From the NCBI GenBank assembly GCA_022736715.1, contig DZDJ01000007.1, positions 41,076 through 105,075 of the forward strand: DNA of 64,000 bases, read 5' to 3'. This document shows positions 1 to 64,000 of the stretch, piece after piece. Under the pieces are notes generated by a model. The model did not search any database. It was not told the DNA's origin and saw only the letters and a program-made list of their open reading frames with translations. This stretch comes from Edaphobacter aggregans. Its GTDB lineage: Bacteria > Acidobacteriota > Terriglobia > Terriglobales > Acidobacteriaceae. A program made the position numbers and the translations under genes. Positions within the stretch are counted from its first letter, which is position 1; each line of letters starts with the position of its first letter.

Positions 1-2
1 TC

Positions 3-557
3 ACACAGCGCAACGGCTATTCCCCCTCCTACGAGGAGATTGCGCGCGGACTCAACCTCAGTTCGCTGGCAACGGTGCATAAGCACATCACCAACCTGCA
101 GAACAAAGGGATGCTACAGCGGGCACATAACCGCAGCCGCTCCATTGACGTGCTCCCGGCAAAGGCCCGCGCCAAAGGCGGCGATCGGTTGCCCCTGATG
201 GGCAGAATCGCGGCCGGGCAGCCAGTGGAGGCCATCGAAAATGCAGAGAGCATCTCCCTGGGAGACATCATCGGCAGCCGTGAGGCTTTTGCTTTGGAGG
301 TGCGCGGCGATTCCATGCGCGATGAGCACATTGTCAATGGCGATTACGTGCTCGTGGAGCGCACCCGCACAGCCCATGAAGGCGAGATTGTGGTTGCGCT
401 GGTCGATGGGATGGATGCAACCCTGAAGCGCTTCTATCGCGAGGGAGACATGATCCGCCTGCAACCCTCCAACGCGGAAATGGCTCCAATTTATGCTGCG
501 GCAGCCAGCGTCACCATCCAGGGAAGAGTGCTCGGCGTCCTGCGTAAGTACTCCTGA
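3..557 (+). CDS. lexA: LexA repressor / S24 peptidase (5' end truncated by window)
   Basis: Open frame from the window edge: TQRNGYSPSYEEIARGLNLSSLATVHKHI (wHTH) followed by S24 motifs GDSMRDEHIVNGDYVLV and GEIVVALVDGMDATLKRFYR. Confidence 0.93.
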   Translation, partial: TQRNGYSPSYEEIARGLNLSSLATVHKHITNLQNKGMLQRAHNRSRSIDVLPAKARAKGGDRLPLMGRIAAGQPVEAIENAESISLGDIIGSREAFALEVRGDSMRDEHIVNGDYVLVERTRTAHEGEIVVALVDGMDATLKRFYREGDMIRLQPSNAEMAPIYAAAASVTIQGRVLGVLRKYS

Positions 558-577
558 TGGCCGTTGCAACAGGAAAA

Positions 578-613
578 GGCCCGCAGCAGTCTCCGTTGAG
601 ATGCTATCGGGCC
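578..613. terminator. Hairpin between convergent lexA and trxA, likely bidirectional
   Basis: GGCCCG...AGCAgTCTC-CGTT-GAGATGCT...CGGGCC stem; T-run on the minus-strand side (CCTTTTCC). Confidence 0.55.
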
Positions 614-674
614 CTTCCAAAAAAATATCAAATAGACGCTTCTGCCGTACCACTGAAGTACTGCAGAGCAGCGT

Positions 675-1007
675 TTAGCCAATCACCTTGACCAGGCTCT
701 TTTCAATCGTGTCCTTGGGCACATAACCCACAATCTGCTCGGCCACTTTGCCGCCCTTGAAGATAAGCAGTGCCGGAATGCCGCGGATACCATAGCGCAT
801 TGGCGTAGCGTTGTTGCTGTCCACGTCCATCTTCATCACTTTCAGCTTCCCGGTGTACTGGTTCGCCACCTCGTCCACCACTGGCGCCAGTGCGCGGCAG
901 GGTCCGCACCAAGCTGCCCAAAAGTCCACCAGCACGGGCTGCTCGGACTGCAATACTTCCTTCTCAAATGTTGCATCGTTCACTTCCAAAACTGCGCTGC
1001 CTGCCAT
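675..1007 (-). CDS. trxA: Thioredoxin
   Basis: MAGSAVLEVNDATFEKEV...VDFWAAWCGPCRALAP...GIRGIPALLIFKGG; WCGPC active site; start trimmed from ORF 675..1358. Confidence 0.96.
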   Translation of the reverse strand: MAGSAVLEVNDATFEKEVLQSEQPVLVDFWAAWCGPCRALAPVVDEVANQYTGKLKVMKMDVDSNNATPMRYGIRGIPALLIFKGGKVAEQIVGYVPKDTIEKSLVKVIG

Positions 1008-1220
1008 TTCTCCTCCTGAGATTTCTTCTGCTGCTGCACGATCTTTAGTGTAGCAGCGAGCACACTTTATAGATGTAACCACGTCAACATTTGATTCATT
1101 CCGGGAGCAGTGCTGCCCCTCTTTCCGCAAGGAAAAGCAAAAAAGACCAGCCTCAAAATCCATAAGGCAATTGCCAACATGCTGAGAGTGACGGGAAAAA
1201 TGTATCAGGGACGGGAAAAG

Positions 1221-1250
1221 CGCCCGGATCTCTTGAGAGATCAACGGGCG
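1221..1250 (-). terminator. Strong stem-loop downstream of thrCB, upstream of trxA
   Basis: CGCCCG-GATCTC-TTGA-GAGATC-AA-CGGGCG; minus strand continues into GCTTTTCCC. Confidence 0.5.
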
Positions 1251-1531
1251 CCAGAGCAGCCCTCCCCCAGAACTGCCCACAGTCTGCAAAATATGGGGAA
1301 AAAGCCGCTCTGTAAAGAAAACTTCAGTAATATCGCAGTAATCAAAAATTTTACCCAAAAGTACATGCCGGATTATCTTGTAAGTTATTGATTCTATTTA
1401 CGCACAGGCCTTGCAAAAAATCCAGCTTCTACATTTTCATCGGCCATTAGTAACCGGAGAAATTCAGTGTTTACTAAAAGATAAAGGCGACCATTTCCGG
1501 CCGTCTTTTGCAAATCCGAATAAACATGAAA

Positions 1532-2464
1532 TCAGCGTAGACTGGCCGGGAACTCCGCAGCCCAGTCCACTCGCTGCGGCTCTATGGCGCAAACCACCGT
1601 TTCCACGGTGCCCAGCCCTGTTGTCCGCTCTGCAATCTGTTGTTGCACCGCTTCCACAGAAGCCTCTTCGTCCAGCACCAGCAGAACAGCCGGGCCGGCC
1701 CCGCTCAACGCCACCCCCAGCACATCGGCCTGCCCGGCCAGCGGCAACAACCGCGGCAACAGCGTACAAACCTCCTGCCGATAGGGCTGGTGCATGCGGT
1801 CCTGCATGGCCACGCGCAGCAGCGAGCCATCGCCCTGCGCAAAGGCCGCCGTCAGCAGAGCAACGCGCTGCACGTTGGCGATGGTGTCTTCCTTGGAATA
1901 GCTTTCCGGCAGCAGCGCACGCGCCTTCCTGGTTGCCAGCGGAATATCCGGCAGCGCCAGCAACAATTTCCACGCTGGCTTTGGTTTCAGGCTGGCGGCA
2001 TAGACCTTACCATTCTCGACGGCCGCCACTACCATGCCGCCCAGCCAGCAGGCGGCCGCATTGTCGGGATGCCCTTCGCGTTCGCAGGCCTCTTCCAGCA
2101 CCTGCTCACGTGACCAGCCCAGTCGTCCAAAATATGCGGCCAGGGCAACCCCAGCCAGAATTACCGCAGCCGAAGAGCCGCACCCCATACCTAGGGGAAT
2201 GCCATTGTTGACCACCAGTTGCAGCGGTGTAACTGGCCTTCCCTGCTTGCGCAGCACATCGGTGTAAGTCTCGATCAACAGATTGCCTTCCACCGCGCCG
2301 CAAACATCGGCATTGCGGCCCGAAGCCTCCACCTGGAAGATCTCTGCCGCACACGCATCCACTTCCAGATAAAACGTCATGGCGAGGGCCGCAGCATCAA
2401 AACCCGGCCCCAGGTTGGCAGAGGTTGCCGGCAGCTTTAAACAAATTGGCGATGGCGTGCTCAT
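1532..2464 (-). CDS. thrB: Homoserine kinase (GHMP kinase)
   Basis: LPATSANLGPGFDAAALAM and GIPLGMGCGSSAAVILAG GHMP motifs; overlaps thrC by 4 nt. Confidence 0.95.
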   Translation of the reverse strand: MSTPSPICLKLPATSANLGPGFDAAALAMTFYLEVDACAAEIFQVEASGRNADVCGAVEGNLLIETYTDVLRKQGRPVTPLQLVVNNGIPLGMGCGSSAAVILAGVALAAYFGRLGWSREQVLEEACEREGHPDNAAACWLGGMVVAAVENGKVYAASLKPKPAWKLLLALPDIPLATRKARALLPESYSKEDTIANVQRVALLTAAFAQGDGSLLRVAMQDRMHQPYRQEVCTLLPRLLPLAGQADVLGVALSGAGPAVLLVLDEEASVEAVQQQIAERTTGLGTVETVVCAIEPQRVDWAAEFPASLR

Positions 2465-3861
2465 GCCGATTGCCCCTCGCTCCGCATCTGTGCCTCCAGC
2501 GTGCGTAGCACCGCATCCACATCTGCCTCCAGCACCAGCGGCGGCTTGCGCAAAGCATCGTGCTGGCGCTGCTCCGTCTCACTGCCCAGCGCCGTTTCTT
2601 CCGGCTGCAACAGGGTGCCGCGGTGGTATTGGATGGTGTAGTCCGAGTCCTTCAGCGTGTGCCCGGTCAGCAGCAGAACCACGCGTTCTTCGCGTGCCAC
2701 CTTCCCCTGTGCCACCAGCTTTTTCAGCCCGGCCAGGGTGACCGCCGAAGCCGGTTCACAGCCAATGCCTTCCGCGCCGATCTGCGCCTTGGCCAGAGCA
2801 ATTTCCTGCTCATTCACCTGCTCGCAGCTACCGCCCGTGGCCTCAATCACGCGCACAACCTTCTTCCACGAAGCCGGATTGCCGATGCGGATGGCCGAGG
2901 CCCGCGTCTCCGCAACCACCGGCGACAACTCGCGCCCTCCGCTGGTCTGGAAGCTGCGATACAGCGGATTGGCGCCCTCGGCCTGAATCACGCTGATCTT
3001 CGGCATGTGGTTGATCAGGCCGAGATGCAGCATTTCGGCAAACCCCTTGCCCAGCGCCGAACCGTTCGCCAGATTCCCGCCGGGCACAACCACGTGATCC
3101 GGTGCCTGCCAGTCCAACTGCTCCGTCATCTCAATCGCAGCAGTCTTTTGCCCTTCCAGCCGGTACGGATTCACCGAATTCAGCAGATAGACCGGGAAGC
3201 GCTTTACCAGTTCCCCCAGCACACGCACGCAGCCGTCGAAGTCCGTCTTCAACTGCACGGTCATCGCGCCATAATCCATGGACTGCGAGAGCTTGCCCCA
3301 GGCGATTTTGCCTTCCGGAATAAAAACAATGCTGCGCAGGCATGCCCGTGCCGCATAGGCCGCCATGGCTGCGGAGGTGTTCCCGGTGGAAGCACAGGCA
3401 ACCCACTGGAAGCCGCGCTCCGCCGCAACGGACAACGCCGCCGTCATACCAGTGTCTTTGAACGAGCCCGTTGGGTTCATGCCCTGGTGTTTGGCCAGCA
3501 AGGAGTCCAGCCCCAGTGCCGCGGCGCAACGCGTCAGCTCATAGAGCGGCGTATTGCCCTCGCGCAGGGTCACAGCCTTATTCAGGTCCGCCAGAATGGG
3601 AAACAGGTCGCGGTAGCGCCAGACGCCGCTCTGGTCAATCGGCTGCAAAGACTCGCGCCGTTCCTTCCAAAGCCAGCGTAAAGCGCTGGGATTAGGAAGG
3701 TTACGCTTTCCCTCGTCGCCTGCTACGGTACTGCTCCAGCCCGGATACTCCACTTCATACAGCTCATGGCACTGCGGGCAACGGAAGTCGCTGCCCGCCT
3801 CTTCTCCGGAAATAACGGCACTGCACCCGGTGCAGCGTAACTGATGTGTCTTGCTATTCAT
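2461..3861 (-). CDS. thrC: Threonine synthase
   Basis: N-terminal CTGC/CPQC zinc-ribbon-like segment, then PLP-fold HQGMNPTGSFKDTGMTAALS and VACASTGNTSAAMAAYAA. Confidence 0.95.
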   Translation of the reverse strand: MNSKTHQLRCTGCSAVISGEEAGSDFRCPQCHELYEVEYPGWSSTVAGDEGKRNLPNPSALRWLWKERRESLQPIDQSGVWRYRDLFPILADLNKAVTLREGNTPLYELTRCAAALGLDSLLAKHQGMNPTGSFKDTGMTAALSVAAERGFQWVACASTGNTSAAMAAYAARACLRSIVFIPEGKIAWGKLSQSMDYGAMTVQLKTDFDGCVRVLGELVKRFPVYLLNSVNPYRLEGQKTAAIEMTEQLDWQAPDHVVVPGGNLANGSALGKGFAEMLHLGLINHMPKISVIQAEGANPLYRSFQTSGGRELSPVVAETRASAIRIGNPASWKKVVRVIEATGGSCEQVNEQEIALAKAQIGAEGIGCEPASAVTLAGLKKLVAQGKVAREERVVLLLTGHTLKDSDYTIQYHRGTLLQPEETALGSETEQRQHDALRKPPLVLEADVDAVLRTLEAQMRSEGQSA

Positions 3862-4032
3862 GGATATTATGTCTGCGGTTCTTCGGACACCTTCAGGTTA
3901 GCAGCAAAGGGCACCATCCCGCAGCTTTCTGGCCCTCTCGAAGAAAGGACGTGCGGGTGGACAAAATCCGGCGCACATGCACGCATAGAGGGAAATCAGC
4001 CTGTTTTCGTGTATATTTTCCATCACATACCG

Positions 4033-4038
4033 TATAAT
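4033..4038 (+). promoter_or_regulatory. Candidate -10 box (TATAAT) of the Mop-domain regulator
   Basis: Perfect TATAAT ending 7 nt before the ATG at 4046. Confidence 0.4.
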
Positions 4039-4045
4039 TTCGTCT

Positions 4046-4447
4046 ATGACTGCGATGTTGACCCCCAGAGAAGCTGCGCTTCGGCTCGGCATTGCGTATC
4101 CCACGATCAAGCAGTGGCTCTATAGCGGAAAGTTGAAGGCCGCCAAAACACCGGGAGGCCACTACCGGATTCCGGAAGCCGAGCTGGACGCCTTTCTCCA
4201 CAAGGCCAAAACTCCGGCCACCCCACGCCGCAAGGCCCAGCAGACCATCAGCGGACGCAACCAACTGGTGGGCCGCGTGGTGGAAATCAAGCTGGATGGC
4301 CTGCTGGCCCAGGTGAAGCTCTCCATCGGCGGCCAGATCATTACCTCCATCATTACGTCGGAGGCGGTGCAGGCCATGAACCTGAAGGTGGGAGAAACAG
4401 CAGCTGCTCTGATCAAATCCACTGAGGTGATGGTGCTCCGTGTGTGA
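4046..4447 (+). CDS. Helix-turn-helix/excisionase-type DNA-binding protein with C-terminal Mop (TOBE) molybdate-binding domain
   Basis: LTPREAALRLGIAYPTIKQWLYSGKLKAAKTPGGHYRI (MerR-type HTH) + SGRNQLVGRVVEIKLDGLLAQVKLSIGG (Mop); directly upstream of modABC. Confidence 0.9.
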   Translation: MTAMLTPREAALRLGIAYPTIKQWLYSGKLKAAKTPGGHYRIPEAELDAFLHKAKTPATPRRKAQQTISGRNQLVGRVVEIKLDGLLAQVKLSIGGQIITSIITSEAVQAMNLKVGETAAALIKSTEVMVLRV

Positions 4448-5231
4448 AAATTTTTCTGTTCAATGCCGTCTTCGTCTGCTCTTGTCCTTACTGTTGATTC
4501 TGCTGGTGACCAGCCATGCGCTGGCGCAGCAAAAGAAAACAATCCGCGTTGCCGCAGCCGCGGACCTGATGCCGTTGCTGCCGGGCATTGCCCAGCAATA
4601 TGAGAAGGCCACGGGGACGCATGTGGAAATTTCCTTTGCCTCATCCGCAACCCTGGCCACGCAGATACTGAACGGTGCGCCGATGGACCTGTTTCTGGCG
4701 GCAGATTATGACTTTCCGCAGAAAATAGTCGCAGCCAGGCTGGCCGACACACCTCGTCCGATTCCCTATGCGCGGGGCGCGCTGGTGCTGTGGGCGCGCA
4801 AGGACTCTCCCGTGCAGCCGATTTCGCTGGCTACGCTGAAAAACCCCAGACTGCAACGGCTGGCGGTGGCGAATCCGAACCATGCGCCGTATGGCCGCGC
4901 GGCAATTGCGGCGCTTACCTCGATGAAACTAATCGATGCACTGCGGCCGCGCTTTGTGGTAGCGGAAAACATTGCGCAGACGGCACAGTTTGCCGAATCC
5001 GGCAATGCGCAGGCGGGGCTCCTCTCGCTGACGGCGGCCAGCACGGAGCATTTTCGCAAGCTGGGCACGTATGTGTTCATTCCCAGCCAAAGCTATCCGC
5101 CGCTGCGGCAATACGCAGTGGTGCTGCTGCACACTGCCAACCGCAAGGCTGCGCACGCCTTCCTGAGCTTTCTGCTGTCTGGCAAGGTGCAGCAGCAACT
5201 GGCCAAACAGGGACTGCTGCCAGCGCAGTAG
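4440..5231 (+). CDS. modA: Molybdate ABC transporter substrate-binding protein
   Basis: Signal peptide; VAAAADLMPLLPGIAQQYEKATGTHVEISFASSATLATQILNGAPMDLFLAAD. Confidence 0.94.
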   Translation: MCENFSVQCRLRLLLSLLLILLVTSHALAQQKKTIRVAAAADLMPLLPGIAQQYEKATGTHVEISFASSATLATQILNGAPMDLFLAADYDFPQKIVAARLADTPRPIPYARGALVLWARKDSPVQPISLATLKNPRLQRLAVANPNHAPYGRAAIAALTSMKLIDALRPRFVVAENIAQTAQFAESGNAQAGLLSLTAASTEHFRKLGTYVFIPSQSYPPLRQYAVVLLHTANRKAAHAFLSFLLSGKVQQQLAKQGLLPAQ

Positions 5232-5262
5232 CGGCACTGCTGGCTTCCTGGATTGTTTACGA

Positions 5263-5940
5263 ATGGATACGCAGGCTCTGCTGCTCACAATCCGGCTGGC
5301 AATCACCACCACGCTTGTCCTGCTGGTGATTGCGCTGCCGCTGGCCAGTTGGATTGCCTTCAGCCGTGCGCGCTGGAAGGCGCTGGTAGAGGCCACGGTG
5401 GCGCTGCCGCTGGTGCTGCCGCCCACGGTGCTTGGCTTTTATCTGCTCATCGCACTGGGGCCAACCACGGCGCTGGGACGCTGGATTACGCATCTAATTG
5501 GGCATCCGCTGGCGTTTTCCTTCACCGGGCTGGTGGTTGGGTCTGTGCTCTACAGCCTGCCCTTTGCCGTGCAGCCGCTGGTTGCCGGATTCGCGGCAGT
5601 CCCTGCCGAAATCCTGGACGCGGCGGCCATTCTGGGAGCGGGCCCGCTGCGCATCCTGCTGCGAGTGGTGCTGCCGCTGGCGCGCGCCGCTGTGCTGACC
5701 AGCGCGGTGCTCAGCTTCACGCACACGGTGGGGGAATTTGGCGTGGTGTTGATGCTGGGCGGCAATATTCCCGGCGTGACGCGGACACTTTCCATTTCGC
5801 TCTATGACCAGGTGCAGGACTTCCAGTATGGACAGGCGAATCGCACGGCCTTCGCACTGGTGCTGATCTCGTTCCTGTCGCTGGTGGCCATCTATGCGCG
5901 CCGCCCTGCGGGGAAGGAAGATCGAGGGCGCATTGTCTAA
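5263..5940 (+). CDS. modB: Molybdate ABC transporter permease
   Basis: LVLPPTVLGFYLLIALGP...VLSFTHTVGEFGVVLMLGGNIPG. Confidence 0.95.
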   Translation: MDTQALLLTIRLAITTTLVLLVIALPLASWIAFSRARWKALVEATVALPLVLPPTVLGFYLLIALGPTTALGRWITHLIGHPLAFSFTGLVVGSVLYSLPFAVQPLVAGFAAVPAEILDAAAILGAGPLRILLRVVLPLARAAVLTSAVLSFTHTVGEFGVVLMLGGNIPGVTRTLSISLYDQVQDFQYGQANRTAFALVLISFLSLVAIYARRPAGKEDRGRIV

Positions 5941-6703
5941 GCCGACCCACCTGAGTGTATCGCTGCAACACCGTGTTGGCACGGTGGCAATGGCGCTGAC
6001 CTTTGACCTGTCTCAACCCTGGAGTGTGCTTTTTGGCCCGTCCGGTGCAGGTAAAACGACGATTCTCCGCGCCATTGCCGGGCTGGTTCGTCCGCAGCAG
6101 GGACGCATTGCGCTGCGGCAGCGAACCGAAGAAATCCTGCTTACGGACACAAATTCTGGCGTCTTTCTGCCGCCGTGGACACGCGGGATCGGGCTGGTAT
6201 CGCAGCGGCCTGCGCTGTTTCCGCATCTTTGCGTCGCGCAGAACGTGGCTTTTGGGCTGCGCGGCAGATCGGCTGGAAGTGCCACAACGGATCACGTTGC
6301 CCAGAATCACATTCCCCAGGATCGCGTTGCCCAGATGCTGCAGCTCTTTCAGGCCAGCCATCTGGCCACGCGCAAGCCAGCGCAGCTCTCCGGCGGCGAA
6401 GCACAACGGGTGGCGCTGGCGCGCGCATTGGCGCCGGAGCCCCGGCTGCTGCTGCTGGACGAGCCTTTTACCGGCCTCGATATTGCTCTCAAAGAGGCGC
6501 TGATTGAAGACCTGCGCAACTGGCTGGCGCACACCCAAACGCCGGTGCTGATGGTGACCCATAACCTGAGCGAGGTTTTTCTGGCAGGCGCAGAGGTGCT
6601 GGTGCTGGAAGACGGCAAAATGCAGGCACAGGGAGAAGCAGCCACGGTGCTGGCAGCGCAGCGGGCCCTGCTGCTCCAGCAACTCGGCAGCGCGCAGCGT
6701 TAA
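5933..6703 (+). CDS. modC: Molybdate ABC transporter ATP-binding protein (TTG start proposed)
   Basis: Walker A GPSGAGKTT; LSGGEAQRVALARAL; LLLLDEPFTGLD; overlaps modB end. Confidence 0.93.
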   Translation: MSKPTHLSVSLQHRVGTVAMALTFDLSQPWSVLFGPSGAGKTTILRAIAGLVRPQQGRIALRQRTEEILLTDTNSGVFLPPWTRGIGLVSQRPALFPHLCVAQNVAFGLRGRSAGSATTDHVAQNHIPQDRVAQMLQLFQASHLATRKPAQLSGGEAQRVALARALAPEPRLLLLDEPFTGLDIALKEALIEDLRNWLAHTQTPVLMVTHNLSEVFLAGAEVLVLEDGKMQAQGEAATVLAAQRALLLQQLGSAQR

Positions 6704-6780
6704 ACAAATGCAAAGAGAGTGTAAGACGGGGCCAGGGCCTTGAGCCGACGCGACCAACAGGCAGCGGAGGCTACCGCGCG

Positions 6781-6909
6781 TCAGAGCACCGGGATGCCCA
6801 TTCTCCGCCCCGGCTCTTTAGTTTTCATCACGTTGACGCCGCAGCAACCCAAGGTTACCGCGCCGGCAACCGCGAACCATCCATTTTCCCTTAGCCGCTT
6901 TGTTTTCAC
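6781..6909 (-). CDS. Putative 42-aa small membrane protein downstream of czcA (GTG start)
   Basis: Read by hand: MKTKRLRENGWFAVAGAVTLGCCGVNVMKTKEPGRRMGIPVL*; no clear ribosome-binding site. Confidence 0.25.
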   Translation of the reverse strand: MKTKRLRENGWFAVAGAVTLGCCGVNVMKTKEPGRRMGIPVL

Positions 6910-6957
6910 GTTCTGAAGAACACCAATTTCATCTTTCGATGGCCGATGATCGATAGA

Positions 6958-9900
6958 TCAAGGTTCCGTAGCCAGCACCCTCTGGTCTTCCGGCTGACGG
7001 TCGACCCACTCATAAAGCGTGGGCAGCAAAAACAAGGTCAAAAGCGTGGAACTGATGAGTCCGCCGATGACCACCGTTGCCAATGGCCGTTGGATTTCAG
7101 CACCAATCGATGTTGCAATCGCCATCGGAACAAATCCCAGGCTTGCGACCAGGGCAGTCATCAAGACAGGCCTGAGTCTTCTGCTGGAACCTTGCAGCAC
7201 CGCATCGCGCAAGGACGATCCTCCGTCCCTGAGTTGATTGATGGAACTGACGAGTACGACGCCATTGAGTACGGCAACGCCGAGTAAGGCAATGAATCCC
7301 ACAGACGCGGAGAGGTTCAGATTGATATGAAATATCCACAGAGCCGCGATACCGCCGACGAGTGCGAACGGAATGTTGGTCAGTATGAGCAGGGCAAATT
7401 TAATGGAATGAAATGTCATATACAGCAGGCTGAACACGATGCCGAGCGCCAATGGGACCACCAACAGCAGCCTTCTGGTGGCGCGTTGCTGGTTTTCAAA
7501 CTGCCCGCCATAGGTAAGGCTGTAGCCGGCAGGCAGATTGACGTTGTTCTTCACTTTGCGCTCGACCTCCGCTACGAAGCTGCCCAGGTCGCGGCCTCGT
7601 ACATTCGACATCACGACGATCAGGCGCTGACCATCCTCACGGTAGATCTTCTCCGGGCCACGCACCACTGCAATGTCCGCCACATCTCCGAGCGTCGCCG
7701 TTTCGCCTCCGGGTGCGCGCAATGGAATCCTCCGGATCGACTCCGCATTGGCGCGATACCTGTCCGGCAATCGCAATGCGATCGTGTAACGACGCTGGCC
7801 GTCGACCACTTCGGAAATGGCCGCTCCGGATGCGCCCGCCTCCACGGCCTGCTGGACGTCAGCGACATTCAACCCGTAACGCGCCAGGGCATCTCTGCGT
7901 ATGTTCACAGTCAACTCGGCAACTCCGGAGTTCACTTCAATCTGCGCGTCAGCCGCACCCCTTACCGTGTCCACCTGATGCAGCACCTGCTGCGCGATGG
8001 CGTCGAGCCGCGAAAAGTCCTCACCGAATATCTTGATGGCCAGGTCCGCTTTTACACCAGACACGGTTTCATCCAGCCGCATCGCCATGGGCTGGGTAAA
8101 GTTGTAGCTGATGCCGGGCACCTGCGCCAACTTCCTGTCCACTGCATCAATCAGCTCCTCTTTGGAGTGGAACCTTTTCCATTGCTTCTCGGGCGTGAGC
8201 GAGATGTAGACATCACCCGCATTGATTCCCATGGCCTCGGTCGCAAAATCGGGGCGGCCGATCTTCGTTGTTACATCCTGTATCTCCGGAAATGAACGCA
8301 GGACCTTATCTATCCGCTTGGAAATCTCAACCGATTCCGTCAGCGAAATGCCGGGAAGTTTTCTCGTCTCTATCAGGATGGAACCCTCATCGAGACGAGG
8401 CATAAATTCAGTTCCAATGAAGGCCAGAGAAATGAGTGAAATGCCCATGACCCCGAAGGCCGCAAGGACGACAGGAAGCCGGTGTTGCATGACCCATGAG
8501 AGTCCCCTCGTGTAGTGCCCGCGCAGGCGGTCCATCCAGGAGGCCTTCTGCGTGTTTCCCGTGCGCCTGATCCCTTTGCTGAAGACGAAGGAACTGAGCG
8601 CTGGTATCAGAGTAAGTGCAAGCAGCAAAGATCCCAGCAGTGCAGAGCAGACGGTAATGGCCATGGGGCGGAACATGCGTCCCTCCAGCCCCTGAAGGAA
8701 CAAAATCGGCAGATACACCGCAATGATAATCAGCACGCCGAAAGTCATTGGCCTGGCGACCTCCGAACTTGCCTCTAAGATGGAGCGGGTGGGATCTTCT
8801 TCTCCAGAATGTTCCTGCATTCGATGCACGGAGTTTTCGATCACGACAATCGCGCCATCGACGATCATGCCGAAATCAATGGCGCCCAGACTCATCAGAT
8901 TTGCGCTGATACCGAAGACCTTCATGCCAAGAAAGCAGAAGAGGAGCGACAGAGGGATGATGGAGGCCGCCACCAGCGCCGCTCGAATGTTCCCCAGAAA
9001 AACGAGAAGAACGATACTGACAAGAATAAATCCCTCTAAAAGATTGCGCTCCACCGTATGGAGCGTTCCATCGATGACGATCGACTGGTCGTAGAACGGC
9101 GACAGCCTGACGCCTGCGGGAAGATGGAGGCCGGCCAGCCTCTGCTTTACCTGTTCGATGACCCGCTTGCCATTCTCGCCCTTTAGCATGATGACCATGC
9201 CGGATATGGTTTCTCCATTCCGCAGGACAGCACCCTGACGCGGCGCTGGACCAATATCTATGCTGGCAATGTCACGCAGCAAAACTGGCGCGCCCCGGTT
9301 TGAAAAAACCACAATTTTGCCTATATCATCCACAGTGGAGGCCCTGCCAATGCCCCGCAGCGTGTACTGCTCATATGCGTGCTCAATATAGCCACCGCCA
9401 AAGTTGGCGTTGTTCTCGGCGACTTTCGTCGCCACGTCCTTCAGAGTGAGACCATATTGGATCAAAAGCTCGGGATCGACCTTGATCTGATACTGCTTCG
9501 TTTCTCCTCCCCATGTATTCACGTCGCTGACGCCCGGGACCGTCTTCAATTGCGGTTTGATCACCCACTCCTGTATATCTTTCAGTTGCATGGATGAGAG
9601 GCCGCCACCGCTCAGTGTGTACTGATAGAGTTCGCCGAAGGCCGTCGATGGAGGACTCAGGACCGGTCGTATGCCTGCCGGAAGAGAAGTTGCCGCCTGC
9701 TGTAAACGCTCGTTCACAAGCTGGCGCGCAAAGTAGGTGGGTACGCCATCGTCGAAGATCACTGTGATCATCGACAAGCCAAGTTTTGAAATCGAGCGTA
9801 CCTGCTGTTCTTTCGGCATGCCCATCAATGCCCGCTCGATGGGGTAAGTGACCAGTTGTTCCACCTCAACGGGAGGCATGGAAGGCGCGTCCGTCACAAT

Positions 9901-10044
9901 GACAACCTGGTTGTTTGTCAGGTCGGGGAAGGCATCAACGGGAATGGTGTAGACAACCCAGCCGCCCACCCCGACCAGTACAAGGACGGCAAGCAGAACT
10001 GCCCAGCGATACGTCAGTGAAAACGCGATTACCCTTGCCAGCAT
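6958..10044 (-). CDS. czcA: Heavy-metal efflux RND transporter, CzcA/CusA family
   Basis: 1028 aa; VYTIPVDAFPDLTNNQVVIVTDAP, GAIDFGMIVDGAIVVIENSVHRM, TLFLLPTLYEWVDR. Confidence 0.95.
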   Translation of the reverse strand: MLARVIAFSLTYRWAVLLAVLVLVGVGGWVVYTIPVDAFPDLTNNQVVIVTDAPSMPPVEVEQLVTYPIERALMGMPKEQQVRSISKLGLSMITVIFDDGVPTYFARQLVNERLQQAATSLPAGIRPVLSPPSTAFGELYQYTLSGGGLSSMQLKDIQEWVIKPQLKTVPGVSDVNTWGGETKQYQIKVDPELLIQYGLTLKDVATKVAENNANFGGGYIEHAYEQYTLRGIGRASTVDDIGKIVVFSNRGAPVLLRDIASIDIGPAPRQGAVLRNGETISGMVIMLKGENGKRVIEQVKQRLAGLHLPAGVRLSPFYDQSIVIDGTLHTVERNLLEGFILVSIVLLVFLGNIRAALVAASIIPLSLLFCFLGMKVFGISANLMSLGAIDFGMIVDGAIVVIENSVHRMQEHSGEEDPTRSILEASSEVARPMTFGVLIIIAVYLPILFLQGLEGRMFRPMAITVCSALLGSLLLALTLIPALSSFVFSKGIRRTGNTQKASWMDRLRGHYTRGLSWVMQHRLPVVLAAFGVMGISLISLAFIGTEFMPRLDEGSILIETRKLPGISLTESVEISKRIDKVLRSFPEIQDVTTKIGRPDFATEAMGINAGDVYISLTPEKQWKRFHSKEELIDAVDRKLAQVPGISYNFTQPMAMRLDETVSGVKADLAIKIFGEDFSRLDAIAQQVLHQVDTVRGAADAQIEVNSGVAELTVNIRRDALARYGLNVADVQQAVEAGASGAAISEVVDGQRRYTIALRLPDRYRANAESIRRIPLRAPGGETATLGDVADIAVVRGPEKIYREDGQRLIVVMSNVRGRDLGSFVAEVERKVKNNVNLPAGYSLTYGGQFENQQRATRRLLLVVPLALGIVFSLLYMTFHSIKFALLILTNIPFALVGGIAALWIFHINLNLSASVGFIALLGVAVLNGVVLVSSINQLRDGGSSLRDAVLQGSSRRLRPVLMTALVASLGFVPMAIATSIGAEIQRPLATVVIGGLISSTLLTLFLLPTLYEWVDRQPEDQRVLATEP

Positions 10045-10050
10045 CCTGTA

Positions 10051-11334
10051 TCAACCTCCCTGCATGGCTGCTTTGAGCAATTGCGACTTCAACAAAAAAC
10101 TGCCCCGCGTCACCACTTCTTCGCCTGGATGCACGCCATCGCTCAGCGCCACATTGCCATTGACAAAGCCGGCCGTACGCACCGGTCGCAGCTCAAAACG
10201 GTCCACGGCTGTGCGAACGAAAACTGCATCCTGCCCATTTACCTGCTGGACTGCCTCTGGCGCAATCAGAATCAGGTCCCGTGTTTCTCCCACCGCTATC
10301 TCCGCAGTCGCCAGCATTTCCGGGCGCAGAACCGCGGAGGTCTGCTGCAAGTCGATACGAACCGGAAGTCTGCGTGTCACAGGGTCGTACTGCTGCCCGA
10401 TATTTGTGATTTTCCCGGAAAAGCGCTGCCCTGAAACTCCCGGAACCGTGACCCAGGCAGCTTGCCCTAATTTGACCTTGGTCAGATATTCCTGGCCGAT
10501 GGACGCCAGCATCCACAAGTGACTGGTATCTCCCAGCACGAAAAGGTCCGTTGCGGGTGCAACCGCTGTTCCAGGAGTGATATTTTTCTGCAGAACATAT
10601 CCACTTGCCGGAGCAACAATTGGAACCAGATCGGCATTTTCACCGCTCCTATTTGCCGGCACATCCGCCTTTACGCCAAGATTTTGTTCCAAATGGGTCC
10701 GGCTGCGGACCACTTCGGTCTGTCCGTTTTTAAGGGCGGTTTTCGAGCGGACAAGATCCTGTTTTGCCTGCTCCGTCTGTTCCACGGAGGCCGCTCGCAG
10801 ACCATACAGCCGCTGCATGCGATCGAAGTTTATCTGCGCCTGGCCCTCCGCGGACTCTAGTCGGTCTCTCTCTGCAAGGGCCGTGGCATATGCGGCACGG
10901 GCCTCTTGCACATCGTAGCTGTACATTCGCGCCATTACATCGCCCCTATGCACATGGTCGCCAAGATTGGCATACACCTGCACTATGCGGCCGCTTGTCA
11001 GCGTGCCGACGTGCCAGGTTTCATTGTCTGGCAGTACAATTCTGCCGGGAAACTGTTGCAGCTCCGGCTCATGCTGTGCAGTCACTTCGACCGTCTCGAT
11101 GACGCCCTTCTGCGCTGAAAGGGGGAGCACCACTTCCGCCGGCTTTTTCAGTGTACCGGTCTGCGGCTCCGGCGCACCCGGAACAGGCTTGCGGCAGCCA
11201 CTCAAACAATTTGCGCATGCGAGAAAAGCAAGAAGCAGAACGGCTCCAGCGCTGGGAGTTCTTTTTCTCGTTTGCCGGGACCGGTAGTCCCGGGAACTGC
11301 CCGGTTCCAATTTGCATCCAGCATCCAGGTTCAT
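10051..11334 (-). CDS. czcB: RND efflux periplasmic adaptor lipoprotein (HlyD/CzcB family)
   Basis: Lipobox LSGC; GTLTSGRIVQVYANLGDHVHRGDVMARMYS biotinyl-lipoyl-like domain; PASGYVLQKNITPGTAV. Confidence 0.92.
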   Translation of the reverse strand: MNLDAGCKLEPGSSRDYRSRQTRKRTPSAGAVLLLAFLACANCLSGCRKPVPGAPEPQTGTLKKPAEVVLPLSAQKGVIETVEVTAQHEPELQQFPGRIVLPDNETWHVGTLTSGRIVQVYANLGDHVHRGDVMARMYSYDVQEARAAYATALAERDRLESAEGQAQINFDRMQRLYGLRAASVEQTEQAKQDLVRSKTALKNGQTEVVRSRTHLEQNLGVKADVPANRSGENADLVPIVAPASGYVLQKNITPGTAVAPATDLFVLGDTSHLWMLASIGQEYLTKVKLGQAAWVTVPGVSGQRFSGKITNIGQQYDPVTRRLPVRIDLQQTSAVLRPEMLATAEIAVGETRDLILIAPEAVQQVNGQDAVFVRTAVDRFELRPVRTAGFVNGNVALSDGVHPGEEVVTRGSFLLKSQLLKAAMQGG

Positions 11335-12593
11335 GGCTCAACTCCCCCGGCATATTCCAGCGCGAGAACGCTCTGGTGATAGTTGCCCAGTGCATCCACC
11401 CAGGAGTTCTGGACGTCGACCCGGAGCTTCTCTGCATCCAACAATCTAAGCAAATCGATGCCGCCTTCAAGGTATGCGGCGCGTGAAACATTCGCAATGT
11501 CCACTGCCTGGTTCAGAATAGGTTGATAGCGCTCGGTGACCTGCCGCTTCCAGGTATCGTAGGCCATCCGCGCCAGAACCAGATCGGCCGCCTTTCGTTG
11601 CTGGACCGATGACAGCGTTGCCGTGTTCGCCTGCACCTGTAGGCGGGCTGCCGCAACCGCGCCCTGGTTACGGTCGAAGATGGGGACATTCATTTGAAAA
11701 CCAGCCAGCATGGAGTTGAACGGTACATCCGCGAATCCCGCCTGACGCTTGTATCCAAAAAGCACATCGACGTCAGGCCGCCCCTGGGCCTTCTGCACCA
11801 TCAGGTTTGCACGTGCCGCCTCAATTGCCTGACGCGCCAGTTTGACCGCGATCGTTTCCGGTTGCAGCGCGCCCGGTGCCATAGAAGAGTGCGGCGACTC
11901 CAATACATCGAAGCGTTCACTTAGTCGCCAGTTTGCCGCCTCCGTCAGGCCCATGTCGCGGGCGAGCCGCTGTTTGCCTTCAGCTTCAGCCAGCCGGTTC
12001 GACTCCATGTTGGCCTCGGCGCGCGCCTCCTCCAGCCGTACCCGCAGCAAATCGATGTCAGCGATCTTGCCCTCTTTGAATCGCTTCTGGTGATAGTCGA
12101 GAATCTCGCGGTAGTATTCCACATTCTGTGCAGCCAGGGACTGCATGTACTGCAAGCGCAGCGCCTCCCAATAGTCCTGTGCGACGCTAAATTCAATTGC
12201 GATCTTTTGCTGCTCAGACGTCAACCTGGAAAAAGCGATCCCATTTTCCGCTGTAGCTATCCTTGCAGAGCGCTTGCCCGAAATCTCAAGAACCTCCGTG
12301 CCGTAGGCGTAGGTGTCTACGTCCTTCGTAAACGTCATTCCTGGCCGCAGGTTCTCCGACTGATAGAAGAACCTCGGACTCGGTATAAGGCCCGCCTGAC
12401 GGCGAAGCTGGACTGTCGACTCAGTGTTCCTGTTTGCCGCGCGAAGTTCCGCCCGATTTGCAACAGCGAGATCGATTGCCTGGCGTAGAGACATGTCCTG
12501 CGACGGCATGTCTGCAGCAAAAAGAGTCCTGCATGGTGCCCACAGAACGGCCATGCAAAAGACCAGTGGCAGTATACGCACAATCCTCAGCAA
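11331..12593 (-). CDS. czcC: TolC/CzcC-family outer membrane efflux protein
   Basis: MSLRQAIDLAVANRAELRAANRN... repeated coiled-coil TolC pattern; TTG start preceded by AGGAGG chosen over longer ORF. Confidence 0.88.
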   Translation of the reverse strand: MLRIVRILPLVFCMAVLWAPCRTLFAADMPSQDMSLRQAIDLAVANRAELRAANRNTESTVQLRRQAGLIPSPRFFYQSENLRPGMTFTKDVDTYAYGTEVLEISGKRSARIATAENGIAFSRLTSEQQKIAIEFSVAQDYWEALRLQYMQSLAAQNVEYYREILDYHQKRFKEGKIADIDLLRVRLEEARAEANMESNRLAEAEGKQRLARDMGLTEAANWRLSERFDVLESPHSSMAPGALQPETIAVKLARQAIEAARANLMVQKAQGRPDVDVLFGYKRQAGFADVPFNSMLAGFQMNVPIFDRNQGAVAAARLQVQANTATLSSVQQRKAADLVLARMAYDTWKRQVTERYQPILNQAVDIANVSRAAYLEGGIDLLRLLDAEKLRVDVQNSWVDALGNYHQSVLALEYAGGVEP

Positions 12594-12720
12594 AGGGACC
12601 TCCTGCTTTTGACTCCGGTGAGAAATACTTGAACTGGTTTTGAACAGTGTGCTTCCGCGCAGAATGCGTGCCTGACATCTCGCCTCATTGTACACCTGCA
12701 TATGCACAGCTTGCCGGCAA

Positions 12721-12979
12721 ACTCTGGCGCGTCCGGTGAAGAAGTGGCTGGCCGGGCACACCGAACAGATCGAGGCCCTCCACCTGCCCAGCTCCCCCTG
12801 AGTTGAACCCCGATGAACGGCTCAATGGCGACTTGAAACAAGCTGCCGGGATGCGCGTGCCATGCCGCACCAAAGACAAACTGCGTCAGGCTGCTGCCAA
12901 CCACATGGCTACAACCGAAAAGGACCCGGAAAAGAACAGGGCCTTCTTCACAGGCCCAATCGGCGCCTATGCGGCTTAA
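12721..12979 (+). pseudogene. IS630-family transposase remnant (C-terminal DDE region, frameshifted)
   Basis: TLARPVKKWLAGHTEQIEALHLPSSP, then a frameshift, then ELNPDERLNGDLKQAAGMRVPCRTKDKLRQAAANHMATTEKDPEKNRAFFTGPIGAYAA*; matches the IS630 pattern LPSYSPELNPDE. Confidence 0.85.
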
Positions 12980-13022
12980 CGTGTTCCCTTGCCGGACCAT
13001 TCGTATCTCGTGGTACGCTGTG

Positions 13023-13601
13023 ATGCGCAGGAGGAAACGATCGTTGCTCCGCTCAACTTTTGCCTGCCAGCTTTCGTTTACGGCCCTGCTGCTCTGCTCT
13101 GGTTCTCTCCGGCAGTTGCAGGCGCAGGTGGGCAATGATGCGCTGACAGACACAGAGGTTGACCAGGTACGCGAAGTCGCGGACCAGCCCAACGAACGCG
13201 TCGCCCTGTTCCGGAAGTTCATGGACGAGCGCATTGCGCACATCCACGATGTGGCCAGCGCCCGCCGCATTGCCGACCGGGAAAAACAACTGCATGACCT
13301 GATGCAGCAATTTTCTGGCCTGGCTGACGAACTGGACGACAATCTGGACGACTACCAGTCGCGCCACGCCGATGTGCGCAAGGCCCTGAAAAAACTGGTT
13401 GCAGCCAGTGAAAAGTGGCCGGCCGTACTGGCCGAACCGCCGGACAACGCGGCCTATTCCATTGTCCGCGAAAATGCGCAGGAGGCGGCCAAGGACATTC
13501 ACGAATCGGCACAGAAGCTGCTCGACGACCAGGATGCCTGGTTTGCCAAACATCCGCCAAAAAAAGAACAGCCCCAGCAGCCGCTCGTCCTGCCACGCTG
13601 A
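13023..13601 (+). CDS. Secreted hypothetical protein
   Basis: MRRRKRSLLRSTFACQLSFTALLLCSGSLRQLQAQ signal peptide, then charged helical region. Confidence 0.75.
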   Translation: MRRRKRSLLRSTFACQLSFTALLLCSGSLRQLQAQVGNDALTDTEVDQVREVADQPNERVALFRKFMDERIAHIHDVASARRIADREKQLHDLMQQFSGLADELDDNLDDYQSRHADVRKALKKLVAASEKWPAVLAEPPDNAAYSIVRENAQEAAKDIHESAQKLLDDQDAWFAKHPPKKEQPQQPLVLPR

Positions 13602-13633
13602 CGCACGCCACAGCGCATGTTAAGCTCAAACCA

Positions 13634-14320
13634 GTGACACCCGAACTGAACGAAATTTTTCATCAGGAATACCGGGAGTTGCGCCCGCGCGCGCCCGTCC
13701 CTGCCCTCGATATCCGCTTCCGCCGCTTCACCAGCCTCAACACCACCATCCGCCTGCGTGAGGGCGAGCTGCATGTGCGGCTCTCTGACCTGCTGGAAAA
13801 TGCTCCAGAGGCCGTGCTGCGCGCCATTGCCCACATTCTGCTGGCCAAGCTCTACCGCAGACCCATCGCCGCCAGCCATGCGGACCGCTACCGCCGCTAT
13901 GTCTCCAGCGACATGATGACGCGCCAGGCCGAGCACATCCGCCAGACGCGCGGCCGTAAACGCATTGGGAGCGCCCAGGGCCACATCTACGATCTGGAAG
14001 AAGTCTTCGAGGCCGTCAACCGTCGCTTTTTCCATGGACTGCTGGGCCGCCCCACCCTCACCTGGAGTACGCAGGCCGCGCGCCGCATGCTGGGCCACTA
14101 CGACGCAGCGCACAACACTATCGTCGTCAGCCGCATCTTCGATCGTCCGGGAACGCCCCGGTACGCCATCGAATATCTGCTCTATCACGAGATGCTGCAC
14201 CTCAGGCATCCGGTGAAGGTGCGCGGAGGCCGCCGCTGCGTGCACTCCCGCGAATTTCAGGCCGAGGAACGGCTTTTCCCGGAACTGGAACTGGCAAAGG
14301 CCTATCTCAAAAGACTTTAG
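13634..14320 (+). CDS. SprT-like zinc metallopeptidase domain protein
   Basis: EYLLYHEMLHLRHP (HExxH) in SprT-like context; GTG start inferred. Confidence 0.82.
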   Translation: MTPELNEIFHQEYRELRPRAPVPALDIRFRRFTSLNTTIRLREGELHVRLSDLLENAPEAVLRAIAHILLAKLYRRPIAASHADRYRRYVSSDMMTRQAEHIRQTRGRKRIGSAQGHIYDLEEVFEAVNRRFFHGLLGRPTLTWSTQAARRMLGHYDAAHNTIVVSRIFDRPGTPRYAIEYLLYHEMLHLRHPVKVRGGRRCVHSREFQAEERLFPELELAKAYLKRL

Positions 14321-14418
14321 TCCCGGAAAGCTCCCCCGTGCCCATGCGCTTCTGCAACGAATTGCCCGGTTTCTGCGACAATAGAAGCAGTGCAGGCACA
14401 GAACCGCACATCAGATTG

Positions 14419-15570
14419 ATGGCAACCGCACAGCACATTCCGAATGCAGCACCGGTCAGCGACACGGCCGCGGCTCCCATCGCCGTCGCCATGTCCGGCG
14501 GCGTGGACTCCTCCGCCGTGGCGGCCATGCTGCGCGCCGAAGGCCATGCGATTGTGGGCCTCACGCTGCAGTTGTGGAACCAGCGACGGTTGCCCGGTGC
14601 GCACAGCGGTGAGCCGGTGCAGGGTCGCTGCTGCTCCATCGACGACGTATACGATGCCCGCCGCGTGGCCGAGCAGCTCGGCATTCCATACTACGTTGTG
14701 AATCAGCAGGAGCGCTTTGAAGAGGACGTCGTCCGCCCATTTGTGGACGAGTATCTGAGCGGGCGCACGCCCATCCCCTGCACGCTGTGCAACAACCATC
14801 TGAAGTTTGACCAGTTGCTGCTGACGGCCCGTCAGATTGGCGCAGACCGCATCGCCACTGGCCATTACGCTGTCAACGAGTACGACCCGGCGCGCGGCCG
14901 CTGGATTCTGAAGCGCCCAACAGACAAGTCCAAGGATCAGACCTACTTCCTCTTTGGCCTGACGCAGGAGCAGTTGAGCCGCACGCTCTTTCCGCTTGGC
15001 CACATGCACAAGCCAGCCGTGCGCGAGCTGGCCGGCGATCATGGACTGGCGCTGGCGCAGAAGCCGGATTCGCAGGAGATCTGCTTCATCCCCGGCGGCG
15101 ATTACAAAAAGTTTCTGGATGCGTATCTGCAGGAGCAGGGCGAGCAGATTCCCGATACGGCGGGCGATCTGGTCACCACCAGCGGAGAAGTGCTGGGCCG
15201 CCACGAGGGCATCCACAACTTTACCGTGGGCCAGCGCAAGGGGCTGGGGGTCACCGCAGCCAATCCGCTCTATGTGATTCAGATCAACGGAGCCGAACGC
15301 AAGGTGGTGGTGGGCAGTAATCAGGACCTGCTGAGCCATGAACTCCGCGCGCGGCGGCTGAACTGGGTCTCCGTTGCCGCGCTCGATGCGCCGATGCGCG
15401 TGCAGATCAAGATTCGCCACCGCCATGAGCCCGCCTGGGCCACCCTTCGCATGGCCAGTGCAGAAGAAGCTGTGGCCACCTTTGACGAGCCACAGCGCGC
15501 CGTCACTCCAGGACAGGCCGCCGTCTTCTATGATGGGGACGAAGTGGTCGGCGGCGGCTGGATTGTATAA
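14419..15570 (+). CDS. mnmA: tRNA-specific 2-thiouridylase
   Basis: AVAMSGGVDSSAVAAML PP-loop; TPIPCTLCNNHLKFD; KPDSQEICFIPGGDY. Confidence 0.96.
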   Translation: MATAQHIPNAAPVSDTAAAPIAVAMSGGVDSSAVAAMLRAEGHAIVGLTLQLWNQRRLPGAHSGEPVQGRCCSIDDVYDARRVAEQLGIPYYVVNQQERFEEDVVRPFVDEYLSGRTPIPCTLCNNHLKFDQLLLTARQIGADRIATGHYAVNEYDPARGRWILKRPTDKSKDQTYFLFGLTQEQLSRTLFPLGHMHKPAVRELAGDHGLALAQKPDSQEICFIPGGDYKKFLDAYLQEQGEQIPDTAGDLVTTSGEVLGRHEGIHNFTVGQRKGLGVTAANPLYVIQINGAERKVVVGSNQDLLSHELRARRLNWVSVAALDAPMRVQIKIRHRHEPAWATLRMASAEEAVATFDEPQRAVTPGQAAVFYDGDEVVGGGWIV

Positions 15571-15590
15571 ATCTGTATAAATCCAGCCGC
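15554..15590 (+). terminator. Stem-loop spanning the mnmA stop codon, loop contains tandem TGTATAAATC
   Basis: GCGGCTGGATT...AATCCAGCCGC 11-bp stem. Confidence 0.45.
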
Positions 15591-15640
15591 TGACAGACCA
15601 TACATCGCAACGTTTGCCAGAAGGACTGCCAGAAAGGCAA

Positions 15641-16207
15641 TCAGACGAACATATCTTCGTCTGCCTCAGAGTGGTCCCTGCGTCTCTTGTTCCGCAACAC
15701 ATCCAGCCCGGCGCGGATGCCATTCAGAATCCCCGTCACCTGCCGGACCGGCGCCATTACACCTTCCTGCAGTGAACCGGCCGCCTTCGTCAGCACATCG
15801 AATGCGCCGGAGACCATGCCGTCCACACGCGCCACCTGATGCCGCGCCCGCACGCTGATCTCTTCCACCGTGTCATGCAGATGCTCGGCCTGCTCCCGCA
15901 GCAGATAGCTGGCCGCTACAGCATTGCTGGTCACCACTTTGATCTTCGGAGCTGCGTCCTCGACCATGATGCGGGTGGTGTCCAGAATCGGCGTGACCTT
16001 ATTTTGCAGGTCTTCGGCAATCGCCACCATGCGCTGCTGCGCTTTGCGCGCACCCAGCGCCATCGCCAGCAGAATCACTGTCTGCAGAACGACAGCGACC
16101 ACCAGCAGCGCGGTGAACACCAGAAACAGCCTGGTGTTTATCCCCAGAACCAGATTGTCTCCACCCTGGATCATGGCCAGAGCGTAGATCGCTGCAACTT
16201 GCATCAT
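15641..16207 (-). CDS. Membrane-anchored DUF948-like hypothetical protein
   Basis: Single N-terminal TM (LFLVFTALLVVAVVLQTVILLAMAL) followed by coiled-coil/amphipathic region. Confidence 0.7.
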   Translation of the reverse strand: MMQVAAIYALAMIQGGDNLVLGINTRLFLVFTALLVVAVVLQTVILLAMALGARKAQQRMVAIAEDLQNKVTPILDTTRIMVEDAAPKIKVVTSNAVAASYLLREQAEHLHDTVEEISVRARHQVARVDGMVSGAFDVLTKAAGSLQEGVMAPVRQVTGILNGIRAGLDVLRNKRRRDHSEADEDMFV

Positions 16208-16231
16208 GCCTGCTCTTTCCTCTTCATGTGC

Positions 16232-16585
16232 TTAGGAGTGCGTTTCCGTGGTGGTGGACTGGTAGGCCTGCTTGCCTGCATCTACCGCGGCTGAAATTTT
16301 ATCCTGCTGCTCATTCACAAAACCGCGGCTGCGGTCCACGTACTGGCTCCACTGGGTCCGTCCACGTTCCGCGTATTCCTTGCCGCGGTCCACATAGCGG
16401 TCCAGTTGCTCGCGACCCTGATCCACCAGTTGCTCTGCCCGTTCGCGGGCATCGCGGGCACTTGCCGCCAGGTCCTCGCGGGTCTCTCTTCCGGATTTCG
16501 GGGCATACAGCACGCCCAGCAGGGCGCCAAAGCCCAGCCCAGCCAAAAACCATCCAATTCCTGCGCTACCGTCGTTATCTGCCAT
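16232..16585 (-). CDS. YtxH-domain protein
   Basis: GWFLAGLGFGALLGVLYAPKSGRETREDLAASARDARERAEQ. Confidence 0.88.
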   Translation of the reverse strand: MADNDGSAGIGWFLAGLGFGALLGVLYAPKSGRETREDLAASARDARERAEQLVDQGREQLDRYVDRGKEYAERGRTQWSQYVDRSRGFVNEQQDKISAAVDAGKQAYQSTTTETHS

Positions 16586-16989
16586 GATTTCTTCCTCCTT
16601 GTTTCGGTGATGAACCATCTTTCCGCATCGCAACCGACAAGTTCGGCGATTGAATCTGGATGCTAGCAAATCCAATTGCGCACAGCAAATCCAATTCTCC
16701 CCTCTGGCGTTACATCTTACTAATAAAATTTTGTTTTTCAACGCGATAGAGCCGAATTGCGCGCCCTGACAGCACCACTCTCTGTTTTCCTACTTCCTTT
16801 TAGCACAGGAAGATTCCCTGCCCTCTTCTGCGACGCACAACATTTCGCAACAGGTTGCGTGATACCGTGATAGCGCGAGCTCCTGCGAAACAACACTGCA
16901 TCCTTTTCCGCGGGAGGAAACGTCTAAGAGTGAGATCCTGTCACCTTAGCAGACAACACTTTGCGGCAACCTCTATGAAGGAGCACGTT

Positions 16990-18102
16990 ATGAGTACGCT
17001 ATTCCCAATTCGCACAGCAACCCGCACCGTACAGGCAGGCGCCCTGGCTCTGGCGCTTGTTCTGGCATCCGGCTGCAAACAGCGGCAGACCCAGCCAGCA
17101 GAGCAGACCCAGCAGGCCGCAGCCGCTCCCGACGATGCGACACTTGCCAACAGCATTCAAAGCAGGATTGCAGGCGATTCCGGCCTGGCGAATCAGCCGA
17201 TCGCGGTGGCTGTCTCCAACGGCGTGGTCACACTCTCCGGCACGGTGAGCAACAGCGCGGCCAAAGCGCTGGCATCGGATGACGCGGCATCGGTGGCCGG
17301 CGTCAGGCAGGTGCTGAATAACCTGGACGTGCAGGCGGCACAAACTGCGATGGCCGCTCCGGCTCCTGCGCCAGAAAGGCCGCGCGTGCGGGAGACCCGC
17401 CCTCGCCGCACCCGCCAGGTTGCCGAGGCTGCGCCTCCAGCGCCTGCGCCGGTTCCAGTTCCCCAGGCAGCACCGATTGTGCGCAACACCCCACCACCGC
17501 CGCCGCCAAAACCTGTTGTTAAAACCGTTACTGTTGCCGCGGGCAGCATGATTCCCGTCCGGATCACGGAAACGCTCGACAGCGCCTCCACACAGCCCGG
17601 ATCGGCCTTTCACGGCGTTGTCGCGTCGGACATCACTTCGGACGGGATGCTGGCAATTCCTGCCGGCACTTCTGTGATTGGCCGCGTGGTGGACGTGAAG
17701 GACGCAGCACACTTCAAAGGCAGCTCACTGCTGAGCATTGAACTCTCCTACATCTCGCCCCATGGCCAGCGGACTGCCGTAGTCACCGATCCGTATAACA
17801 AGGAAGGCAAAGGACGCGGCAAGAACACCGCGACGAAGGTCGGTGCCGGGGCGGCCATTGGCGCAATTCTGGGCGGCATCTTTGGCGGCGGCAAGGGCGC
17901 GGCCATCGGCGCGGCCACAGGCGGCGGTCTGGGAGCCGGAGCCAATGCCGTGACCAGGGGCGAGCAGGTGCAGATTCCTTCCGAGTCGCTGATTCGCTTC
18001 CGCCTCTCCACTCCGGTCACGGTCACCACCTCTACCGGTGCGGGCGGCGTCAAGGTGTATGACTCCGGCAGCGAGGAGCCAGGCCTGCAGCAACGCAACT
18101 GA
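16990..18102 (+). CDS. BON-domain outer-membrane lipoprotein with Pro/Ala-rich linker and glycine-zipper segment
   Basis: Lipobox LASGC; BON domain DDATLANSIQSRIAGDSGLANQPIAVAVSNGVVTLSGTVSN; GAGAAIGAILGGIFGGGKGAAIGAATGGGLGAG. Confidence 0.85.
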   Translation: MSTLFPIRTATRTVQAGALALALVLASGCKQRQTQPAEQTQQAAAAPDDATLANSIQSRIAGDSGLANQPIAVAVSNGVVTLSGTVSNSAAKALASDDAASVAGVRQVLNNLDVQAAQTAMAAPAPAPERPRVRETRPRRTRQVAEAAPPAPAPVPVPQAAPIVRNTPPPPPPKPVVKTVTVAAGSMIPVRITETLDSASTQPGSAFHGVVASDITSDGMLAIPAGTSVIGRVVDVKDAAHFKGSSLLSIELSYISPHGQRTAVVTDPYNKEGKGRGKNTATKVGAGAAIGAILGGIFGGGKGAAIGAATGGGLGAGANAVTRGEQVQIPSESLIRFRLSTPVTVTTSTGAGGVKVYDSGSEEPGLQQRN

Positions 18103-18120
18103 AGTGTCTATTTCCCCACG

Positions 18121-18151
18121 ACGGCGGTATGGAACGGCTCCATGCCGCCGT
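18121..18151 (+). terminator. Hairpin downstream of the BON lipoprotein gene
   Basis: ACGGCGGTATGGA-ACGGC-TCCATGCCGCCGT followed by TTGCC. Confidence 0.55.
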
Positions 18152-18303
18152 TTGCCTTCCGGCTCTTGTCATTGCGATGTGTGCTGTTTGTCACATTTCC
18201 AGCAAAATGCCTGTGGTAGATTCGCCACAACTGCCGGGAATATGACCAGGTTCCACCCGCCATTTCTGAAAGCGCCCATGCCTGGGCCAGAGGAAGCGCG
18301 ACC

Positions 18304-20037
18304 ATGCTGAAGAGGACCTCCAGACGGCCAGTCGGATACCTGAACCTGACGCTGCACGCTCACCTGCCGTACGTCATCCACCACGGCACCTGGCCGCATG
18401 GGCTGGAGTGGTTGCTGGAAGCAGCCGCAGAGACCTACCTTCCGCTGCTGCGCATGCTGGACACCCTGGAGCAGGACAACATCCCTTTCAAGTGCAATCT
18501 GAATCTTTCGCCAGTCCTGCTCGAACAGCTTGCGCACCCCGCATTCCGCGCTGAATTTCCGCGCTATCTGGAGCGTAAGATCAACTCCGCCCGCGAAGAC
18601 GAGGCGTACTTTATGCAGAGTGGCGAGGCCCACTTTGCCGTTACCGCCCGTTACTGGCAGCATTACTTTCAACAGGCGCGGCAGCAGTTTGCAGAAGTGC
18701 AGGAAGACATCATCGCCGGGTTTCGCCATCATGCAGAAACAGGGCGGATCGAGATTCTGACCAGCGCCGCCACGCACGGCTATCTGCCCCTGCTGGGCAC
18801 GGACGAGTCCGTGCGCGCGCAACTACGCACCGGCTTGGCGGTGCATCAGCAACATCTGGGGCGGCCGCCACGTGGCATGTGGTCGCCGGAGTGCGGATAC
18901 CGCTCCGCGGGAGACTGGCGTGCCCCTGTTCTGCCAGAGGGAAGCCACGGTCCGGCAGCCGCGTATGATCGCATCGGCATGGAGCAGGCATTTGCAGAAA
19001 ATCATCTGGACTACTTCATCGTGGACACGCATCAGGTGGAGCAGTCGGAAATGGCACTGGCTCCCTACCAGATGCAGACCAGGCAAATTGCGCGGGATGT
19101 CGAGCCTGCAATTCTGAACCATGCACCGGAGCGGCGGCTTTACCAGTCCTACTACGTGAATGGACCCACCGCCGCTGCCCAGCCGGTCGCCGTCTTTCCC
19201 CGCGATCCACGCACCAGCGTGCAGGTGTGGTCCGGCGATACAGGCTACCCCGGCGATGGCAACTATCTGGACTTCCATAAAAAGCGCTGGCCCGGCGGGC
19301 ATCGTTACTGGAAAGTGACCGGCCCGGAAATAGACATGGGCGATAAGGCGCCCTATCAGTTGGAAGCGGCGCAGGAGCGCGCGCGCATCCACGCGGAGCA
19401 CTACGTGGAACTGGTCTACGAAACACTGCAATCGGGAATCGGCGACGGCATTCCTCCAATTCTGACTTCGCCCTTTGACGCGGAGCTTTTCGGTCACTGG
19501 TGGTTTGAAGGGACACTGTGGCTGGAGCAGGTGGCACGCGCATTGGCCAGTAAAAATCTGCCGCTGGAAATGACGACCTGCAGCGAATATCTGGACCAGC
19601 ACCCGCGCGCCGGGTATCTTTCCATTCCGGAAGGTTCGTGGGGCAGGAACGGAACCCATGAAGTCTGGCTGAATGACGAAACCCGGTGGACATGGCAGCA
19701 CATCTACGCGGCTGAGGCCAGCGTGCGGGCCATTGCCACTGAAGGCCGCTGGCGCGAGGACGCGCTGGGCGAGCGCATTGTCAAACAGCTCTGCCGCGAA
19801 CTGCTGCTGCTCGAGTCCTCGGACTGGCAGTTCCTCATCACCACGGAATCGGCACGCGACTACGCCGAAAAACGCTTCCGCGAACACCTGGATTCCTTCC
19901 GTGCGCTTGAAGCTCTCTGGATCGGCCTTATGCAGCAAGACCCCCTCAGCGAAGCACAGGAGAAACAACTGGCAGAAATTGAGGAACAGGACAACATCTT
20001 CGCCGCAATTAGTCCCGCAGACTGGGCCAGACAGTGA
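18304..20037 (+). CDS. GH57 / DUF1957 family 1,4-alpha-glucan branching enzyme
   Basis: GYLNLTLHAHLPYV; GRPPRGMWSPECGY; SPFDAELFGHWWFEGTLWLEQV. Confidence 0.93.
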   Translation: MLKRTSRRPVGYLNLTLHAHLPYVIHHGTWPHGLEWLLEAAAETYLPLLRMLDTLEQDNIPFKCNLNLSPVLLEQLAHPAFRAEFPRYLERKINSAREDEAYFMQSGEAHFAVTARYWQHYFQQARQQFAEVQEDIIAGFRHHAETGRIEILTSAATHGYLPLLGTDESVRAQLRTGLAVHQQHLGRPPRGMWSPECGYRSAGDWRAPVLPEGSHGPAAAYDRIGMEQAFAENHLDYFIVDTHQVEQSEMALAPYQMQTRQIARDVEPAILNHAPERRLYQSYYVNGPTAAAQPVAVFPRDPRTSVQVWSGDTGYPGDGNYLDFHKKRWPGGHRYWKVTGPEIDMGDKAPYQLEAAQERARIHAEHYVELVYETLQSGIGDGIPPILTSPFDAELFGHWWFEGTLWLEQVARALASKNLPLEMTTCSEYLDQHPRAGYLSIPEGSWGRNGTHEVWLNDETRWTWQHIYAAEASVRAIATEGRWREDALGERIVKQLCRELLLLESSDWQFLITTESARDYAEKRFREHLDSFRALEALWIGLMQQDPLSEAQEKQLAEIEEQDNIFAAISPADWARQ

Positions 20038-20103
20038 CCCTTTGTACCCTGTCGTTTTGAACGCGCTATAACGCTGTCGTGTTGGGCATGTTATGGCACT
20101 ACA

Positions 20104-21009
20104 ATGTTGGACGTGGCCATTGCTGCGCCAACCTTGCCTGCTGCTGCTGCCTCGCACACACACCAGCGATCTGTGCCTGTCCTGTGGCACTTGCTGTCGC
20201 TGGATGCGCCAACCGTCGCCGCATTGTGGACCATCTTCTTCGCGCGTTCACTGCGGGTGCCTCTGCCATGGATGATTCCGTTGGTTCTGGCCGCTGGCGT
20301 ATGGGTGCTCTATGTGCTTGACCGTATTCTGGACACCATGCGCGCCACGGCCAGCCCGTTGCAGGCCAACACGTTGCGCGAGCGCCACTACTTCCATGCC
20401 CGCCATCGCAAAGCGCTGCTGCTGGGGGTGGCCATCGTGCTTCCGGCAGCGCTCTGGGCCGGTGCGCACTACAGTTTGTTCCGCGTGCAGCGGGACATGC
20501 TTCTACTGGGCTGCTTTGTTTCTGCCTATGTAATAGTGGTGCATGGAGTGGGAGTGCAGGCGCAGCGCAGGCTGCCGAAAGAGCTGGCTGTCGGCGGCAT
20601 CTTTGCCGCGGCGACGGCAATCCCCACCGCGGCGCGGCTGACCACCAGCCTTGTACCGGCTCTTACCAGCACACTGCTGTTTGCGGCGCTTTGCTGGCTC
20701 AACTGCGTCTCCATCCATCGCTGGGAGTCCCGCGGGCAGCCAGAGAATACGCTCCTGCACGAGCACGGCTCTACGCGATGGGCTGGCCGGCATCTGACCT
20801 TTCTTGCCACCCTGCTGGCACTGACCGCTTTTGCACTGCTGCTGCCAGCGGCGCTCGCCGCCATTCACGCCATTGCACTGGCCTGTGGATTGAGCGCGCT
20901 GCTGCTGCTTGCGCTGGAGCTGACACACCGCCGTTTTTCCGCGCTCACTCTGCGCATTGCCGCCGATGCGGCCCTGCTCACTCCGCTGCTCTTCCTGTTC
21001 TTCCTATGA
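20104..21009 (+). CDS. Polytopic membrane protein, possibly UbiA-superfamily-like
   Basis: Multiple TM segments; VLYVLDRILDTMRA resembles an Asp-rich first motif; second motif not evident. Confidence 0.6.
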   Translation: MLDVAIAAPTLPAAAASHTHQRSVPVLWHLLSLDAPTVAALWTIFFARSLRVPLPWMIPLVLAAGVWVLYVLDRILDTMRATASPLQANTLRERHYFHARHRKALLLGVAIVLPAALWAGAHYSLFRVQRDMLLLGCFVSAYVIVVHGVGVQAQRRLPKELAVGGIFAAATAIPTAARLTTSLVPALTSTLLFAALCWLNCVSIHRWESRGQPENTLLHEHGSTRWAGRHLTFLATLLALTAFALLLPAALAAIHAIALACGLSALLLLALELTHRRFSALTLRIAADAALLTPLLFLFFL

Positions 21010-21683
21010 GCGCCACCTCCACCATGCAGCCCGCGCCCACGCCAGATTTCGACCGCATTGCGCATGCCTATCGCTGGATGGAGTACCTGAGCTTTGGCCG
21101 CCGGCTGGAGCGCTGCCGCTTCCATTTTCTGCCGCATCTGCACCAGCAACAGCAGGCCCTGGTGCTGGGCGATGGCGATGGCCGCTTCCTGTCCAGGCTG
21201 CTCCTGCAAAATCCATTGCTGACGGCCGACGCCGTCGACAGCAGCCCGGTCATGCTGGCGCTGCTGCAACAGCGATGCGCAACCGCGTCTCCGCAGAGCA
21301 ACCAGCGCCTTGCACTGCACACAGCGGACATCCGCCACTTTACCCCGCCGCGCTCGCAGTATGATCTGGTGGTGACGCACTTCTTTCTGGACTGCCTGAG
21401 CGATGCCGAAATCGCCCCCCTTGCGCACTGCATTCGCCAGCACACCGCGCAGCAGGCAGTCTGGCTGGTTTCGGAATTTTCCATTCCCGCAAAACGCATC
21501 CTGCGACTGCCTGCCCGGCTGCTGATACGCTCGCTCTATTTTGCTTTTCGCTGGCTCACGGGGCTCGAAGCCGGCCATCTGCCAAACCATTCTGCGGCAC
21601 TGCAAGCTGCCGGCTTTCTTTGCAAAGCACGCCAGCCTCATCTGGGCGGACTGCTGGTCAGTGAACTCTGGCAACGCGGATAG
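21006..21683 (+). CDS. Class I SAM-dependent methyltransferase
   Basis: QQALVLGDGDGRFLSRLLLQNP motif I; VDSSPVMLALLQQR; QYDLVVTHFFLDCLSDAEI; ATG overlaps the preceding stop. Confidence 0.85.
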   Translation: MSATSTMQPAPTPDFDRIAHAYRWMEYLSFGRRLERCRFHFLPHLHQQQQALVLGDGDGRFLSRLLLQNPLLTADAVDSSPVMLALLQQRCATASPQSNQRLALHTADIRHFTPPRSQYDLVVTHFFLDCLSDAEIAPLAHCIRQHTAQQAVWLVSEFSIPAKRILRLPARLLIRSLYFAFRWLTGLEAGHLPNHSAALQAAGFLCKARQPHLGGLLVSELWQRG

Positions 21684-21780
21684 CGCAGCAGTCCGCTCAG
21701 AACAGTAGCCGGGTCCCCTTTCGGCAAACCATTGTCGGCTGTCAACTATCAATTGCCCTCTGCACAGCGGCTTCTGTGTT

Positions 21781-21897
21781 TATAGCGGTTTTCCAGTTGG
21801 TGTAGAGGGAACGTGATGCCCTGAAATGGCTTTTTTCTCAAGAAAAAGCCATCCTGCATATTTCTGGAAACTCCACGAAAACTGGAGAACCGCTATA
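21781..21897. repeat. ~117-bp imperfect palindrome with inner hairpin (MITE/REP-like)
   Basis: TATAGCGGTTTTCCAGTT ... AACTGGAGAACCGCTATA outer arms; ATGGCTTTTTTCTCAAGAAAAAGCCAT inner hairpin. Confidence 0.75.
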
Positions 21898-21906
21898 GAA
21901 TGCGTC

Positions 21907-22368
21907 ATGCTGCGATTCCGCTCCCTGCTGCCCGCGCTGCGTGCCTATTTCTCCAACTTTGGCCGGGCCTATGGCAGCTTTCTCCTCATTCAGGTTCTGG
22001 GCAAGCTGGGCCTGCTCTTCTTTTTTCTGATTGCGCTGCGTCTGCTGGCGACGCCGCATGTACTTCCGCTCTTCTTCTTTGCCCAGGCAGGCCTGTTTCT
22101 GCTGCTGGCTGCCCGCTTCTGGCAGCACGGCATGGAAACCGCTCTGGCCCTGGAAAACCCGATCCGATTGCCGGAAGCGACAGTTTTTCCAGCATCGGAG
22201 CCTGCGCCACCCTACATTGCGGCGGAAGTGCCCACCAGCGGTCCGGAACAGCAAGACGATCCTTCCAACGCAGCCGCACTGACTCCAGCGCGAAGCCAGC
22301 CGCAAAGCGAGCATCTACAAGTGACCTTCGTTACCGGAACCGGAACACAATTGTTACAATTGTGTTAA
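21907..22368 (+). CDS. Small membrane protein of unknown function
   Basis: SFLLIQVLGKLGLLFFFLIALRLL and LPLFFFAQAGLFLLLAARFW; start trimmed from ORF 21826..22368. Confidence 0.65.
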   Translation: MLRFRSLLPALRAYFSNFGRAYGSFLLIQVLGKLGLLFFFLIALRLLATPHVLPLFFFAQAGLFLLLAARFWQHGMETALALENPIRLPEATVFPASEPAPPYIAAEVPTSGPEQQDDPSNAAALTPARSQPQSEHLQVTFVTGTGTQLLQLC

Positions 22369-22391
22369 TTTATCAATAGCGATTGCTTTCT

Positions 22392-22934
22392 ATGAACCTT
22401 TATCTCCTCCGCCATGCCAGCGCCGGAACCCAGCGCACCAATCCTTTGCTCGATACGAAGCGCCCTCTCGACAAGGACGGCAAGCAGCACTGCATTGTAC
22501 TGGCGCAGGTGCTTGGCAGCCTGAATGTACAGTTCGACCTGGTGGTTTCCAGCCCGCTGAAACGCAGCCTGCAAACGGCGGCTCTGGTGGGAACCGAGCT
22601 GGGGTATGAATCTAAGATATTGATTTCAAAAGCACTGGCACCCGAAGGCACGTTAGACAACTTCCGTCGGCTGCTGGAAACCTGCGGCAGCTATGAAAAC
22701 GTGCTGGTGGTGGGCCACAACCCCAACCTGACTGCATTTCTGGGCTCGCTGATTGTGCCTTCCAATGGGGAAGCTGGCCGACCAGCCAGCCTGCGGCTAC
22801 GGAAAGGCTCGATTGCGCGCGTGAACATGGAGCGCCGGCCGGCCAGTTTGCAGTGGCTGCTGGATCCACGCATCGTCCGCACGCTCTACACCAGTTCCGC
22901 AACCAGCGTGCGCCGGAAGACCCCCAAAAAGTAG
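22392..22934 (+). CDS. sixA: SixA-type histidine phosphatase
   Basis: MNLYLLRHASAG RHxx motif; VVSSPLKRSLQTAALV; VLVVGHNPNLTAFL. Confidence 0.9.
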   Translation: MNLYLLRHASAGTQRTNPLLDTKRPLDKDGKQHCIVLAQVLGSLNVQFDLVVSSPLKRSLQTAALVGTELGYESKILISKALAPEGTLDNFRRLLETCGSYENVLVVGHNPNLTAFLGSLIVPSNGEAGRPASLRLRKGSIARVNMERRPASLQWLLDPRIVRTLYTSSATSVRRKTPKK

Positions 22935-24454
22935 TCTGCTTCCTTCCGCAACGACCACAACTCCAGTTGTGCGCCGGTGCGTCCGGGGGTGAGCCCCAGA
23001 ACAACGCGCTTGGGATAGACCATTGTTTTGACCCGCAAAACATCGCTGGCCCGGTCCTGATTCAGCGCCACCGCCAGCCGTAGCAAGACCACCGCCCGCT
23101 CTAGGTGGACGTGTTCCTCTACCGGAACCGTGCGCATCACGCGGTCCATCGGGTCCGGCCGGCTTTTGCCCAGATACCGGGTGATGGCGCTCACAATCGC
23201 CCGCTGCTCCGGCGTGAAGCCATACATTTCTGAGTTGGCAATGATGTACTGCGCATGCCGATGGTGCCCTTGATGGTTCATGAACTTGCCCACATCGTGC
23301 ATCATGGCCGCCGCGCGCAGCCACAGCCGATACTCCGGCGGCAGTGCATGCACCTTCTGCATCGTGTCAAAGAGTTGCTCCACGTGCACGCGAACCGGCT
23401 CGGCCTGGCGCTTGTCCACACGATAGCGCTGGCAGACCTCCAGCACACTGGCCCAGCGCTCCGTTTCCAGCCGCTGATGCGCCGAGGTGCGCAGATCGGT
23501 CTGCGCCAGCATCTGTGCCAGCATGCCGTCGCGCAGGCCCATCGGCGAATAGCGGAAGCCCTTCAGGCCGAATTTTTCCAGCAACTCGGCATATACATGC
23601 GCGCCGCCGATGATGATCTCAGACCGCCGCGGCCCTATGCCCGGAACCACGGCGCGTTGCGTGTTGGTCATCTTCGTCAGCTTGTTGGCCAGCTTGCGGA
23701 CGTGCGTGGCGGGAGCATAATGCAGCGGTGGCCGCGCTGTGGCATCCTTGCCTTCCGGCTTCAGATACTCCCGGCCGGCCTCCGCCAGCGCCGATGCCGT
23801 GCCGGAGGTGGCAATCACCAGTCCCACCCGCGGAATGCCCAGCTTGCGCTCGGCCTTGCGCAGTTCGCGATGGATGAACTGCTTCAGACCGGCAATGTCC
23901 TGCTTCGATGGCGGGTCGCTGCGCAGAAACTCCTGCTGCAACCGGACGGCCCCCAGCGGCAGGCTGACCATCTCCTTCATCCGTCCCTGGTCCGAGAATG
24001 TAATCTCACAGCTGCCTCCACCCAGATCGACCAACAGACACCGGCCACGCGCGCCGCGCTCGTTGGAAACGACGCCCAGGTGGATCAACCGTCCTTCTTC
24101 CAGACCGGAGATGATTTCCACATTCCAGCCCGTTGCCGACTTCACCCAGGCCGTAAACGCTTCGGCATTCCGGGCATCGCGCATGGCACTGGTGGCCACC
24201 ACACGGATCTTGTCCGCCGCATGGGCCTGCACCGCCTTATGGAACCGCTTGAGTGCGCGGATGGTATTGGCCATCGCCTCCGGCGAAACCAGCCCGGTCT
24301 GAAAAACGCTCTCGCCCAGGCGCACCACTTCGCGGTCCTCGTGCAGGGTTTTCAGCCGGTGCTGCTGCACTTCGGCAATCTTCAAACGACAGGAATTGGA
24401 TCCTATGTCCACCGCGGCGAAGAGGTGCATCTTGAGCTGTGCGTCCTTTGTCAT
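22886..24454 (-). CDS. ppx: Ppx/GppA phosphatase with C-terminal HD domain
   Basis: FAAVDIGSNSCRLKIAEV; LLVDLGGGSCEITF; RAAAMMHDVGKFMNHQGHHRHAQYII. Confidence 0.92.
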   Translation of the reverse strand: MTKDAQLKMHLFAAVDIGSNSCRLKIAEVQQHRLKTLHEDREVVRLGESVFQTGLVSPEAMANTIRALKRFHKAVQAHAADKIRVVATSAMRDARNAEAFTAWVKSATGWNVEIISGLEEGRLIHLGVVSNERGARGRCLLVDLGGGSCEITFSDQGRMKEMVSLPLGAVRLQQEFLRSDPPSKQDIAGLKQFIHRELRKAERKLGIPRVGLVIATSGTASALAEAGREYLKPEGKDATARPPLHYAPATHVRKLANKLTKMTNTQRAVVPGIGPRRSEIIIGGAHVYAELLEKFGLKGFRYSPMGLRDGMLAQMLAQTDLRTSAHQRLETERWASVLEVCQRYRVDKRQAEPVRVHVEQLFDTMQKVHALPPEYRLWLRAAAMMHDVGKFMNHQGHHRHAQYIIANSEMYGFTPEQRAIVSAITRYLGKSRPDPMDRVMRTVPVEEHVHLERAVVLLRLAVALNQDRASDVLRVKTMVYPKRVVLGLTPGRTGAQLELWSLRKEADYFLGVFRRTLVAELV

Positions 24455-24610
24455 CGGAAATACATATCATTAGCAAGATACATGGCCTTCGTCAGAATGC
24501 CTACCTGTTGTTGCAGCATGGTTGGCGCATTTGCAGCCATCGCTCCGCGGCAGACCACTCACAGGTTGTAGACTGAAGAAGTAACCGGTCGGGCCCGGAA
24601 GGTAACAACG

Positions 24611-26968
24611 TTGCGCATTTTTACGCGGTACATCCTCAAAGAAGTCACATCGCATGCCCTCCTTGGCGGAGTGCTGTTCACGTTTGTGCTGTTCATGCGC
24701 GACCTTGGCAAGATTCTGGAACTGGTCGTGCGCAACAGCGCTTCCTTGACAGATGTAGCGCTGCTTTTCCTCTACACCATCCCCAATGCCCTCACCTTCA
24801 CCATTCCCATGGCCGTGCTGGTGGGCATCTTGCTGGGGCTCAGCCGTCTGGCTGCGGACAGTGAAATTACCGCCATGCGCGCCTGCGGCTTTGGCGTCAC
24901 CGGTTTTGTACGCATCGTTTCCATCCTGGCCATCGCGGCCTGGGGACTGGGCATGGTGAATTCGCTCTACCTGGCGCCAAAGTCGGCGGCCTCTTTGCTG
25001 GAGCTGGAAAACTCGCTGAAGTCCTCGCAGGCCTCGTTTGAAGTGCAGCCCCGCGTCTTCTACGAAGATTTCCGCAACTACGTGCTCTATGTGCAGGACG
25101 TACATGCCGGTGTGGGCGCGGCCAAATGGCGCCACGTCTTTCTTGCTGACCTCACGCAGCCCTCCTCGCCGCGCATCACTACCGCTGAACATGCCATTGT
25201 GGTCAATGGCGACGGCCAGACACTGAGTATGCGTTTGCTGGACGGCGAACAGCACCAGACCGACATCAATAACCCCAACCAGTACAACATCACCACCTTT
25301 TCCCAGTCCGACCTGCCCATCCAGATCGGCAATCAGGACGATACGCACATCGGACGCAGTGACATGCCCATTCTGGCGATGCCCTTGCCGGAACTGCTGG
25401 AACGCGCCCGTCAGCCGCATGGAAAAATCTATCGCATCGAACTGAACAAGCGCTTTTCCTACCCCGTCGCCTGTCTGGTGCTCATGCTGATCGGCGTACC
25501 ACTGGGTATTTCCTCCAAACGCGGCGGCAAAAGCGCTGGATTTGTCCTTACCATCCTGCTCGTCTTCATCTATTACTTCTTTTCCTCGACTGGCGTTGCG
25601 CTGGCGCGGCAGGACAAAGTCCCGGTGTTTGTGGGCGTCTGGACGGCGAACATTGTCTTTGCCCTCGCCGGCATTTTCTTTCTGCGGCAGCTTTCCCGCG
25701 GCGGTGCGGCCTTTGCGGCGATTTCTGCCATGGGCCCGGCCATGAGGAAACTGTTGCGCAAAATGCGGCCCTCCGCAGAAACCACCGCTGAACAGCACCT
25801 GCCCGCAGAACCGGAAAAGAGCAGACCGGCCAAACAAAAGCGCCACATTCTGCACAGCCGCTTCCCGCTGATTCTGGACGGCTATGTGTTGCGCGAGTTC
25901 CTGACCAGCTTTCTGCTGGTGCTGGTCAGCTTCCTAACGCTTTCGCTGGTCTTCTCGTTCTTTGAGTTGCTGGGCGACATCATCCGCAACCGGACGCCGC
26001 TCGTCACGGTCGGAGCTTACCTGATCAACCTGGTCCCCTTCATGCTCTACAACCTCACGCCGCTGTGCGTGCTGATTGCCGTGCTCGTCACTTTTGGCGT
26101 GCTGAACCGCTCCAGCGAACTGACGGCCATGAAAGCAACGGGCATCAGCCTGTACCGGGTCATCGCTCCTGTGCTTACGGTTGCGGCGTTGATTGCCGTT
26201 TCGCTTTTCGTCTTTGAACAGGTGTATCTGCCCAGCGCAAACCGCCGGCAGGAGGCGCTGCGCAGCGTCATCAAAGGCAAGCCGCCACAGACCTTCCTGC
26301 GCCCGGATCAGAAATGGATCTTCGGCAGCCAGAACCCAGGCGAGCCCGGCCGCATCTTCTACTACCAGTTCTTCGACCCGGACCGCAACGAATTCGCCAA
26401 TATCAGCGTCTTTGAGTTCAAGCCGGACAGCTTCCAGCTCTCGCGCCGCATCTATGCCTCCAGCGCGCACTGGGACACACAACTGCATCGCTGGATCTTT
26501 GAAAATGGCTGGGTACGCAGCTTCAACGGCGAAACCATCGACGGCTATCAACCCTTCATCCTGCAGACTTTCCCGGAGATTCACGAACGTCCGCAGTACT
26601 TCAAGATCGAGAGCCGTCAATCGCAGGAAATGTCCTACGGCGAGCTGGAGCGCTACATCCATGAATTGCAGCAGAGCGGATTTGACACCATGCGTCTGCG
26701 TGTTCAGCTCAACCACAAGCTGGCCTACCCGCTCATTGCACTGGTAATGGCGATCCTGGCCGTGCCGTTTGCCCTTTCCATGGGCAGGCGAGGCTCGCTT
26801 ACCGGCATTGCCGTGGCCATTGGCGTCGCGATTGCATATTGGGTGGTGGCGGCCCTGTTTGAGGCGATGGGCAACGTCAACACGCTGCCTGCGGCGCTCG
26901 CTGCGTGGTCACCCGATTTGCTTTTTGCCCTCGCAGGCGGCTATCTGCTGCTGCGAACCCCAACATAA
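24611..26968 (+). CDS. Fused LptF-LptG-type LPS export permease (two YjgP/YjgQ modules in one chain)
   Basis: Module 1 MRIFTRYILKEVTSHALLGGVLFTFVLFM...SEITAMRACGF; module 2 LDGYVLREFLTSFLLVLVSFLTLSLVFSFFELLGDIIRNR...SSELTAMKATGIS; TTG start. Confidence 0.93.
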   Translation: MRIFTRYILKEVTSHALLGGVLFTFVLFMRDLGKILELVVRNSASLTDVALLFLYTIPNALTFTIPMAVLVGILLGLSRLAADSEITAMRACGFGVTGFVRIVSILAIAAWGLGMVNSLYLAPKSAASLLELENSLKSSQASFEVQPRVFYEDFRNYVLYVQDVHAGVGAAKWRHVFLADLTQPSSPRITTAEHAIVVNGDGQTLSMRLLDGEQHQTDINNPNQYNITTFSQSDLPIQIGNQDDTHIGRSDMPILAMPLPELLERARQPHGKIYRIELNKRFSYPVACLVLMLIGVPLGISSKRGGKSAGFVLTILLVFIYYFFSSTGVALARQDKVPVFVGVWTANIVFALAGIFFLRQLSRGGAAFAAISAMGPAMRKLLRKMRPSAETTAEQHLPAEPEKSRPAKQKRHILHSRFPLILDGYVLREFLTSFLLVLVSFLTLSLVFSFFELLGDIIRNRTPLVTVGAYLINLVPFMLYNLTPLCVLIAVLVTFGVLNRSSELTAMKATGISLYRVIAPVLTVAALIAVSLFVFEQVYLPSANRRQEALRSVIKGKPPQTFLRPDQKWIFGSQNPGEPGRIFYYQFFDPDRNEFANISVFEFKPDSFQLSRRIYASSAHWDTQLHRWIFENGWVRSFNGETIDGYQPFILQTFPEIHERPQYFKIESRQSQEMSYGELERYIHELQQSGFDTMRLRVQLNHKLAYPLIALVMAILAVPFALSMGRRGSLTGIAVAIGVAIAYWVVAALFEAMGNVNTLPAALAAWSPDLLFALAGGYLLLRTPT

Positions 26969-27113
26969 ACGCTCCGCTACAGCACTGGAAAGCCTGCAAA
27001 ACCCTGCGCATCCTTCCCGGCCTTGCGGCATCTATACTCCGATGGCAGTAAAATCAAAACTTCCCTGCCGATCCATTTAAGGCAGCTTTTGCACGCTTTC
27101 CAAGGACATCGCA

Positions 27114-28895
27114 ATGCTGAACCGACTTCGCCCGCTTTTCCCGTACCTGCGCCGCTACAAGCGTAATTTTTTCTGGGGCGGAGTTTCGGTTGTCTTCTCC
27201 AACGCCATCTGGGTGCTGTTTCCGCAAATACTCAAGCGGGCCATCAACGACCTGAACTTTGGCGTTACCCACGAGAAGGTCTTCTTTTACGCGAGTCTCA
27301 TTGTGGCGGTTGCCGCGGCCAAGGGCGTTTTCCTTTTCCTCACGCGCTGGATCATCATCGGCGTTTCTCGCGACATTGAATTTGACCTGCGCAATGACAT
27401 GTTCGCCAATCTGGAGCGACAGCCGCAAAGCTACTACCACGAGCACCGCACTGGCGACATCATGGCCCGCACCACCAATGACCTGAATGCCGTGCGCATG
27501 CTGCTGGGGCCGGCCATCATGTATAGCGCCAACACCATCCTGTTCACCATTGGCGCGCTCATCTTCATGGTGCGCATCAGTCCGTGGCTCACGTTGTGCG
27601 CATTTGTGCCGCTGCCAATAGCCAGCATTCTGGTGCAGTACTATGGCCGCCGCATCCACGAGCGCTTCGAACGCATCCAGGCCATGTTTTCTGATATTTC
27701 CGCCAAAGCGCAGGAGAACTTTTCCGGAGCGCGCCTTGTCCGCGCCTTTGCCCAGGAAGAGCCGGAGATCCGCTCCTTCGAAAAAGCGAACAAGGAATAC
27801 ATTCGCCGCGCTCTGCTGCTGGTCCGTCTGATGGGGATGCTGTGGCCCACACTGGAGTTCATCCTGGGACTTTCGCTGGTCATCGCTTTGTTGGTGGGCG
27901 GGCGCGAGGTCATTTCGCATCGCATCTCCGTCGGCGATTTTGTGGCCTTCAACACCTATCTGGTGCAGCTCACCTGGCCCATGATTGCGCTCGGCTGGGT
28001 CGTCAACCTTTTCCAGCGCGGCACCGCTTCTCTGGCACGCATTCACGAACTGCTCAGCGAGCAGCCAACGATCGACGATGCTGCCGCCGACCGCTCCATT
28101 CCGGAAGAGGCCACGCTCAAAGGAGAAATCGAGTTCGTCAATCTGAACTTCAGCTACACAAGCGCTGGGACCTCCGGCCCGGCCGTACTGCGTGGCATTA
28201 ATCTGAAGATTCCAGCCGGCAGCAGCCTGGCCATTGTCGGCCCAACCGGTTCCGGAAAATCCACCCTGGTCAGCCTGATTGCGCGCATCTACGATGCACC
28301 GGCGACCTCCGGAAAACCAGTACCTGTGCTCATCGATGGCCTGCCAATTCAGGAGTATCCGCTGGCCATGCTGCGCCGCAACATCGGATTTGTGCCGCAG
28401 GAGGCATTTCTCTTCAGCGAGTCCATCCACGAAAATGTCGCCTTCGGCACTCCCGGCGCATCGACGGATGAGGTCCTTCGCGCCGCCACGTCGGCGCATA
28501 TCGCCAGCGAGATACTGGAATTTCCGCGTGGCTTTGAAACCATGGTGGGCGAGCGCGGCATCACGCTCTCTGGCGGGCAAAAGCAGCGCACCACCATTGC
28601 CCGCGCTTTGATACGCAATCCGCGCGTTCTGATTCTGGACGATGCGCTCTCCTCGGTTGACACCTACACCGAAGAGCTGATTCTGGAAGAACTGCGGCAG
28701 ATCATGCGCGGCCGCACCACGATCTTCATCTCGCACCGCATCTCCACCGTTCGCCACGCTGACCAGATTGCGGTTCTGGTCGATGGCAGAATCGCGGAGC
28801 TTGGCTCGCATGACGAGCTGCTGGCGCGCAACGGCTACTACACCAGCCTGTTTGAGAAGCAGCAGTTGGAAGAAGAGCTTTCCGTAGCGGGTTGA
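27114..28895 (+). CDS. ABC exporter, fused permease/ATPase (MsbA/MdlB-like)
   Basis: TM domain plus VGPTGSGKSTLVSLI; LSGGQKQRTTIARAL; RVLILDDALSSVD. Confidence 0.95.
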   Translation: MLNRLRPLFPYLRRYKRNFFWGGVSVVFSNAIWVLFPQILKRAINDLNFGVTHEKVFFYASLIVAVAAAKGVFLFLTRWIIIGVSRDIEFDLRNDMFANLERQPQSYYHEHRTGDIMARTTNDLNAVRMLLGPAIMYSANTILFTIGALIFMVRISPWLTLCAFVPLPIASILVQYYGRRIHERFERIQAMFSDISAKAQENFSGARLVRAFAQEEPEIRSFEKANKEYIRRALLLVRLMGMLWPTLEFILGLSLVIALLVGGREVISHRISVGDFVAFNTYLVQLTWPMIALGWVVNLFQRGTASLARIHELLSEQPTIDDAAADRSIPEEATLKGEIEFVNLNFSYTSAGTSGPAVLRGINLKIPAGSSLAIVGPTGSGKSTLVSLIARIYDAPATSGKPVPVLIDGLPIQEYPLAMLRRNIGFVPQEAFLFSESIHENVAFGTPGASTDEVLRAATSAHIASEILEFPRGFETMVGERGITLSGGQKQRTTIARALIRNPRVLILDDALSSVDTYTEELILEELRQIMRGRTTIFISHRISTVRHADQIAVLVDGRIAELGSHDELLARNGYYTSLFEKQQLEEELSVAG

Positions 28896-28905
28896 CGCTG
28901 CACAG

Positions 28906-29388
28906 CTACGCCATCCATCGCGGCAACATCTTCACTTCACTGTCCGGAATTGCGGGTAGTGCGTTGCCAGGGCGGTACCGCTCTTCCCGCGTCTGCAATT
29001 CGCGCGGCAGCACGCGGCTCGCCTCCGGATCGCGTGACGCCACCTGCCAGGCATCGCGCACGTTACGGATGCAGGCAATCACTTCCTCCAACTGTTCCTT
29101 GGATGCGACATGCGATGCCTCCAGCGTCATACGAAACATGGCTGCATAAAAATCGGCCAGCACCTCCGCAGAGCGTCCGCCTACATCCGGCCGCAGCCGC
29201 GCCTGCAGATACATCAGGATGTCCAGGGTGCGCTTCACCGCCAGTCTGCGCCCGCGCGCATCTCCTGCTTCCACGCACTGAATGGCCTTGTAGAGGAACC
29301 GAATCGCGCCATCATAGAGCGCAATCACCAGTTCCAGCCCGGTTGCCCCAGTCAGCGCCTGCTGCTGGTAATTTCTTTGCATTGACAT
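28906..29388 (-). CDS. fliS: Flagellar export chaperone FliS
   Basis: NYQQQALTGATGLELVIALYDGAIRFLYKAIQCVEAGD. Confidence 0.88.
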   Translation of the reverse strand: MSMQRNYQQQALTGATGLELVIALYDGAIRFLYKAIQCVEAGDARGRRLAVKRTLDILMYLQARLRPDVGGRSAEVLADFYAAMFRMTLEASHVASKEQLEEVIACIRNVRDAWQVASRDPEASRVLPRELQTREERYRPGNALPAIPDSEVKMLPRWMA

Positions 29389-30758
29389 CAGAATATCCTC
29401 TGGTTATAACCGGTAACAGCACTGTAAATTTCGCTGATCTCACTCAATTGTGTCGGAATGGCTTGTAACACTTCGTTTGCCTTGTTCAACTCCGCCGTCA
29501 GGCTCGTCTTCTGCTGGCTGATCAGCGCTTCCTCATTGCTGACGTCATTGTTAAGATTCGTTTCCTGCTGGCTGTCCTGTTGCAGCGCAAGATAGATCAA
29601 GCCATCTGGCGCCTGGTTGCCAAGGTTGTTGAGCACGTTAGAGAAGTTCTGCCCCCAACTGCCTGTATTTTGCAAAAAGCCAACCACGTCGCTGTAGTTC
29701 GAGTTCAACACTGAATCCAGCGTGTCCGTATTCAGCGTCAGCGTGCCATCGTTGTTCATGCTGATGCCAAGCTGCGTAATGCTGTTGATGCTGCCGCTGG
29801 CGCCACCGCCAGTCAACGCTCCAGTTAGTAACTCCTGGAACTGCGCCAACGTCGGATTACCATACAACGGCTCTGGATTACCGCTGGAGTTATTTCCTTC
29901 CTGTGTATTGATGTCCTTCACCACAGCGTTATAGGCCGTCACCATGCTGCTGAAGGCCGACTCCACAGAGGAGTTATCGTTGGTGATTTCCACCTGCACC
30001 TGGGTGGACGGCGCGGCTGAAAGCAACTGGAATGTAACTCCCGGAATTGCATTCGTCACCGTGTTGCTGGAACTGGTAATACTCACCCCATCGACGGTCA
30101 GGCTGGCGTCCTGCCCGGTTTGCCCTGCTTGAAAACTCATCGCAGCGCCAGCCGTGGCATCAGTCAGGTTGTTGGTCAGCGTCAACTGCCCTGCTGCTCC
30201 GCTCGTGTTGCTCACAATGGAAAGCCGGGAACCACTGGAATCTGTAATGACGCTGGCCGTTACGCCAATGGCAGCCGCATTGATTGCCGAAGCGTAAGAA
30301 GCAAGCGTGTTGCTGGAACTGCCCACAGTGACCGTCTGTGCCGTGCCCGAGCCCACCTGCACCGTAATGCTGCCGCTCAGCGTGTCAGACGCGTTGCTGA
30401 GAGAGTTGGAGTACTCGGATGAGGTCTGCGCCAACTGACTCACGGTAATGCTATGGCTTCCTGCCGTTGCCGTGGTGCTGGCAGAGGTGAGCGACAGTAC
30501 GCTCGTGTCTGAACTGGAACCCTGTTTCGCCGCCGTCACCCCTTCAAAATCCGTCAATGCCTGCAGATCCGTGGAAAGCGTAGAAAGGTCCGTGCCCATC
30601 GATGTAAATGCCGTGTCTTCCGACTGCAACTGCGTCAGCTGGCTCTTCCAGGGCGTCTCGACGGCTTGCATATTGGTCACAATTTCGTTGACGGTTGCCG
30701 TCACGTCAAAACCCTGGCCACTGGTGGCCGAGCCAAAGTTCAAGCCTACAGTTCCCAT
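29388..30758 (-). CDS. fliD: Flagellar filament capping protein FliD
   Basis: GLNFGSATSGQGFDVTATVNEIVTNMQAVETPWKSQLTQLQSEDTAFTSMGTDLSTLSTDLQAL. Confidence 0.92.
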   Translation of the reverse strand: MGTVGLNFGSATSGQGFDVTATVNEIVTNMQAVETPWKSQLTQLQSEDTAFTSMGTDLSTLSTDLQALTDFEGVTAAKQGSSSDTSVLSLTSASTTATAGSHSITVSQLAQTSSEYSNSLSNASDTLSGSITVQVGSGTAQTVTVGSSSNTLASYASAINAAAIGVTASVITDSSGSRLSIVSNTSGAAGQLTLTNNLTDATAGAAMSFQAGQTGQDASLTVDGVSITSSSNTVTNAIPGVTFQLLSAAPSTQVQVEITNDNSSVESAFSSMVTAYNAVVKDINTQEGNNSSGNPEPLYGNPTLAQFQELLTGALTGGGASGSINSITQLGISMNNDGTLTLNTDTLDSVLNSNYSDVVGFLQNTGSWGQNFSNVLNNLGNQAPDGLIYLALQQDSQQETNLNNDVSNEEALISQQKTSLTAELNKANEVLQAIPTQLSEISEIYSAVTGYNQRIF

Positions 30759-30890
30759 TTTTGAGTCCCTTCGTCGTAATCTGCAGCCGTATTGGCTGCA
30801 CTCACCCTGCCACAAGCCTGTGCCGCAGCATTAGAAATCTCTATTACCCAAACACGCCCTGTGCCCAATATGGAATAAAACTAACGCGAA

Positions 30891-30923
30891 CAGGGACAGC
30901 CGCTGTACCGCGAACTGTCCCTG
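30891..30923 (-). terminator. Stem-loop between fliC and fliD
   Basis: CAGGGACAG-N15-CTGTCCCTG perfect 9-bp stem just downstream of fliC. Confidence 0.5.
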
Positions 30924-30941
30924 CACCTGCAACGGTAATGC

Positions 30942-31790
30942 TTATTGCAACAGCTTCAGTACTTCCTGCTGCACGCTATTGGCCTGCGCCAGTGCGCTGA
31001 TGCCAGTTTGGCTCAACACCTGGTATTTGGACAGGTTCGATGTCGCCTGTCCATAGTCAGTCGCCATCACGTTGTTTTCTGCCGAGGTCAGGTTCTCCTG
31101 TTCGGTACTGGCAACGTTGGCTGCGGCTGTCAGTTGGTTGACGTTTGCACCCACCGTGCCGCGCTGGTAGGCAACATCTGAAATCGCACTGGTGATGTCC
31201 GTCAGCGCCGTCGATGCAGATGCATTGGAGGTCAGGCTGGTTGCGCTCAGGTTCTCACCGCCACCACCGGAGGTTGTGCCCACGCTTGCCGTGGTCAACA
31301 CACCCACCTTGTCCGCAAAGGTCGAAGTGCCGGAACTGGTGCCATCCGTCACCACAATGTTGACCGCCGTTGAGGTAAAGATGGAGTTGCCGTTGTAGTT
31401 GGTCGTCGAGCCGATGTTCCCGATTTCCGTCAGGATGTTCTGGTACTCTGCATCCGCCGCGCCCAACTGGCTGGTATTCAGCGTGCCGTTGGAGGCCTCC
31501 GTTGCCAGCGTAACGGCACGGTTCAACAGGTTGGTGACCTGAGACAACGCGCCATCTGCCGTCTGCAGAAGCCCGGCGCCATCGCTGGCGTTCTGCGCAG
31601 ACTGCGTCAGTGCGGTACTGTTGGCAGTCAGGCCATTGGCCAGTGAAAGACCCGCCGCATCGTCTGCGCCGGAGTTGATGCGTTGTCCCGAAGAAAGCTG
31701 CGTCAGTGTATTCTGCAGACTTGCCTGGGTCTGGTTGACGTTGTTTTCCGCGTAGATTGCTGCCATGTTGTTCAATACACCCAAGGACAT
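30942..31790 (-). CDS. fliC: Flagellin (short, ~282 aa)
   Basis: NVNQTQASLQNTLTQLSSGQRINSGADDAAGLSLANGLTANS N-terminal and SNLSKYQVLSQTGISALAQANSVQQEVLKLLQ C-terminal D0/D1. Confidence 0.96.
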   Translation of the reverse strand: MSLGVLNNMAAIYAENNVNQTQASLQNTLTQLSSGQRINSGADDAAGLSLANGLTANSTALTQSAQNASDGAGLLQTADGALSQVTNLLNRAVTLATEASNGTLNTSQLGAADAEYQNILTEIGNIGSTTNYNGNSIFTSTAVNIVVTDGTSSGTSTFADKVGVLTTASVGTTSGGGGENLSATSLTSNASASTALTDITSAISDVAYQRGTVGANVNQLTAAANVASTEQENLTSAENNVMATDYGQATSNLSKYQVLSQTGISALAQANSVQQEVLKLLQ

Positions 31791-32059
31791 AAGTTCCGCT
31801 CCTGTGATTATGTAGTTTCGTCTACGTATGAAGCACTTCCTGTCCCGAGTGCTGAAACTCGGCAACACAGCAATGCGAACCTGCCTGGCCCGTTCTGCTG
31901 CACCCGCCAGTTCCACTTGCGGAAGGTTGTGCGTCCACCTGCTTCATCGGCCCGCCATTGCGGCACTTTAGCCGGAGCGCTCACTGGAAGGGCCGGGAAC
32001 TCGTCTTCATCTCTTTCCGGCAGTTGCCGATAGAGGCATTTAAGCAGACTTATCTGCTC

Positions 32060-32368
32060 ATGGAGCTTCTGCGCATGATTGCACTTACCCGGCTGAACGG
32101 AAATCTGCTCATCATCAACGGCGACCTGATCAAATTCGTTGAGCCAGCTCCTGACACGCTGCTGACATTGGTTACAGGAGAAAAAATTGTTGTCAGTGAA
32201 AGCTGTGACGAAGTGGTGGAGCTGGCCCTGCGCTGGCGCGTTCGCATTCTCCAGGCAGCCTCGCAGGAGATGGGGCCGCTGCTCGCAACACAGGCAGCCA
32301 CCAATGCCATTACTGCGCGCACCGCGGCGGACATATTTCAAAACAATGACAAATCATCCTCAAAATAA
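32060..32368 (+). CDS. flbD: FlbD-family flagellar protein
   Basis: MIALTRLNGNLLIINGDLIKFVEPAPDTLLTLVTGEKIVVSESCDEVV. Confidence 0.88.
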   Translation: MELLRMIALTRLNGNLLIINGDLIKFVEPAPDTLLTLVTGEKIVVSESCDEVVELALRWRVRILQAASQEMGPLLATQAATNAITARTAADIFQNNDKSSSK

Positions 32369-32443
32369 CCGCGTGCAACGCAATACGGCACATGTAGCAA
32401 TTTGCAACACCAACAACGCACTCGTCTCTAAGGGAGCAGCATC

Positions 32444-33223
32444 ATGGACAAGAGCAGTATCGGTGGCATTCTCATCGCGCTGACCGGAATTCTGACCGGA
32501 ATGATGATCGAAGGCGGCAAGATCAGCCAGATCACACAGCCGACGGCGGCCATGATCGTCCTGGGCGGAACCGTTGGCGCCGTTATGCTGCAGTTCCCTT
32601 TGCCCACTTTTCTGGCCGCTGTCAAACAGGTCACGCGCATCTTCAAAGATCAGTCCAACAAAGGAGAAGTGGCCATCACGCAACTGATTGCCTTTGCCAA
32701 CAAAGCGCGTAAAAGCGGCATTGTTTCGCTCGATCAGGACCTGGAGTCGGTTGAAGATCCTTTTATGAAGCAGGCACTGATGCTGGCCATTGATGGCACA
32801 GAGCCAAGCGAAGTCCGCAAGATCATGCAACTGGAGCTGGACAACAAGGCCGAATTTGAGGAGACGATACCGCAGGTCTTTGAATCGGCCGGCGGTTTTT
32901 CTCCCACAGTCGGCATCATCGGAGCAGTGCTGGGTCTCATTCAGGTCATGCAGCATCTGAACGACATCAACGAGGTCGGCCGCGGCATCGCCGTCGCCTT
33001 CGTCGCCACCATCTATGGCGTCGGACTGGCGAATCTCGTCTGTCTGCCCGCAGCCGGCAAACTGAAACTGCGCAACCAGCAGGAACACATGATCAAGGAG
33101 ATGATGCTCGAAGGCGTCGTCTCCATTCTGGAGGGCATGAACCCGCGCATGATCGAACTCAAGCTGCGCACGTATCTGGGGGAGCACAAGCCCGCCAAAG
33201 AACAGGAGACGGCAGCCGCATGA
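32444..33223 (+). CDS. motA: Flagellar motor stator protein MotA
   Basis: GGILIALTGILTGMMIEGGKISQITQPTAAMIVLGGTVGAVMLQFP; SAGGFSPTVGIIGAVLGLIQVM. Confidence 0.95.
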   Translation: MDKSSIGGILIALTGILTGMMIEGGKISQITQPTAAMIVLGGTVGAVMLQFPLPTFLAAVKQVTRIFKDQSNKGEVAITQLIAFANKARKSGIVSLDQDLESVEDPFMKQALMLAIDGTEPSEVRKIMQLELDNKAEFEETIPQVFESAGGFSPTVGIIGAVLGLIQVMQHLNDINEVGRGIAVAFVATIYGVGLANLVCLPAAGKLKLRNQQEHMIKEMMLEGVVSILEGMNPRMIELKLRTYLGEHKPAKEQETAAA

Positions 33224-34068
33224 GCCGCAAAAAAAAACATGCCCATGCCAACCATGAGCGCTGGCTTGTATCGTATGCCGACTTCATCACGCTGCTCTTT
33301 GCATTCTTCGTAGTGCTGTTCGCTTCTTCGCAAACAGACAAGCACAAACAGGAGCAGCTCGCGCGCGCCATCCAAACTGCTTTTGTACAGATGGGCATCT
33401 TTGATCCGCGCAGCAAGCTGCCTCCGCTCGACGACCGCGCAGAGCCGCTCAGCACTGGCTCCGGCAAGCCAAACCCGATGGGGATGATGATGCAGCCCTC
33501 CGTCAACGGGCAGGAGTTTGATCGACTGAAGGTGCAACTCGGCACGCTGCTGGCCAGCGAAGTGCGCTCGCAAACGGTCGCTATTTTTGAGGACGGGGAT
33601 GGGCTGGTCATCTCGCTGCGCGAAGCCGGATTCTTCGACTCCGGCTCCGCCACAGTCCGCCCCGGCGCCCTTCCTACGCTCGACCGCATCGCGGAAGCGC
33701 TCGCCGGTTCCAACCACGACCTGCGCATAGAGGGCCACACCGACAATGTACCCATTCACAATGCGCAGTTCGCCTCCAACTGGGAGCTTTCCACCACGCG
33801 CGCCACTGCCATTGCGGAAATTTTCCTGCAGAAAACCAGGATGAATCCAGCGCGGTTCTCTGCTGCCGGATATGCGCAGTACCACCCCATTGCCACCAAC
33901 TCCACCGCCGAAGGCCGCGCGCACAACCGGCGCGTAGACGTCATCGTGCTGGCGCACGCCTATCGGCTGCAAGCTCCGGCTGACTATAAAGTCGCAACCG
34001 GGCGGCGCCCATTTGCTGCAAACGCAGCCCGGCAGATCGCGACTATATCCCCATCAGCTTCACGATAA
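33220..34068 (+). CDS. motB: Flagellar motor protein MotB
   Basis: NHERWLVSYADFITLLFAFFVVLFASSQ; OmpA-like LRIEGHTDNVPIHNAQFASNWELSTTRA. Confidence 0.95.
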   Translation: MSRKKKHAHANHERWLVSYADFITLLFAFFVVLFASSQTDKHKQEQLARAIQTAFVQMGIFDPRSKLPPLDDRAEPLSTGSGKPNPMGMMMQPSVNGQEFDRLKVQLGTLLASEVRSQTVAIFEDGDGLVISLREAGFFDSGSATVRPGALPTLDRIAEALAGSNHDLRIEGHTDNVPIHNAQFASNWELSTTRATAIAEIFLQKTRMNPARFSAAGYAQYHPIATNSTAEGRAHNRRVDVIVLAHAYRLQAPADYKVATGRRPFAANAARQIATISPSASR

Positions 34069-34130
34069 CGCGCTTCCGGCGCTGTCCATCAAACTCAGCA
34101 TAAAAAACGCGTTATCATTAATGTTGTCTC

Positions 34131-34511
34131 ATGCCTACCGATTCCGCCAACACGCCCGCCACAACCGCCAACGCAGAAGATGCGTATTACGCTGCGGTGG
34201 ACTGTGTTGCCGAAGGCCAGTGGGACAAGGCCATTGCAGCCTTTCGGAAAGCACTGCGACTCGATCCGCACTTTCTGGACGCGATGCACGGCCTGGTCCG
34301 CGCCTTGCAGAATGCAGGACAACTGGACGAAGCCATTGCCACGGCACAGCGACTGATTGCGCGCGACCCGGACGATGTGCTGGCGCACACCAGCCTCTCC
34401 ATCCTCTTTCAGAACAAAGGCATGATTCCTGAAGCGGAAGCCGAAGCCACCAGGGCCAAGGTTCTGGGCTGGAAGCAGCAACTGAAAACGGCGCACTCCA
34501 AACCGGAATAA
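34131..34511 (+). CDS. TPR-repeat protein
   Basis: AVDCVAEGQWDKAIAAFRKALRLDPHFLDAMHGLVRALQNAGQLDEAIATAQRLIARDPDD. Confidence 0.85.
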   Translation: MPTDSANTPATTANAEDAYYAAVDCVAEGQWDKAIAAFRKALRLDPHFLDAMHGLVRALQNAGQLDEAIATAQRLIARDPDDVLAHTSLSILFQNKGMIPEAEAEATRAKVLGWKQQLKTAHSKPE

Positions 34512-34515
34512 TCGC

Positions 34516-35184
34516 TTGCCCGCACACGCTCCACTTCGTCTGTATTACGAACGGCTGTTGGCGGCTTATGGCGCGCAGCAATGGTGGCCGGCTGAGACCG
34601 CCTTTGAAGTGCTGGTCGGCGCTGTGCTCACACAAAACACGGCCTGGACCAGCGTCGAACGCTCCATTGCAAACCTGAAAGCGGCCAATGCGCTCTCCCT
34701 TGATGCGTTGCCCGCACTTCCGGAAGAGACGCTGCGCACATTCATTCGTCCGTCCGGCTTTATGCAGCGCAAAGCGGCCACCCTGCAGGCTCTTTGCCTA
34801 TGGCTGCAACAAACCTATCAGGGCAGTCTTTCATCAGCAGCCGAACAACCAACGCCGCTGCTGCGTCGGCAGTTATTGGCCATCCGCGGTATTGGCCCGG
34901 AAACTGCAGACTCCATCCTGCTCTATGCGTTGGGGCATCCGGTCTTCGTGGTGGACGAATATCTGCGCCGCGTGCTCACGCGCCACGCCCTGGCAGAAGC
35001 AAATGCCAGCTACGATGCGCTGCAAACCCTGGCAGAACAGGCCTTTGCCAACGACAACGCCAGCACCCATGCAGCGCACTACAACGAGTTCCACGCGCTG
35101 ATTGTGGAAACGGGCAAGCGCCACTGCCGCCGCAGGCCCAGTTGCGATAAATGCCCACTGCAGGAGTTTCTTCCCGAAGCTTGA
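34516..35184 (+). CDS. Endonuclease III-like HhH-GPD DNA glycosylase with 4Fe-4S motif
   Basis: VLVGAVLTQNTAWTSVERSIANL; LLAIRGIGPETADSILLYALGHPVFVVDEY; CRRRPSCDKCPL. Confidence 0.9.
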   Translation: MPAHAPLRLYYERLLAAYGAQQWWPAETAFEVLVGAVLTQNTAWTSVERSIANLKAANALSLDALPALPEETLRTFIRPSGFMQRKAATLQALCLWLQQTYQGSLSSAAEQPTPLLRRQLLAIRGIGPETADSILLYALGHPVFVVDEYLRRVLTRHALAEANASYDALQTLAEQAFANDNASTHAAHYNEFHALIVETGKRHCRRRPSCDKCPLQEFLPEA

Positions 35185-35247
35185 CGCATTTCACCCCCGT
35201 CTCCTCTGGCGCAAAAACAGCACTGCGCATACACTGGAGCCAGCATC

Positions 35248-35634
35248 ATGCACCCAGCGCGCACAATCCGCGAACAGTTCGCCGCCATTGCGCTCCTGCC
35301 TGCCCTGTTTATCATCGGCCTCTGCCCCGGATTCATGCTGCCCGCAACTCATGCCGCGACGCACGGCATGAGCATGATGCCCGGCTGCCATCATAGTTCC
35401 GGCATGCAGACACCAGCGGCACCACCGCAGCAGAAACCCTGCTGTATGGAAGAGCATCATCTCGCAGCACAAATTCAACCAGTCCAGCATCTCCATGTTG
35501 CGCTTGCGGCTACAGCCAGCCTCCTTCCAATCGTGATTTTTGTAGTGCCTGGTCACACTGTCATCGCAGGCGATGCCGCGTCTCCTCCGCCATTGCTTTC
35601 TGCGGTGTCCACTGGCACGCCACTGCGAATCTAA
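35248..35634 (+). CDS. Exported Met/His/Cys-containing small protein, possibly copper-related
   Basis: Signal-like N-terminus then HGMSMMPGCHHSSGMQ...KPCCMEEHHLAAQ. Confidence 0.6.
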   Translation: MHPARTIREQFAAIALLPALFIIGLCPGFMLPATHAATHGMSMMPGCHHSSGMQTPAAPPQQKPCCMEEHHLAAQIQPVQHLHVALAATASLLPIVIFVVPGHTVIAGDAASPPPLLSAVSTGTPLRI

Positions 35635-35716
35635 ACATCCTCATCACGCTCCGGGATCTGCCATCTCCGCATAAGCGATGGCGCACCACGTTTTTAACCG
35701 TGATTGAGGAGACGTT

Positions 35717-37030
35717 ATGGCTCACCGATTTTCTGTTCTGACCGCAATCGTCTTTACTTTGCTTGCCACTCCAGCAACGCAGGCACAACAGGATTCCATG
35801 CCGGGAATGCAGATGGATCATTCCCAAATGCAGCACATGGCAAACAACAGCCTGATCGAAACCATCCTGCACCACAGCGCCTCCGGCACCAGCGTCGAAC
35901 CGGCATCCACTCCAGTTCCCATGATGATGCATCGCTACCATGACTGGATGCTGATGCTGCACGGCATCGGCATCGTGGCCGATCAGCAGCAGTCCGGCCC
36001 GCGTGGCGCGGACAAACTCTACTCCGTCAACTGGATCATGCCCATGGCGCAGCGCACCGTAGGCCCTGGCACGCTCACACTGCGGGCCATGTTCAGCCTG
36101 GAACCAGCCACCATCAGTGGCCGTGAATTTCCGGAGATGTTCCAGCAGGGTGAAACTGCCTTCGGCAGTCCCATTGTTGATGGCCAGCACCCGCACGACT
36201 TCTTCATGGAACTGGGCGCGCTCTACGATCTTCCCACCGGCAAACACTCTCTGTTCAGCTTCTATTTCGCACCCGTGGGCGATCCTGCCATTGGCCCAAC
36301 GGCGTACCCGCACCGCGAATCCGCATCGGAAAATCCGCTGGCCGCGCTTGGCCATCATCAGCAGGACTCGACCCATATTGCCTACAATGTCCTCACCGCA
36401 GGCTTCACCTATCGCGCCGTGCGCCTGGAGGCCAGCGGCTTTCATGGACGCGAGCCCGGAGAAAATCGCTGGACCATCTATGGCGGCGCGGTCGACTCCT
36501 ACTCCGCTCGGCTCACGGTTTCGCCCACGCGCAACCTGACCGGGCAATACTCCATTGCGCGCATCGCCAGCCCGGAGCCGCTGCACCCGGAAGACAACCA
36601 GCAGCGCCAGACCGCTTCCCTGATGTACAATCGTCCGCTGCACCACGGAAACTGGGCCAGCACTTTCGTCTGGGGCCGCACCCGTTCGCTGAGCGATGGC
36701 GCCAAACAGAACAGCTACCTGCTCGAATCCAAATGGAACTTCGCCACACAGAACAATCTGTGGACGCGCATGGAAAATGCCTCCCGTACCAGCGAACTGG
36801 AGTTCGGCCCAGGATCGCCACCGCCCGCAAACTTCCATGAGGAGCCGATCGGCTATGTGCAGGCCTACAGCCTGGGCTACGACCGCCTGTTCGACCGCCT
36901 CTCCACGCAGCACATTGGCACCGCGCTGGGCGGGCAATTCACCCTCTACAACACACCTCGCCCGCTCGTGGCGGACTATGGCTCCAATCCTTTTGGCGTC
37001 GTTCTGCTGCTGCGGTTTCGCATTCGCTAG
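35717..37030 (+). CDS. Secreted/outer-membrane hypothetical protein with Met/His-rich N-terminus
   Basis: Signal peptide; DSMPGMQMDHSQMQHM; beta-rich remainder. Confidence 0.75.
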   Translation: MAHRFSVLTAIVFTLLATPATQAQQDSMPGMQMDHSQMQHMANNSLIETILHHSASGTSVEPASTPVPMMMHRYHDWMLMLHGIGIVADQQQSGPRGADKLYSVNWIMPMAQRTVGPGTLTLRAMFSLEPATISGREFPEMFQQGETAFGSPIVDGQHPHDFFMELGALYDLPTGKHSLFSFYFAPVGDPAIGPTAYPHRESASENPLAALGHHQQDSTHIAYNVLTAGFTYRAVRLEASGFHGREPGENRWTIYGGAVDSYSARLTVSPTRNLTGQYSIARIASPEPLHPEDNQQRQTASLMYNRPLHHGNWASTFVWGRTRSLSDGAKQNSYLLESKWNFATQNNLWTRMENASRTSELEFGPGSPPPANFHEEPIGYVQAYSLGYDRLFDRLSTQHIGTALGGQFTLYNTPRPLVADYGSNPFGVVLLLRFRIR

Positions 37031-37106
37031 CGCAGTTGCGCGGACAGGCGACTCTCCACCGCAGGCCTGCCCGCGCATTCCGCTTTCTGCGAAAATAAAT
37101 ACAATC

Positions 37107-37751
37107 ATGACCACGCTCTACATCGCCAGCACCAATGCCGGAAAACTGCGCGACTTTGCCACCGCCGCCGCGGCGCATCAACTCCGCATCGAGTCCCTGC
37201 CCGGTCTTGCCAGCATTCCGCCCGCGCCGGAAGACGAACCCACCTTTGAAGGCAATGCCCGCAGCAAGGCCATCTACTACAGCCAGCGCGCACCGGGGCT
37301 GGTGGTGCTGGCCGACGATTCCGGCCTGGAAGTGGGTGCGCTCCACGGAGCACCGGGCGTGCGCTCGGCGCGTTATGCCGCCGATGGCCCTGCCGCTGCC
37401 GGCCTGCCCGCTCCAGATCTATCTATAGACCAGCGCAACAATCTGCGCCTGCTGGCGGAAATGCGCTCCGTGCCCGAGGCGCAACGCACTGGCCGTTACC
37501 GCTGCGTGCTGGCTGCCGCGCAGGACGGCCGGGTGTTGTTCACAGCGCAGGGCTTCGTCGATGGCCGCATTCTCACCGCTCCGCGCGGCAGCGGCGGCTT
37601 TGGCTACGATCCCCTGTTTCTCATTCCGGAGCGGAACCAGACCATGTCTGAGATCGACCTCCAGACCAGGCACTCGCTCAGCCATCGCGGTATGGCTTTC
37701 CGTAAGTTCCTTGAAATCTGGGAGTCGCGGCAGCCAAGCCGCATCCGCTAG
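37107..37751 (+). CDS. rdgB: XTP/dITP diphosphatase (RdgB/HAM1)
   Basis: LYIASTNAGKLRDFA; TFEGNARSKAIYY; VLADDSGLEVGALHGAPGVRSARYA; GFGYDPLF; start trimmed. Confidence 0.95.
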   Translation: MTTLYIASTNAGKLRDFATAAAAHQLRIESLPGLASIPPAPEDEPTFEGNARSKAIYYSQRAPGLVVLADDSGLEVGALHGAPGVRSARYAADGPAAAGLPAPDLSIDQRNNLRLLAEMRSVPEAQRTGRYRCVLAAAQDGRVLFTAQGFVDGRILTAPRGSGGFGYDPLFLIPERNQTMSEIDLQTRHSLSHRGMAFRKFLEIWESRQPSRIR

Positions 37752-37945
37752 CCACGGCGTACGCATCTGCACCACAGCATAATTTGCATCGCCGCCGCCG
37801 GGTCTGGCATCTACAAAGCTGGCAGCAGGATTCCACCAGCACGTAGTGGTGTCCAGTTGCAGCATCTCAAAGCCGAGGCTTGCCCCAGCGGTTGCACAGG
37901 CATACACTTGGTAGAGAAATTGTTTTTGATACAGGAGATACACCC

Positions 37946-38332
37946 ATGGCCACAGCTTCTGCTACCAACACCGAACCCCAGGTCGTTACTGCACCTGCCG
38001 CATCGACGCCGGTGGTTCTTACCCCCTCCGCCATTGCGAAGGTGCGTGAAATTATGGCGACGCAGGATCCGCTTCCTGCTGGCCTGCGGATTGGCGTGGT
38101 CGGTGGCGGCTGCTCCGGATTCCAGTACTCCATGTCCTTTGAGAACCAGGCCGGCATGATGGACAAGGTGTTCAGCTTTGACAACCTCAAGGTCTTCGTC
38201 GATGCCACCTCGGTCATGTATCTGAACGGCTGCGTGGTGGACTACGTGGAAACACTGGAAGCGGCTGGCTTCAAGTTCGAAAATCCTCAGGTCAAAAGCA
38301 CCTGCGGCTGCGGTTCCTCCTTCAGCGTGTAA
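37946..38332 (+). CDS. erpA: IscA/ErpA-type iron-sulfur cluster insertion protein
   Basis: LRIGVVGGGCSGFQYSMSFE and C-terminal STCGCGSSFSV. Confidence 0.94.
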   Translation: MATASATNTEPQVVTAPAASTPVVLTPSAIAKVREIMATQDPLPAGLRIGVVGGGCSGFQYSMSFENQAGMMDKVFSFDNLKVFVDATSVMYLNGCVVDYVETLEAAGFKFENPQVKSTCGCGSSFSV

Positions 38333-38353
38333 GCCGGATTTTTAGAATGGCAG

Positions 38354-38378
38354 AAGCCCCGCATCTGCGGGGCTTTTC
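38354..38378. terminator. Bidirectional terminator between convergent erpA and pseudopilin gene
   Basis: GCCCCGC-ATCT-GCGGGGC-TTTT. Confidence 0.85.
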
Positions 38379-38397
38379 AGTATCATCAAGTGCAATG

Positions 38398-39345
38398 CTA
38401 TTGGTTCTGCGGGTTGCTGCCCGTCGTTGGGCTGGTGCTTCCGGAGCCGCCCGTGCCCGTAGTTGGACTGCCCAGGCTGAATCCGGAACCGGTGCCTGTC
38501 CCCATGCCTGTCCCAGTGCCCGCTCCCATACCGATGCCCGGCTGCTGCGTCGCATCCGAGCCGCCCGCCAGGCTGTTGCTCATCTGCTGCTGCTCCACCC
38601 GCGGATCGTACAAAAACTCCCACTGGTTGTAGACCGTCTTCTTATGAATGGCGATGATCGATTGTTTCGGGCTGTTCACCGAAACACCCACAATTGGAGC
38701 ACTGCTGCCGCCAAAGCTGGTGGCCGAAGTTCCCGTAGTGCTGTCCGAACTTCCGCTCGCCGCCGGGCTTCCCGTACCGGTAGCAGCAGTATTTGCTCCG
38801 GTCGTCGCGCTTCCGCTGCTGCTGGTTGTGTCTGTTTGTCCACCGAAAAGGCTGGTGCCAGAGCCACCCATGGGGCTGCCCAAAGAGCTGCCCGGCGAGC
38901 CGTCCATGGGGCTGCCACCACTCGTTGCGCCGGGCATGCTGGAAATTGCGCTCGCAGGGGTTCCGATGTTCAACATCCCTCCGGCCAGCGGCTGGCCAAA
39001 AAAGCCCGTCACCTGCGTTTTCGCCTCTCCCAGATGGATGATCCGCCAGTCGTCCTTGCCGGTGATCGGATCAACATAGCGCCGACGCAGAAAGCGAACA
39101 TCGTTGCTTTTCACCAACTGGTCAATCGAGGTAGGATACGATCCCAATTTGCGGTAGTAGAGCTGAATCGCGCGCACATACTGCTGGCCCCGGTTCACAG
39201 CCTCCAGTTCCCGCTCCCGCTGCAGTTCCTTGGCCACGCGCGGCGCAGCCACCGCCAGCGTAATCAGTATCAGCGCCGCCATTACCACCAGCGTGATCAG
39301 CAGAAAACCCTCTTCGCCAGAACGAGTTGGAGCAAGAGACTTCAT
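38398..39345 (-). CDS. Type II secretion/T4P pseudopilin-like protein (GspG-like) with long low-complexity tail
   Basis: GEEGFLLITLVVMAALILITLAVAAPRV prepilin-like segment; LYYRKLGSYPTSIDQLV; FLRRRYVDPITGKDDW. Confidence 0.87.
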   Translation of the reverse strand: MKSLAPTRSGEEGFLLITLVVMAALILITLAVAAPRVAKELQRERELEAVNRGQQYVRAIQLYYRKLGSYPTSIDQLVKSNDVRFLRRRYVDPITGKDDWRIIHLGEAKTQVTGFFGQPLAGGMLNIGTPASAISSMPGATSGGSPMDGSPGSSLGSPMGGSGTSLFGGQTDTTSSSGSATTGANTAATGTGSPAASGSSDSTTGTSATSFGGSSAPIVGVSVNSPKQSIIAIHKKTVYNQWEFLYDPRVEQQQMSNSLAGGSDATQQPGIGMGAGTGTGMGTGTGSGFSLGSPTTGTGGSGSTSPTTGSNPQNQ

Positions 39346-39367
39346 CGGATGCTTTTATACCGCCAGT

Positions 39368-39961
39368 TTAGTTTGTCCTCATTGGCAGCGTTTGCGTATT
39401 GTTGGTCGCCATGTCCTGCACCTGCACGCCATTGGCCAGAATATTCAGCACCTTGTAGCGGCGGTCCACAATGTCTCCCGGCGCGGCGATGAACACGTCC
39501 TCGCCATGCAGCAGAAAGGCGCGTTTCACGCCATTCTCCCGCGTCTCTGTGCCAAAAAACTTCAGATCGATCGGCGGCAGCGGTGGTGGCCCCGCCGGAA
39601 CCACTGCTGCGTCCTGCGCCGTGCGCGCAGATGCAATCGGCTTCACCATTGCCATCTCAACCGGAGCCGAATCCATTGAGAATATATTACGCCCGGTGCC
39701 GGAATACACCAGTGACTCCGCCGACTCCATCGCTCCCATGTGCAGTGTCGGATCCAGTTGCGCAGCCGCCACCACCTCCGGCTTTTTGGCCGACGCGCCC
39801 GTGGCAGGCCGCGCCGCTGCGGGATTTGCCGCTGTTACCGGAGCCGATGTGTCCGGCCCTCCCAGAAACGATGACAGCTCATACGCCACCATCGACATCG
39901 CCAGCGGCACCAGGATCGCCGCAATCAGACGGTTTCGCTTGTTTTCTGAGCCCATCTTCAT
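39368..39961 (-). CDS. T2SS/T4P accessory protein (GspC/PilP-like position)
   Basis: N-terminal TM; LPPIDLKFFGTETRENGVKRAFLLHGEDVFIAAPGDIVDRRYKVLNI. Confidence 0.6.
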   Translation of the reverse strand: MKMGSENKRNRLIAAILVPLAMSMVAYELSSFLGGPDTSAPVTAANPAAARPATGASAKKPEVVAAAQLDPTLHMGAMESAESLVYSGTGRNIFSMDSAPVEMAMVKPIASARTAQDAAVVPAGPPPLPPIDLKFFGTETRENGVKRAFLLHGEDVFIAAPGDIVDRRYKVLNILANGVQVQDMATNNTQTLPMRTN

Positions 39962-40593
39962 GACGCACGCCCCGGATTCTTCCTGTGCTCTGCCGTCACG
40001 GTCTCAGTACCGGTCTTCTGCGCTCCAGGCGTCGCCCGCAGATACGAAGTCAACCGCAGCCGCAGATTCACCACGCCGCTCTGCTGGCCCGTCAACGTCA
40101 CCCCGTCAATCACAAAGAAGATCTTGTCCCGCTCCAGCCCATTCAAAAACTGCACCAGCGGACGATAGTCCCCGCTCAGGCTGGCATCCATGCGGATCTC
40201 GGTCAGTCCCTCCAGCGCAGAGTCTTCGGTATACTGCACCCGCGAAAGATGCACACTGTTCCTCGCCGCCAGGGCCCCCAGCTCCGCAATAATCGTGGAG
40301 TCGGCAGCCGGAATGCGGTCCTTGTAGAACTCCTCCGCTCCCCGCTCAGCCGTAAGCAGCTTTTTGTCCAGCCCCCGCAGTGGTTTCGCTGCAATCTCAG
40401 CCGCGCGCATCTGAATGGTCTGTTGCTCCACCGCATCCGCGTTGCTGCTGTGGCTGATCTTCCACGCCACCGCGATATGCACCAGCAGATAGATGTTCGC
40501 CGCCACCAGCACAGCCACCGCCGCCAGGTGCAGATTCAGCGGCGAAACCAATTGCCGCAATTTCTCTTTGTCGATGCTGGGCCATCTGCTCAT
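39958..40593 (-). CDS. PilO-like inner-membrane protein
   Basis: N-terminal TM; SLSGDYRPLVQFLNGLERDKIFFVIDGVTLTGQQSGVVNLRLRLTSYLR. Confidence 0.75.
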   Translation of the reverse strand: MSRWPSIDKEKLRQLVSPLNLHLAAVAVLVAANIYLLVHIAVAWKISHSSNADAVEQQTIQMRAAEIAAKPLRGLDKKLLTAERGAEEFYKDRIPAADSTIIAELGALAARNSVHLSRVQYTEDSALEGLTEIRMDASLSGDYRPLVQFLNGLERDKIFFVIDGVTLTGQQSGVVNLRLRLTSYLRATPGAQKTGTETVTAEHRKNPGRAS

Positions 40594-41285
40594 CGGCGGC
40601 CTCGTGCTTTCTGCGCCGCAGCCGCTGGCTTGCCTGGGTTGGCTTCACTGACCGCACCCCTGCTCTTCGCCGCCTTTTCTTCCGGCTTCAACGGCAGCGG
40701 GTTATAGTCCGACAAAATATCGAACTGCACACTGTTTATACCCACCGGGCGCACGGCCCGGTTCTGTGAGGAGTCCTGGTTCTCCGCCGACTCGCTGGCC
40801 AGCCGCGGATGCACAAAGCTCCGCGAGCTTTCCAGATTCTTCACCAACTGCACGGCCTTGTCCCGCTCCCCGCTCACCCGCAACCGAATGATGATGCTGC
40901 GATCAGACCGCACCTGTGGCTCAATGCTGGTCACCTGCACGCCGGCCGGCAACACCTGCTCCAGATCCATCATTACGGCCGTCCAGCTAAAGCCCTTGCG
41001 TGCAAACAGCGCATTCAGAAAGCGCGACTGCTCCAGCACCCTGGCATTCTGCGGCTCGCGCATGCGCGCCTCGTTGCTCAGCCGCTCCTGCCGGAAGGCC
41101 TGTGTTTTCCCGGCCAGCACACTCATCCGCGCCTGTGCCTGCCGCGCCTGCCGGTCCACAAAGTGCAGCGTGATGCCCAGCACCAGCAGCAGCGCCAGCA
41201 ACGCGCCAATGGCAATGCGCAGCCGGGCATAGATCGGCCGCAGCTCCACAAATGGTTTGCTTGCGAGATTGAGTGTGACGCGCAT
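40590..41285 (-). CDS. PilN-like inner-membrane protein
   Basis: LNLASKPFVELRPIYARLRIAIGALLALLLVLG; MMDLEQVLPAGVQVTSIEPQ. Confidence 0.8.
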   Translation of the reverse strand: MRVTLNLASKPFVELRPIYARLRIAIGALLALLLVLGITLHFVDRQARQAQARMSVLAGKTQAFRQERLSNEARMREPQNARVLEQSRFLNALFARKGFSWTAVMMDLEQVLPAGVQVTSIEPQVRSDRSIIIRLRVSGERDKAVQLVKNLESSRSFVHPRLASESAENQDSSQNRAVRPVGINSVQFDILSDYNPLPLKPEEKAAKSRGAVSEANPGKPAAAAQKARGRR

Positions 41286-42262
41286 CAGCTTTTCAACACT
41301 CCCGCCACACCGGCCAGCATTCCGCGCGGCACCGCTGCCGTGATCGCCTCTGCCAGCAACTGCGCTGGCTGCAGCAACTCCTGCATCCGCAGACCCTCGC
41401 CCCCAACCATCGCCTGCACCCGCTCCGCCCCCAGTGGCCCGGCCACCAGTACCTCTTCCAGCGTCGTATTCAGTGTGTCCTCATAATAAGCAGCCGCCAC
41501 CGTGACCGCCTGCGCCACTTCCTGCTCCACTGCCTGCTCCGTCAGCACAACCGGCTGCACTGCAACTGCAACGCCCTCGTCGTTCACCACTCCAGCAGAA
41601 GCGTCCAACCCCAGATCGATGCTGCGATGCAGCAGCAACTGCCCGGCCTGCACAATGGCCGTGGTCACGCCGGAGCGGCTTGCATTCACCACCAGTGCAG
41701 CCGAGCCCGGCTCTTCCAGCGCCGCCAGCGCAGCCAGCGTGCTCGGCAGTACCGCACCCGGCTCATATCCGGCATCTCGCACCGCCGCTTCATATTCTCC
41801 CAGCACGGTCCTGGGCATCGCAGCCGCCACCACGCGAAGGTTGTTCCTGCCACTCGACAGAATCTGGTAGCTCACCGCAGCATCATCCGCCTCAAACGGC
41901 AGCAGCTTCTTTAGCCGGAAGCGCACCACCGGCAGCGCCTCAGCCACCTTGTGCGGCAGGCTGTCAAAATCCAGCAGCAGCACCCGCAATGCAGCATCGG
42001 GAACCACCAGCGTCACGTCACCGGAACGGCCGCCCAGCGCATCCAGCGCACGCTTCAACGCCGCCACAATCGCCACCCGGTCCACCAGATTGCCTGTGCG
42101 CAGCCCTGGCGCCAGTGCATCCGCAGGCAACGCCGCCTGCGCCACAGCCGCCAGCGGACTGGCCGGCGAATCCGCCCGCGCCGCCACAATGCCCTCCGGA
42201 CGGATCTCACACGCCAGCCGGGGACGAACTCCTGCACTCATCAATGTCGGGAAAATTTGCAT
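41285..42262 (-). CDS. PilM-like actin-fold protein
   Basis: VTLVVPDAALRVLLLDFDSLPHKVAEALPVVRFRLKKLLPFEADDAAVSYQIL. Confidence 0.78.
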   Translation of the reverse strand: MQIFPTLMSAGVRPRLACEIRPEGIVAARADSPASPLAAVAQAALPADALAPGLRTGNLVDRVAIVAALKRALDALGGRSGDVTLVVPDAALRVLLLDFDSLPHKVAEALPVVRFRLKKLLPFEADDAAVSYQILSSGRNNLRVVAAAMPRTVLGEYEAAVRDAGYEPGAVLPSTLAALAALEEPGSAALVVNASRSGVTTAIVQAGQLLLHRSIDLGLDASAGVVNDEGVAVAVQPVVLTEQAVEQEVAQAVTVAAAYYEDTLNTTLEEVLVAGPLGAERVQAMVGGEGLRMQELLQPAQLLAEAITAAVPRGMLAGVAGVLKS

Positions 42263-42301
42263 CCAGCTCTCAGACTACCTTTTCTGCCGTTCCTGCTTTT
42301 G

Positions 42302-43936
42302 CTATCTGCCTGCCTCAATAAAGGTTACCTTGTTTACTTCGCGCAGTGTGGTAATCCCCTCCCGCACCCGCTCCAGCGCAGAATCGCGCAGAAAACTCAT
42401 CCCCTCTTCGCGGGCCGCTTTGCGAATCTCCGAGCTTGGCTTTTTCCCCAACAGCATTTCCCGGATGCTGTCCGTCAGCTCCAGCAGTTCGTGAATGGCC
42501 GAGCGTCCGCGATAGCCCGTGCCGCCGCACTCAATGCAGCCAGCGCCTTCGCGGAAAACAAAATCTTTCCATTCCTTCGGATCCAGTCCGCTGGCAATCA
42601 GCGTTTCCGTGTCGTACTGCACCTCGCGCACGCAAAACTCACAGATGGTACGCACCAGCCGCTGCGCCAGAATGCAGTTCAGCGCCGAAACGAAGTTGTA
42701 CGGCTCCACGCCCATGTTCAGGAATCGCCCCAGCACGTCCACCACATTGTTCGCATGCACCGTGGTAAACACCAGATGGCCCGTCAGCGCGGAGTTAATG
42801 GCAATCTGCGCCGTCTCCGCATCGCGGATTTCACCCACCAGAATTTTGTCCGGGTCATGCCGCAGAATCGACCGCAGACCACGCGCAAAGGTCAGTCCCT
42901 TTTTCTCATTCACCGGAATCTGCGTAATGCCGCGAATCTGATACTCCACCGGGTCTTCAATCGTAATGATCTTGTCTTCTTCGCTTTTGATCTCGTTCAG
43001 CGCCGCATACAGCGTCGTGGTTTTTCCGGAACCCGTCGGCCCGGTCACCAGCACCATGCCATAAGGTTCCTTGATGTACCGGCGGAAGCGCTTCAGGTCC
43101 TTCTCCGCAAAGCCCACCACGTCGAGCGAAAGTTTTTTGAACTTTTCGCTCATCGACTCTTTGTCCAGCACACGGAGCACCGCATTTTCGCCATGCACCG
43201 TCGGCATGATCGATACCCGAAAATCGATCAGCCGCCCCTTGTATCGCACGCGGAAGCGGCCGTCCTGCGGCACGCGGCGCTCGGCAATGTCCAGTTCGCT
43301 CATCACCTTGATGCGCGACAGGATCGTCTGGTGGTGCTCCCGCGCAATCGGCGCCATCGCCGGTTGCAGCACCCCGTCGATACGGTACTTCACCAACAGC
43401 GAATCATCATAGGTTTCCAGGTGAATGTCCGAAGCGCGCCGCTCCAGCGCGGTAAAGATCGTCGTGTCCACCAGCCGGATGATGGGCGAAATATCGTCCT
43501 CGCTGGTCAGCTTTTCAATGGAGATGTTTTCGTCCGGATTGTCTTCGCTGGAGAGCACATCGAAGGTCAACCCTTCGCTGGCTTCATCCAGCACGCGCTG
43601 CGACTGCTCCGTCTTCTTCAGCAGGTCCGTAATCTGGCTCAGCGTCGCCACCCGCGTCACCAGCCGCTGGCCCAGCAACCCGGAGACCTCATCCAGCACC
43701 ATCAGCTTGCCGGGATCGCTCACCGCAATCACCAGCTTGCCCTCCTCCTGCTGCAGCGGAACAAAGTTGTAGCGGAACATCAGTTCCACCGGAACACTTT
43801 TGAACAGCTCATGCTCGATGCGGAAGTTCTTCAGGTCCACGAATTCGCAGCGATACCGCCGCGCCAGCAACTGCGCCCGCTCCGCCTCGTTCAGCTCCGG
43901 ATTGGCAATCGGTACGGCTACCGGTACATTCGCCAT
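42302..43936 (-). CDS. GspE/PilB-type assembly ATPase
   Basis: MVLVTGPTGSGKTTTLYAALNEI; LRSILRHDPDKILVGEIRDAETAQIA; CIECGGTGYRGRSAIHELL. Confidence 0.96.
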   Translation of the reverse strand: MANVPVAVPIANPELNEAERAQLLARRYRCEFVDLKNFRIEHELFKSVPVELMFRYNFVPLQQEEGKLVIAVSDPGKLMVLDEVSGLLGQRLVTRVATLSQITDLLKKTEQSQRVLDEASEGLTFDVLSSEDNPDENISIEKLTSEDDISPIIRLVDTTIFTALERRASDIHLETYDDSLLVKYRIDGVLQPAMAPIAREHHQTILSRIKVMSELDIAERRVPQDGRFRVRYKGRLIDFRVSIMPTVHGENAVLRVLDKESMSEKFKKLSLDVVGFAEKDLKRFRRYIKEPYGMVLVTGPTGSGKTTTLYAALNEIKSEEDKIITIEDPVEYQIRGITQIPVNEKKGLTFARGLRSILRHDPDKILVGEIRDAETAQIAINSALTGHLVFTTVHANNVVDVLGRFLNMGVEPYNFVSALNCILAQRLVRTICEFCVREVQYDTETLIASGLDPKEWKDFVFREGAGCIECGGTGYRGRSAIHELLELTDSIREMLLGKKPSSEIRKAAREEGMSFLRDSALERVREGITTLREVNKVTFIEAGR

Positions 43937-44027
43937 AATTCCTCAAACTCCTGTAACCACATTCACAGAACCTGCCGGAGAACACTCCTCAAGACGCTCC
44001 GCGGATCTATTGTGTCATCCGCCCGGC

Positions 44028-45227
44028 CTACTGCATGCCCCCCGCCGTACTCAGGCTGAAAATTGGCATGTACAGCGCAATCAGGATCGTTACCACCACA
44101 ATCCCCATAACGATCAGGATCGCCGGCTCAATCAGGCTCATGGCCGCAGTCAGCGCCGTCTGCACATCTTCCTCAAAGAACTCAGCCACCGAGTTCAACA
44201 TCTGCGCCAGCGCGCCCGTGGACTCGCCCACCTCAATCATTTCAATGGAAAGCTCCGGAAAAACCTTTGTTTTCTCCAGACTGCGCGCCAGACTGGTGCC
44301 TTCCCTCACGGTTTCCACTGAGTTAAAGACGGCCTTGCTGATCTGTCTGCTCGCAATCGACCGCGCAGCCGTCTCCAGCGACGGCACCAACGGCAAGCCT
44401 CCCGTCAGCAGCGTGGAGAGCGTCCGCGAGAAGAGCGCCACCTGATATTTGAGCCAGATATTCCCGAAAACCGGCAGGGAAATGCGTATTTTGTCCACCA
44501 GATCCGCTCCGGCATCCGTCCTTGCCCACCGATACAGCAAAAAACCTGCCACAACGGCCACAATCAGCGCATAAATCCCATAATGCTGGGCATTTTTGCC
44601 CACAGAAAGCAGAAAAAGCGTGAGCGCTGGCAGCTTGGTGCCAATCTGGTCATACAACAGCGCAAATCGTGGCACCACAAAGCTGATCAGGAAGATGAAA
44701 AGCAGCGTCACCATCACCACCAGCAGCGCCGGATACACCAGCGAAGCCGTCAGCTTCTTGCGAAAGGTCAGCGCCACCCGCTGGAAGCTCAGGTACCGCT
44801 CCAGCACTTCCCCCAGATTGCCCGACCGCTCGCCCGCCTGCAGCGTGGTGGTATAAATCAGCGGAAAACCGCCCTGCGCCTCGAATGCGACAGAGAGCGA
44901 CTCCCCCGTTTTCACCCGCGTGGCCACGTCTTCCAACTGGGCACTGAAGGTGGCGTTCTTCTGCCGCCTCGCCAGCAGGTCAATTGAAGAAAGGATCGGC
45001 AAACCAGCCCGGATCAGCGTCAGAAACTGTTGATTGAAGATCAGAAACGTGTCCAGCTTGGCGCGCTTCCGCTTGCTGCCCGCCCGAATGCTGCGCGGCT
45101 TCACCGAATAAACGTAGTAACCAGCCTGCGTAAACTTCTGCCGCAACTCCTCTGCCGTGGCAGCCGCATGCACCTGCTCCTGCACACGTCCGCGCTCGTC
45201 AGCCAGTTTGATGACAAATTCATTCAT
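44028..45227 (-). CDS. GspF/PilC-type inner membrane platform protein
   Basis: FLIFNQQFLTLIRAGLPILSSIDLLARRQKN; FPELSIEMIEVGESTGALAQMLNSVAEFFEEDVQ. Confidence 0.94.
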   Translation of the reverse strand: MNEFVIKLADERGRVQEQVHAAATAEELRQKFTQAGYYVYSVKPRSIRAGSKRKRAKLDTFLIFNQQFLTLIRAGLPILSSIDLLARRQKNATFSAQLEDVATRVKTGESLSVAFEAQGGFPLIYTTTLQAGERSGNLGEVLERYLSFQRVALTFRKKLTASLVYPALLVVMVTLLFIFLISFVVPRFALLYDQIGTKLPALTLFLLSVGKNAQHYGIYALIVAVVAGFLLYRWARTDAGADLVDKIRISLPVFGNIWLKYQVALFSRTLSTLLTGGLPLVPSLETAARSIASRQISKAVFNSVETVREGTSLARSLEKTKVFPELSIEMIEVGESTGALAQMLNSVAEFFEEDVQTALTAAMSLIEPAILIVMGIVVVTILIALYMPIFSLSTAGGMQ

Positions 45228-45412
45228 GGTTTGGCTATGCGTTCGACTCCTGCCCGCGCTTCAACGATAGCAGCTTCCGCCAAGAGATAGCTCGCGGACC
45301 CCCCAATGCCGCATACCGCAGAAACGGAGCCGCAATTCTTCGCATCAACAGTCTCAACTGAAGTATCATGAATTTCAATGTAAATACTTGAATTTAAAGA
45401 CTATATAAACAT

Positions 45413-45862
45413 CTACCCCATGTGCTCCAGACTCAGGCTGCGGAAGCGGCTGGCATACTTCTCCGGCAGGGTCCGCTTCTGCATGTTCTTATCGCAGACC
45501 ACATGCGTCGTCTCCCCGGTGCACAGCAGTTTGCCATCCGCCTTGCGGATCACCTCGTAGCCAAACTTCAGCAGAAATCCGCGCAAGGTCTTTACCTGCG
45601 TGCGGATGACCAGCTCGTCGTCATAATGCGCTGGCGCCTTATAGCGGGACGACACCTCCACCACCACAATCTGGCATTCGTCCTCCAACTCCATCCGCTT
45701 GTAGTCAAAGCCAAGCTGGCGCATCAACTCCACCCGGCCAATCTCAAACCACACCAGATAGTTGGCATGGTGCACCACACCCATCTGATCCGTTTCCGCG
45801 TAGCGCACGCGGACGGACGCTTCGTAGCAGGGTTGTTCCGTGTTTCTGTCCATAATCCCCAA
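45413..45862 (-). CDS. Acyl-CoA thioesterase, YbgC/4HBT family
   Basis: VRYAETDQMGVVHHANYLVWFEIGRVELMRQLG. Confidence 0.92.
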   Translation of the reverse strand: MGIMDRNTEQPCYEASVRVRYAETDQMGVVHHANYLVWFEIGRVELMRQLGFDYKRMELEDECQIVVVEVSSRYKAPAHYDDELVIRTQVKTLRGFLLKFGYEVIRKADGKLLCTGETTHVVCDKNMQKRTLPEKYASRFRSLSLEHMG

Positions 45863-45900
45863 GTCCCTGATCTCCCTGCCAATAACCTCTTATTCTACTG

Positions 45901-46692
45901 CTATTTGCTGCCCGGCCTCTGCCAGACCGGGGGCCGCTTCTGCAGAAAAGCCGTCACCCCCTCCAGAAAATCCGCTGTACGTCGCGCCTCGGCATTGGCC
46001 TGCAAGGCCAACTCGATGTCCGCGTCCAGCCGCGCCCGCGTCTGCGCCGAAAGCAGCTTTTTCGTGGCCCGCAACGAGGCCGGGCTGTTCTGCAACAACG
46101 CCTGCGCCAGCTTCTGCGTACTGGCCCGCAATTCCCCGGTCGGCACCACTTCCTTCACCAGTCCCAGCGCGGCGGCCTCCGCCGCCGTAAAAATCCGCCC
46201 GGTCAGCAGCAGGTCCCGTGCCTGTTTTTCGCCAATCTGTAAAGCCAGAAAAGCCGACACCAGCGCCGGCACAAAGCCAATGCGCACCTCGGTATAGCCA
46301 AACATCGCCTCCGGCACGGCCAGCGTAAAGTCGCAGATGGCCGCCAGCCCTGTGCCCCCGGCAATGGCCGCGCCGTTCACGGCGGCAATCGTCGGCCGCG
46401 GCAGGTCATACAGCGCACGAAACATCCTGGCAATGCGCACCGCATCGGCCTGGTGCTCCTCGGCAGATTTCGCCGCCATCGCCTGCAAATGTTCCAGGTC
46501 CAGCCCGGCACAAAACGCGGCCCCCGCTCCGGTCAGCACCACCACGCCGCAGTCGCTCCGCTCGGCTGCATCGAAGGCGCGCAGCAACTCCTCCTGCATC
46601 TGCGGCGTCAGCGCATTGCGGCACTCTGGCCGGTTCAGCGTAATGGTAAAAACGCCATCCGCTGTGTGCGTCAGCAATGTTTCGTAGCCCAT
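45901..46692 (-). CDS. Enoyl-CoA hydratase/isomerase family protein
   Basis: ITLNRPECRNALTPQM; LTGAGAAFCAGLDLEHL; AAVNGAAIAGGTGLAAICDFTLA. Confidence 0.93.
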   Translation of the reverse strand: MGYETLLTHTADGVFTITLNRPECRNALTPQMQEELLRAFDAAERSDCGVVVLTGAGAAFCAGLDLEHLQAMAAKSAEEHQADAVRIARMFRALYDLPRPTIAAVNGAAIAGGTGLAAICDFTLAVPEAMFGYTEVRIGFVPALVSAFLALQIGEKQARDLLLTGRIFTAAEAAALGLVKEVVPTGELRASTQKLAQALLQNSPASLRATKKLLSAQTRARLDADIELALQANAEARRTADFLEGVTAFLQKRPPVWQRPGSK

Positions 46693-46709
46693 ACCCCCTC
46701 CTGCGACAG

Positions 46710-47591
46710 CTACTGCACCTTCAGTCCAAACTTCTCCGCAATCGTCTTGTTCGCGGCCAGCAGCCCATCCAGCGGATGCAGCCGTGGCAACTCCGCGCCG
46801 AGCCGCTCCAATTCTGCAATCGCAAGCTCCGTGGCCACATTGCCCACCAGCGCGTCCTGCGCAAACGGACAGCCACCCAGCCCGCCCATCGCCATGTCAA
46901 ACCGGCGGCAGCCCGCTTTATAGGCCGCGCCAATCTTCGCCGCTACCTGATCTGGCCGCGCATGCAGATGCACGCCAAACTCAACCTCCTCGTGCACGGC
47001 CGTCACGTCGGCCACCAGCTCCGAAATCTGCCGCGGCGTGGCCATCCCCACCGTGTCCGCCAGCGAAATCTGCCGCACGCCGGAGTCCGCCAGCAGGTCG
47101 CAGGCGTCAATCACCTCTTCAATGCTCCACGCATCGCCATACGGATTGCCGAAGGCCATCGAGATGTACACCACCACGTCCAGCCCGGCCTTGTACGCCT
47201 GCCCGCCAATCTCCTCCAGCGCGTCCAGCGCATCTTCCAGCGACTGGTTCTGGTTGCGTTGCAAAAACGTGGGCGAAATGGAATAAGGAAAGCCCAGCGT
47301 CCGCACCGCATCGGTGGCAATCGCCCGCTCCGCGCCCCTGGCATTCACCACAATGCCGATAATCTCCACATCGTCCGGCGGGTCGAGAAATTCCAGCACC
47401 CGCTCGGAGTCGGCCATCTGCGGCACCGCCCGCGGAGAAACAAAACTCACCGCATCAATATGTTTGAAACCCGCCCCGATCAACGCCTGCAGATAGTCCG
47501 CTTTAACCTCAGCGGGAATTTCATGCGGCAATCCTTGCCACGCATCCCGCGGACATTCGATTAATTTCACCAAACCCGGTCGTTCCCTCAC
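46710..47591 (-). CDS. Hydroxymethylglutaryl-CoA lyase-like (HMGL family)
   Basis: VKLIECPRDAWQGLPHEIPAEVKADYLQALIGAGFKHIDAVSFVSPRAVPQMADSE; GGLGGCPFA. Confidence 0.9.
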   Translation of the reverse strand: MRERPGLVKLIECPRDAWQGLPHEIPAEVKADYLQALIGAGFKHIDAVSFVSPRAVPQMADSERVLEFLDPPDDVEIIGIVVNARGAERAIATDAVRTLGFPYSISPTFLQRNQNQSLEDALDALEEIGGQAYKAGLDVVVYISMAFGNPYGDAWSIEEVIDACDLLADSGVRQISLADTVGMATPRQISELVADVTAVHEEVEFGVHLHARPDQVAAKIGAAYKAGCRRFDMAMGGLGGCPFAQDALVGNVATELAIAELERLGAELPRLHPLDGLLAANKTIAEKFGLKVQ

Positions 47592-49306
47592 GTCTGCAAC
47601 ACCCCCGGATTAAACTTTGGCACATCCGGGTTCAAACTGGCGGCTTCGAGCGCCGTAATCAGCACCGGCCGCGTCTCCGCTGGGTCGATAATCGCATCAA
47701 TCCACAATCGCGCCGCGCCATAGCGGGGATCGGCCTGCGCGTCATACGTGGACTGGATCGACTCCAGCAGTGCGCGTTTTTCCTCGTCGCCGATCTTCTT
47801 GCCGCCGCGCTCCAACTGCTTCACGCGCACCTCCAGCAGCGTATTGGCCGCCGAAGCGCCGCTCATCACCGCATAGCGCGCCGTGGGCCACGCAAACACA
47901 AATCGCGGATCGTACGCCTTGCCGCACATAGCATAATGGCCTGCGCCAAAGCTGCCGCCCACAATCACCGCAATCTTCGGCACCACGGAGTTTGCCACCG
48001 CGCTCACCATCTTTGCCCCGGCGCGGATGATGCCCGTCCACTCCGCATCGCGGCCCACCATAAAGCCATTCACGTCGTGCAGAAAAATCAGTGGGATCAG
48101 GTCCTGGTTGCAGTCCATGATGAACCGTGCTGCCTTCTGCGCGCTCTCCGTATAGATGACGCCGCCAAACTCCATGCGCTTTTCGCCCGTAGGCGCGGTC
48201 TGCTGCTGGTGCACCTTCTGGTTGGCCACAATGCCCACGGCAAAACCGCCAATGCGCGCATAGCCACAGAGAACGGTGCGGCCAAAATCCGGCTTGTACT
48301 CGTCGAACTCCGAGCGGTCCACCAGCCGCGCAATCACCTCGTGCATGTCATACGTATTGCTTGCCGCCTTCGCCGGATCAGGATCGATCAGCCCGTACAA
48401 TTCCTCGGCTTTGTACTTCGGCGCGTCTTTGGTGGCATCGCACTCCGCACGGTCGAAGGGAGCGACGTGCCGCTGGCCCAGTTTTTCCACCAGCGAGCGC
48501 AGCCGCGCCAGGCATAGATGGTCATTCGGCTCCTTGAAGTCCACCGTGCCGCTGATCTCCGCGTGCATCGCAGCGCCACCCAGTTCCTCCGCACTCACCT
48601 TCTGCCCGATGGCCGCCTGCACCAGCGCTGGCCCGGCAAGAAACAACCCGCTGCCCTCGGTCATCAGCACCGTATCAGTCATCACCGGCAGATATGCGCC
48701 GCCGGCCACGCACATACCCATGATGGCCGTGATCTGCGGAATGCCGAGCGCGCTCATCACCGCGTTGTTCCGAAAGACACGGCCAAAATCATCCTGGTCC
48801 GGAAAAACATCCTCCTGCAAGGGCAAAAAAACCCCGGCTGAATCCACCAGATAGAGCGTTGGAATGCGGTTTTCCAGCGCCATCGTCTGCGCGCGGATCA
48901 CCTTCTTGGCCGTCATCGGAAAAAAGGCCCCGGCCTTCACCGTAGCGTCGTTCGCGATCACCATCACCAGTCGCCCGGCCACGCGGCCCAGCCCGGTAAC
49001 GACACCGGCGGCCGGTGCTCCGCCCCATTCCTCGTACATGCCGTGCGCTGCGTAGAGGCCCATCTCCAGAAACGCACTGCCGGGATCCAGCAACAGCTCC
49101 AGCCGCTCGCGCACGGTCAGCCGCTGCTTGGCGTGCTGCGCGTCCATGGCCTTCTGCCCGCCACCGACGCGGATGGCCGCCTGCTCCTGCCGTTGCGCAC
49201 CCAGCAGCGCCAGCAAGGCCGCCGCATTGGCGTGGAAACGTGGCGAGTTGGGATCCAGCTTCGATTGCAATGTGTTGCGGAAGTGCGTTGTAGAGTCTGC
49301 CGTCAT
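47588..49306 (-). CDS. Acyl-CoA carboxylase carboxyltransferase subunit (methylcrotonyl-CoA carboxylase beta-like)
   Basis: ARFIMDCNQDLIPLIFLHDVNGFMVGRDAEWTGIIRAGAKMVSAV; GGSFGAGHYAMCGKAYDPRFVFAWP. Confidence 0.93.
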   Translation of the reverse strand: MTADSTTHFRNTLQSKLDPNSPRFHANAAALLALLGAQRQEQAAIRVGGGQKAMDAQHAKQRLTVRERLELLLDPGSAFLEMGLYAAHGMYEEWGGAPAAGVVTGLGRVAGRLVMVIANDATVKAGAFFPMTAKKVIRAQTMALENRIPTLYLVDSAGVFLPLQEDVFPDQDDFGRVFRNNAVMSALGIPQITAIMGMCVAGGAYLPVMTDTVLMTEGSGLFLAGPALVQAAIGQKVSAEELGGAAMHAEISGTVDFKEPNDHLCLARLRSLVEKLGQRHVAPFDRAECDATKDAPKYKAEELYGLIDPDPAKAASNTYDMHEVIARLVDRSEFDEYKPDFGRTVLCGYARIGGFAVGIVANQKVHQQQTAPTGEKRMEFGGVIYTESAQKAARFIMDCNQDLIPLIFLHDVNGFMVGRDAEWTGIIRAGAKMVSAVANSVVPKIAVIVGGSFGAGHYAMCGKAYDPRFVFAWPTARYAVMSGASAANTLLEVRVKQLERGGKKIGDEEKRALLESIQSTYDAQADPRYGAARLWIDAIIDPAETRPVLITALEAASLNPDVPKFNPGVLQT

Positions 49307-49408
49307 CGCTCACCTTAAAGACCTGCCAGCATAGCACGACAGCAGCACCGGCAACGAGAACAGGCCAACGCCATAACGATGACATTGGCCTGTCAACCTG
49401 CGTTCAGC

Positions 49409-50869
49409 CTACGCGTTGTAGGTTGTGGAAGCCACCCGGCCACCGCGACCGGTCCAGTTGGTGTGGAAGAACTCGCCACGCGGCTTGTCCACACGCTCAT
49501 ACGTATGCGCGCCGAAGAAGTCGCGCTGTGCCTGCAGCAGGTTGGCTGGCAGTCGTTCCGCACGGTAGCCGTCAAAGAAGGCAAGCGCCGTGAAAAATGC
49601 CGGAGTCGGCACGCCCAGTTCAATCGCCTGCACCACCGCCTTGCGCCACGAGGCCTGGTAGTTGTTCAACACGCCGGAGAAAAAGTCGTCCAGCAGCAGG
49701 TTACGGATCGCCGGGTTCTTGTCATACGCTTCCTTGATCTTGCCCAGAAATCGGCTGCGGATGATGCATCCGCCACGCCACATCAACGCAATGCCACCCA
49801 TGTTCAGGTTCCAGCCATAGTGCTTGGCCGCGGCGCTCAGCAGCATGTAGCCCTGTGCATAGGAGATCATCTTGGAGCAGTAAAGCGCGCGGCGCACATT
49901 TTCAATGAACTCCTTGCGGTCGCCCGAAGCCAGCCCGGCCGCAGGCCCCTGCAGCACCTTCGACGCCACCACGCGCTCCTCCTTCAATGCCGACAGGCAG
50001 CGCGCAAATACCGACTCGCCGATCAGCGTCACCGGCATGCCCAGGTCCAGCGCATCGATGGCCGTCCACTTGCCCGTGCCCTTCTGCCCGGCCGTGTCCA
50101 GAATCTTGTCCACCATCGGCTTGCCGTCGTCGTCCTTCCTGGCAAAAATCGTGCTGGAAATCTCGATCAGGAAGCTGTCCAGCTCGCCTGTGTTCCAGTC
50201 GGCAAAAATCTCATGCAACTCGTCGGCGCTCAGCCCCAGTCCGGTCTGCAACAGTTGATAGGCCTCGCAGATCAGCTGCATATCGCCGTACTCGATGCCG
50301 TTGTGCACCATCTTGACGTAGTGGCCCGCACCGTCCTCGCCCACCCAGTCGCAGCACGGCGTGCCGTCCTCCACTTTGGCCGCAATCGCCTGCAGAATCT
50401 CCTTCACCGCGGGCCACGCCGCCGGATTGCCTCCCGGCATAATCGACGGACCAAAGCGCGCGCCCTCCTCGCCACCAGAAACCCCTGTGCCGATAAACAA
50501 AATTCCCTTCTCGGCCAGCGCCTTTGACCTGCGGTTTGAGTCCGAATAAAGCGAGTTGCCGCCATCGATGAGGATGTCGCCTTTTTCCAGATACGGCAGC
50601 ACATGGTCAATCGTCTGGTCCACAACATCGCCAGCCTTCACCATCAGCATCACGCGGCGCGGCCGCTCCAACAGGCCCACAAACTCCTCCACAGAGTGCG
50701 CTCCCACCACCTGCGTGCCCTTCGCCTCGTTGTTGAGAAAATCGTCCACCTTGGAAACAGTGCGGTTGAAGACCGCCACCTTATAGCCGTGGTCGTTCAT
50801 GTTCAGGACAAGGTTCTGCCCCATCACCGCCAGACCGATCAGCCCAATATCGCAGCTCGCATTCGCCAT
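49409..50869 (-). CDS. gnd: 6-phosphogluconate dehydrogenase (decarboxylating)
   Basis: IGLIGLAVMGQNLVLNMNDHGYKVAVFNRT; FIGTGVSGGEEGARFGPSIMPGG; GQKGTGKWTAIDALDLGMPVTLI. Confidence 0.97.
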   Translation of the reverse strand: MANASCDIGLIGLAVMGQNLVLNMNDHGYKVAVFNRTVSKVDDFLNNEAKGTQVVGAHSVEEFVGLLERPRRVMLMVKAGDVVDQTIDHVLPYLEKGDILIDGGNSLYSDSNRRSKALAEKGILFIGTGVSGGEEGARFGPSIMPGGNPAAWPAVKEILQAIAAKVEDGTPCCDWVGEDGAGHYVKMVHNGIEYGDMQLICEAYQLLQTGLGLSADELHEIFADWNTGELDSFLIEISSTIFARKDDDGKPMVDKILDTAGQKGTGKWTAIDALDLGMPVTLIGESVFARCLSALKEERVVASKVLQGPAAGLASGDRKEFIENVRRALYCSKMISYAQGYMLLSAAAKHYGWNLNMGGIALMWRGGCIIRSRFLGKIKEAYDKNPAIRNLLLDDFFSGVLNNYQASWRKAVVQAIELGVPTPAFFTALAFFDGYRAERLPANLLQAQRDFFGAHTYERVDKPRGEFFHTNWTGRGGRVASTTYNA

Positions 50870-51346
50870 AAAAATCCTCACATCCCGTAAGTGTTCAAAG
50901 ACGCCTCCCCGGTGACCACTGGCCACGCTGCAAACTGGTCAGACTAAATTCCAAGGAATCCCAAGGATGCGTGCATCTTTGTATCACAATCGTGGTGCGA
51001 TTGAACAAGGCAAAGTACGACAGGGAGCATGCACTGGACAGCTACCCGGCCAACCCCAGCGCCCCGGCGTGCTCCCGCACGGCGGTCAGCCAGAAATTAA
51101 GGCAAAAGCAGAGATACGGAGAGAAGTACGTTTTCTGCAGGAAGCGCCCGGCCGCCGCTCCCTGTTGGGCACTACGGCTTCGTCTCGCACTCTCTCTGCT
51201 TTTGCTTCAGCGTGCGCTGCTGTTGTCCTCCGCAGGAACTGCCAGCGGAAGAAATCCTCCCATTTTCGGATTTCTTCTGGTTTCTGCCGGTATTTCCGAG
51301 TTTTTCCTTGACAAAAAACCGGGAAGAAAGCAAGCTACATATGGCA

Positions 51347-51368
51347 CAGGTACCCGGTTGAGTACCTG
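51347..51368. promoter_or_regulatory. Inverted repeat CAGGTAC-N8-GTACCTG, candidate operator
   Basis: Perfect 7-bp arms between TTGACA (51309 region) and the XRE start codon. Confidence 0.4.
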
Positions 51369-51416
51369 CCTGCAGGACGCCCGCTCTGGCGGCCCGCAAA
51401 AAATCTTATGGCAACT

Positions 51417-51947
51417 ATGATGGCTCCCGTGGAAACACGGGAAGTTCTTCGTTGCGATCATTGCAGTCTGGTGCAGTTCCGCACCAGCAACTCGCTTTGC
51501 CGTCGCTGCCACAAACCACTGGAAATTGAAGAGCCGGAAGTGCATTCAGCCGGGCTCTCGCTTGTTCCACAGCAGCAACCCCCAGCGGAACATAGCGGTT
51601 TGCAGGTTGCAGATGCGGTCCGCGACCTTCGTAGAATGCGTAACCTGAGCCAGCGACAGTTGGCAGGGCGCATGAACGTGCCGCGCACCTATATCTCCAA
51701 GATCGAAAACGGCAAGGCCACGCCGACACTCTCGTCCCTGGAGCGACTGGCGGCGGCTCTGCAGGTGGATATTTCCGCGTTATTGCGGGATGCACGCAGC
51801 CGCCAGCAGGACGAACTGGCCATGCTGCTCAGCGATCCGTTTCTGGCGGAAATTGCGGAGCATGTCTCCCGGCTCGATGGGCTGCAACGCTCCATCGTGC
51901 TGAACCATGTCCGCGAGCTGGCTATCGGGCGGCGGCGCACGGCCTGA
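51417..51947 (+). CDS. XRE-family regulator with N-terminal zinc ribbon
   Basis: CDHC...CRRC ribbon; LRRMRNLSQRQLAGRMNVPRTYISKIENGKATPTLSSLERLAAAL HTH. Confidence 0.9.
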   Translation: MMAPVETREVLRCDHCSLVQFRTSNSLCRRCHKPLEIEEPEVHSAGLSLVPQQQPPAEHSGLQVADAVRDLRRMRNLSQRQLAGRMNVPRTYISKIENGKATPTLSSLERLAAALQVDISALLRDARSRQQDELAMLLSDPFLAEIAEHVSRLDGLQRSIVLNHVRELAIGRRRTA

Positions 51948-52048
51948 TCCATTCGTTATGCGCGGAAGTTTAGCCGCCGGAGATGGAAGCAGGCCAGGCT
52001 TCGCCGCAGCAACATTCCAGCATGGCCGTAACTGCTGATTCCGTGGTT

Positions 52049-52078
52049 CTCCACACGCTGTGCTCGTTGCGTGTGGAG
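52049..52078 (+). other. Stem-loop in the XRE-uppS intergenic region
   Basis: CTCCACACGC-N10-GCGTGTGGAG perfect 10-bp stem, no T-tract. Confidence 0.5.
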
Positions 52079-52140
52079 GGTCACTGTGCTACGGTCTAAG
52101 CTGCTAGGTTCCATAGTTGGGCCTTCCTCTGAGAATTTCC

Positions 52141-53019
52141 ATGACCCGTAAAGCCAGCCGCATACACGAGCTTTCCGCCGAGGAGCAATCGGTCTACCGG
52201 AATCTGGACCAGGAACAGATGCCGCGGCATGTCGCCATCATCATGGATGGCAACGGCCGCTGGGCAGGCAAACGTAGCCTGAAACGCTTCTTCGGCCACC
52301 AGCAGGGTGCCGAGTCCGTTCAGTACGTGGTGGAGACCGCCTCCCGCATTGACCTTCCCTGGCTGACGCTGTACGCCTTTTCGCTGGAAAACAACCTGCG
52401 CCGCCCCAGAAGCGAAGTTAATTTTCTGATGAAGCTGCTCAAGTCCTACCTGGTGGGCAATGTGCAGCGCATGAACGACAACAACGTCCGCATTGCCTAC
52501 ATTGGACGCACCGGCGAGTTGCCCAGCGAGGTGCAGGAGACGATGCGGTGGGCCATGGAGTCGACGGCCAGGAACACCGGCACCACGCTGACGCTGGCGC
52601 TGAACTATGGCGCCCGATCGGAGATTGTGGACGCCGTGCGCCAGATGGCCCGCTCCATGGTGGAACAGGCGGCAGCACAGAATCTTTCTCTGGAGGACCT
52701 GCTTTTCCGGCTGAACCAGATGGATGAGGATGCTATTGGCCGCAACCTGTACACCGGGAAAATGCCGGATCCGGATCTGGTGATCCGCACCAGCGGCGAG
52801 CTGCGGGTGAGCAATTTTCTGCTGTGGCAGATTGCCTACTCTGAGATTTTTGTAACCGACCGCTTGTGGCCCGACTTCCGCGGCATCCATCTGCTGGAAG
52901 CTATTGCCGACTATCAGCGCCGCGAACGCCGCTACGGCGGACTGGGCGATGGGGCCAGCGATGAAAAGACGACTGAGCTGGAGTCCGGCAAGGACATCAG
53001 TGAGTTGGTGCGCCATTGA
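52141..53019 (+). CDS. uppS: Isoprenyl (undecaprenyl) diphosphate synthase
   Basis: PRHVAIIMDGNGRWAGKRSLKRFFGHQQGAESV; DPDLVIRTSGELRVSNFLLWQIAYSEIFV. Confidence 0.97.
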   Translation: MTRKASRIHELSAEEQSVYRNLDQEQMPRHVAIIMDGNGRWAGKRSLKRFFGHQQGAESVQYVVETASRIDLPWLTLYAFSLENNLRRPRSEVNFLMKLLKSYLVGNVQRMNDNNVRIAYIGRTGELPSEVQETMRWAMESTARNTGTTLTLALNYGARSEIVDAVRQMARSMVEQAAAQNLSLEDLLFRLNQMDEDAIGRNLYTGKMPDPDLVIRTSGELRVSNFLLWQIAYSEIFVTDRLWPDFRGIHLLEAIADYQRRERRYGGLGDGASDEKTTELESGKDISELVRH

Positions 53020-53095
53020 ATTCCGTGGAATAGCCGGATTTATTGCTGCAAACCCTCCCCTTGTCCCCATACAACCGTGTATTCTTGCCTGAACT

Positions 53096-53935
53096 ATGCT
53101 CCGAATTCTGACTGCGTTTGTCCTGATTGTGATCGTCCTGCTGCTGCTCTTCAAAGCGCCGCTGGGAGTGCTGACGCTGGCCTGTGCCGTTGTGGCCATG
53201 CTGGCCATGTATGAATATGCGCATCTGGCCAACGCCATCGGGGCCTCGGTTCCGGTATGGCTTCTGCTGGCAGCCACGGCCATCTTTTTTTACATTACCT
53301 TTACCTTCCCCGGTTTGCAGCTTCCGGTGCTGGGCGCGCTGACGCTCATTTTCTTTGGCTATGCCACCTTTCAGGGGCCGTTGGAACAGGTATTGCAGAA
53401 CTCCGCCTACGCCAGCTTTGGCCTCCTCTATGTCGCCTATCCGCTGACGCTGATTTCGCTGCTCAGTACGCAGGAAAATGGCACCGCGTTGCTGCTGTTT
53501 CTGCTGGTGGTGGTGTGGGCGGGCGACATTGTGGCGCTCTATGTGGGGAAATCGCTGGGCAAACGCAAGCTGGCGCCGCACCTGAGCCCTAATAAGACAT
53601 GGGAAGGCAGCATCGGCTCCATGGCGGGCAGCCTGCTGGGCGGAGCCGCCATTGTGCTCACCCTCAACCAGCTTAATGCCCGCAGCCTGACCGACCTGAG
53701 CTTTGCCGATCCGCTGTGGCAGTGGCTGGTCATCGCGGCGCTGCTGAATGTCGCGGCGCAGGTGGGCGACCTGGTGGAATCGGCCATCAAACGCAGTGCC
53801 GGGGTGAAGGATTCCGGCAAATTGTTGCCGGGGCATGGCGGCATGCTGGATCGCATTGACGCGCTGCTGCTGGCAACCCCGGTACTCTGGTACGCGCAGT
53901 TGCTTCAGGGTTATTTTGTATTACGCAGATATTAA
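53096..53935 (+). CDS. cdsA: Phosphatidate cytidylyltransferase
   Basis: LSPNKTWEGSIGSMAGSLLGG; QVGDLVESAIKRSAGVKDSGKLLPGHGGMLDRIDALL. Confidence 0.96.
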   Translation: MLRILTAFVLIVIVLLLLFKAPLGVLTLACAVVAMLAMYEYAHLANAIGASVPVWLLLAATAIFFYITFTFPGLQLPVLGALTLIFFGYATFQGPLEQVLQNSAYASFGLLYVAYPLTLISLLSTQENGTALLLFLLVVVWAGDIVALYVGKSLGKRKLAPHLSPNKTWEGSIGSMAGSLLGGAAIVLTLNQLNARSLTDLSFADPLWQWLVIAALLNVAAQVGDLVESAIKRSAGVKDSGKLLPGHGGMLDRIDALLLATPVLWYAQLLQGYFVLRRY

Positions 53936-53963
53936 TTTTTTAAGCAAAGCAGGTACTGGTTTC

Positions 53964-55169
53964 TTGAATACGGTTCCCACCCCCAAGCGCATCGCCATCC
54001 TGGGCTCCACAGGCTCCATTGGCCACAGCACGCTCAGCATTGTGGAAAGTTTCCCGGAGCGCTACTCCGTGGTTTCACTGGCGGCTGGACGCAATGTGGA
54101 GGATGCCCTGGCCCAATGCCTGCGCTGGCGTCCTCGCGTGGTTTCCATGGCCGATGCGCAACTGGCCGATGCGTTACAGCGAAAGCTGAATGCAAATGGA
54201 ATCAAAGACATCGAGGTAGTTTACGGCAGCGCCGGCACGATCCGCGTCGCCACCTTGCCGGACGTCGACTTTGTGGTGAGCGCCATTGTGGGCGTAGCCG
54301 GGCTGGAGGCCACCTACGCTGCCGTGCAGGCAGGCAAGACCATTGGCCTGGCCAATAAAGAGTGCCTAGTGGCAGCCGGAGAACTGATTATTGCCGCCGC
54401 CCGCGAGAAGAATGTGGCCCTGCTGCCGATCGACAGCGAGCACAACGCCGTGCACCAGTGCATGCGCGGCGGCACACGGCAGGAGGTCAGAAACATCTGG
54501 CTGACGGCCTCCGGCGGGCCATTCCGCAACATGCCGCTGGCCGAATTTGAGCACATCACAGTGGAACAGGCACTGAAGCACCCCACCTGGGTGATGGGCC
54601 GCCGCATCACCGTCGATTCCGCCACCATGTTGAATAAAGGGTTGGAAATCATTGAAGCGTGCCGGCTTTTCGACGTCCCGGCCTCGCAGGTGAAGGTGAC
54701 GGTGCATCCGCAGTCCACCATCCATTCACTGGTGGAGTTTGTGGACGGCAGCATTCTGGCCCAGCTTTCCGTAACGGACATGCGCCTACCGGTTCTGTAT
54801 GCGCTCAGCTACCCGGAGCGGGTGCCATCTGATCTAAACTTCGACCTTAAGTCGTTGAGCCAGCTTGACTTTTCCACGCCGGATTTTGAGCGCTTCCCTT
54901 GCCTGCGACTGGCCTATGAAGCAGCCGAAGCTGGCGGTTCGGCCTGTATTGCGCTGAATGCGGCCGATGAGGTGGCAGTGGCGGCATTCCTCAATGGTGT
55001 GATTCCTTTTACCAGTATTCCACGTACAATTGAAGCAGTGCTCACGCGGATGCCCGTGACCCACCCGGCTACGATTCCAGCAGTTCTGGAGGCCGATGCG
55101 GAAGCGCGCAGCGTGGCACGCGAGGTCTTATCGTCTGCGGCCAGCATGGCAACGACAACTCGCATCTGA
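53964..55169 (+). CDS. dxr: 1-deoxy-D-xylulose-5-phosphate reductoisomerase (TTG start proposed)
   Basis: IAILGSTGSIGHSTLSIVE; LPIDSEHNAVHQCM; VHPQSTIHSLVEFVDGS. Confidence 0.96.
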   Translation: MNTVPTPKRIAILGSTGSIGHSTLSIVESFPERYSVVSLAAGRNVEDALAQCLRWRPRVVSMADAQLADALQRKLNANGIKDIEVVYGSAGTIRVATLPDVDFVVSAIVGVAGLEATYAAVQAGKTIGLANKECLVAAGELIIAAAREKNVALLPIDSEHNAVHQCMRGGTRQEVRNIWLTASGGPFRNMPLAEFEHITVEQALKHPTWVMGRRITVDSATMLNKGLEIIEACRLFDVPASQVKVTVHPQSTIHSLVEFVDGSILAQLSVTDMRLPVLYALSYPERVPSDLNFDLKSLSQLDFSTPDFERFPCLRLAYEAAEAGGSACIALNAADEVAVAAFLNGVIPFTSIPRTIEAVLTRMPVTHPATIPAVLEADAEARSVAREVLSSAASMATTTRI

Positions 55170-55204
55170 CAAGGGTGTTTCACGAACCAGAGATCGTCGG
55201 TACT

Positions 55205-56566
55205 ATGCACTTTTTCCTAACCAGTCTCCTCTCCATGCTTGTTGTTCTTGGCGTCATGGTGCTTGTCCATGAATTTGGCCATTTCGCCGTCGCCAAGCTC
55301 TGCGGTGTTCGCGTGGAAGTCTTCTCCATCGGCTTCGGCAAGCGCCTCTTCGGCTTCAAACGCGGCGATACGGACTATCGCCTGAGCCTGCTCCCCCTTG
55401 GCGGCTACGTCAAAATGACAGGCGAAAATCCGGGCGAGGAGACCAGCGGCGACCCTGGGGAGTTCAGTTCGCATCCCCGCTGGCAGCGCATCCTGATTGC
55501 CCTGGCTGGCCCGATTGCCAACTTTATTCTGGCCCTTGGCCTGATGACCATCGTATACATGGTGCACAACGAAGTGGAGCTCTTCCGCAGCGGCCCGGCC
55601 GTGGTGGATTATGTTTCCCCGGACAGCGTAGCCGCCAGGACGGGTCTGCAAAGCGGCGACACCATTGTGCATTTTGATACGGTCAACAAGCCGACGTGGG
55701 AGCAGGTGCACATCCGCTCACTGCTGAACCTGAACCAGCCGGTGAAGCTGAGCTATCTGCATGGCGGCAGGCAGGTGGACACCACCATGGTAGTGACCTA
55801 CAGGGGCAATCCGGATGATTTTGATGCGAGCGATCTGGGCCTGGTGCCGCAGATGCAGTCAACACCACTCAAGGTGCTCACACTGGAGCCAGGCATGCCA
55901 GCCGAGGCTGGCGGACTCAAAGCCAATGACCTGATCGTCTCTGCCGATGGAATCCAACTGCATTCCGTGCCCGCACTGCTCACCTTTCTGCAGGATGACA
56001 AGGGTGCCCCAATTACGCTGGATGTCCTGCGTAATCAGCAGCCAGTGACACTGCAAATTACGCCCAAGCTGACGGATTCCGGCCCGGACGGAAAGGCATA
56101 TCGGCTGGGCTTCAGCGCCACTCCGCCCCCGGTGGAAGTGCAGCGCATGCCTTTCGTCGAAGCATTGAACTCCTCTGTCAGCTACAACCTGAAGAGTTCC
56201 ACGCTGATTCTGGAAGTGCTGCACCGCATGTTCACGCGGCAGGTTTCCATGCGCAGTATGATGGGCCCGATTGGCATTGCGGAGCAGACAGGGATTGCCG
56301 TCTCCATGCCGGGATGGATGCCGCTGGCGCAACTGATGGCCGTCATCAGCCTGAACTTGGGCATCTTCAACCTGCTGCCGATCCCGATTCTGGATGGTGG
56401 CCTGATTGTGATGCTACTGGTGGAGAGCGTGATCCGGCGCGATCTGAACCAGCAGTTGAAGGAACGCATCTACCAGGCGGCCTTTGTATGCCTGCTGCTG
56501 TTTGCAGCCTTTGTCATGTTCAACGACATCACCAAGCTGCCACTATTCAGCAAGCTCAAGCCGTAA
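55205..56566 (+). CDS. rseP: RseP-family site-2 metalloprotease
   Basis: VLVHEFGHFAVAKL (HExxH); PDZ region; NLGIFNLLPIPILDGG. Confidence 0.94.
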   Translation: MHFFLTSLLSMLVVLGVMVLVHEFGHFAVAKLCGVRVEVFSIGFGKRLFGFKRGDTDYRLSLLPLGGYVKMTGENPGEETSGDPGEFSSHPRWQRILIALAGPIANFILALGLMTIVYMVHNEVELFRSGPAVVDYVSPDSVAARTGLQSGDTIVHFDTVNKPTWEQVHIRSLLNLNQPVKLSYLHGGRQVDTTMVVTYRGNPDDFDASDLGLVPQMQSTPLKVLTLEPGMPAEAGGLKANDLIVSADGIQLHSVPALLTFLQDDKGAPITLDVLRNQQPVTLQITPKLTDSGPDGKAYRLGFSATPPPVEVQRMPFVEALNSSVSYNLKSSTLILEVLHRMFTRQVSMRSMMGPIGIAEQTGIAVSMPGWMPLAQLMAVISLNLGIFNLLPIPILDGGLIVMLLVESVIRRDLNQQLKERIYQAAFVCLLLFAAFVMFNDITKLPLFSKLKP

Positions 56567-56570
56567 GTCA

Positions 56571-56692
56571 GCGAGTCAGCAAGTCAGGAATGGCCCCTCC
56601 AGGAGGGGCCATTCCTGTTGCTGTTCAATTTGCCTGCTAACAGCAAAAATCTGATGCAACATCACTCCCTGCAAACTGACTTGCCGACTCGC
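56571..56692. repeat. Inverted repeat built of octamers (GYRAGTCA) flanking a perfect 31-bp hairpin, between convergent genes
   Basis: GCGAGTCAGCAAGTCAG ... CTGACTTGCCGACTCGC (16/17 complementary); inner AGGAATGGCCCCTCC-A-GGAGGGGCCATTCCT. Confidence 0.8.
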
Positions 56693-56696
56693 TCCC

Positions 56697-57686
56697 TCAC
56701 AATGCCGCTTCATGCGCGCGTAGTTCAGCCACTATCTCCGCGGCGGCCTGCCGGGCAAGATCGCCTTTTTCCGGTGGAAAGCTGATGGCGCCTACGCGGG
56801 CATGGCCGCCGCCACCGTATCGCTCGCAGAGGGTGGCCAGGTTCACCATTTCCTCCGGCTTGCGCGTTGTCCACGGATTGGAACCCACCGCGACCTTCGT
56901 CCGGAAGCTGCTTTTGCTCAGGCCAACGTTGTAGGTCGCCCGCGGGTGCAGATAATACGGAATGAACTTGTTGTAGCCCTCGGTGGGATGGTCGGTAATG
57001 TCAAAGTAGATGGTTCCCTGCTCGCAGACAGAGCGCTCCCGGATGAGTGCAATGGACTTTTCATGCCGCTCCAGCAGCGGGGGCAGCAACTCCTGCACAA
57101 ATGGCTGGTCGAGCACCTGCTGCAGACTCATGCTGGTCAGCAGCGGAATGAGCCGCGGCACCAGGGCCGGGTCCTGCGTGGACTCGATGACCATGGTCAG
57201 CTTCATGGCCGGCGCGGCCATTTCCACGGCAGACTCGGCGCTTTCGTAACGGGCGCTGTCCACAATGTCTGCCCAGCGCACCAGCTCCGCCAGCGGTGCG
57301 GCGTCAAAGCCGAACCTGGTGCTGGCAATGTGGGCGATAAAGCTGGTGCAGGAGGGGTACTGCGGGTCATAGAACTTGCGCATCGTCTGCGAGCCGTCCT
57401 GCTGGCCGCGCAGATAATGCGCCTGGTCTTCCGGCGTCAGAAATGCGCTCAGATGATGATCGAACCACCAGGTGATGCGGGGAGACGCGGAGTATTTGAA
57501 ATCGACAATCGCGTTTTCGTCTCCAATAAAATCGGCCTCGTTGAACAGCGCACCTGCGCGGTGCACCAGCCCATGAAATTCATAGGATGCGGAGGTGCCG
57601 ACGCACTCGCGATGGAAACGCGCAAATAACGATGCGGAGCAGGCCCCGTCAAAACACTTGTCGTGGTAAAAAACACGGATCTTCAA
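56697..57686 (-). CDS. DHH-family phosphoesterase-like protein
   Basis: IRVFYHDKCFDGACSASLFARF; TWWFDHHLSAF; RYGGGGHARVGAISF; TTG start inferred. Confidence 0.8.
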   Translation of the reverse strand: MKIRVFYHDKCFDGACSASLFARFHRECVGTSASYEFHGLVHRAGALFNEADFIGDENAIVDFKYSASPRITWWFDHHLSAFLTPEDQAHYLRGQQDGSQTMRKFYDPQYPSCTSFIAHIASTRFGFDAAPLAELVRWADIVDSARYESAESAVEMAAPAMKLTMVIESTQDPALVPRLIPLLTSMSLQQVLDQPFVQELLPPLLERHEKSIALIRERSVCEQGTIYFDITDHPTEGYNKFIPYYLHPRATYNVGLSKSSFRTKVAVGSNPWTTRKPEEMVNLATLCERYGGGGHARVGAISFPPEKGDLARQAAAEIVAELRAHEAAL

Positions 57687-57791
57687 ACGTAAAATTCCTT
57701 CCACTTCCCCGGAGAAAATAAAATATATCGAATCTCTAAGCATTGACGGCGGTGCGCCCGCTGTCAAGCCAGTAGAGCGGAAAGTACAAAA

Positions 57792-59408
57792 TCATTCCTG
57801 CGAGAGCTGCTGCATGCGGCTTTCGCGCAGATCAATATCATGTTCCAGCAGGCGCAGAACTTCATCGTTGATGCGGCCCTCGTTGCGCAGGCGCACCACG
57901 GTATGGCGCTCCACGCCAAGTACGGCCAGGGCCACCTCACGCAGGCGGCTCTGATGCTGCGGGCTGATCCTCTTTCCGCTTGCATCCTGTCCCAGAATGG
58001 CGCCCAGTTGCATCTGGTAGCGGCGCATCATGCCATCGTAGATGTCCGCATATTGCGGCTCGTTCTTTTTCTGCTCGTCCTGCAAATACTCCATGGCTGC
58101 CGTCAGCATCATTCGCCGCGCATCTTCTTCTTCGCAGTTTTTTTCCTGGCGCATGGGGAAACCCAGTATGCGGATGATCCAGGGCAAGGACAACCCCTGC
58201 AGCACCAGCGTGACCAGAATGACGCAAAAGGTGAGAAAAACGATCAGGTCGCGCTGTGGAAAGGGGTTGCCGTCGGCCAGCGTCACCGGCAGCGTAATGG
58301 CGGCGGCCAGGGCGATTACGCCGCGCATCCCCGTCCAGCCAACCAGAAAGCTGGAGCGTAGGGAAGGCCGCAGCTCGTTGCGATGCAGCAGGTGCCTGCG
58401 GATGCGGTAGGAGAGCTGCATGCTCAGGAAGACCCATATCATGCGCAGCGCGATCAGCAGCGCGCTCAGGACCAGGCCATATTCGATAAGGGTGTGCAGG
58501 CCGTAGCCGTGGATGGCAGCCATTACATAGGGCAACTGCAGGCCGATGAGCACAAAGACCAGGCCATTGAGGATGAAACTGAGCGTGTTCCAGACGGCAT
58601 AAGTCTGGATGCGCACACTGGGCGAGAAAAAGTAGGCGCTCTGGCGGCTCAGATACAGCCCACAGACCACCACGGCCAGCACACCAGAGGCGCGAATCGC
58701 CTCTGCGGCGAGATAGGCAACATACGGCACCAGCATGCTGATGGTGATCTCGATCGGCCCATCATCCACCCAGCGCTCGAACCACTCCACCAGCAGCCCC
58801 ACCACCAGACCCAGCACAATACCGGCAACTGTCAGGTAGGTCCAGCGCAACAGCCCGGCGGCGAAGGTGGGAGTCCGGCCATCCACCAGAATGCCCAGCC
58901 CAAACTCCAGCGCCAGCAGCCCGGTGGCATCGTTCAACAGGCTTTCGCCTTCCAGAATATCCACAATGCGGCGTGGCAGGCGCATGCGCCTGGCGACGGA
59001 GGTGGCTGCAATGGCATCTGTGGTTGCGACCACAGCGCCAAGCACGAATCCGACGCGCCAGTCGAAGCCAGCCAGGAACCAGCCGGCAGCTTTGGCGACG
59101 CCGAAGACGGTGAATCCGACCAGTCCGCAGGCCAGCAAAAGAATGGTGATCAGATTGTGGCGAAACTCTCTCCAGGAGGTGAGCCATGCGGCGGAGTACA
59201 GCAGCGGCGGCAGAAAAATCAGAAAAACTACTTCCGGATTCAACCGGACCGGTGGAATGCCCGGCACAAAGCTGAGTAACAGGCCCGCCAGCACCAGAAT
59301 AATGGGAAATGGAATGCGCAGTTTGCGGGCCAGCGTTGCAAAGACCACCACAAACAGCAACAGGAACAGCAGGATCAATTGCAGCGTCTGCAGCCAGCCG
59401 CCGTGCAT
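57792..59408 (-). CDS. Na+/H+ antiporter (CPA1 / NhaP-like)
   Basis: PEVVFLIFLPPLLYSAAWLTSWREFR; GAVVATTDAIAATSVARR; ILEGESLLNDATGLLALEF. Confidence 0.95.
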   Translation of the reverse strand: MHGGWLQTLQLILLFLLLFVVVFATLARKLRIPFPIILVLAGLLLSFVPGIPPVRLNPEVVFLIFLPPLLYSAAWLTSWREFRHNLITILLLACGLVGFTVFGVAKAAGWFLAGFDWRVGFVLGAVVATTDAIAATSVARRMRLPRRIVDILEGESLLNDATGLLALEFGLGILVDGRTPTFAAGLLRWTYLTVAGIVLGLVVGLLVEWFERWVDDGPIEITISMLVPYVAYLAAEAIRASGVLAVVVCGLYLSRQSAYFFSPSVRIQTYAVWNTLSFILNGLVFVLIGLQLPYVMAAIHGYGLHTLIEYGLVLSALLIALRMIWVFLSMQLSYRIRRHLLHRNELRPSLRSSFLVGWTGMRGVIALAAAITLPVTLADGNPFPQRDLIVFLTFCVILVTLVLQGLSLPWIIRILGFPMRQEKNCEEEDARRMMLTAAMEYLQDEQKKNEPQYADIYDGMMRRYQMQLGAILGQDASGKRISPQHQSRLREVALAVLGVERHTVVRLRNEGRINDEVLRLLEHDIDLRESRMQQLSQE

Positions 59409-59573
59409 CTATCGCCTGCCCTTCTGTTGCTTCCGGCACTGAGGGCACAGAGTGGTATCGCACTGTGCTGTGTAGTTGCGGCCGACGCGCCTGCGGTGCG
59501 CCAGAAAGCGGTCCCGGGCCTCGTGTAGCTCTTTCTGTGTCACGGTAGCATGATCATCGATCCGCGTCTGCAC
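59409..59573 (-). CDS. Putative 54-aa small Cys-containing protein directly upstream of the antiporter (GTG start)
   Basis: Read by hand: MQTRIDDHATVTQKELHEARDRFLAHRRRVGRNYTAQCDTTLCPQCRKQQKGRR*; TAG abuts antiporter ATG; GGGGTGG upstream of GTG. Confidence 0.5.
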   Translation of the reverse strand: MQTRIDDHATVTQKELHEARDRFLAHRRRVGRNYTAQCDTTLCPQCRKQQKGRR

Positions 59574-59702
59574 AGCCCCACCCCGGTTTCAGAATGACTG
59601 AGGAGTAAAGGACAGCATAGCAAATGCGGAGTGTGCCCTGGCCGACTGTTTGCAGACTGTTTGCGGCGAGCAGCGCTGACAAATAGACTTAAAGCAGGCC
59701 GC

Positions 59703-62177
59703 ATGAACTCCAATCAATTTACCCGCAACATTTCGGATCCATATCCTCGCCACAATAACTCCTCCCGATGGCTCAGGCGGAGCCTGTCCATCCTGTTGCT
59801 ATGCGTGATTGCCGCCTTTGTGGTGGTCGTTGGTGCACAGCTCTGGCTGCGCCATGCGATGCACGCTTCTCTGCCGCAATTGGATGGCACGCTGCACGTC
59901 GCCGGACTCGCGGCGCCGGTCACCGTGTTGCGCGACCAGCATGGCGTGCCGCATTTGCGCGCCGCCAACCCGGACGACCTCTTTTTTGCGCAGGGATACG
60001 TCACAGCGCAGGACCGGCTATGGCAGATGGACATGCTCCGCCGCCATGGCGCCGGAGAGCTGGCAGGGATTCTGGGCCCAGGACTGCTGGAGCACGACCG
60101 CATGCAGCGGTATCTGCAACTGCGCATTGCTGCCGACAATTCCGTGGCCCATATGCCGACAGACGAGCTGCACTGGCTGCAGGACTATGCCCGCGGCGTG
60201 AATGCGTTTATCCAGGGCCATCAGAACAATCTGCCGGCGGAGTTTCGCCTGCTGCACTACTCGCCCCGCCCGTGGCTGCCGCGGGATTCTGTGCTGATTG
60301 GACTGGTGATGTTCCAGGACCTGACGACGGAGTTTCCCACCAAGCTGGCGCGGGAGGCAATTGCCTCGCGGCTTTCGCCGGAGCAGATGCAGGACCTGTA
60401 TCCTGTAGGCTCCTGGAGAGACCATCCGCCGACGCAGCCATTTGTGGACCTGACAGCGCCGCAGGTGGTCCCGAATATTCCGCTGGATCAATCGCAGACG
60501 AAGCTCGACCTGCAAGAGCAGGACATCGAACATTTGCGCGACACGCTTAAACTGGACCACTCCCTTTTCTCCTGCGATGGCTGTCTCTCCGGATCGAATG
60601 ACTGGGTGATTTCCGGCGCGCACACCGCAACTGGAAAACCGCTGCTGGCCAACGATATGCACCTTGGCCACACGATTCCGAATATCTGGTACATGGCCGA
60701 TCTGCAGGCGGGCAGCTTCCATGTAGCAGGAGTTACCCTGCCCGGAATGCCCTTTGTGATTGTTGGCCATAACGACCGCATTGCCTGGGGGTTTACGAAT
60801 CTCGGCGCAGACGTGCAGGACCTGTACGTGGAGCAGACCGATGGCAAAGGCGACTACAGGACTCCTAGCGGCTGGCAGCCAATGCAGCATGATCGGGAAG
60901 TGATCCATGTGCGCGGCGGCTTTGACCAGACGATTGATGTGGAAAGCACCGACCATGGCCCGGTGATCACGCCGATGCTGCCGCACGAAAAGCGCGAGCT
61001 GAGCCTGCGCTGGACGATTTACGATCCCGGCCTGGTGCGGATTCCCTACTTTGCCGTGGATGCAGCGCAGGACTGGACACAGTTCTGCGCCGCTTTTGCG
61101 GATTTTGGCGGGCCAGCGCAGAACGCCGTCTATGCCGACGTGGATGGCAACATCGGCTATCACGCGGTGGGCAAGGTGCCGCTGCGCACCAATGGCCTGA
61201 GCGGGACCCCCATCACGGACTGGCAGCATGAATGGAAGGGGTACATCCCCTTTGATGAGCTGCCGCAGGTCTACAACCCGCCGGACGGTATTCTGGCCAC
61301 GGCCAATGCGCGCGTTACAACAGACGATTATCCCTATCCGATCACGCTGAACTGGGCACCGCCGTATCGCAATGAGCGCATCTGGAAAGTGCTGGAACGC
61401 AAGAGCAAGGACGGCGACCGGATGACCGCGCAGGACATGCTCGATCTACAGACAGACGTTTACTCGGCGCTGGACCATGAGCTGGCGCAGCGATTTGCGT
61501 ATGCCATTGATCACACGCCGAAGACCACAGAGCAGCTGCGACAGGCGGCCAACATCCTGCGCATCTGGGACGGCAAGGTGGAGGAAAAAGATGCTGCCCC
61601 CACGATTGTGGACGCCACCCGCGCGGCTTTGTGGCAGTTGCTGCTGGAACCTCAACTGGGGAAGGACTGGAAGCTCTACACCTGGGGCTCCTCCAGTTAT
61701 GCGCTGGAAGAGATTGTGATGTTTACGCCGAACCGCTGGCTGCCGAAAAATTATCCCACCTGGGACAGCCTGCTGACCGCAGCCGTGGAAAAGGGGCTGA
61801 AAGATGGCCATGCTCCGGAGGACGTGGCGCAGTGGCAGTACGGGCCGGTGCATCCGGTGGAGATAGAACATCCGCTGTACAGCAGGCTGCCCTTCTTCCG
61901 CGCGTGGACCGGCACAGGCGTGCTGCCGCAGAGCGGCGATACGACCACGGTCAAGCAGGTGAGCCGCACTTTTGGCCCGTCGGAACGCCTTACAGCAGAC
62001 CTGGGCCAACTGGACAACTCCACGCTGAACATTGTGATGGGCGAGTCGGGCGATCCGGTGAGCCCGTGGTATCGGGACCAATGGCCTTACTGGTATGACG
62101 GCACCACCTTCCAGTTGCCGTTTACGGACGCAGCCACCCATGCGGCAGCGCAGCATACGCTGACGCTGCTGCCCTGA
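59703..62177 (+). CDS. Penicillin acylase-family Ntn hydrolase
   Basis: Membrane anchor; VLRDQHGVPHLRAANPDDLFFAQGYVTAQDRLWQMD; SGSNDWVISGAHTATGKPLLANDMHLG. Confidence 0.94.
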   Translation: MNSNQFTRNISDPYPRHNNSSRWLRRSLSILLLCVIAAFVVVVGAQLWLRHAMHASLPQLDGTLHVAGLAAPVTVLRDQHGVPHLRAANPDDLFFAQGYVTAQDRLWQMDMLRRHGAGELAGILGPGLLEHDRMQRYLQLRIAADNSVAHMPTDELHWLQDYARGVNAFIQGHQNNLPAEFRLLHYSPRPWLPRDSVLIGLVMFQDLTTEFPTKLAREAIASRLSPEQMQDLYPVGSWRDHPPTQPFVDLTAPQVVPNIPLDQSQTKLDLQEQDIEHLRDTLKLDHSLFSCDGCLSGSNDWVISGAHTATGKPLLANDMHLGHTIPNIWYMADLQAGSFHVAGVTLPGMPFVIVGHNDRIAWGFTNLGADVQDLYVEQTDGKGDYRTPSGWQPMQHDREVIHVRGGFDQTIDVESTDHGPVITPMLPHEKRELSLRWTIYDPGLVRIPYFAVDAAQDWTQFCAAFADFGGPAQNAVYADVDGNIGYHAVGKVPLRTNGLSGTPITDWQHEWKGYIPFDELPQVYNPPDGILATANARVTTDDYPYPITLNWAPPYRNERIWKVLERKSKDGDRMTAQDMLDLQTDVYSALDHELAQRFAYAIDHTPKTTEQLRQAANILRIWDGKVEEKDAAPTIVDATRAALWQLLLEPQLGKDWKLYTWGSSSYALEEIVMFTPNRWLPKNYPTWDSLLTAAVEKGLKDGHAPEDVAQWQYGPVHPVEIEHPLYSRLPFFRAWTGTGVLPQSGDTTTVKQVSRTFGPSERLTADLGQLDNSTLNIVMGESGDPVSPWYRDQWPYWYDGTTFQLPFTDAATHAAAQHTLTLLP

Positions 62178-62190
62178 TGTAACCCCTCAG

Positions 62191-62226
62191 GCCTCCTGCC
62201 TTTTCAAAACAGTGAAAGGCGGAGGC
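62191..62226 (+). terminator. Hairpin downstream of penicillin acylase gene
   Basis: GCCTCCTGCCTTTTCA-AAACAG-TGAAAGGCGGAGGC, near-perfect stem. Confidence 0.5.
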
Positions 62227-62370
62227 CATGGTATACCCTGGTGCTGCCAACCGCGTGTCCACTGCACCAATATCCGCACATTGACATCCACATATACGCG
62301 CTGGCACCGCTGACGCCGTTTCTTTTCCCACCCTCGCCCGCAGACGCTGGGCTCATTTATCATCGGAGAG

Positions 62371-63282
62371 ATGCAACACACAGTGCAGGACATTCTGAAA
62401 TCCGGCGTCGTGCAGATGGACGCCACGCTCGACCGGCTGCTGCCCAGCCCCGATACCTTGCCCCACTCGATCCACCGCGCCATGCGGCACAGCGTTTTTG
62501 CTGGTGGCAAACGGCTGCGCCCCATCCTGTGCATGGAGGCGGCGCGCATGGTGCAGGGCAACGGCGAATTGCCTGCCGGGGTGGACGAACTGGGATCGGC
62601 CATCGAGATGCTGCATACCTATTCACTCATCCACGATGACCTGCCCGCGCTGGACAACGACGACCTGCGGCGTGGCAAGCCCACCTGCCACGTTGTGTAT
62701 GGCGAGGCCATTGCCATTCTGGCTGGCGACGCCTTGCAAACACAGGCATACGAAGTGCTCGGCAATCTGCAATGCAATCCAGCGGCGGCCATTCGAATTG
62801 TACGTGAAATTGCCATCGCCACCGGTACCGGCGTGGACAGGAACCGTCCGGGGATGATTGGCGGCCAGGTGATGGACATTGAAGGCGAACATCAGAGGCC
62901 CACAGCCGAGATGGTGGAAGCTATCCATCGCGCCAAGACCGGAGCGCTGATTACGGTTTCGCTCGTCACTGGCGGCATCTACGCCGGCGCCCATGCAGAC
63001 GCGATCCAACGGCTGCGCAGCTTTGGCGAGAAAGCCGGACTGGCCTTCCAGATTGTGGACGATGTGCTCGACGTGACCCAAAGCTCCGAACAGTTGGGGA
63101 AAACCGCAGGCAAAGACACGGCCAGCGACAAGGCCACCTGGCCAGCCGTCTTCGGCATTGAGCAGTCGCTGCAAGACGCGGACAGCCTGATCTCCTCCGC
63201 CTTTGCAGAACTGGAACCCTTTGGCGCTGCGGCCGAATCTTTAAAAGCACTGGCGCAATATCTGGTGGAGCGGAAGCACTAG
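62371..63282 (+). CDS. ispA: Polyprenyl (farnesyl) diphosphate synthase
   Basis: GGKRLRPILCMEAARM; LIHDDLPALDNDDLRRGKPTCH; FQIVDDVLDV. Confidence 0.95.
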   Translation: MQHTVQDILKSGVVQMDATLDRLLPSPDTLPHSIHRAMRHSVFAGGKRLRPILCMEAARMVQGNGELPAGVDELGSAIEMLHTYSLIHDDLPALDNDDLRRGKPTCHVVYGEAIAILAGDALQTQAYEVLGNLQCNPAAAIRIVREIAIATGTGVDRNRPGMIGGQVMDIEGEHQRPTAEMVEAIHRAKTGALITVSLVTGGIYAGAHADAIQRLRSFGEKAGLAFQIVDDVLDVTQSSEQLGKTAGKDTASDKATWPAVFGIEQSLQDADSLISSAFAELEPFGAAAESLKALAQYLVERKH

Positions 63283-63342
63283 AAATCCAGCAGCGAAACG
63301 TATCCCTGCTTCCGCCGGAAACTGCCGTAGACTGAAGGAAAT

Positions 63343-63675
63343 ATGCAATTGACCGAAGAGGAAATCCGTACAGCGCTGAAAGACTGTTTTGACCCGGAGG
63401 TTCCGGTGAATATCGTCGATCTGGGCCTGGTCTACCGCATCGCGGTCACTCCAGACCCGGATGCCCCGGGCATGATGCCGAAGCATCGCGTGGAGATCGA
63501 CATAACAATGACCTCGCCCGGATGCCCGGCGCATGCGCAGATTATTGGCCAGGTGCAGAACCGCCTTGCCGGCGTGCAAGGTATCAGCGAAACCAAAGTG
63601 AATCTGGTGTGGGAGCCTGCCTGGACGCCCGAACGCCTGAGTCCGGATGCCCGTAAACAGCTTGGTATAGAGTGA
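63343..63675 (+). CDS. Metal-sulfur cluster biosynthesis factor (MIP18/SufT/PaaD-like)
   Basis: IRTALKDCFDPEVPVNIVDLGLVYRIAV; MTSPGCPAHAQII; VNLVWEPAWTPERLSPDARKQLG. Confidence 0.92.
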   Translation: MQLTEEEIRTALKDCFDPEVPVNIVDLGLVYRIAVTPDPDAPGMMPKHRVEIDITMTSPGCPAHAQIIGQVQNRLAGVQGISETKVNLVWEPAWTPERLSPDARKQLGIE

Positions 63676-63853
63676 GTGCTTGCAGGCTGGAGCCATACGC
63701 TCCACAAGCACAGGTCTTCCAGCTTTGCCCGCGCTATGAGATACTGTGACTCGGAACGAAGCGGCCGGTGCATCCTTTGTGGAGTTTTCTTCCAGAAGAG
63801 ATCCATCCTTTCAAGAGCAACAAACTCTCCTGAAAGCCAGCACTCTTCAAAAT

Positions 63854-63940
63854 GCCGGGATGGCGGAACTGGCAGACGCAGCGGACTCAAAATCCGCCGA
63901 GGGCAACCTCGTGGGGGTTCGACCCCCCCTCCCGGCACCA
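63854..63940 (+). tRNA. tRNA-Leu (anticodon CAA), CCA encoded
   Basis: Acceptor GCCGGGA/TCCCGGC, anticodon arm GCGGA-CTCAAAA-TCCGC, variable arm, GGTTCGACC T-loop, ACCA 3' end. Confidence 0.96.
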
Positions 63941-63965
63941 ATAAAATCAATAATTTACCAAATCA

Positions 63966-63987
63966 ACGCATCTTTGGATGCGTTTTT
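63966..63987 (+). terminator. Rho-independent terminator after tRNA-Leu
   Basis: ACGCATC-TTTG-GATGCGT-TTTT. Confidence 0.9.
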
Positions 63988-64000
63988 CTGTGCCCAAACT

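Follow-up and report, generated by a model that had tools for sequence, protein, structure and literature searches.

The window, a 64,000-nucleotide stretch of the Edaphobacter aggregans genome, contains a penicillin acylase gene that diverges from a short open reading frame (ORF), behind which lie a gene for a CPA1-type Na+/H+ antiporter and a gene for a 356-residue protein (Table 1). The short frame runs on the minus strand from 59573 to 59409 and translates to VQTRIDDHATVTQKELHEARDRFLAHRRRVGRNYTAQCDTTLCPQCRKQQKGRR, with its TAG immediately 5' of the antiporter ATG at 59408. The earlier note, in which this ORF was first pointed out, gave its peptide, coordinates, GTG start, TAG|ATG junction and lack of internal stops exactly, as re-checking of the sequence confirmed. 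The purine-rich stretch that it placed before the GTG was likewise borne out by an anti-Shine-Dalgarno duplex energy of -7.1 kcal/mol, compared with a random median of -2.2. The acylase probably starts at ATG 59703 (MNSNQF...) and not at the listed GTG 59631; the sequence around this ATG resembles that of linked relatives. The 356-residue protein is present in 369 of 398 family genomes, yet has no Pfam match at E<=1.

Table 1. Features of the locus, numbered from the first base of the window.
Feature	Position	Strand	Basis
Putative fur remnant, 54 codons, GTG to TAG	59409..59573	(-)	Sequence; family Fur profile E=3.3e-9
Part from Fur N-terminus, residues 1-42, ending in the shared CTG codon	59448..59573	(-)	Up to 45-54% identity to intact Fur N-termini
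Part from Fur C-terminus (LCPQCRKQQKGRR and stop), starting in the shared CTG codon	59409..59450	(-)	Codon-level comparison with intact genes
Extended -10 element TGCTATGCT, putatively retained from the former fur promoter	59614..59622	(-)	Motif TGnTATnCT; 41-49 nt before GTG
AGAAGGGCAGG, probable antiporter ribosome-binding site inside the last codons of the remnant	59415..59425	(-)	Duplex energy for the 18 nt before ATG
CPA1-type Na+/H+ antiporter, 538 aa, directly after the stop of the remnant	57792..59408	(-)	PF00999 E=3.1e-62; TIGR00831 above cut-off; sister to locus-linked antiporter clade, 90/94
356-aa gene without Pfam hit, flanking marker of the fur locus ('DHH', a working label only)	56697..57767	(-)	Lies close to intact fur genes of relatives
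Penicillin acylase, divergent neighbour of fur in relatives	59703..62177	(+)	PF01804 E=3.4e-203

Pfam and NCBIfam searches with the 54-residue ORF gave no match, because the domain that is modelled there is missing from it, and an Rfam search of 57500-60000 found no RNA family. When a Fur profile built from 32 relatives was run against all six frames of the window, the ORF was found with E=3.3e-9 and the next-best segment with E=5.9, so that it is more than a chance ORF. At the threshold of E<=0.01, a search of 398 family genomes matched residues 1-42 to the N-terminus of a longer protein in 133 genomes besides its own (best E=3e-8). Nearly all of these matches are full-length Fur frames, those examined being about 165 residues long. 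Residues 42-54 align with the extreme C-terminus of the same protein: the end of the ORF, LCPQCRKQQKGRR, corresponds to the C-terminal end (LCEECRKKNEGRR and similar), which in relatives lies about 330 nt further on. Although this C-terminal match spans 12-13 residues only, the C-terminal 9-mer of the ORF ranks third-best against the Fur profile among the 104,181 9-mers in the six frames of the window. At the codon level the N-terminal part closes in the CTG of 'TIL' and the C-terminal part opens in the CTG of 'GLC', with exactly 108 codons missing between them. The Cys-containing C-terminus singled out in the earlier note is the CxxC end of Fur.

The intact frames follow the pattern RIDD...REA..IF..HLKRVGLKHT.QRDTIL...HLSTDEL...TTVYRTLKLL...HHHMVC.CG...YGLCEDCRKK... 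and find their best matches among solved structures in ferric uptake regulators (E=1e-25). Their best NCBIfam model is a Fur model, with a score below its equivalog cut-off. The identity of the intact gene as fur is supported by textbook Fur boxes just upstream of eight intact copies, which agree with the consensus at 14-16 of 19 positions (shuffled mean 9.8). These boxes, palindromes of the GAAAATGAAATTCATTTTC type, lie near the fur start at L013, L015, L047, L051, L052, L057, L059 and L060 and suggest autoregulation of the intact genes; no Fur box was found in the window.

The position of the ORF agrees with its sequence. Twelve fur regions were read, and in 11 of them intact fur has beside it a homologue of the acylase (divergent), of the 356-residue protein, or of both (one or both markers in L062, L063 and L065-L073, neither in L064); in L068 and L070 several kilobases separate the acylase from fur. 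By descent the ORF belongs to the Fur family, since both its ends show significant similarity in the right order and its locus is shared. Taken together with the loss of the middle and of conserved residues described below, this makes it very probable that the ORF is what is left of this lineage's fur gene, from which 108 internal codons were lost in frame. A deletion has one chance in three of being in frame.

The retained ends show signs of decay. Of 21 N-terminal columns conserved in at least 90% of 32 intact fur copies, nine are changed in the remnant, whereas intact copies deviate at 0-3 when each is left out in turn. K33N, R38C and I41T are among the changes, at positions where all 32 intact copies agree. 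Most relatives have a Met codon ahead of this point; the remnant has not kept it, and its frame opens at a GTG, where Leu stands in most of them. The nonsynonymous distance of the remnant (dN 0.41) exceeds the median between intact copies (0.20), but the divergent intact copy of genome G012 gives 0.36, and dN by itself is therefore no proof of relaxed constraint. The dN/dS ratio was set aside as proof of relaxed selection, with synonymous sites near saturation and G012 giving a similar value. Nor does the open frame say much, because simulated neutral substitution left 54 codons free of stops in 62% of the simulations with 20 changes and in 44% of those with 40. A single genome carries the stub, which can therefore be seen in no second strain.

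Only one FUR-family gene in the window's own genome (C316) passes the cut-off; PerR models give it its highest scores, and a peroxiredoxin-like gene is found nearby. A search of this genome found no second Fur of the remnant's type, and no part of the assembly contains the missing middle; there is no intact copy elsewhere of which the remnant could be a duplicate fragment. This bears on the idea that the organism has an intact fur from which the assembly skipped 324 bases, as might be suspected of a draft genome of 349 contigs with a contamination value of 5.88. Besides the absence of the middle, such an artefact would leave unexplained the altered near-invariant residues in the retained ends and the loss of the usual start ATG, and skipping of unique sequence without a long repeat is rare; we consider it very improbable. 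Still harder to credit is a functional mini-protein, for example a zinc-binding peptide or one interfering with another FUR-family protein. The CxxC and the first helices are retained, but the stub has no recognition helix, dimerisation domain or metal sites, the part that remains has changed at conserved positions, and no relative among the 398 family genomes searched has such a protein.

About half of the family genomes sampled have a Fur of about 165 residues. Canonical Fur is missing from roughly half, nearly complete genomes included; the FUR genes of these, where there are any, are PerR-like or of other kinds. Genes of the DtxR family (PF02742) did not obviously track the loss of Fur, and a literature search found nothing on Fur loss in Acidobacteriota. 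In a tree of the 356-residue protein the window's genome falls near genera that mostly have no fur, with the fur-bearing G012 also close, and fur has probably been lost more than once. The repeated absence of Fur in Acidobacteriaceae is thereby documented, and it raises the question of how iron is controlled in these bacteria without a Fur of this type.

The earlier note had proposed a translationally coupled leader or regulatory small protein for the antiporter and had made this depend on conservation of the frame upstream of orthologous antiporters. No match to the ORF was found there at any of the 33 loci with readable upstream DNA. Because almost every match in the other 133 genomes of the family is a full-length Fur, the ORF is better read as a degraded fur than as a dedicated leader or regulatory peptide. 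A functional translationally coupled leader is nevertheless compatible with descent from fur, differing in that it claims a present function: ribosomes would read the stub, termination at the TAG would hand them over to the antiporter ATG, and the frame would be kept for this coupling. The abutting TAG and ATG, the frame open over 54 codons and the good ribosome-binding sites before both starts (-7.1 kcal/mol at the GTG; -7.5 kcal/mol over the 18 nt before the ATG, random median -2.2) all accord with it. We nonetheless judge it unlikely, given that none of the orthologous antiporters has such an ORF, that drift alone gives an open frame about half the time and that the antiporter has a strong ribosome-binding site of its own. 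Coupling is mechanically plausible, because ribosomes may stop beside the ATG of the antiporter, whose ribosome-binding site lies in the final codons of the stub, and it is possible as an incidental effect of translation; nothing suggests that the stub has been selected as a regulatory peptide. Less likely again is a stub co-opted as a translated leader ORF, in which a decayed regulator gene would serve as a coupling device and set the translation of its replacement, the antiporter.

We now return to the stub as a fur remnant and consider how the antiporter came to lie behind it. Other genera (such as g35) have the antiporter between the acylase and the 356-residue gene without a fur remnant, and among the genomes read only that of the window retains the scar. 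Antiporter copies linked to this locus form one clade (98/94), of which the window's antiporter is the sister (90/94), on a long branch and with moderate support. This placement suggests that the window's genome branched early within the lineage whose antiporter came to occupy the fur locus. A scan of GTDB contigs with the antiporter returned one relative only, and no congener. The antiporter on contig C5 of G027 (L061/L081) is split into two overlapping frames, by a frameshift in the gene or in the assembly.

The comparison supports the view that the antiporter became established between fur and the 356-residue gene in an ancestor common to other genera; once it had settled behind fur, deletion of fur would have left the fur promoter upstream of the antiporter. 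No intact fur directly followed by an antiporter was recognised in the family coordinate lists, and the intermediate state with both genes is for this reason one that we infer. Of 32 intact fur genes, 21 have the promoter motif TGnTATnCT no more than 180 nt upstream, where shuffled sequences would give it in 0.75%, a count that is not blind, as the motif was spotted by eye in these upstream sequences before counting, and that draws on related genomes which are not independent. In a comparison made afterwards, on sequences outside the motif definition, it was found upstream of 5 of 10 antiporters linked to the fur locus, being missing from the other 5, vs 0 of 23 unlinked ones. A standard sigma-70 and terminator scan gave nothing beyond chance. 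On this evidence it is reasonably likely that the antiporter took over the fur promoter. The stub would then be transcribed as a vestigial first ORF, and possibly translated, but would matter only through its DNA, with the promoter upstream and the ribosome-binding site in its last codons, and not as a protein.

An orphan small ORF is in this way explained by gene decay, and the case carries a warning for small-protein annotation: an ORF that is open, preceded by a Shine-Dalgarno sequence and neatly abutting the next gene can be a deletion scar. The remnant is an ordinary one, yet it shows a route by which an ion-pump gene comes to another gene's promoter, a plausible take-over of which one genome has been kept at an intermediate stage.

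Compared with Fur (ferric uptake regulator, PF01475), the remnant has the N-terminal 42 and C-terminal 12-13 residues, and shares its locus and promoter element with the intact family gene, but it has lost near-invariant residues and 108 internal codons. With these have gone the recognition helix (TTVYRTL region), which leaves the DNA-binding domain incomplete, and the dimerisation domain with its His/Cys metal sites (HHHMVC..C region), of which the last CxxC alone is left. It resembles translationally coupled leader ORFs in that its stop codon abuts the next start codon, and differs from them in lacking conservation upstream of orthologous genes and in originating from a decayed regulator gene. 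It is also like bacterial pseudogene remnants formed by internal deletion, in which two gene ends are joined and substitutions accumulate in one lineage only; here, in contrast, the two ends meet in frame by chance and the ribosome-binding site of the next gene lies inside the remnant.
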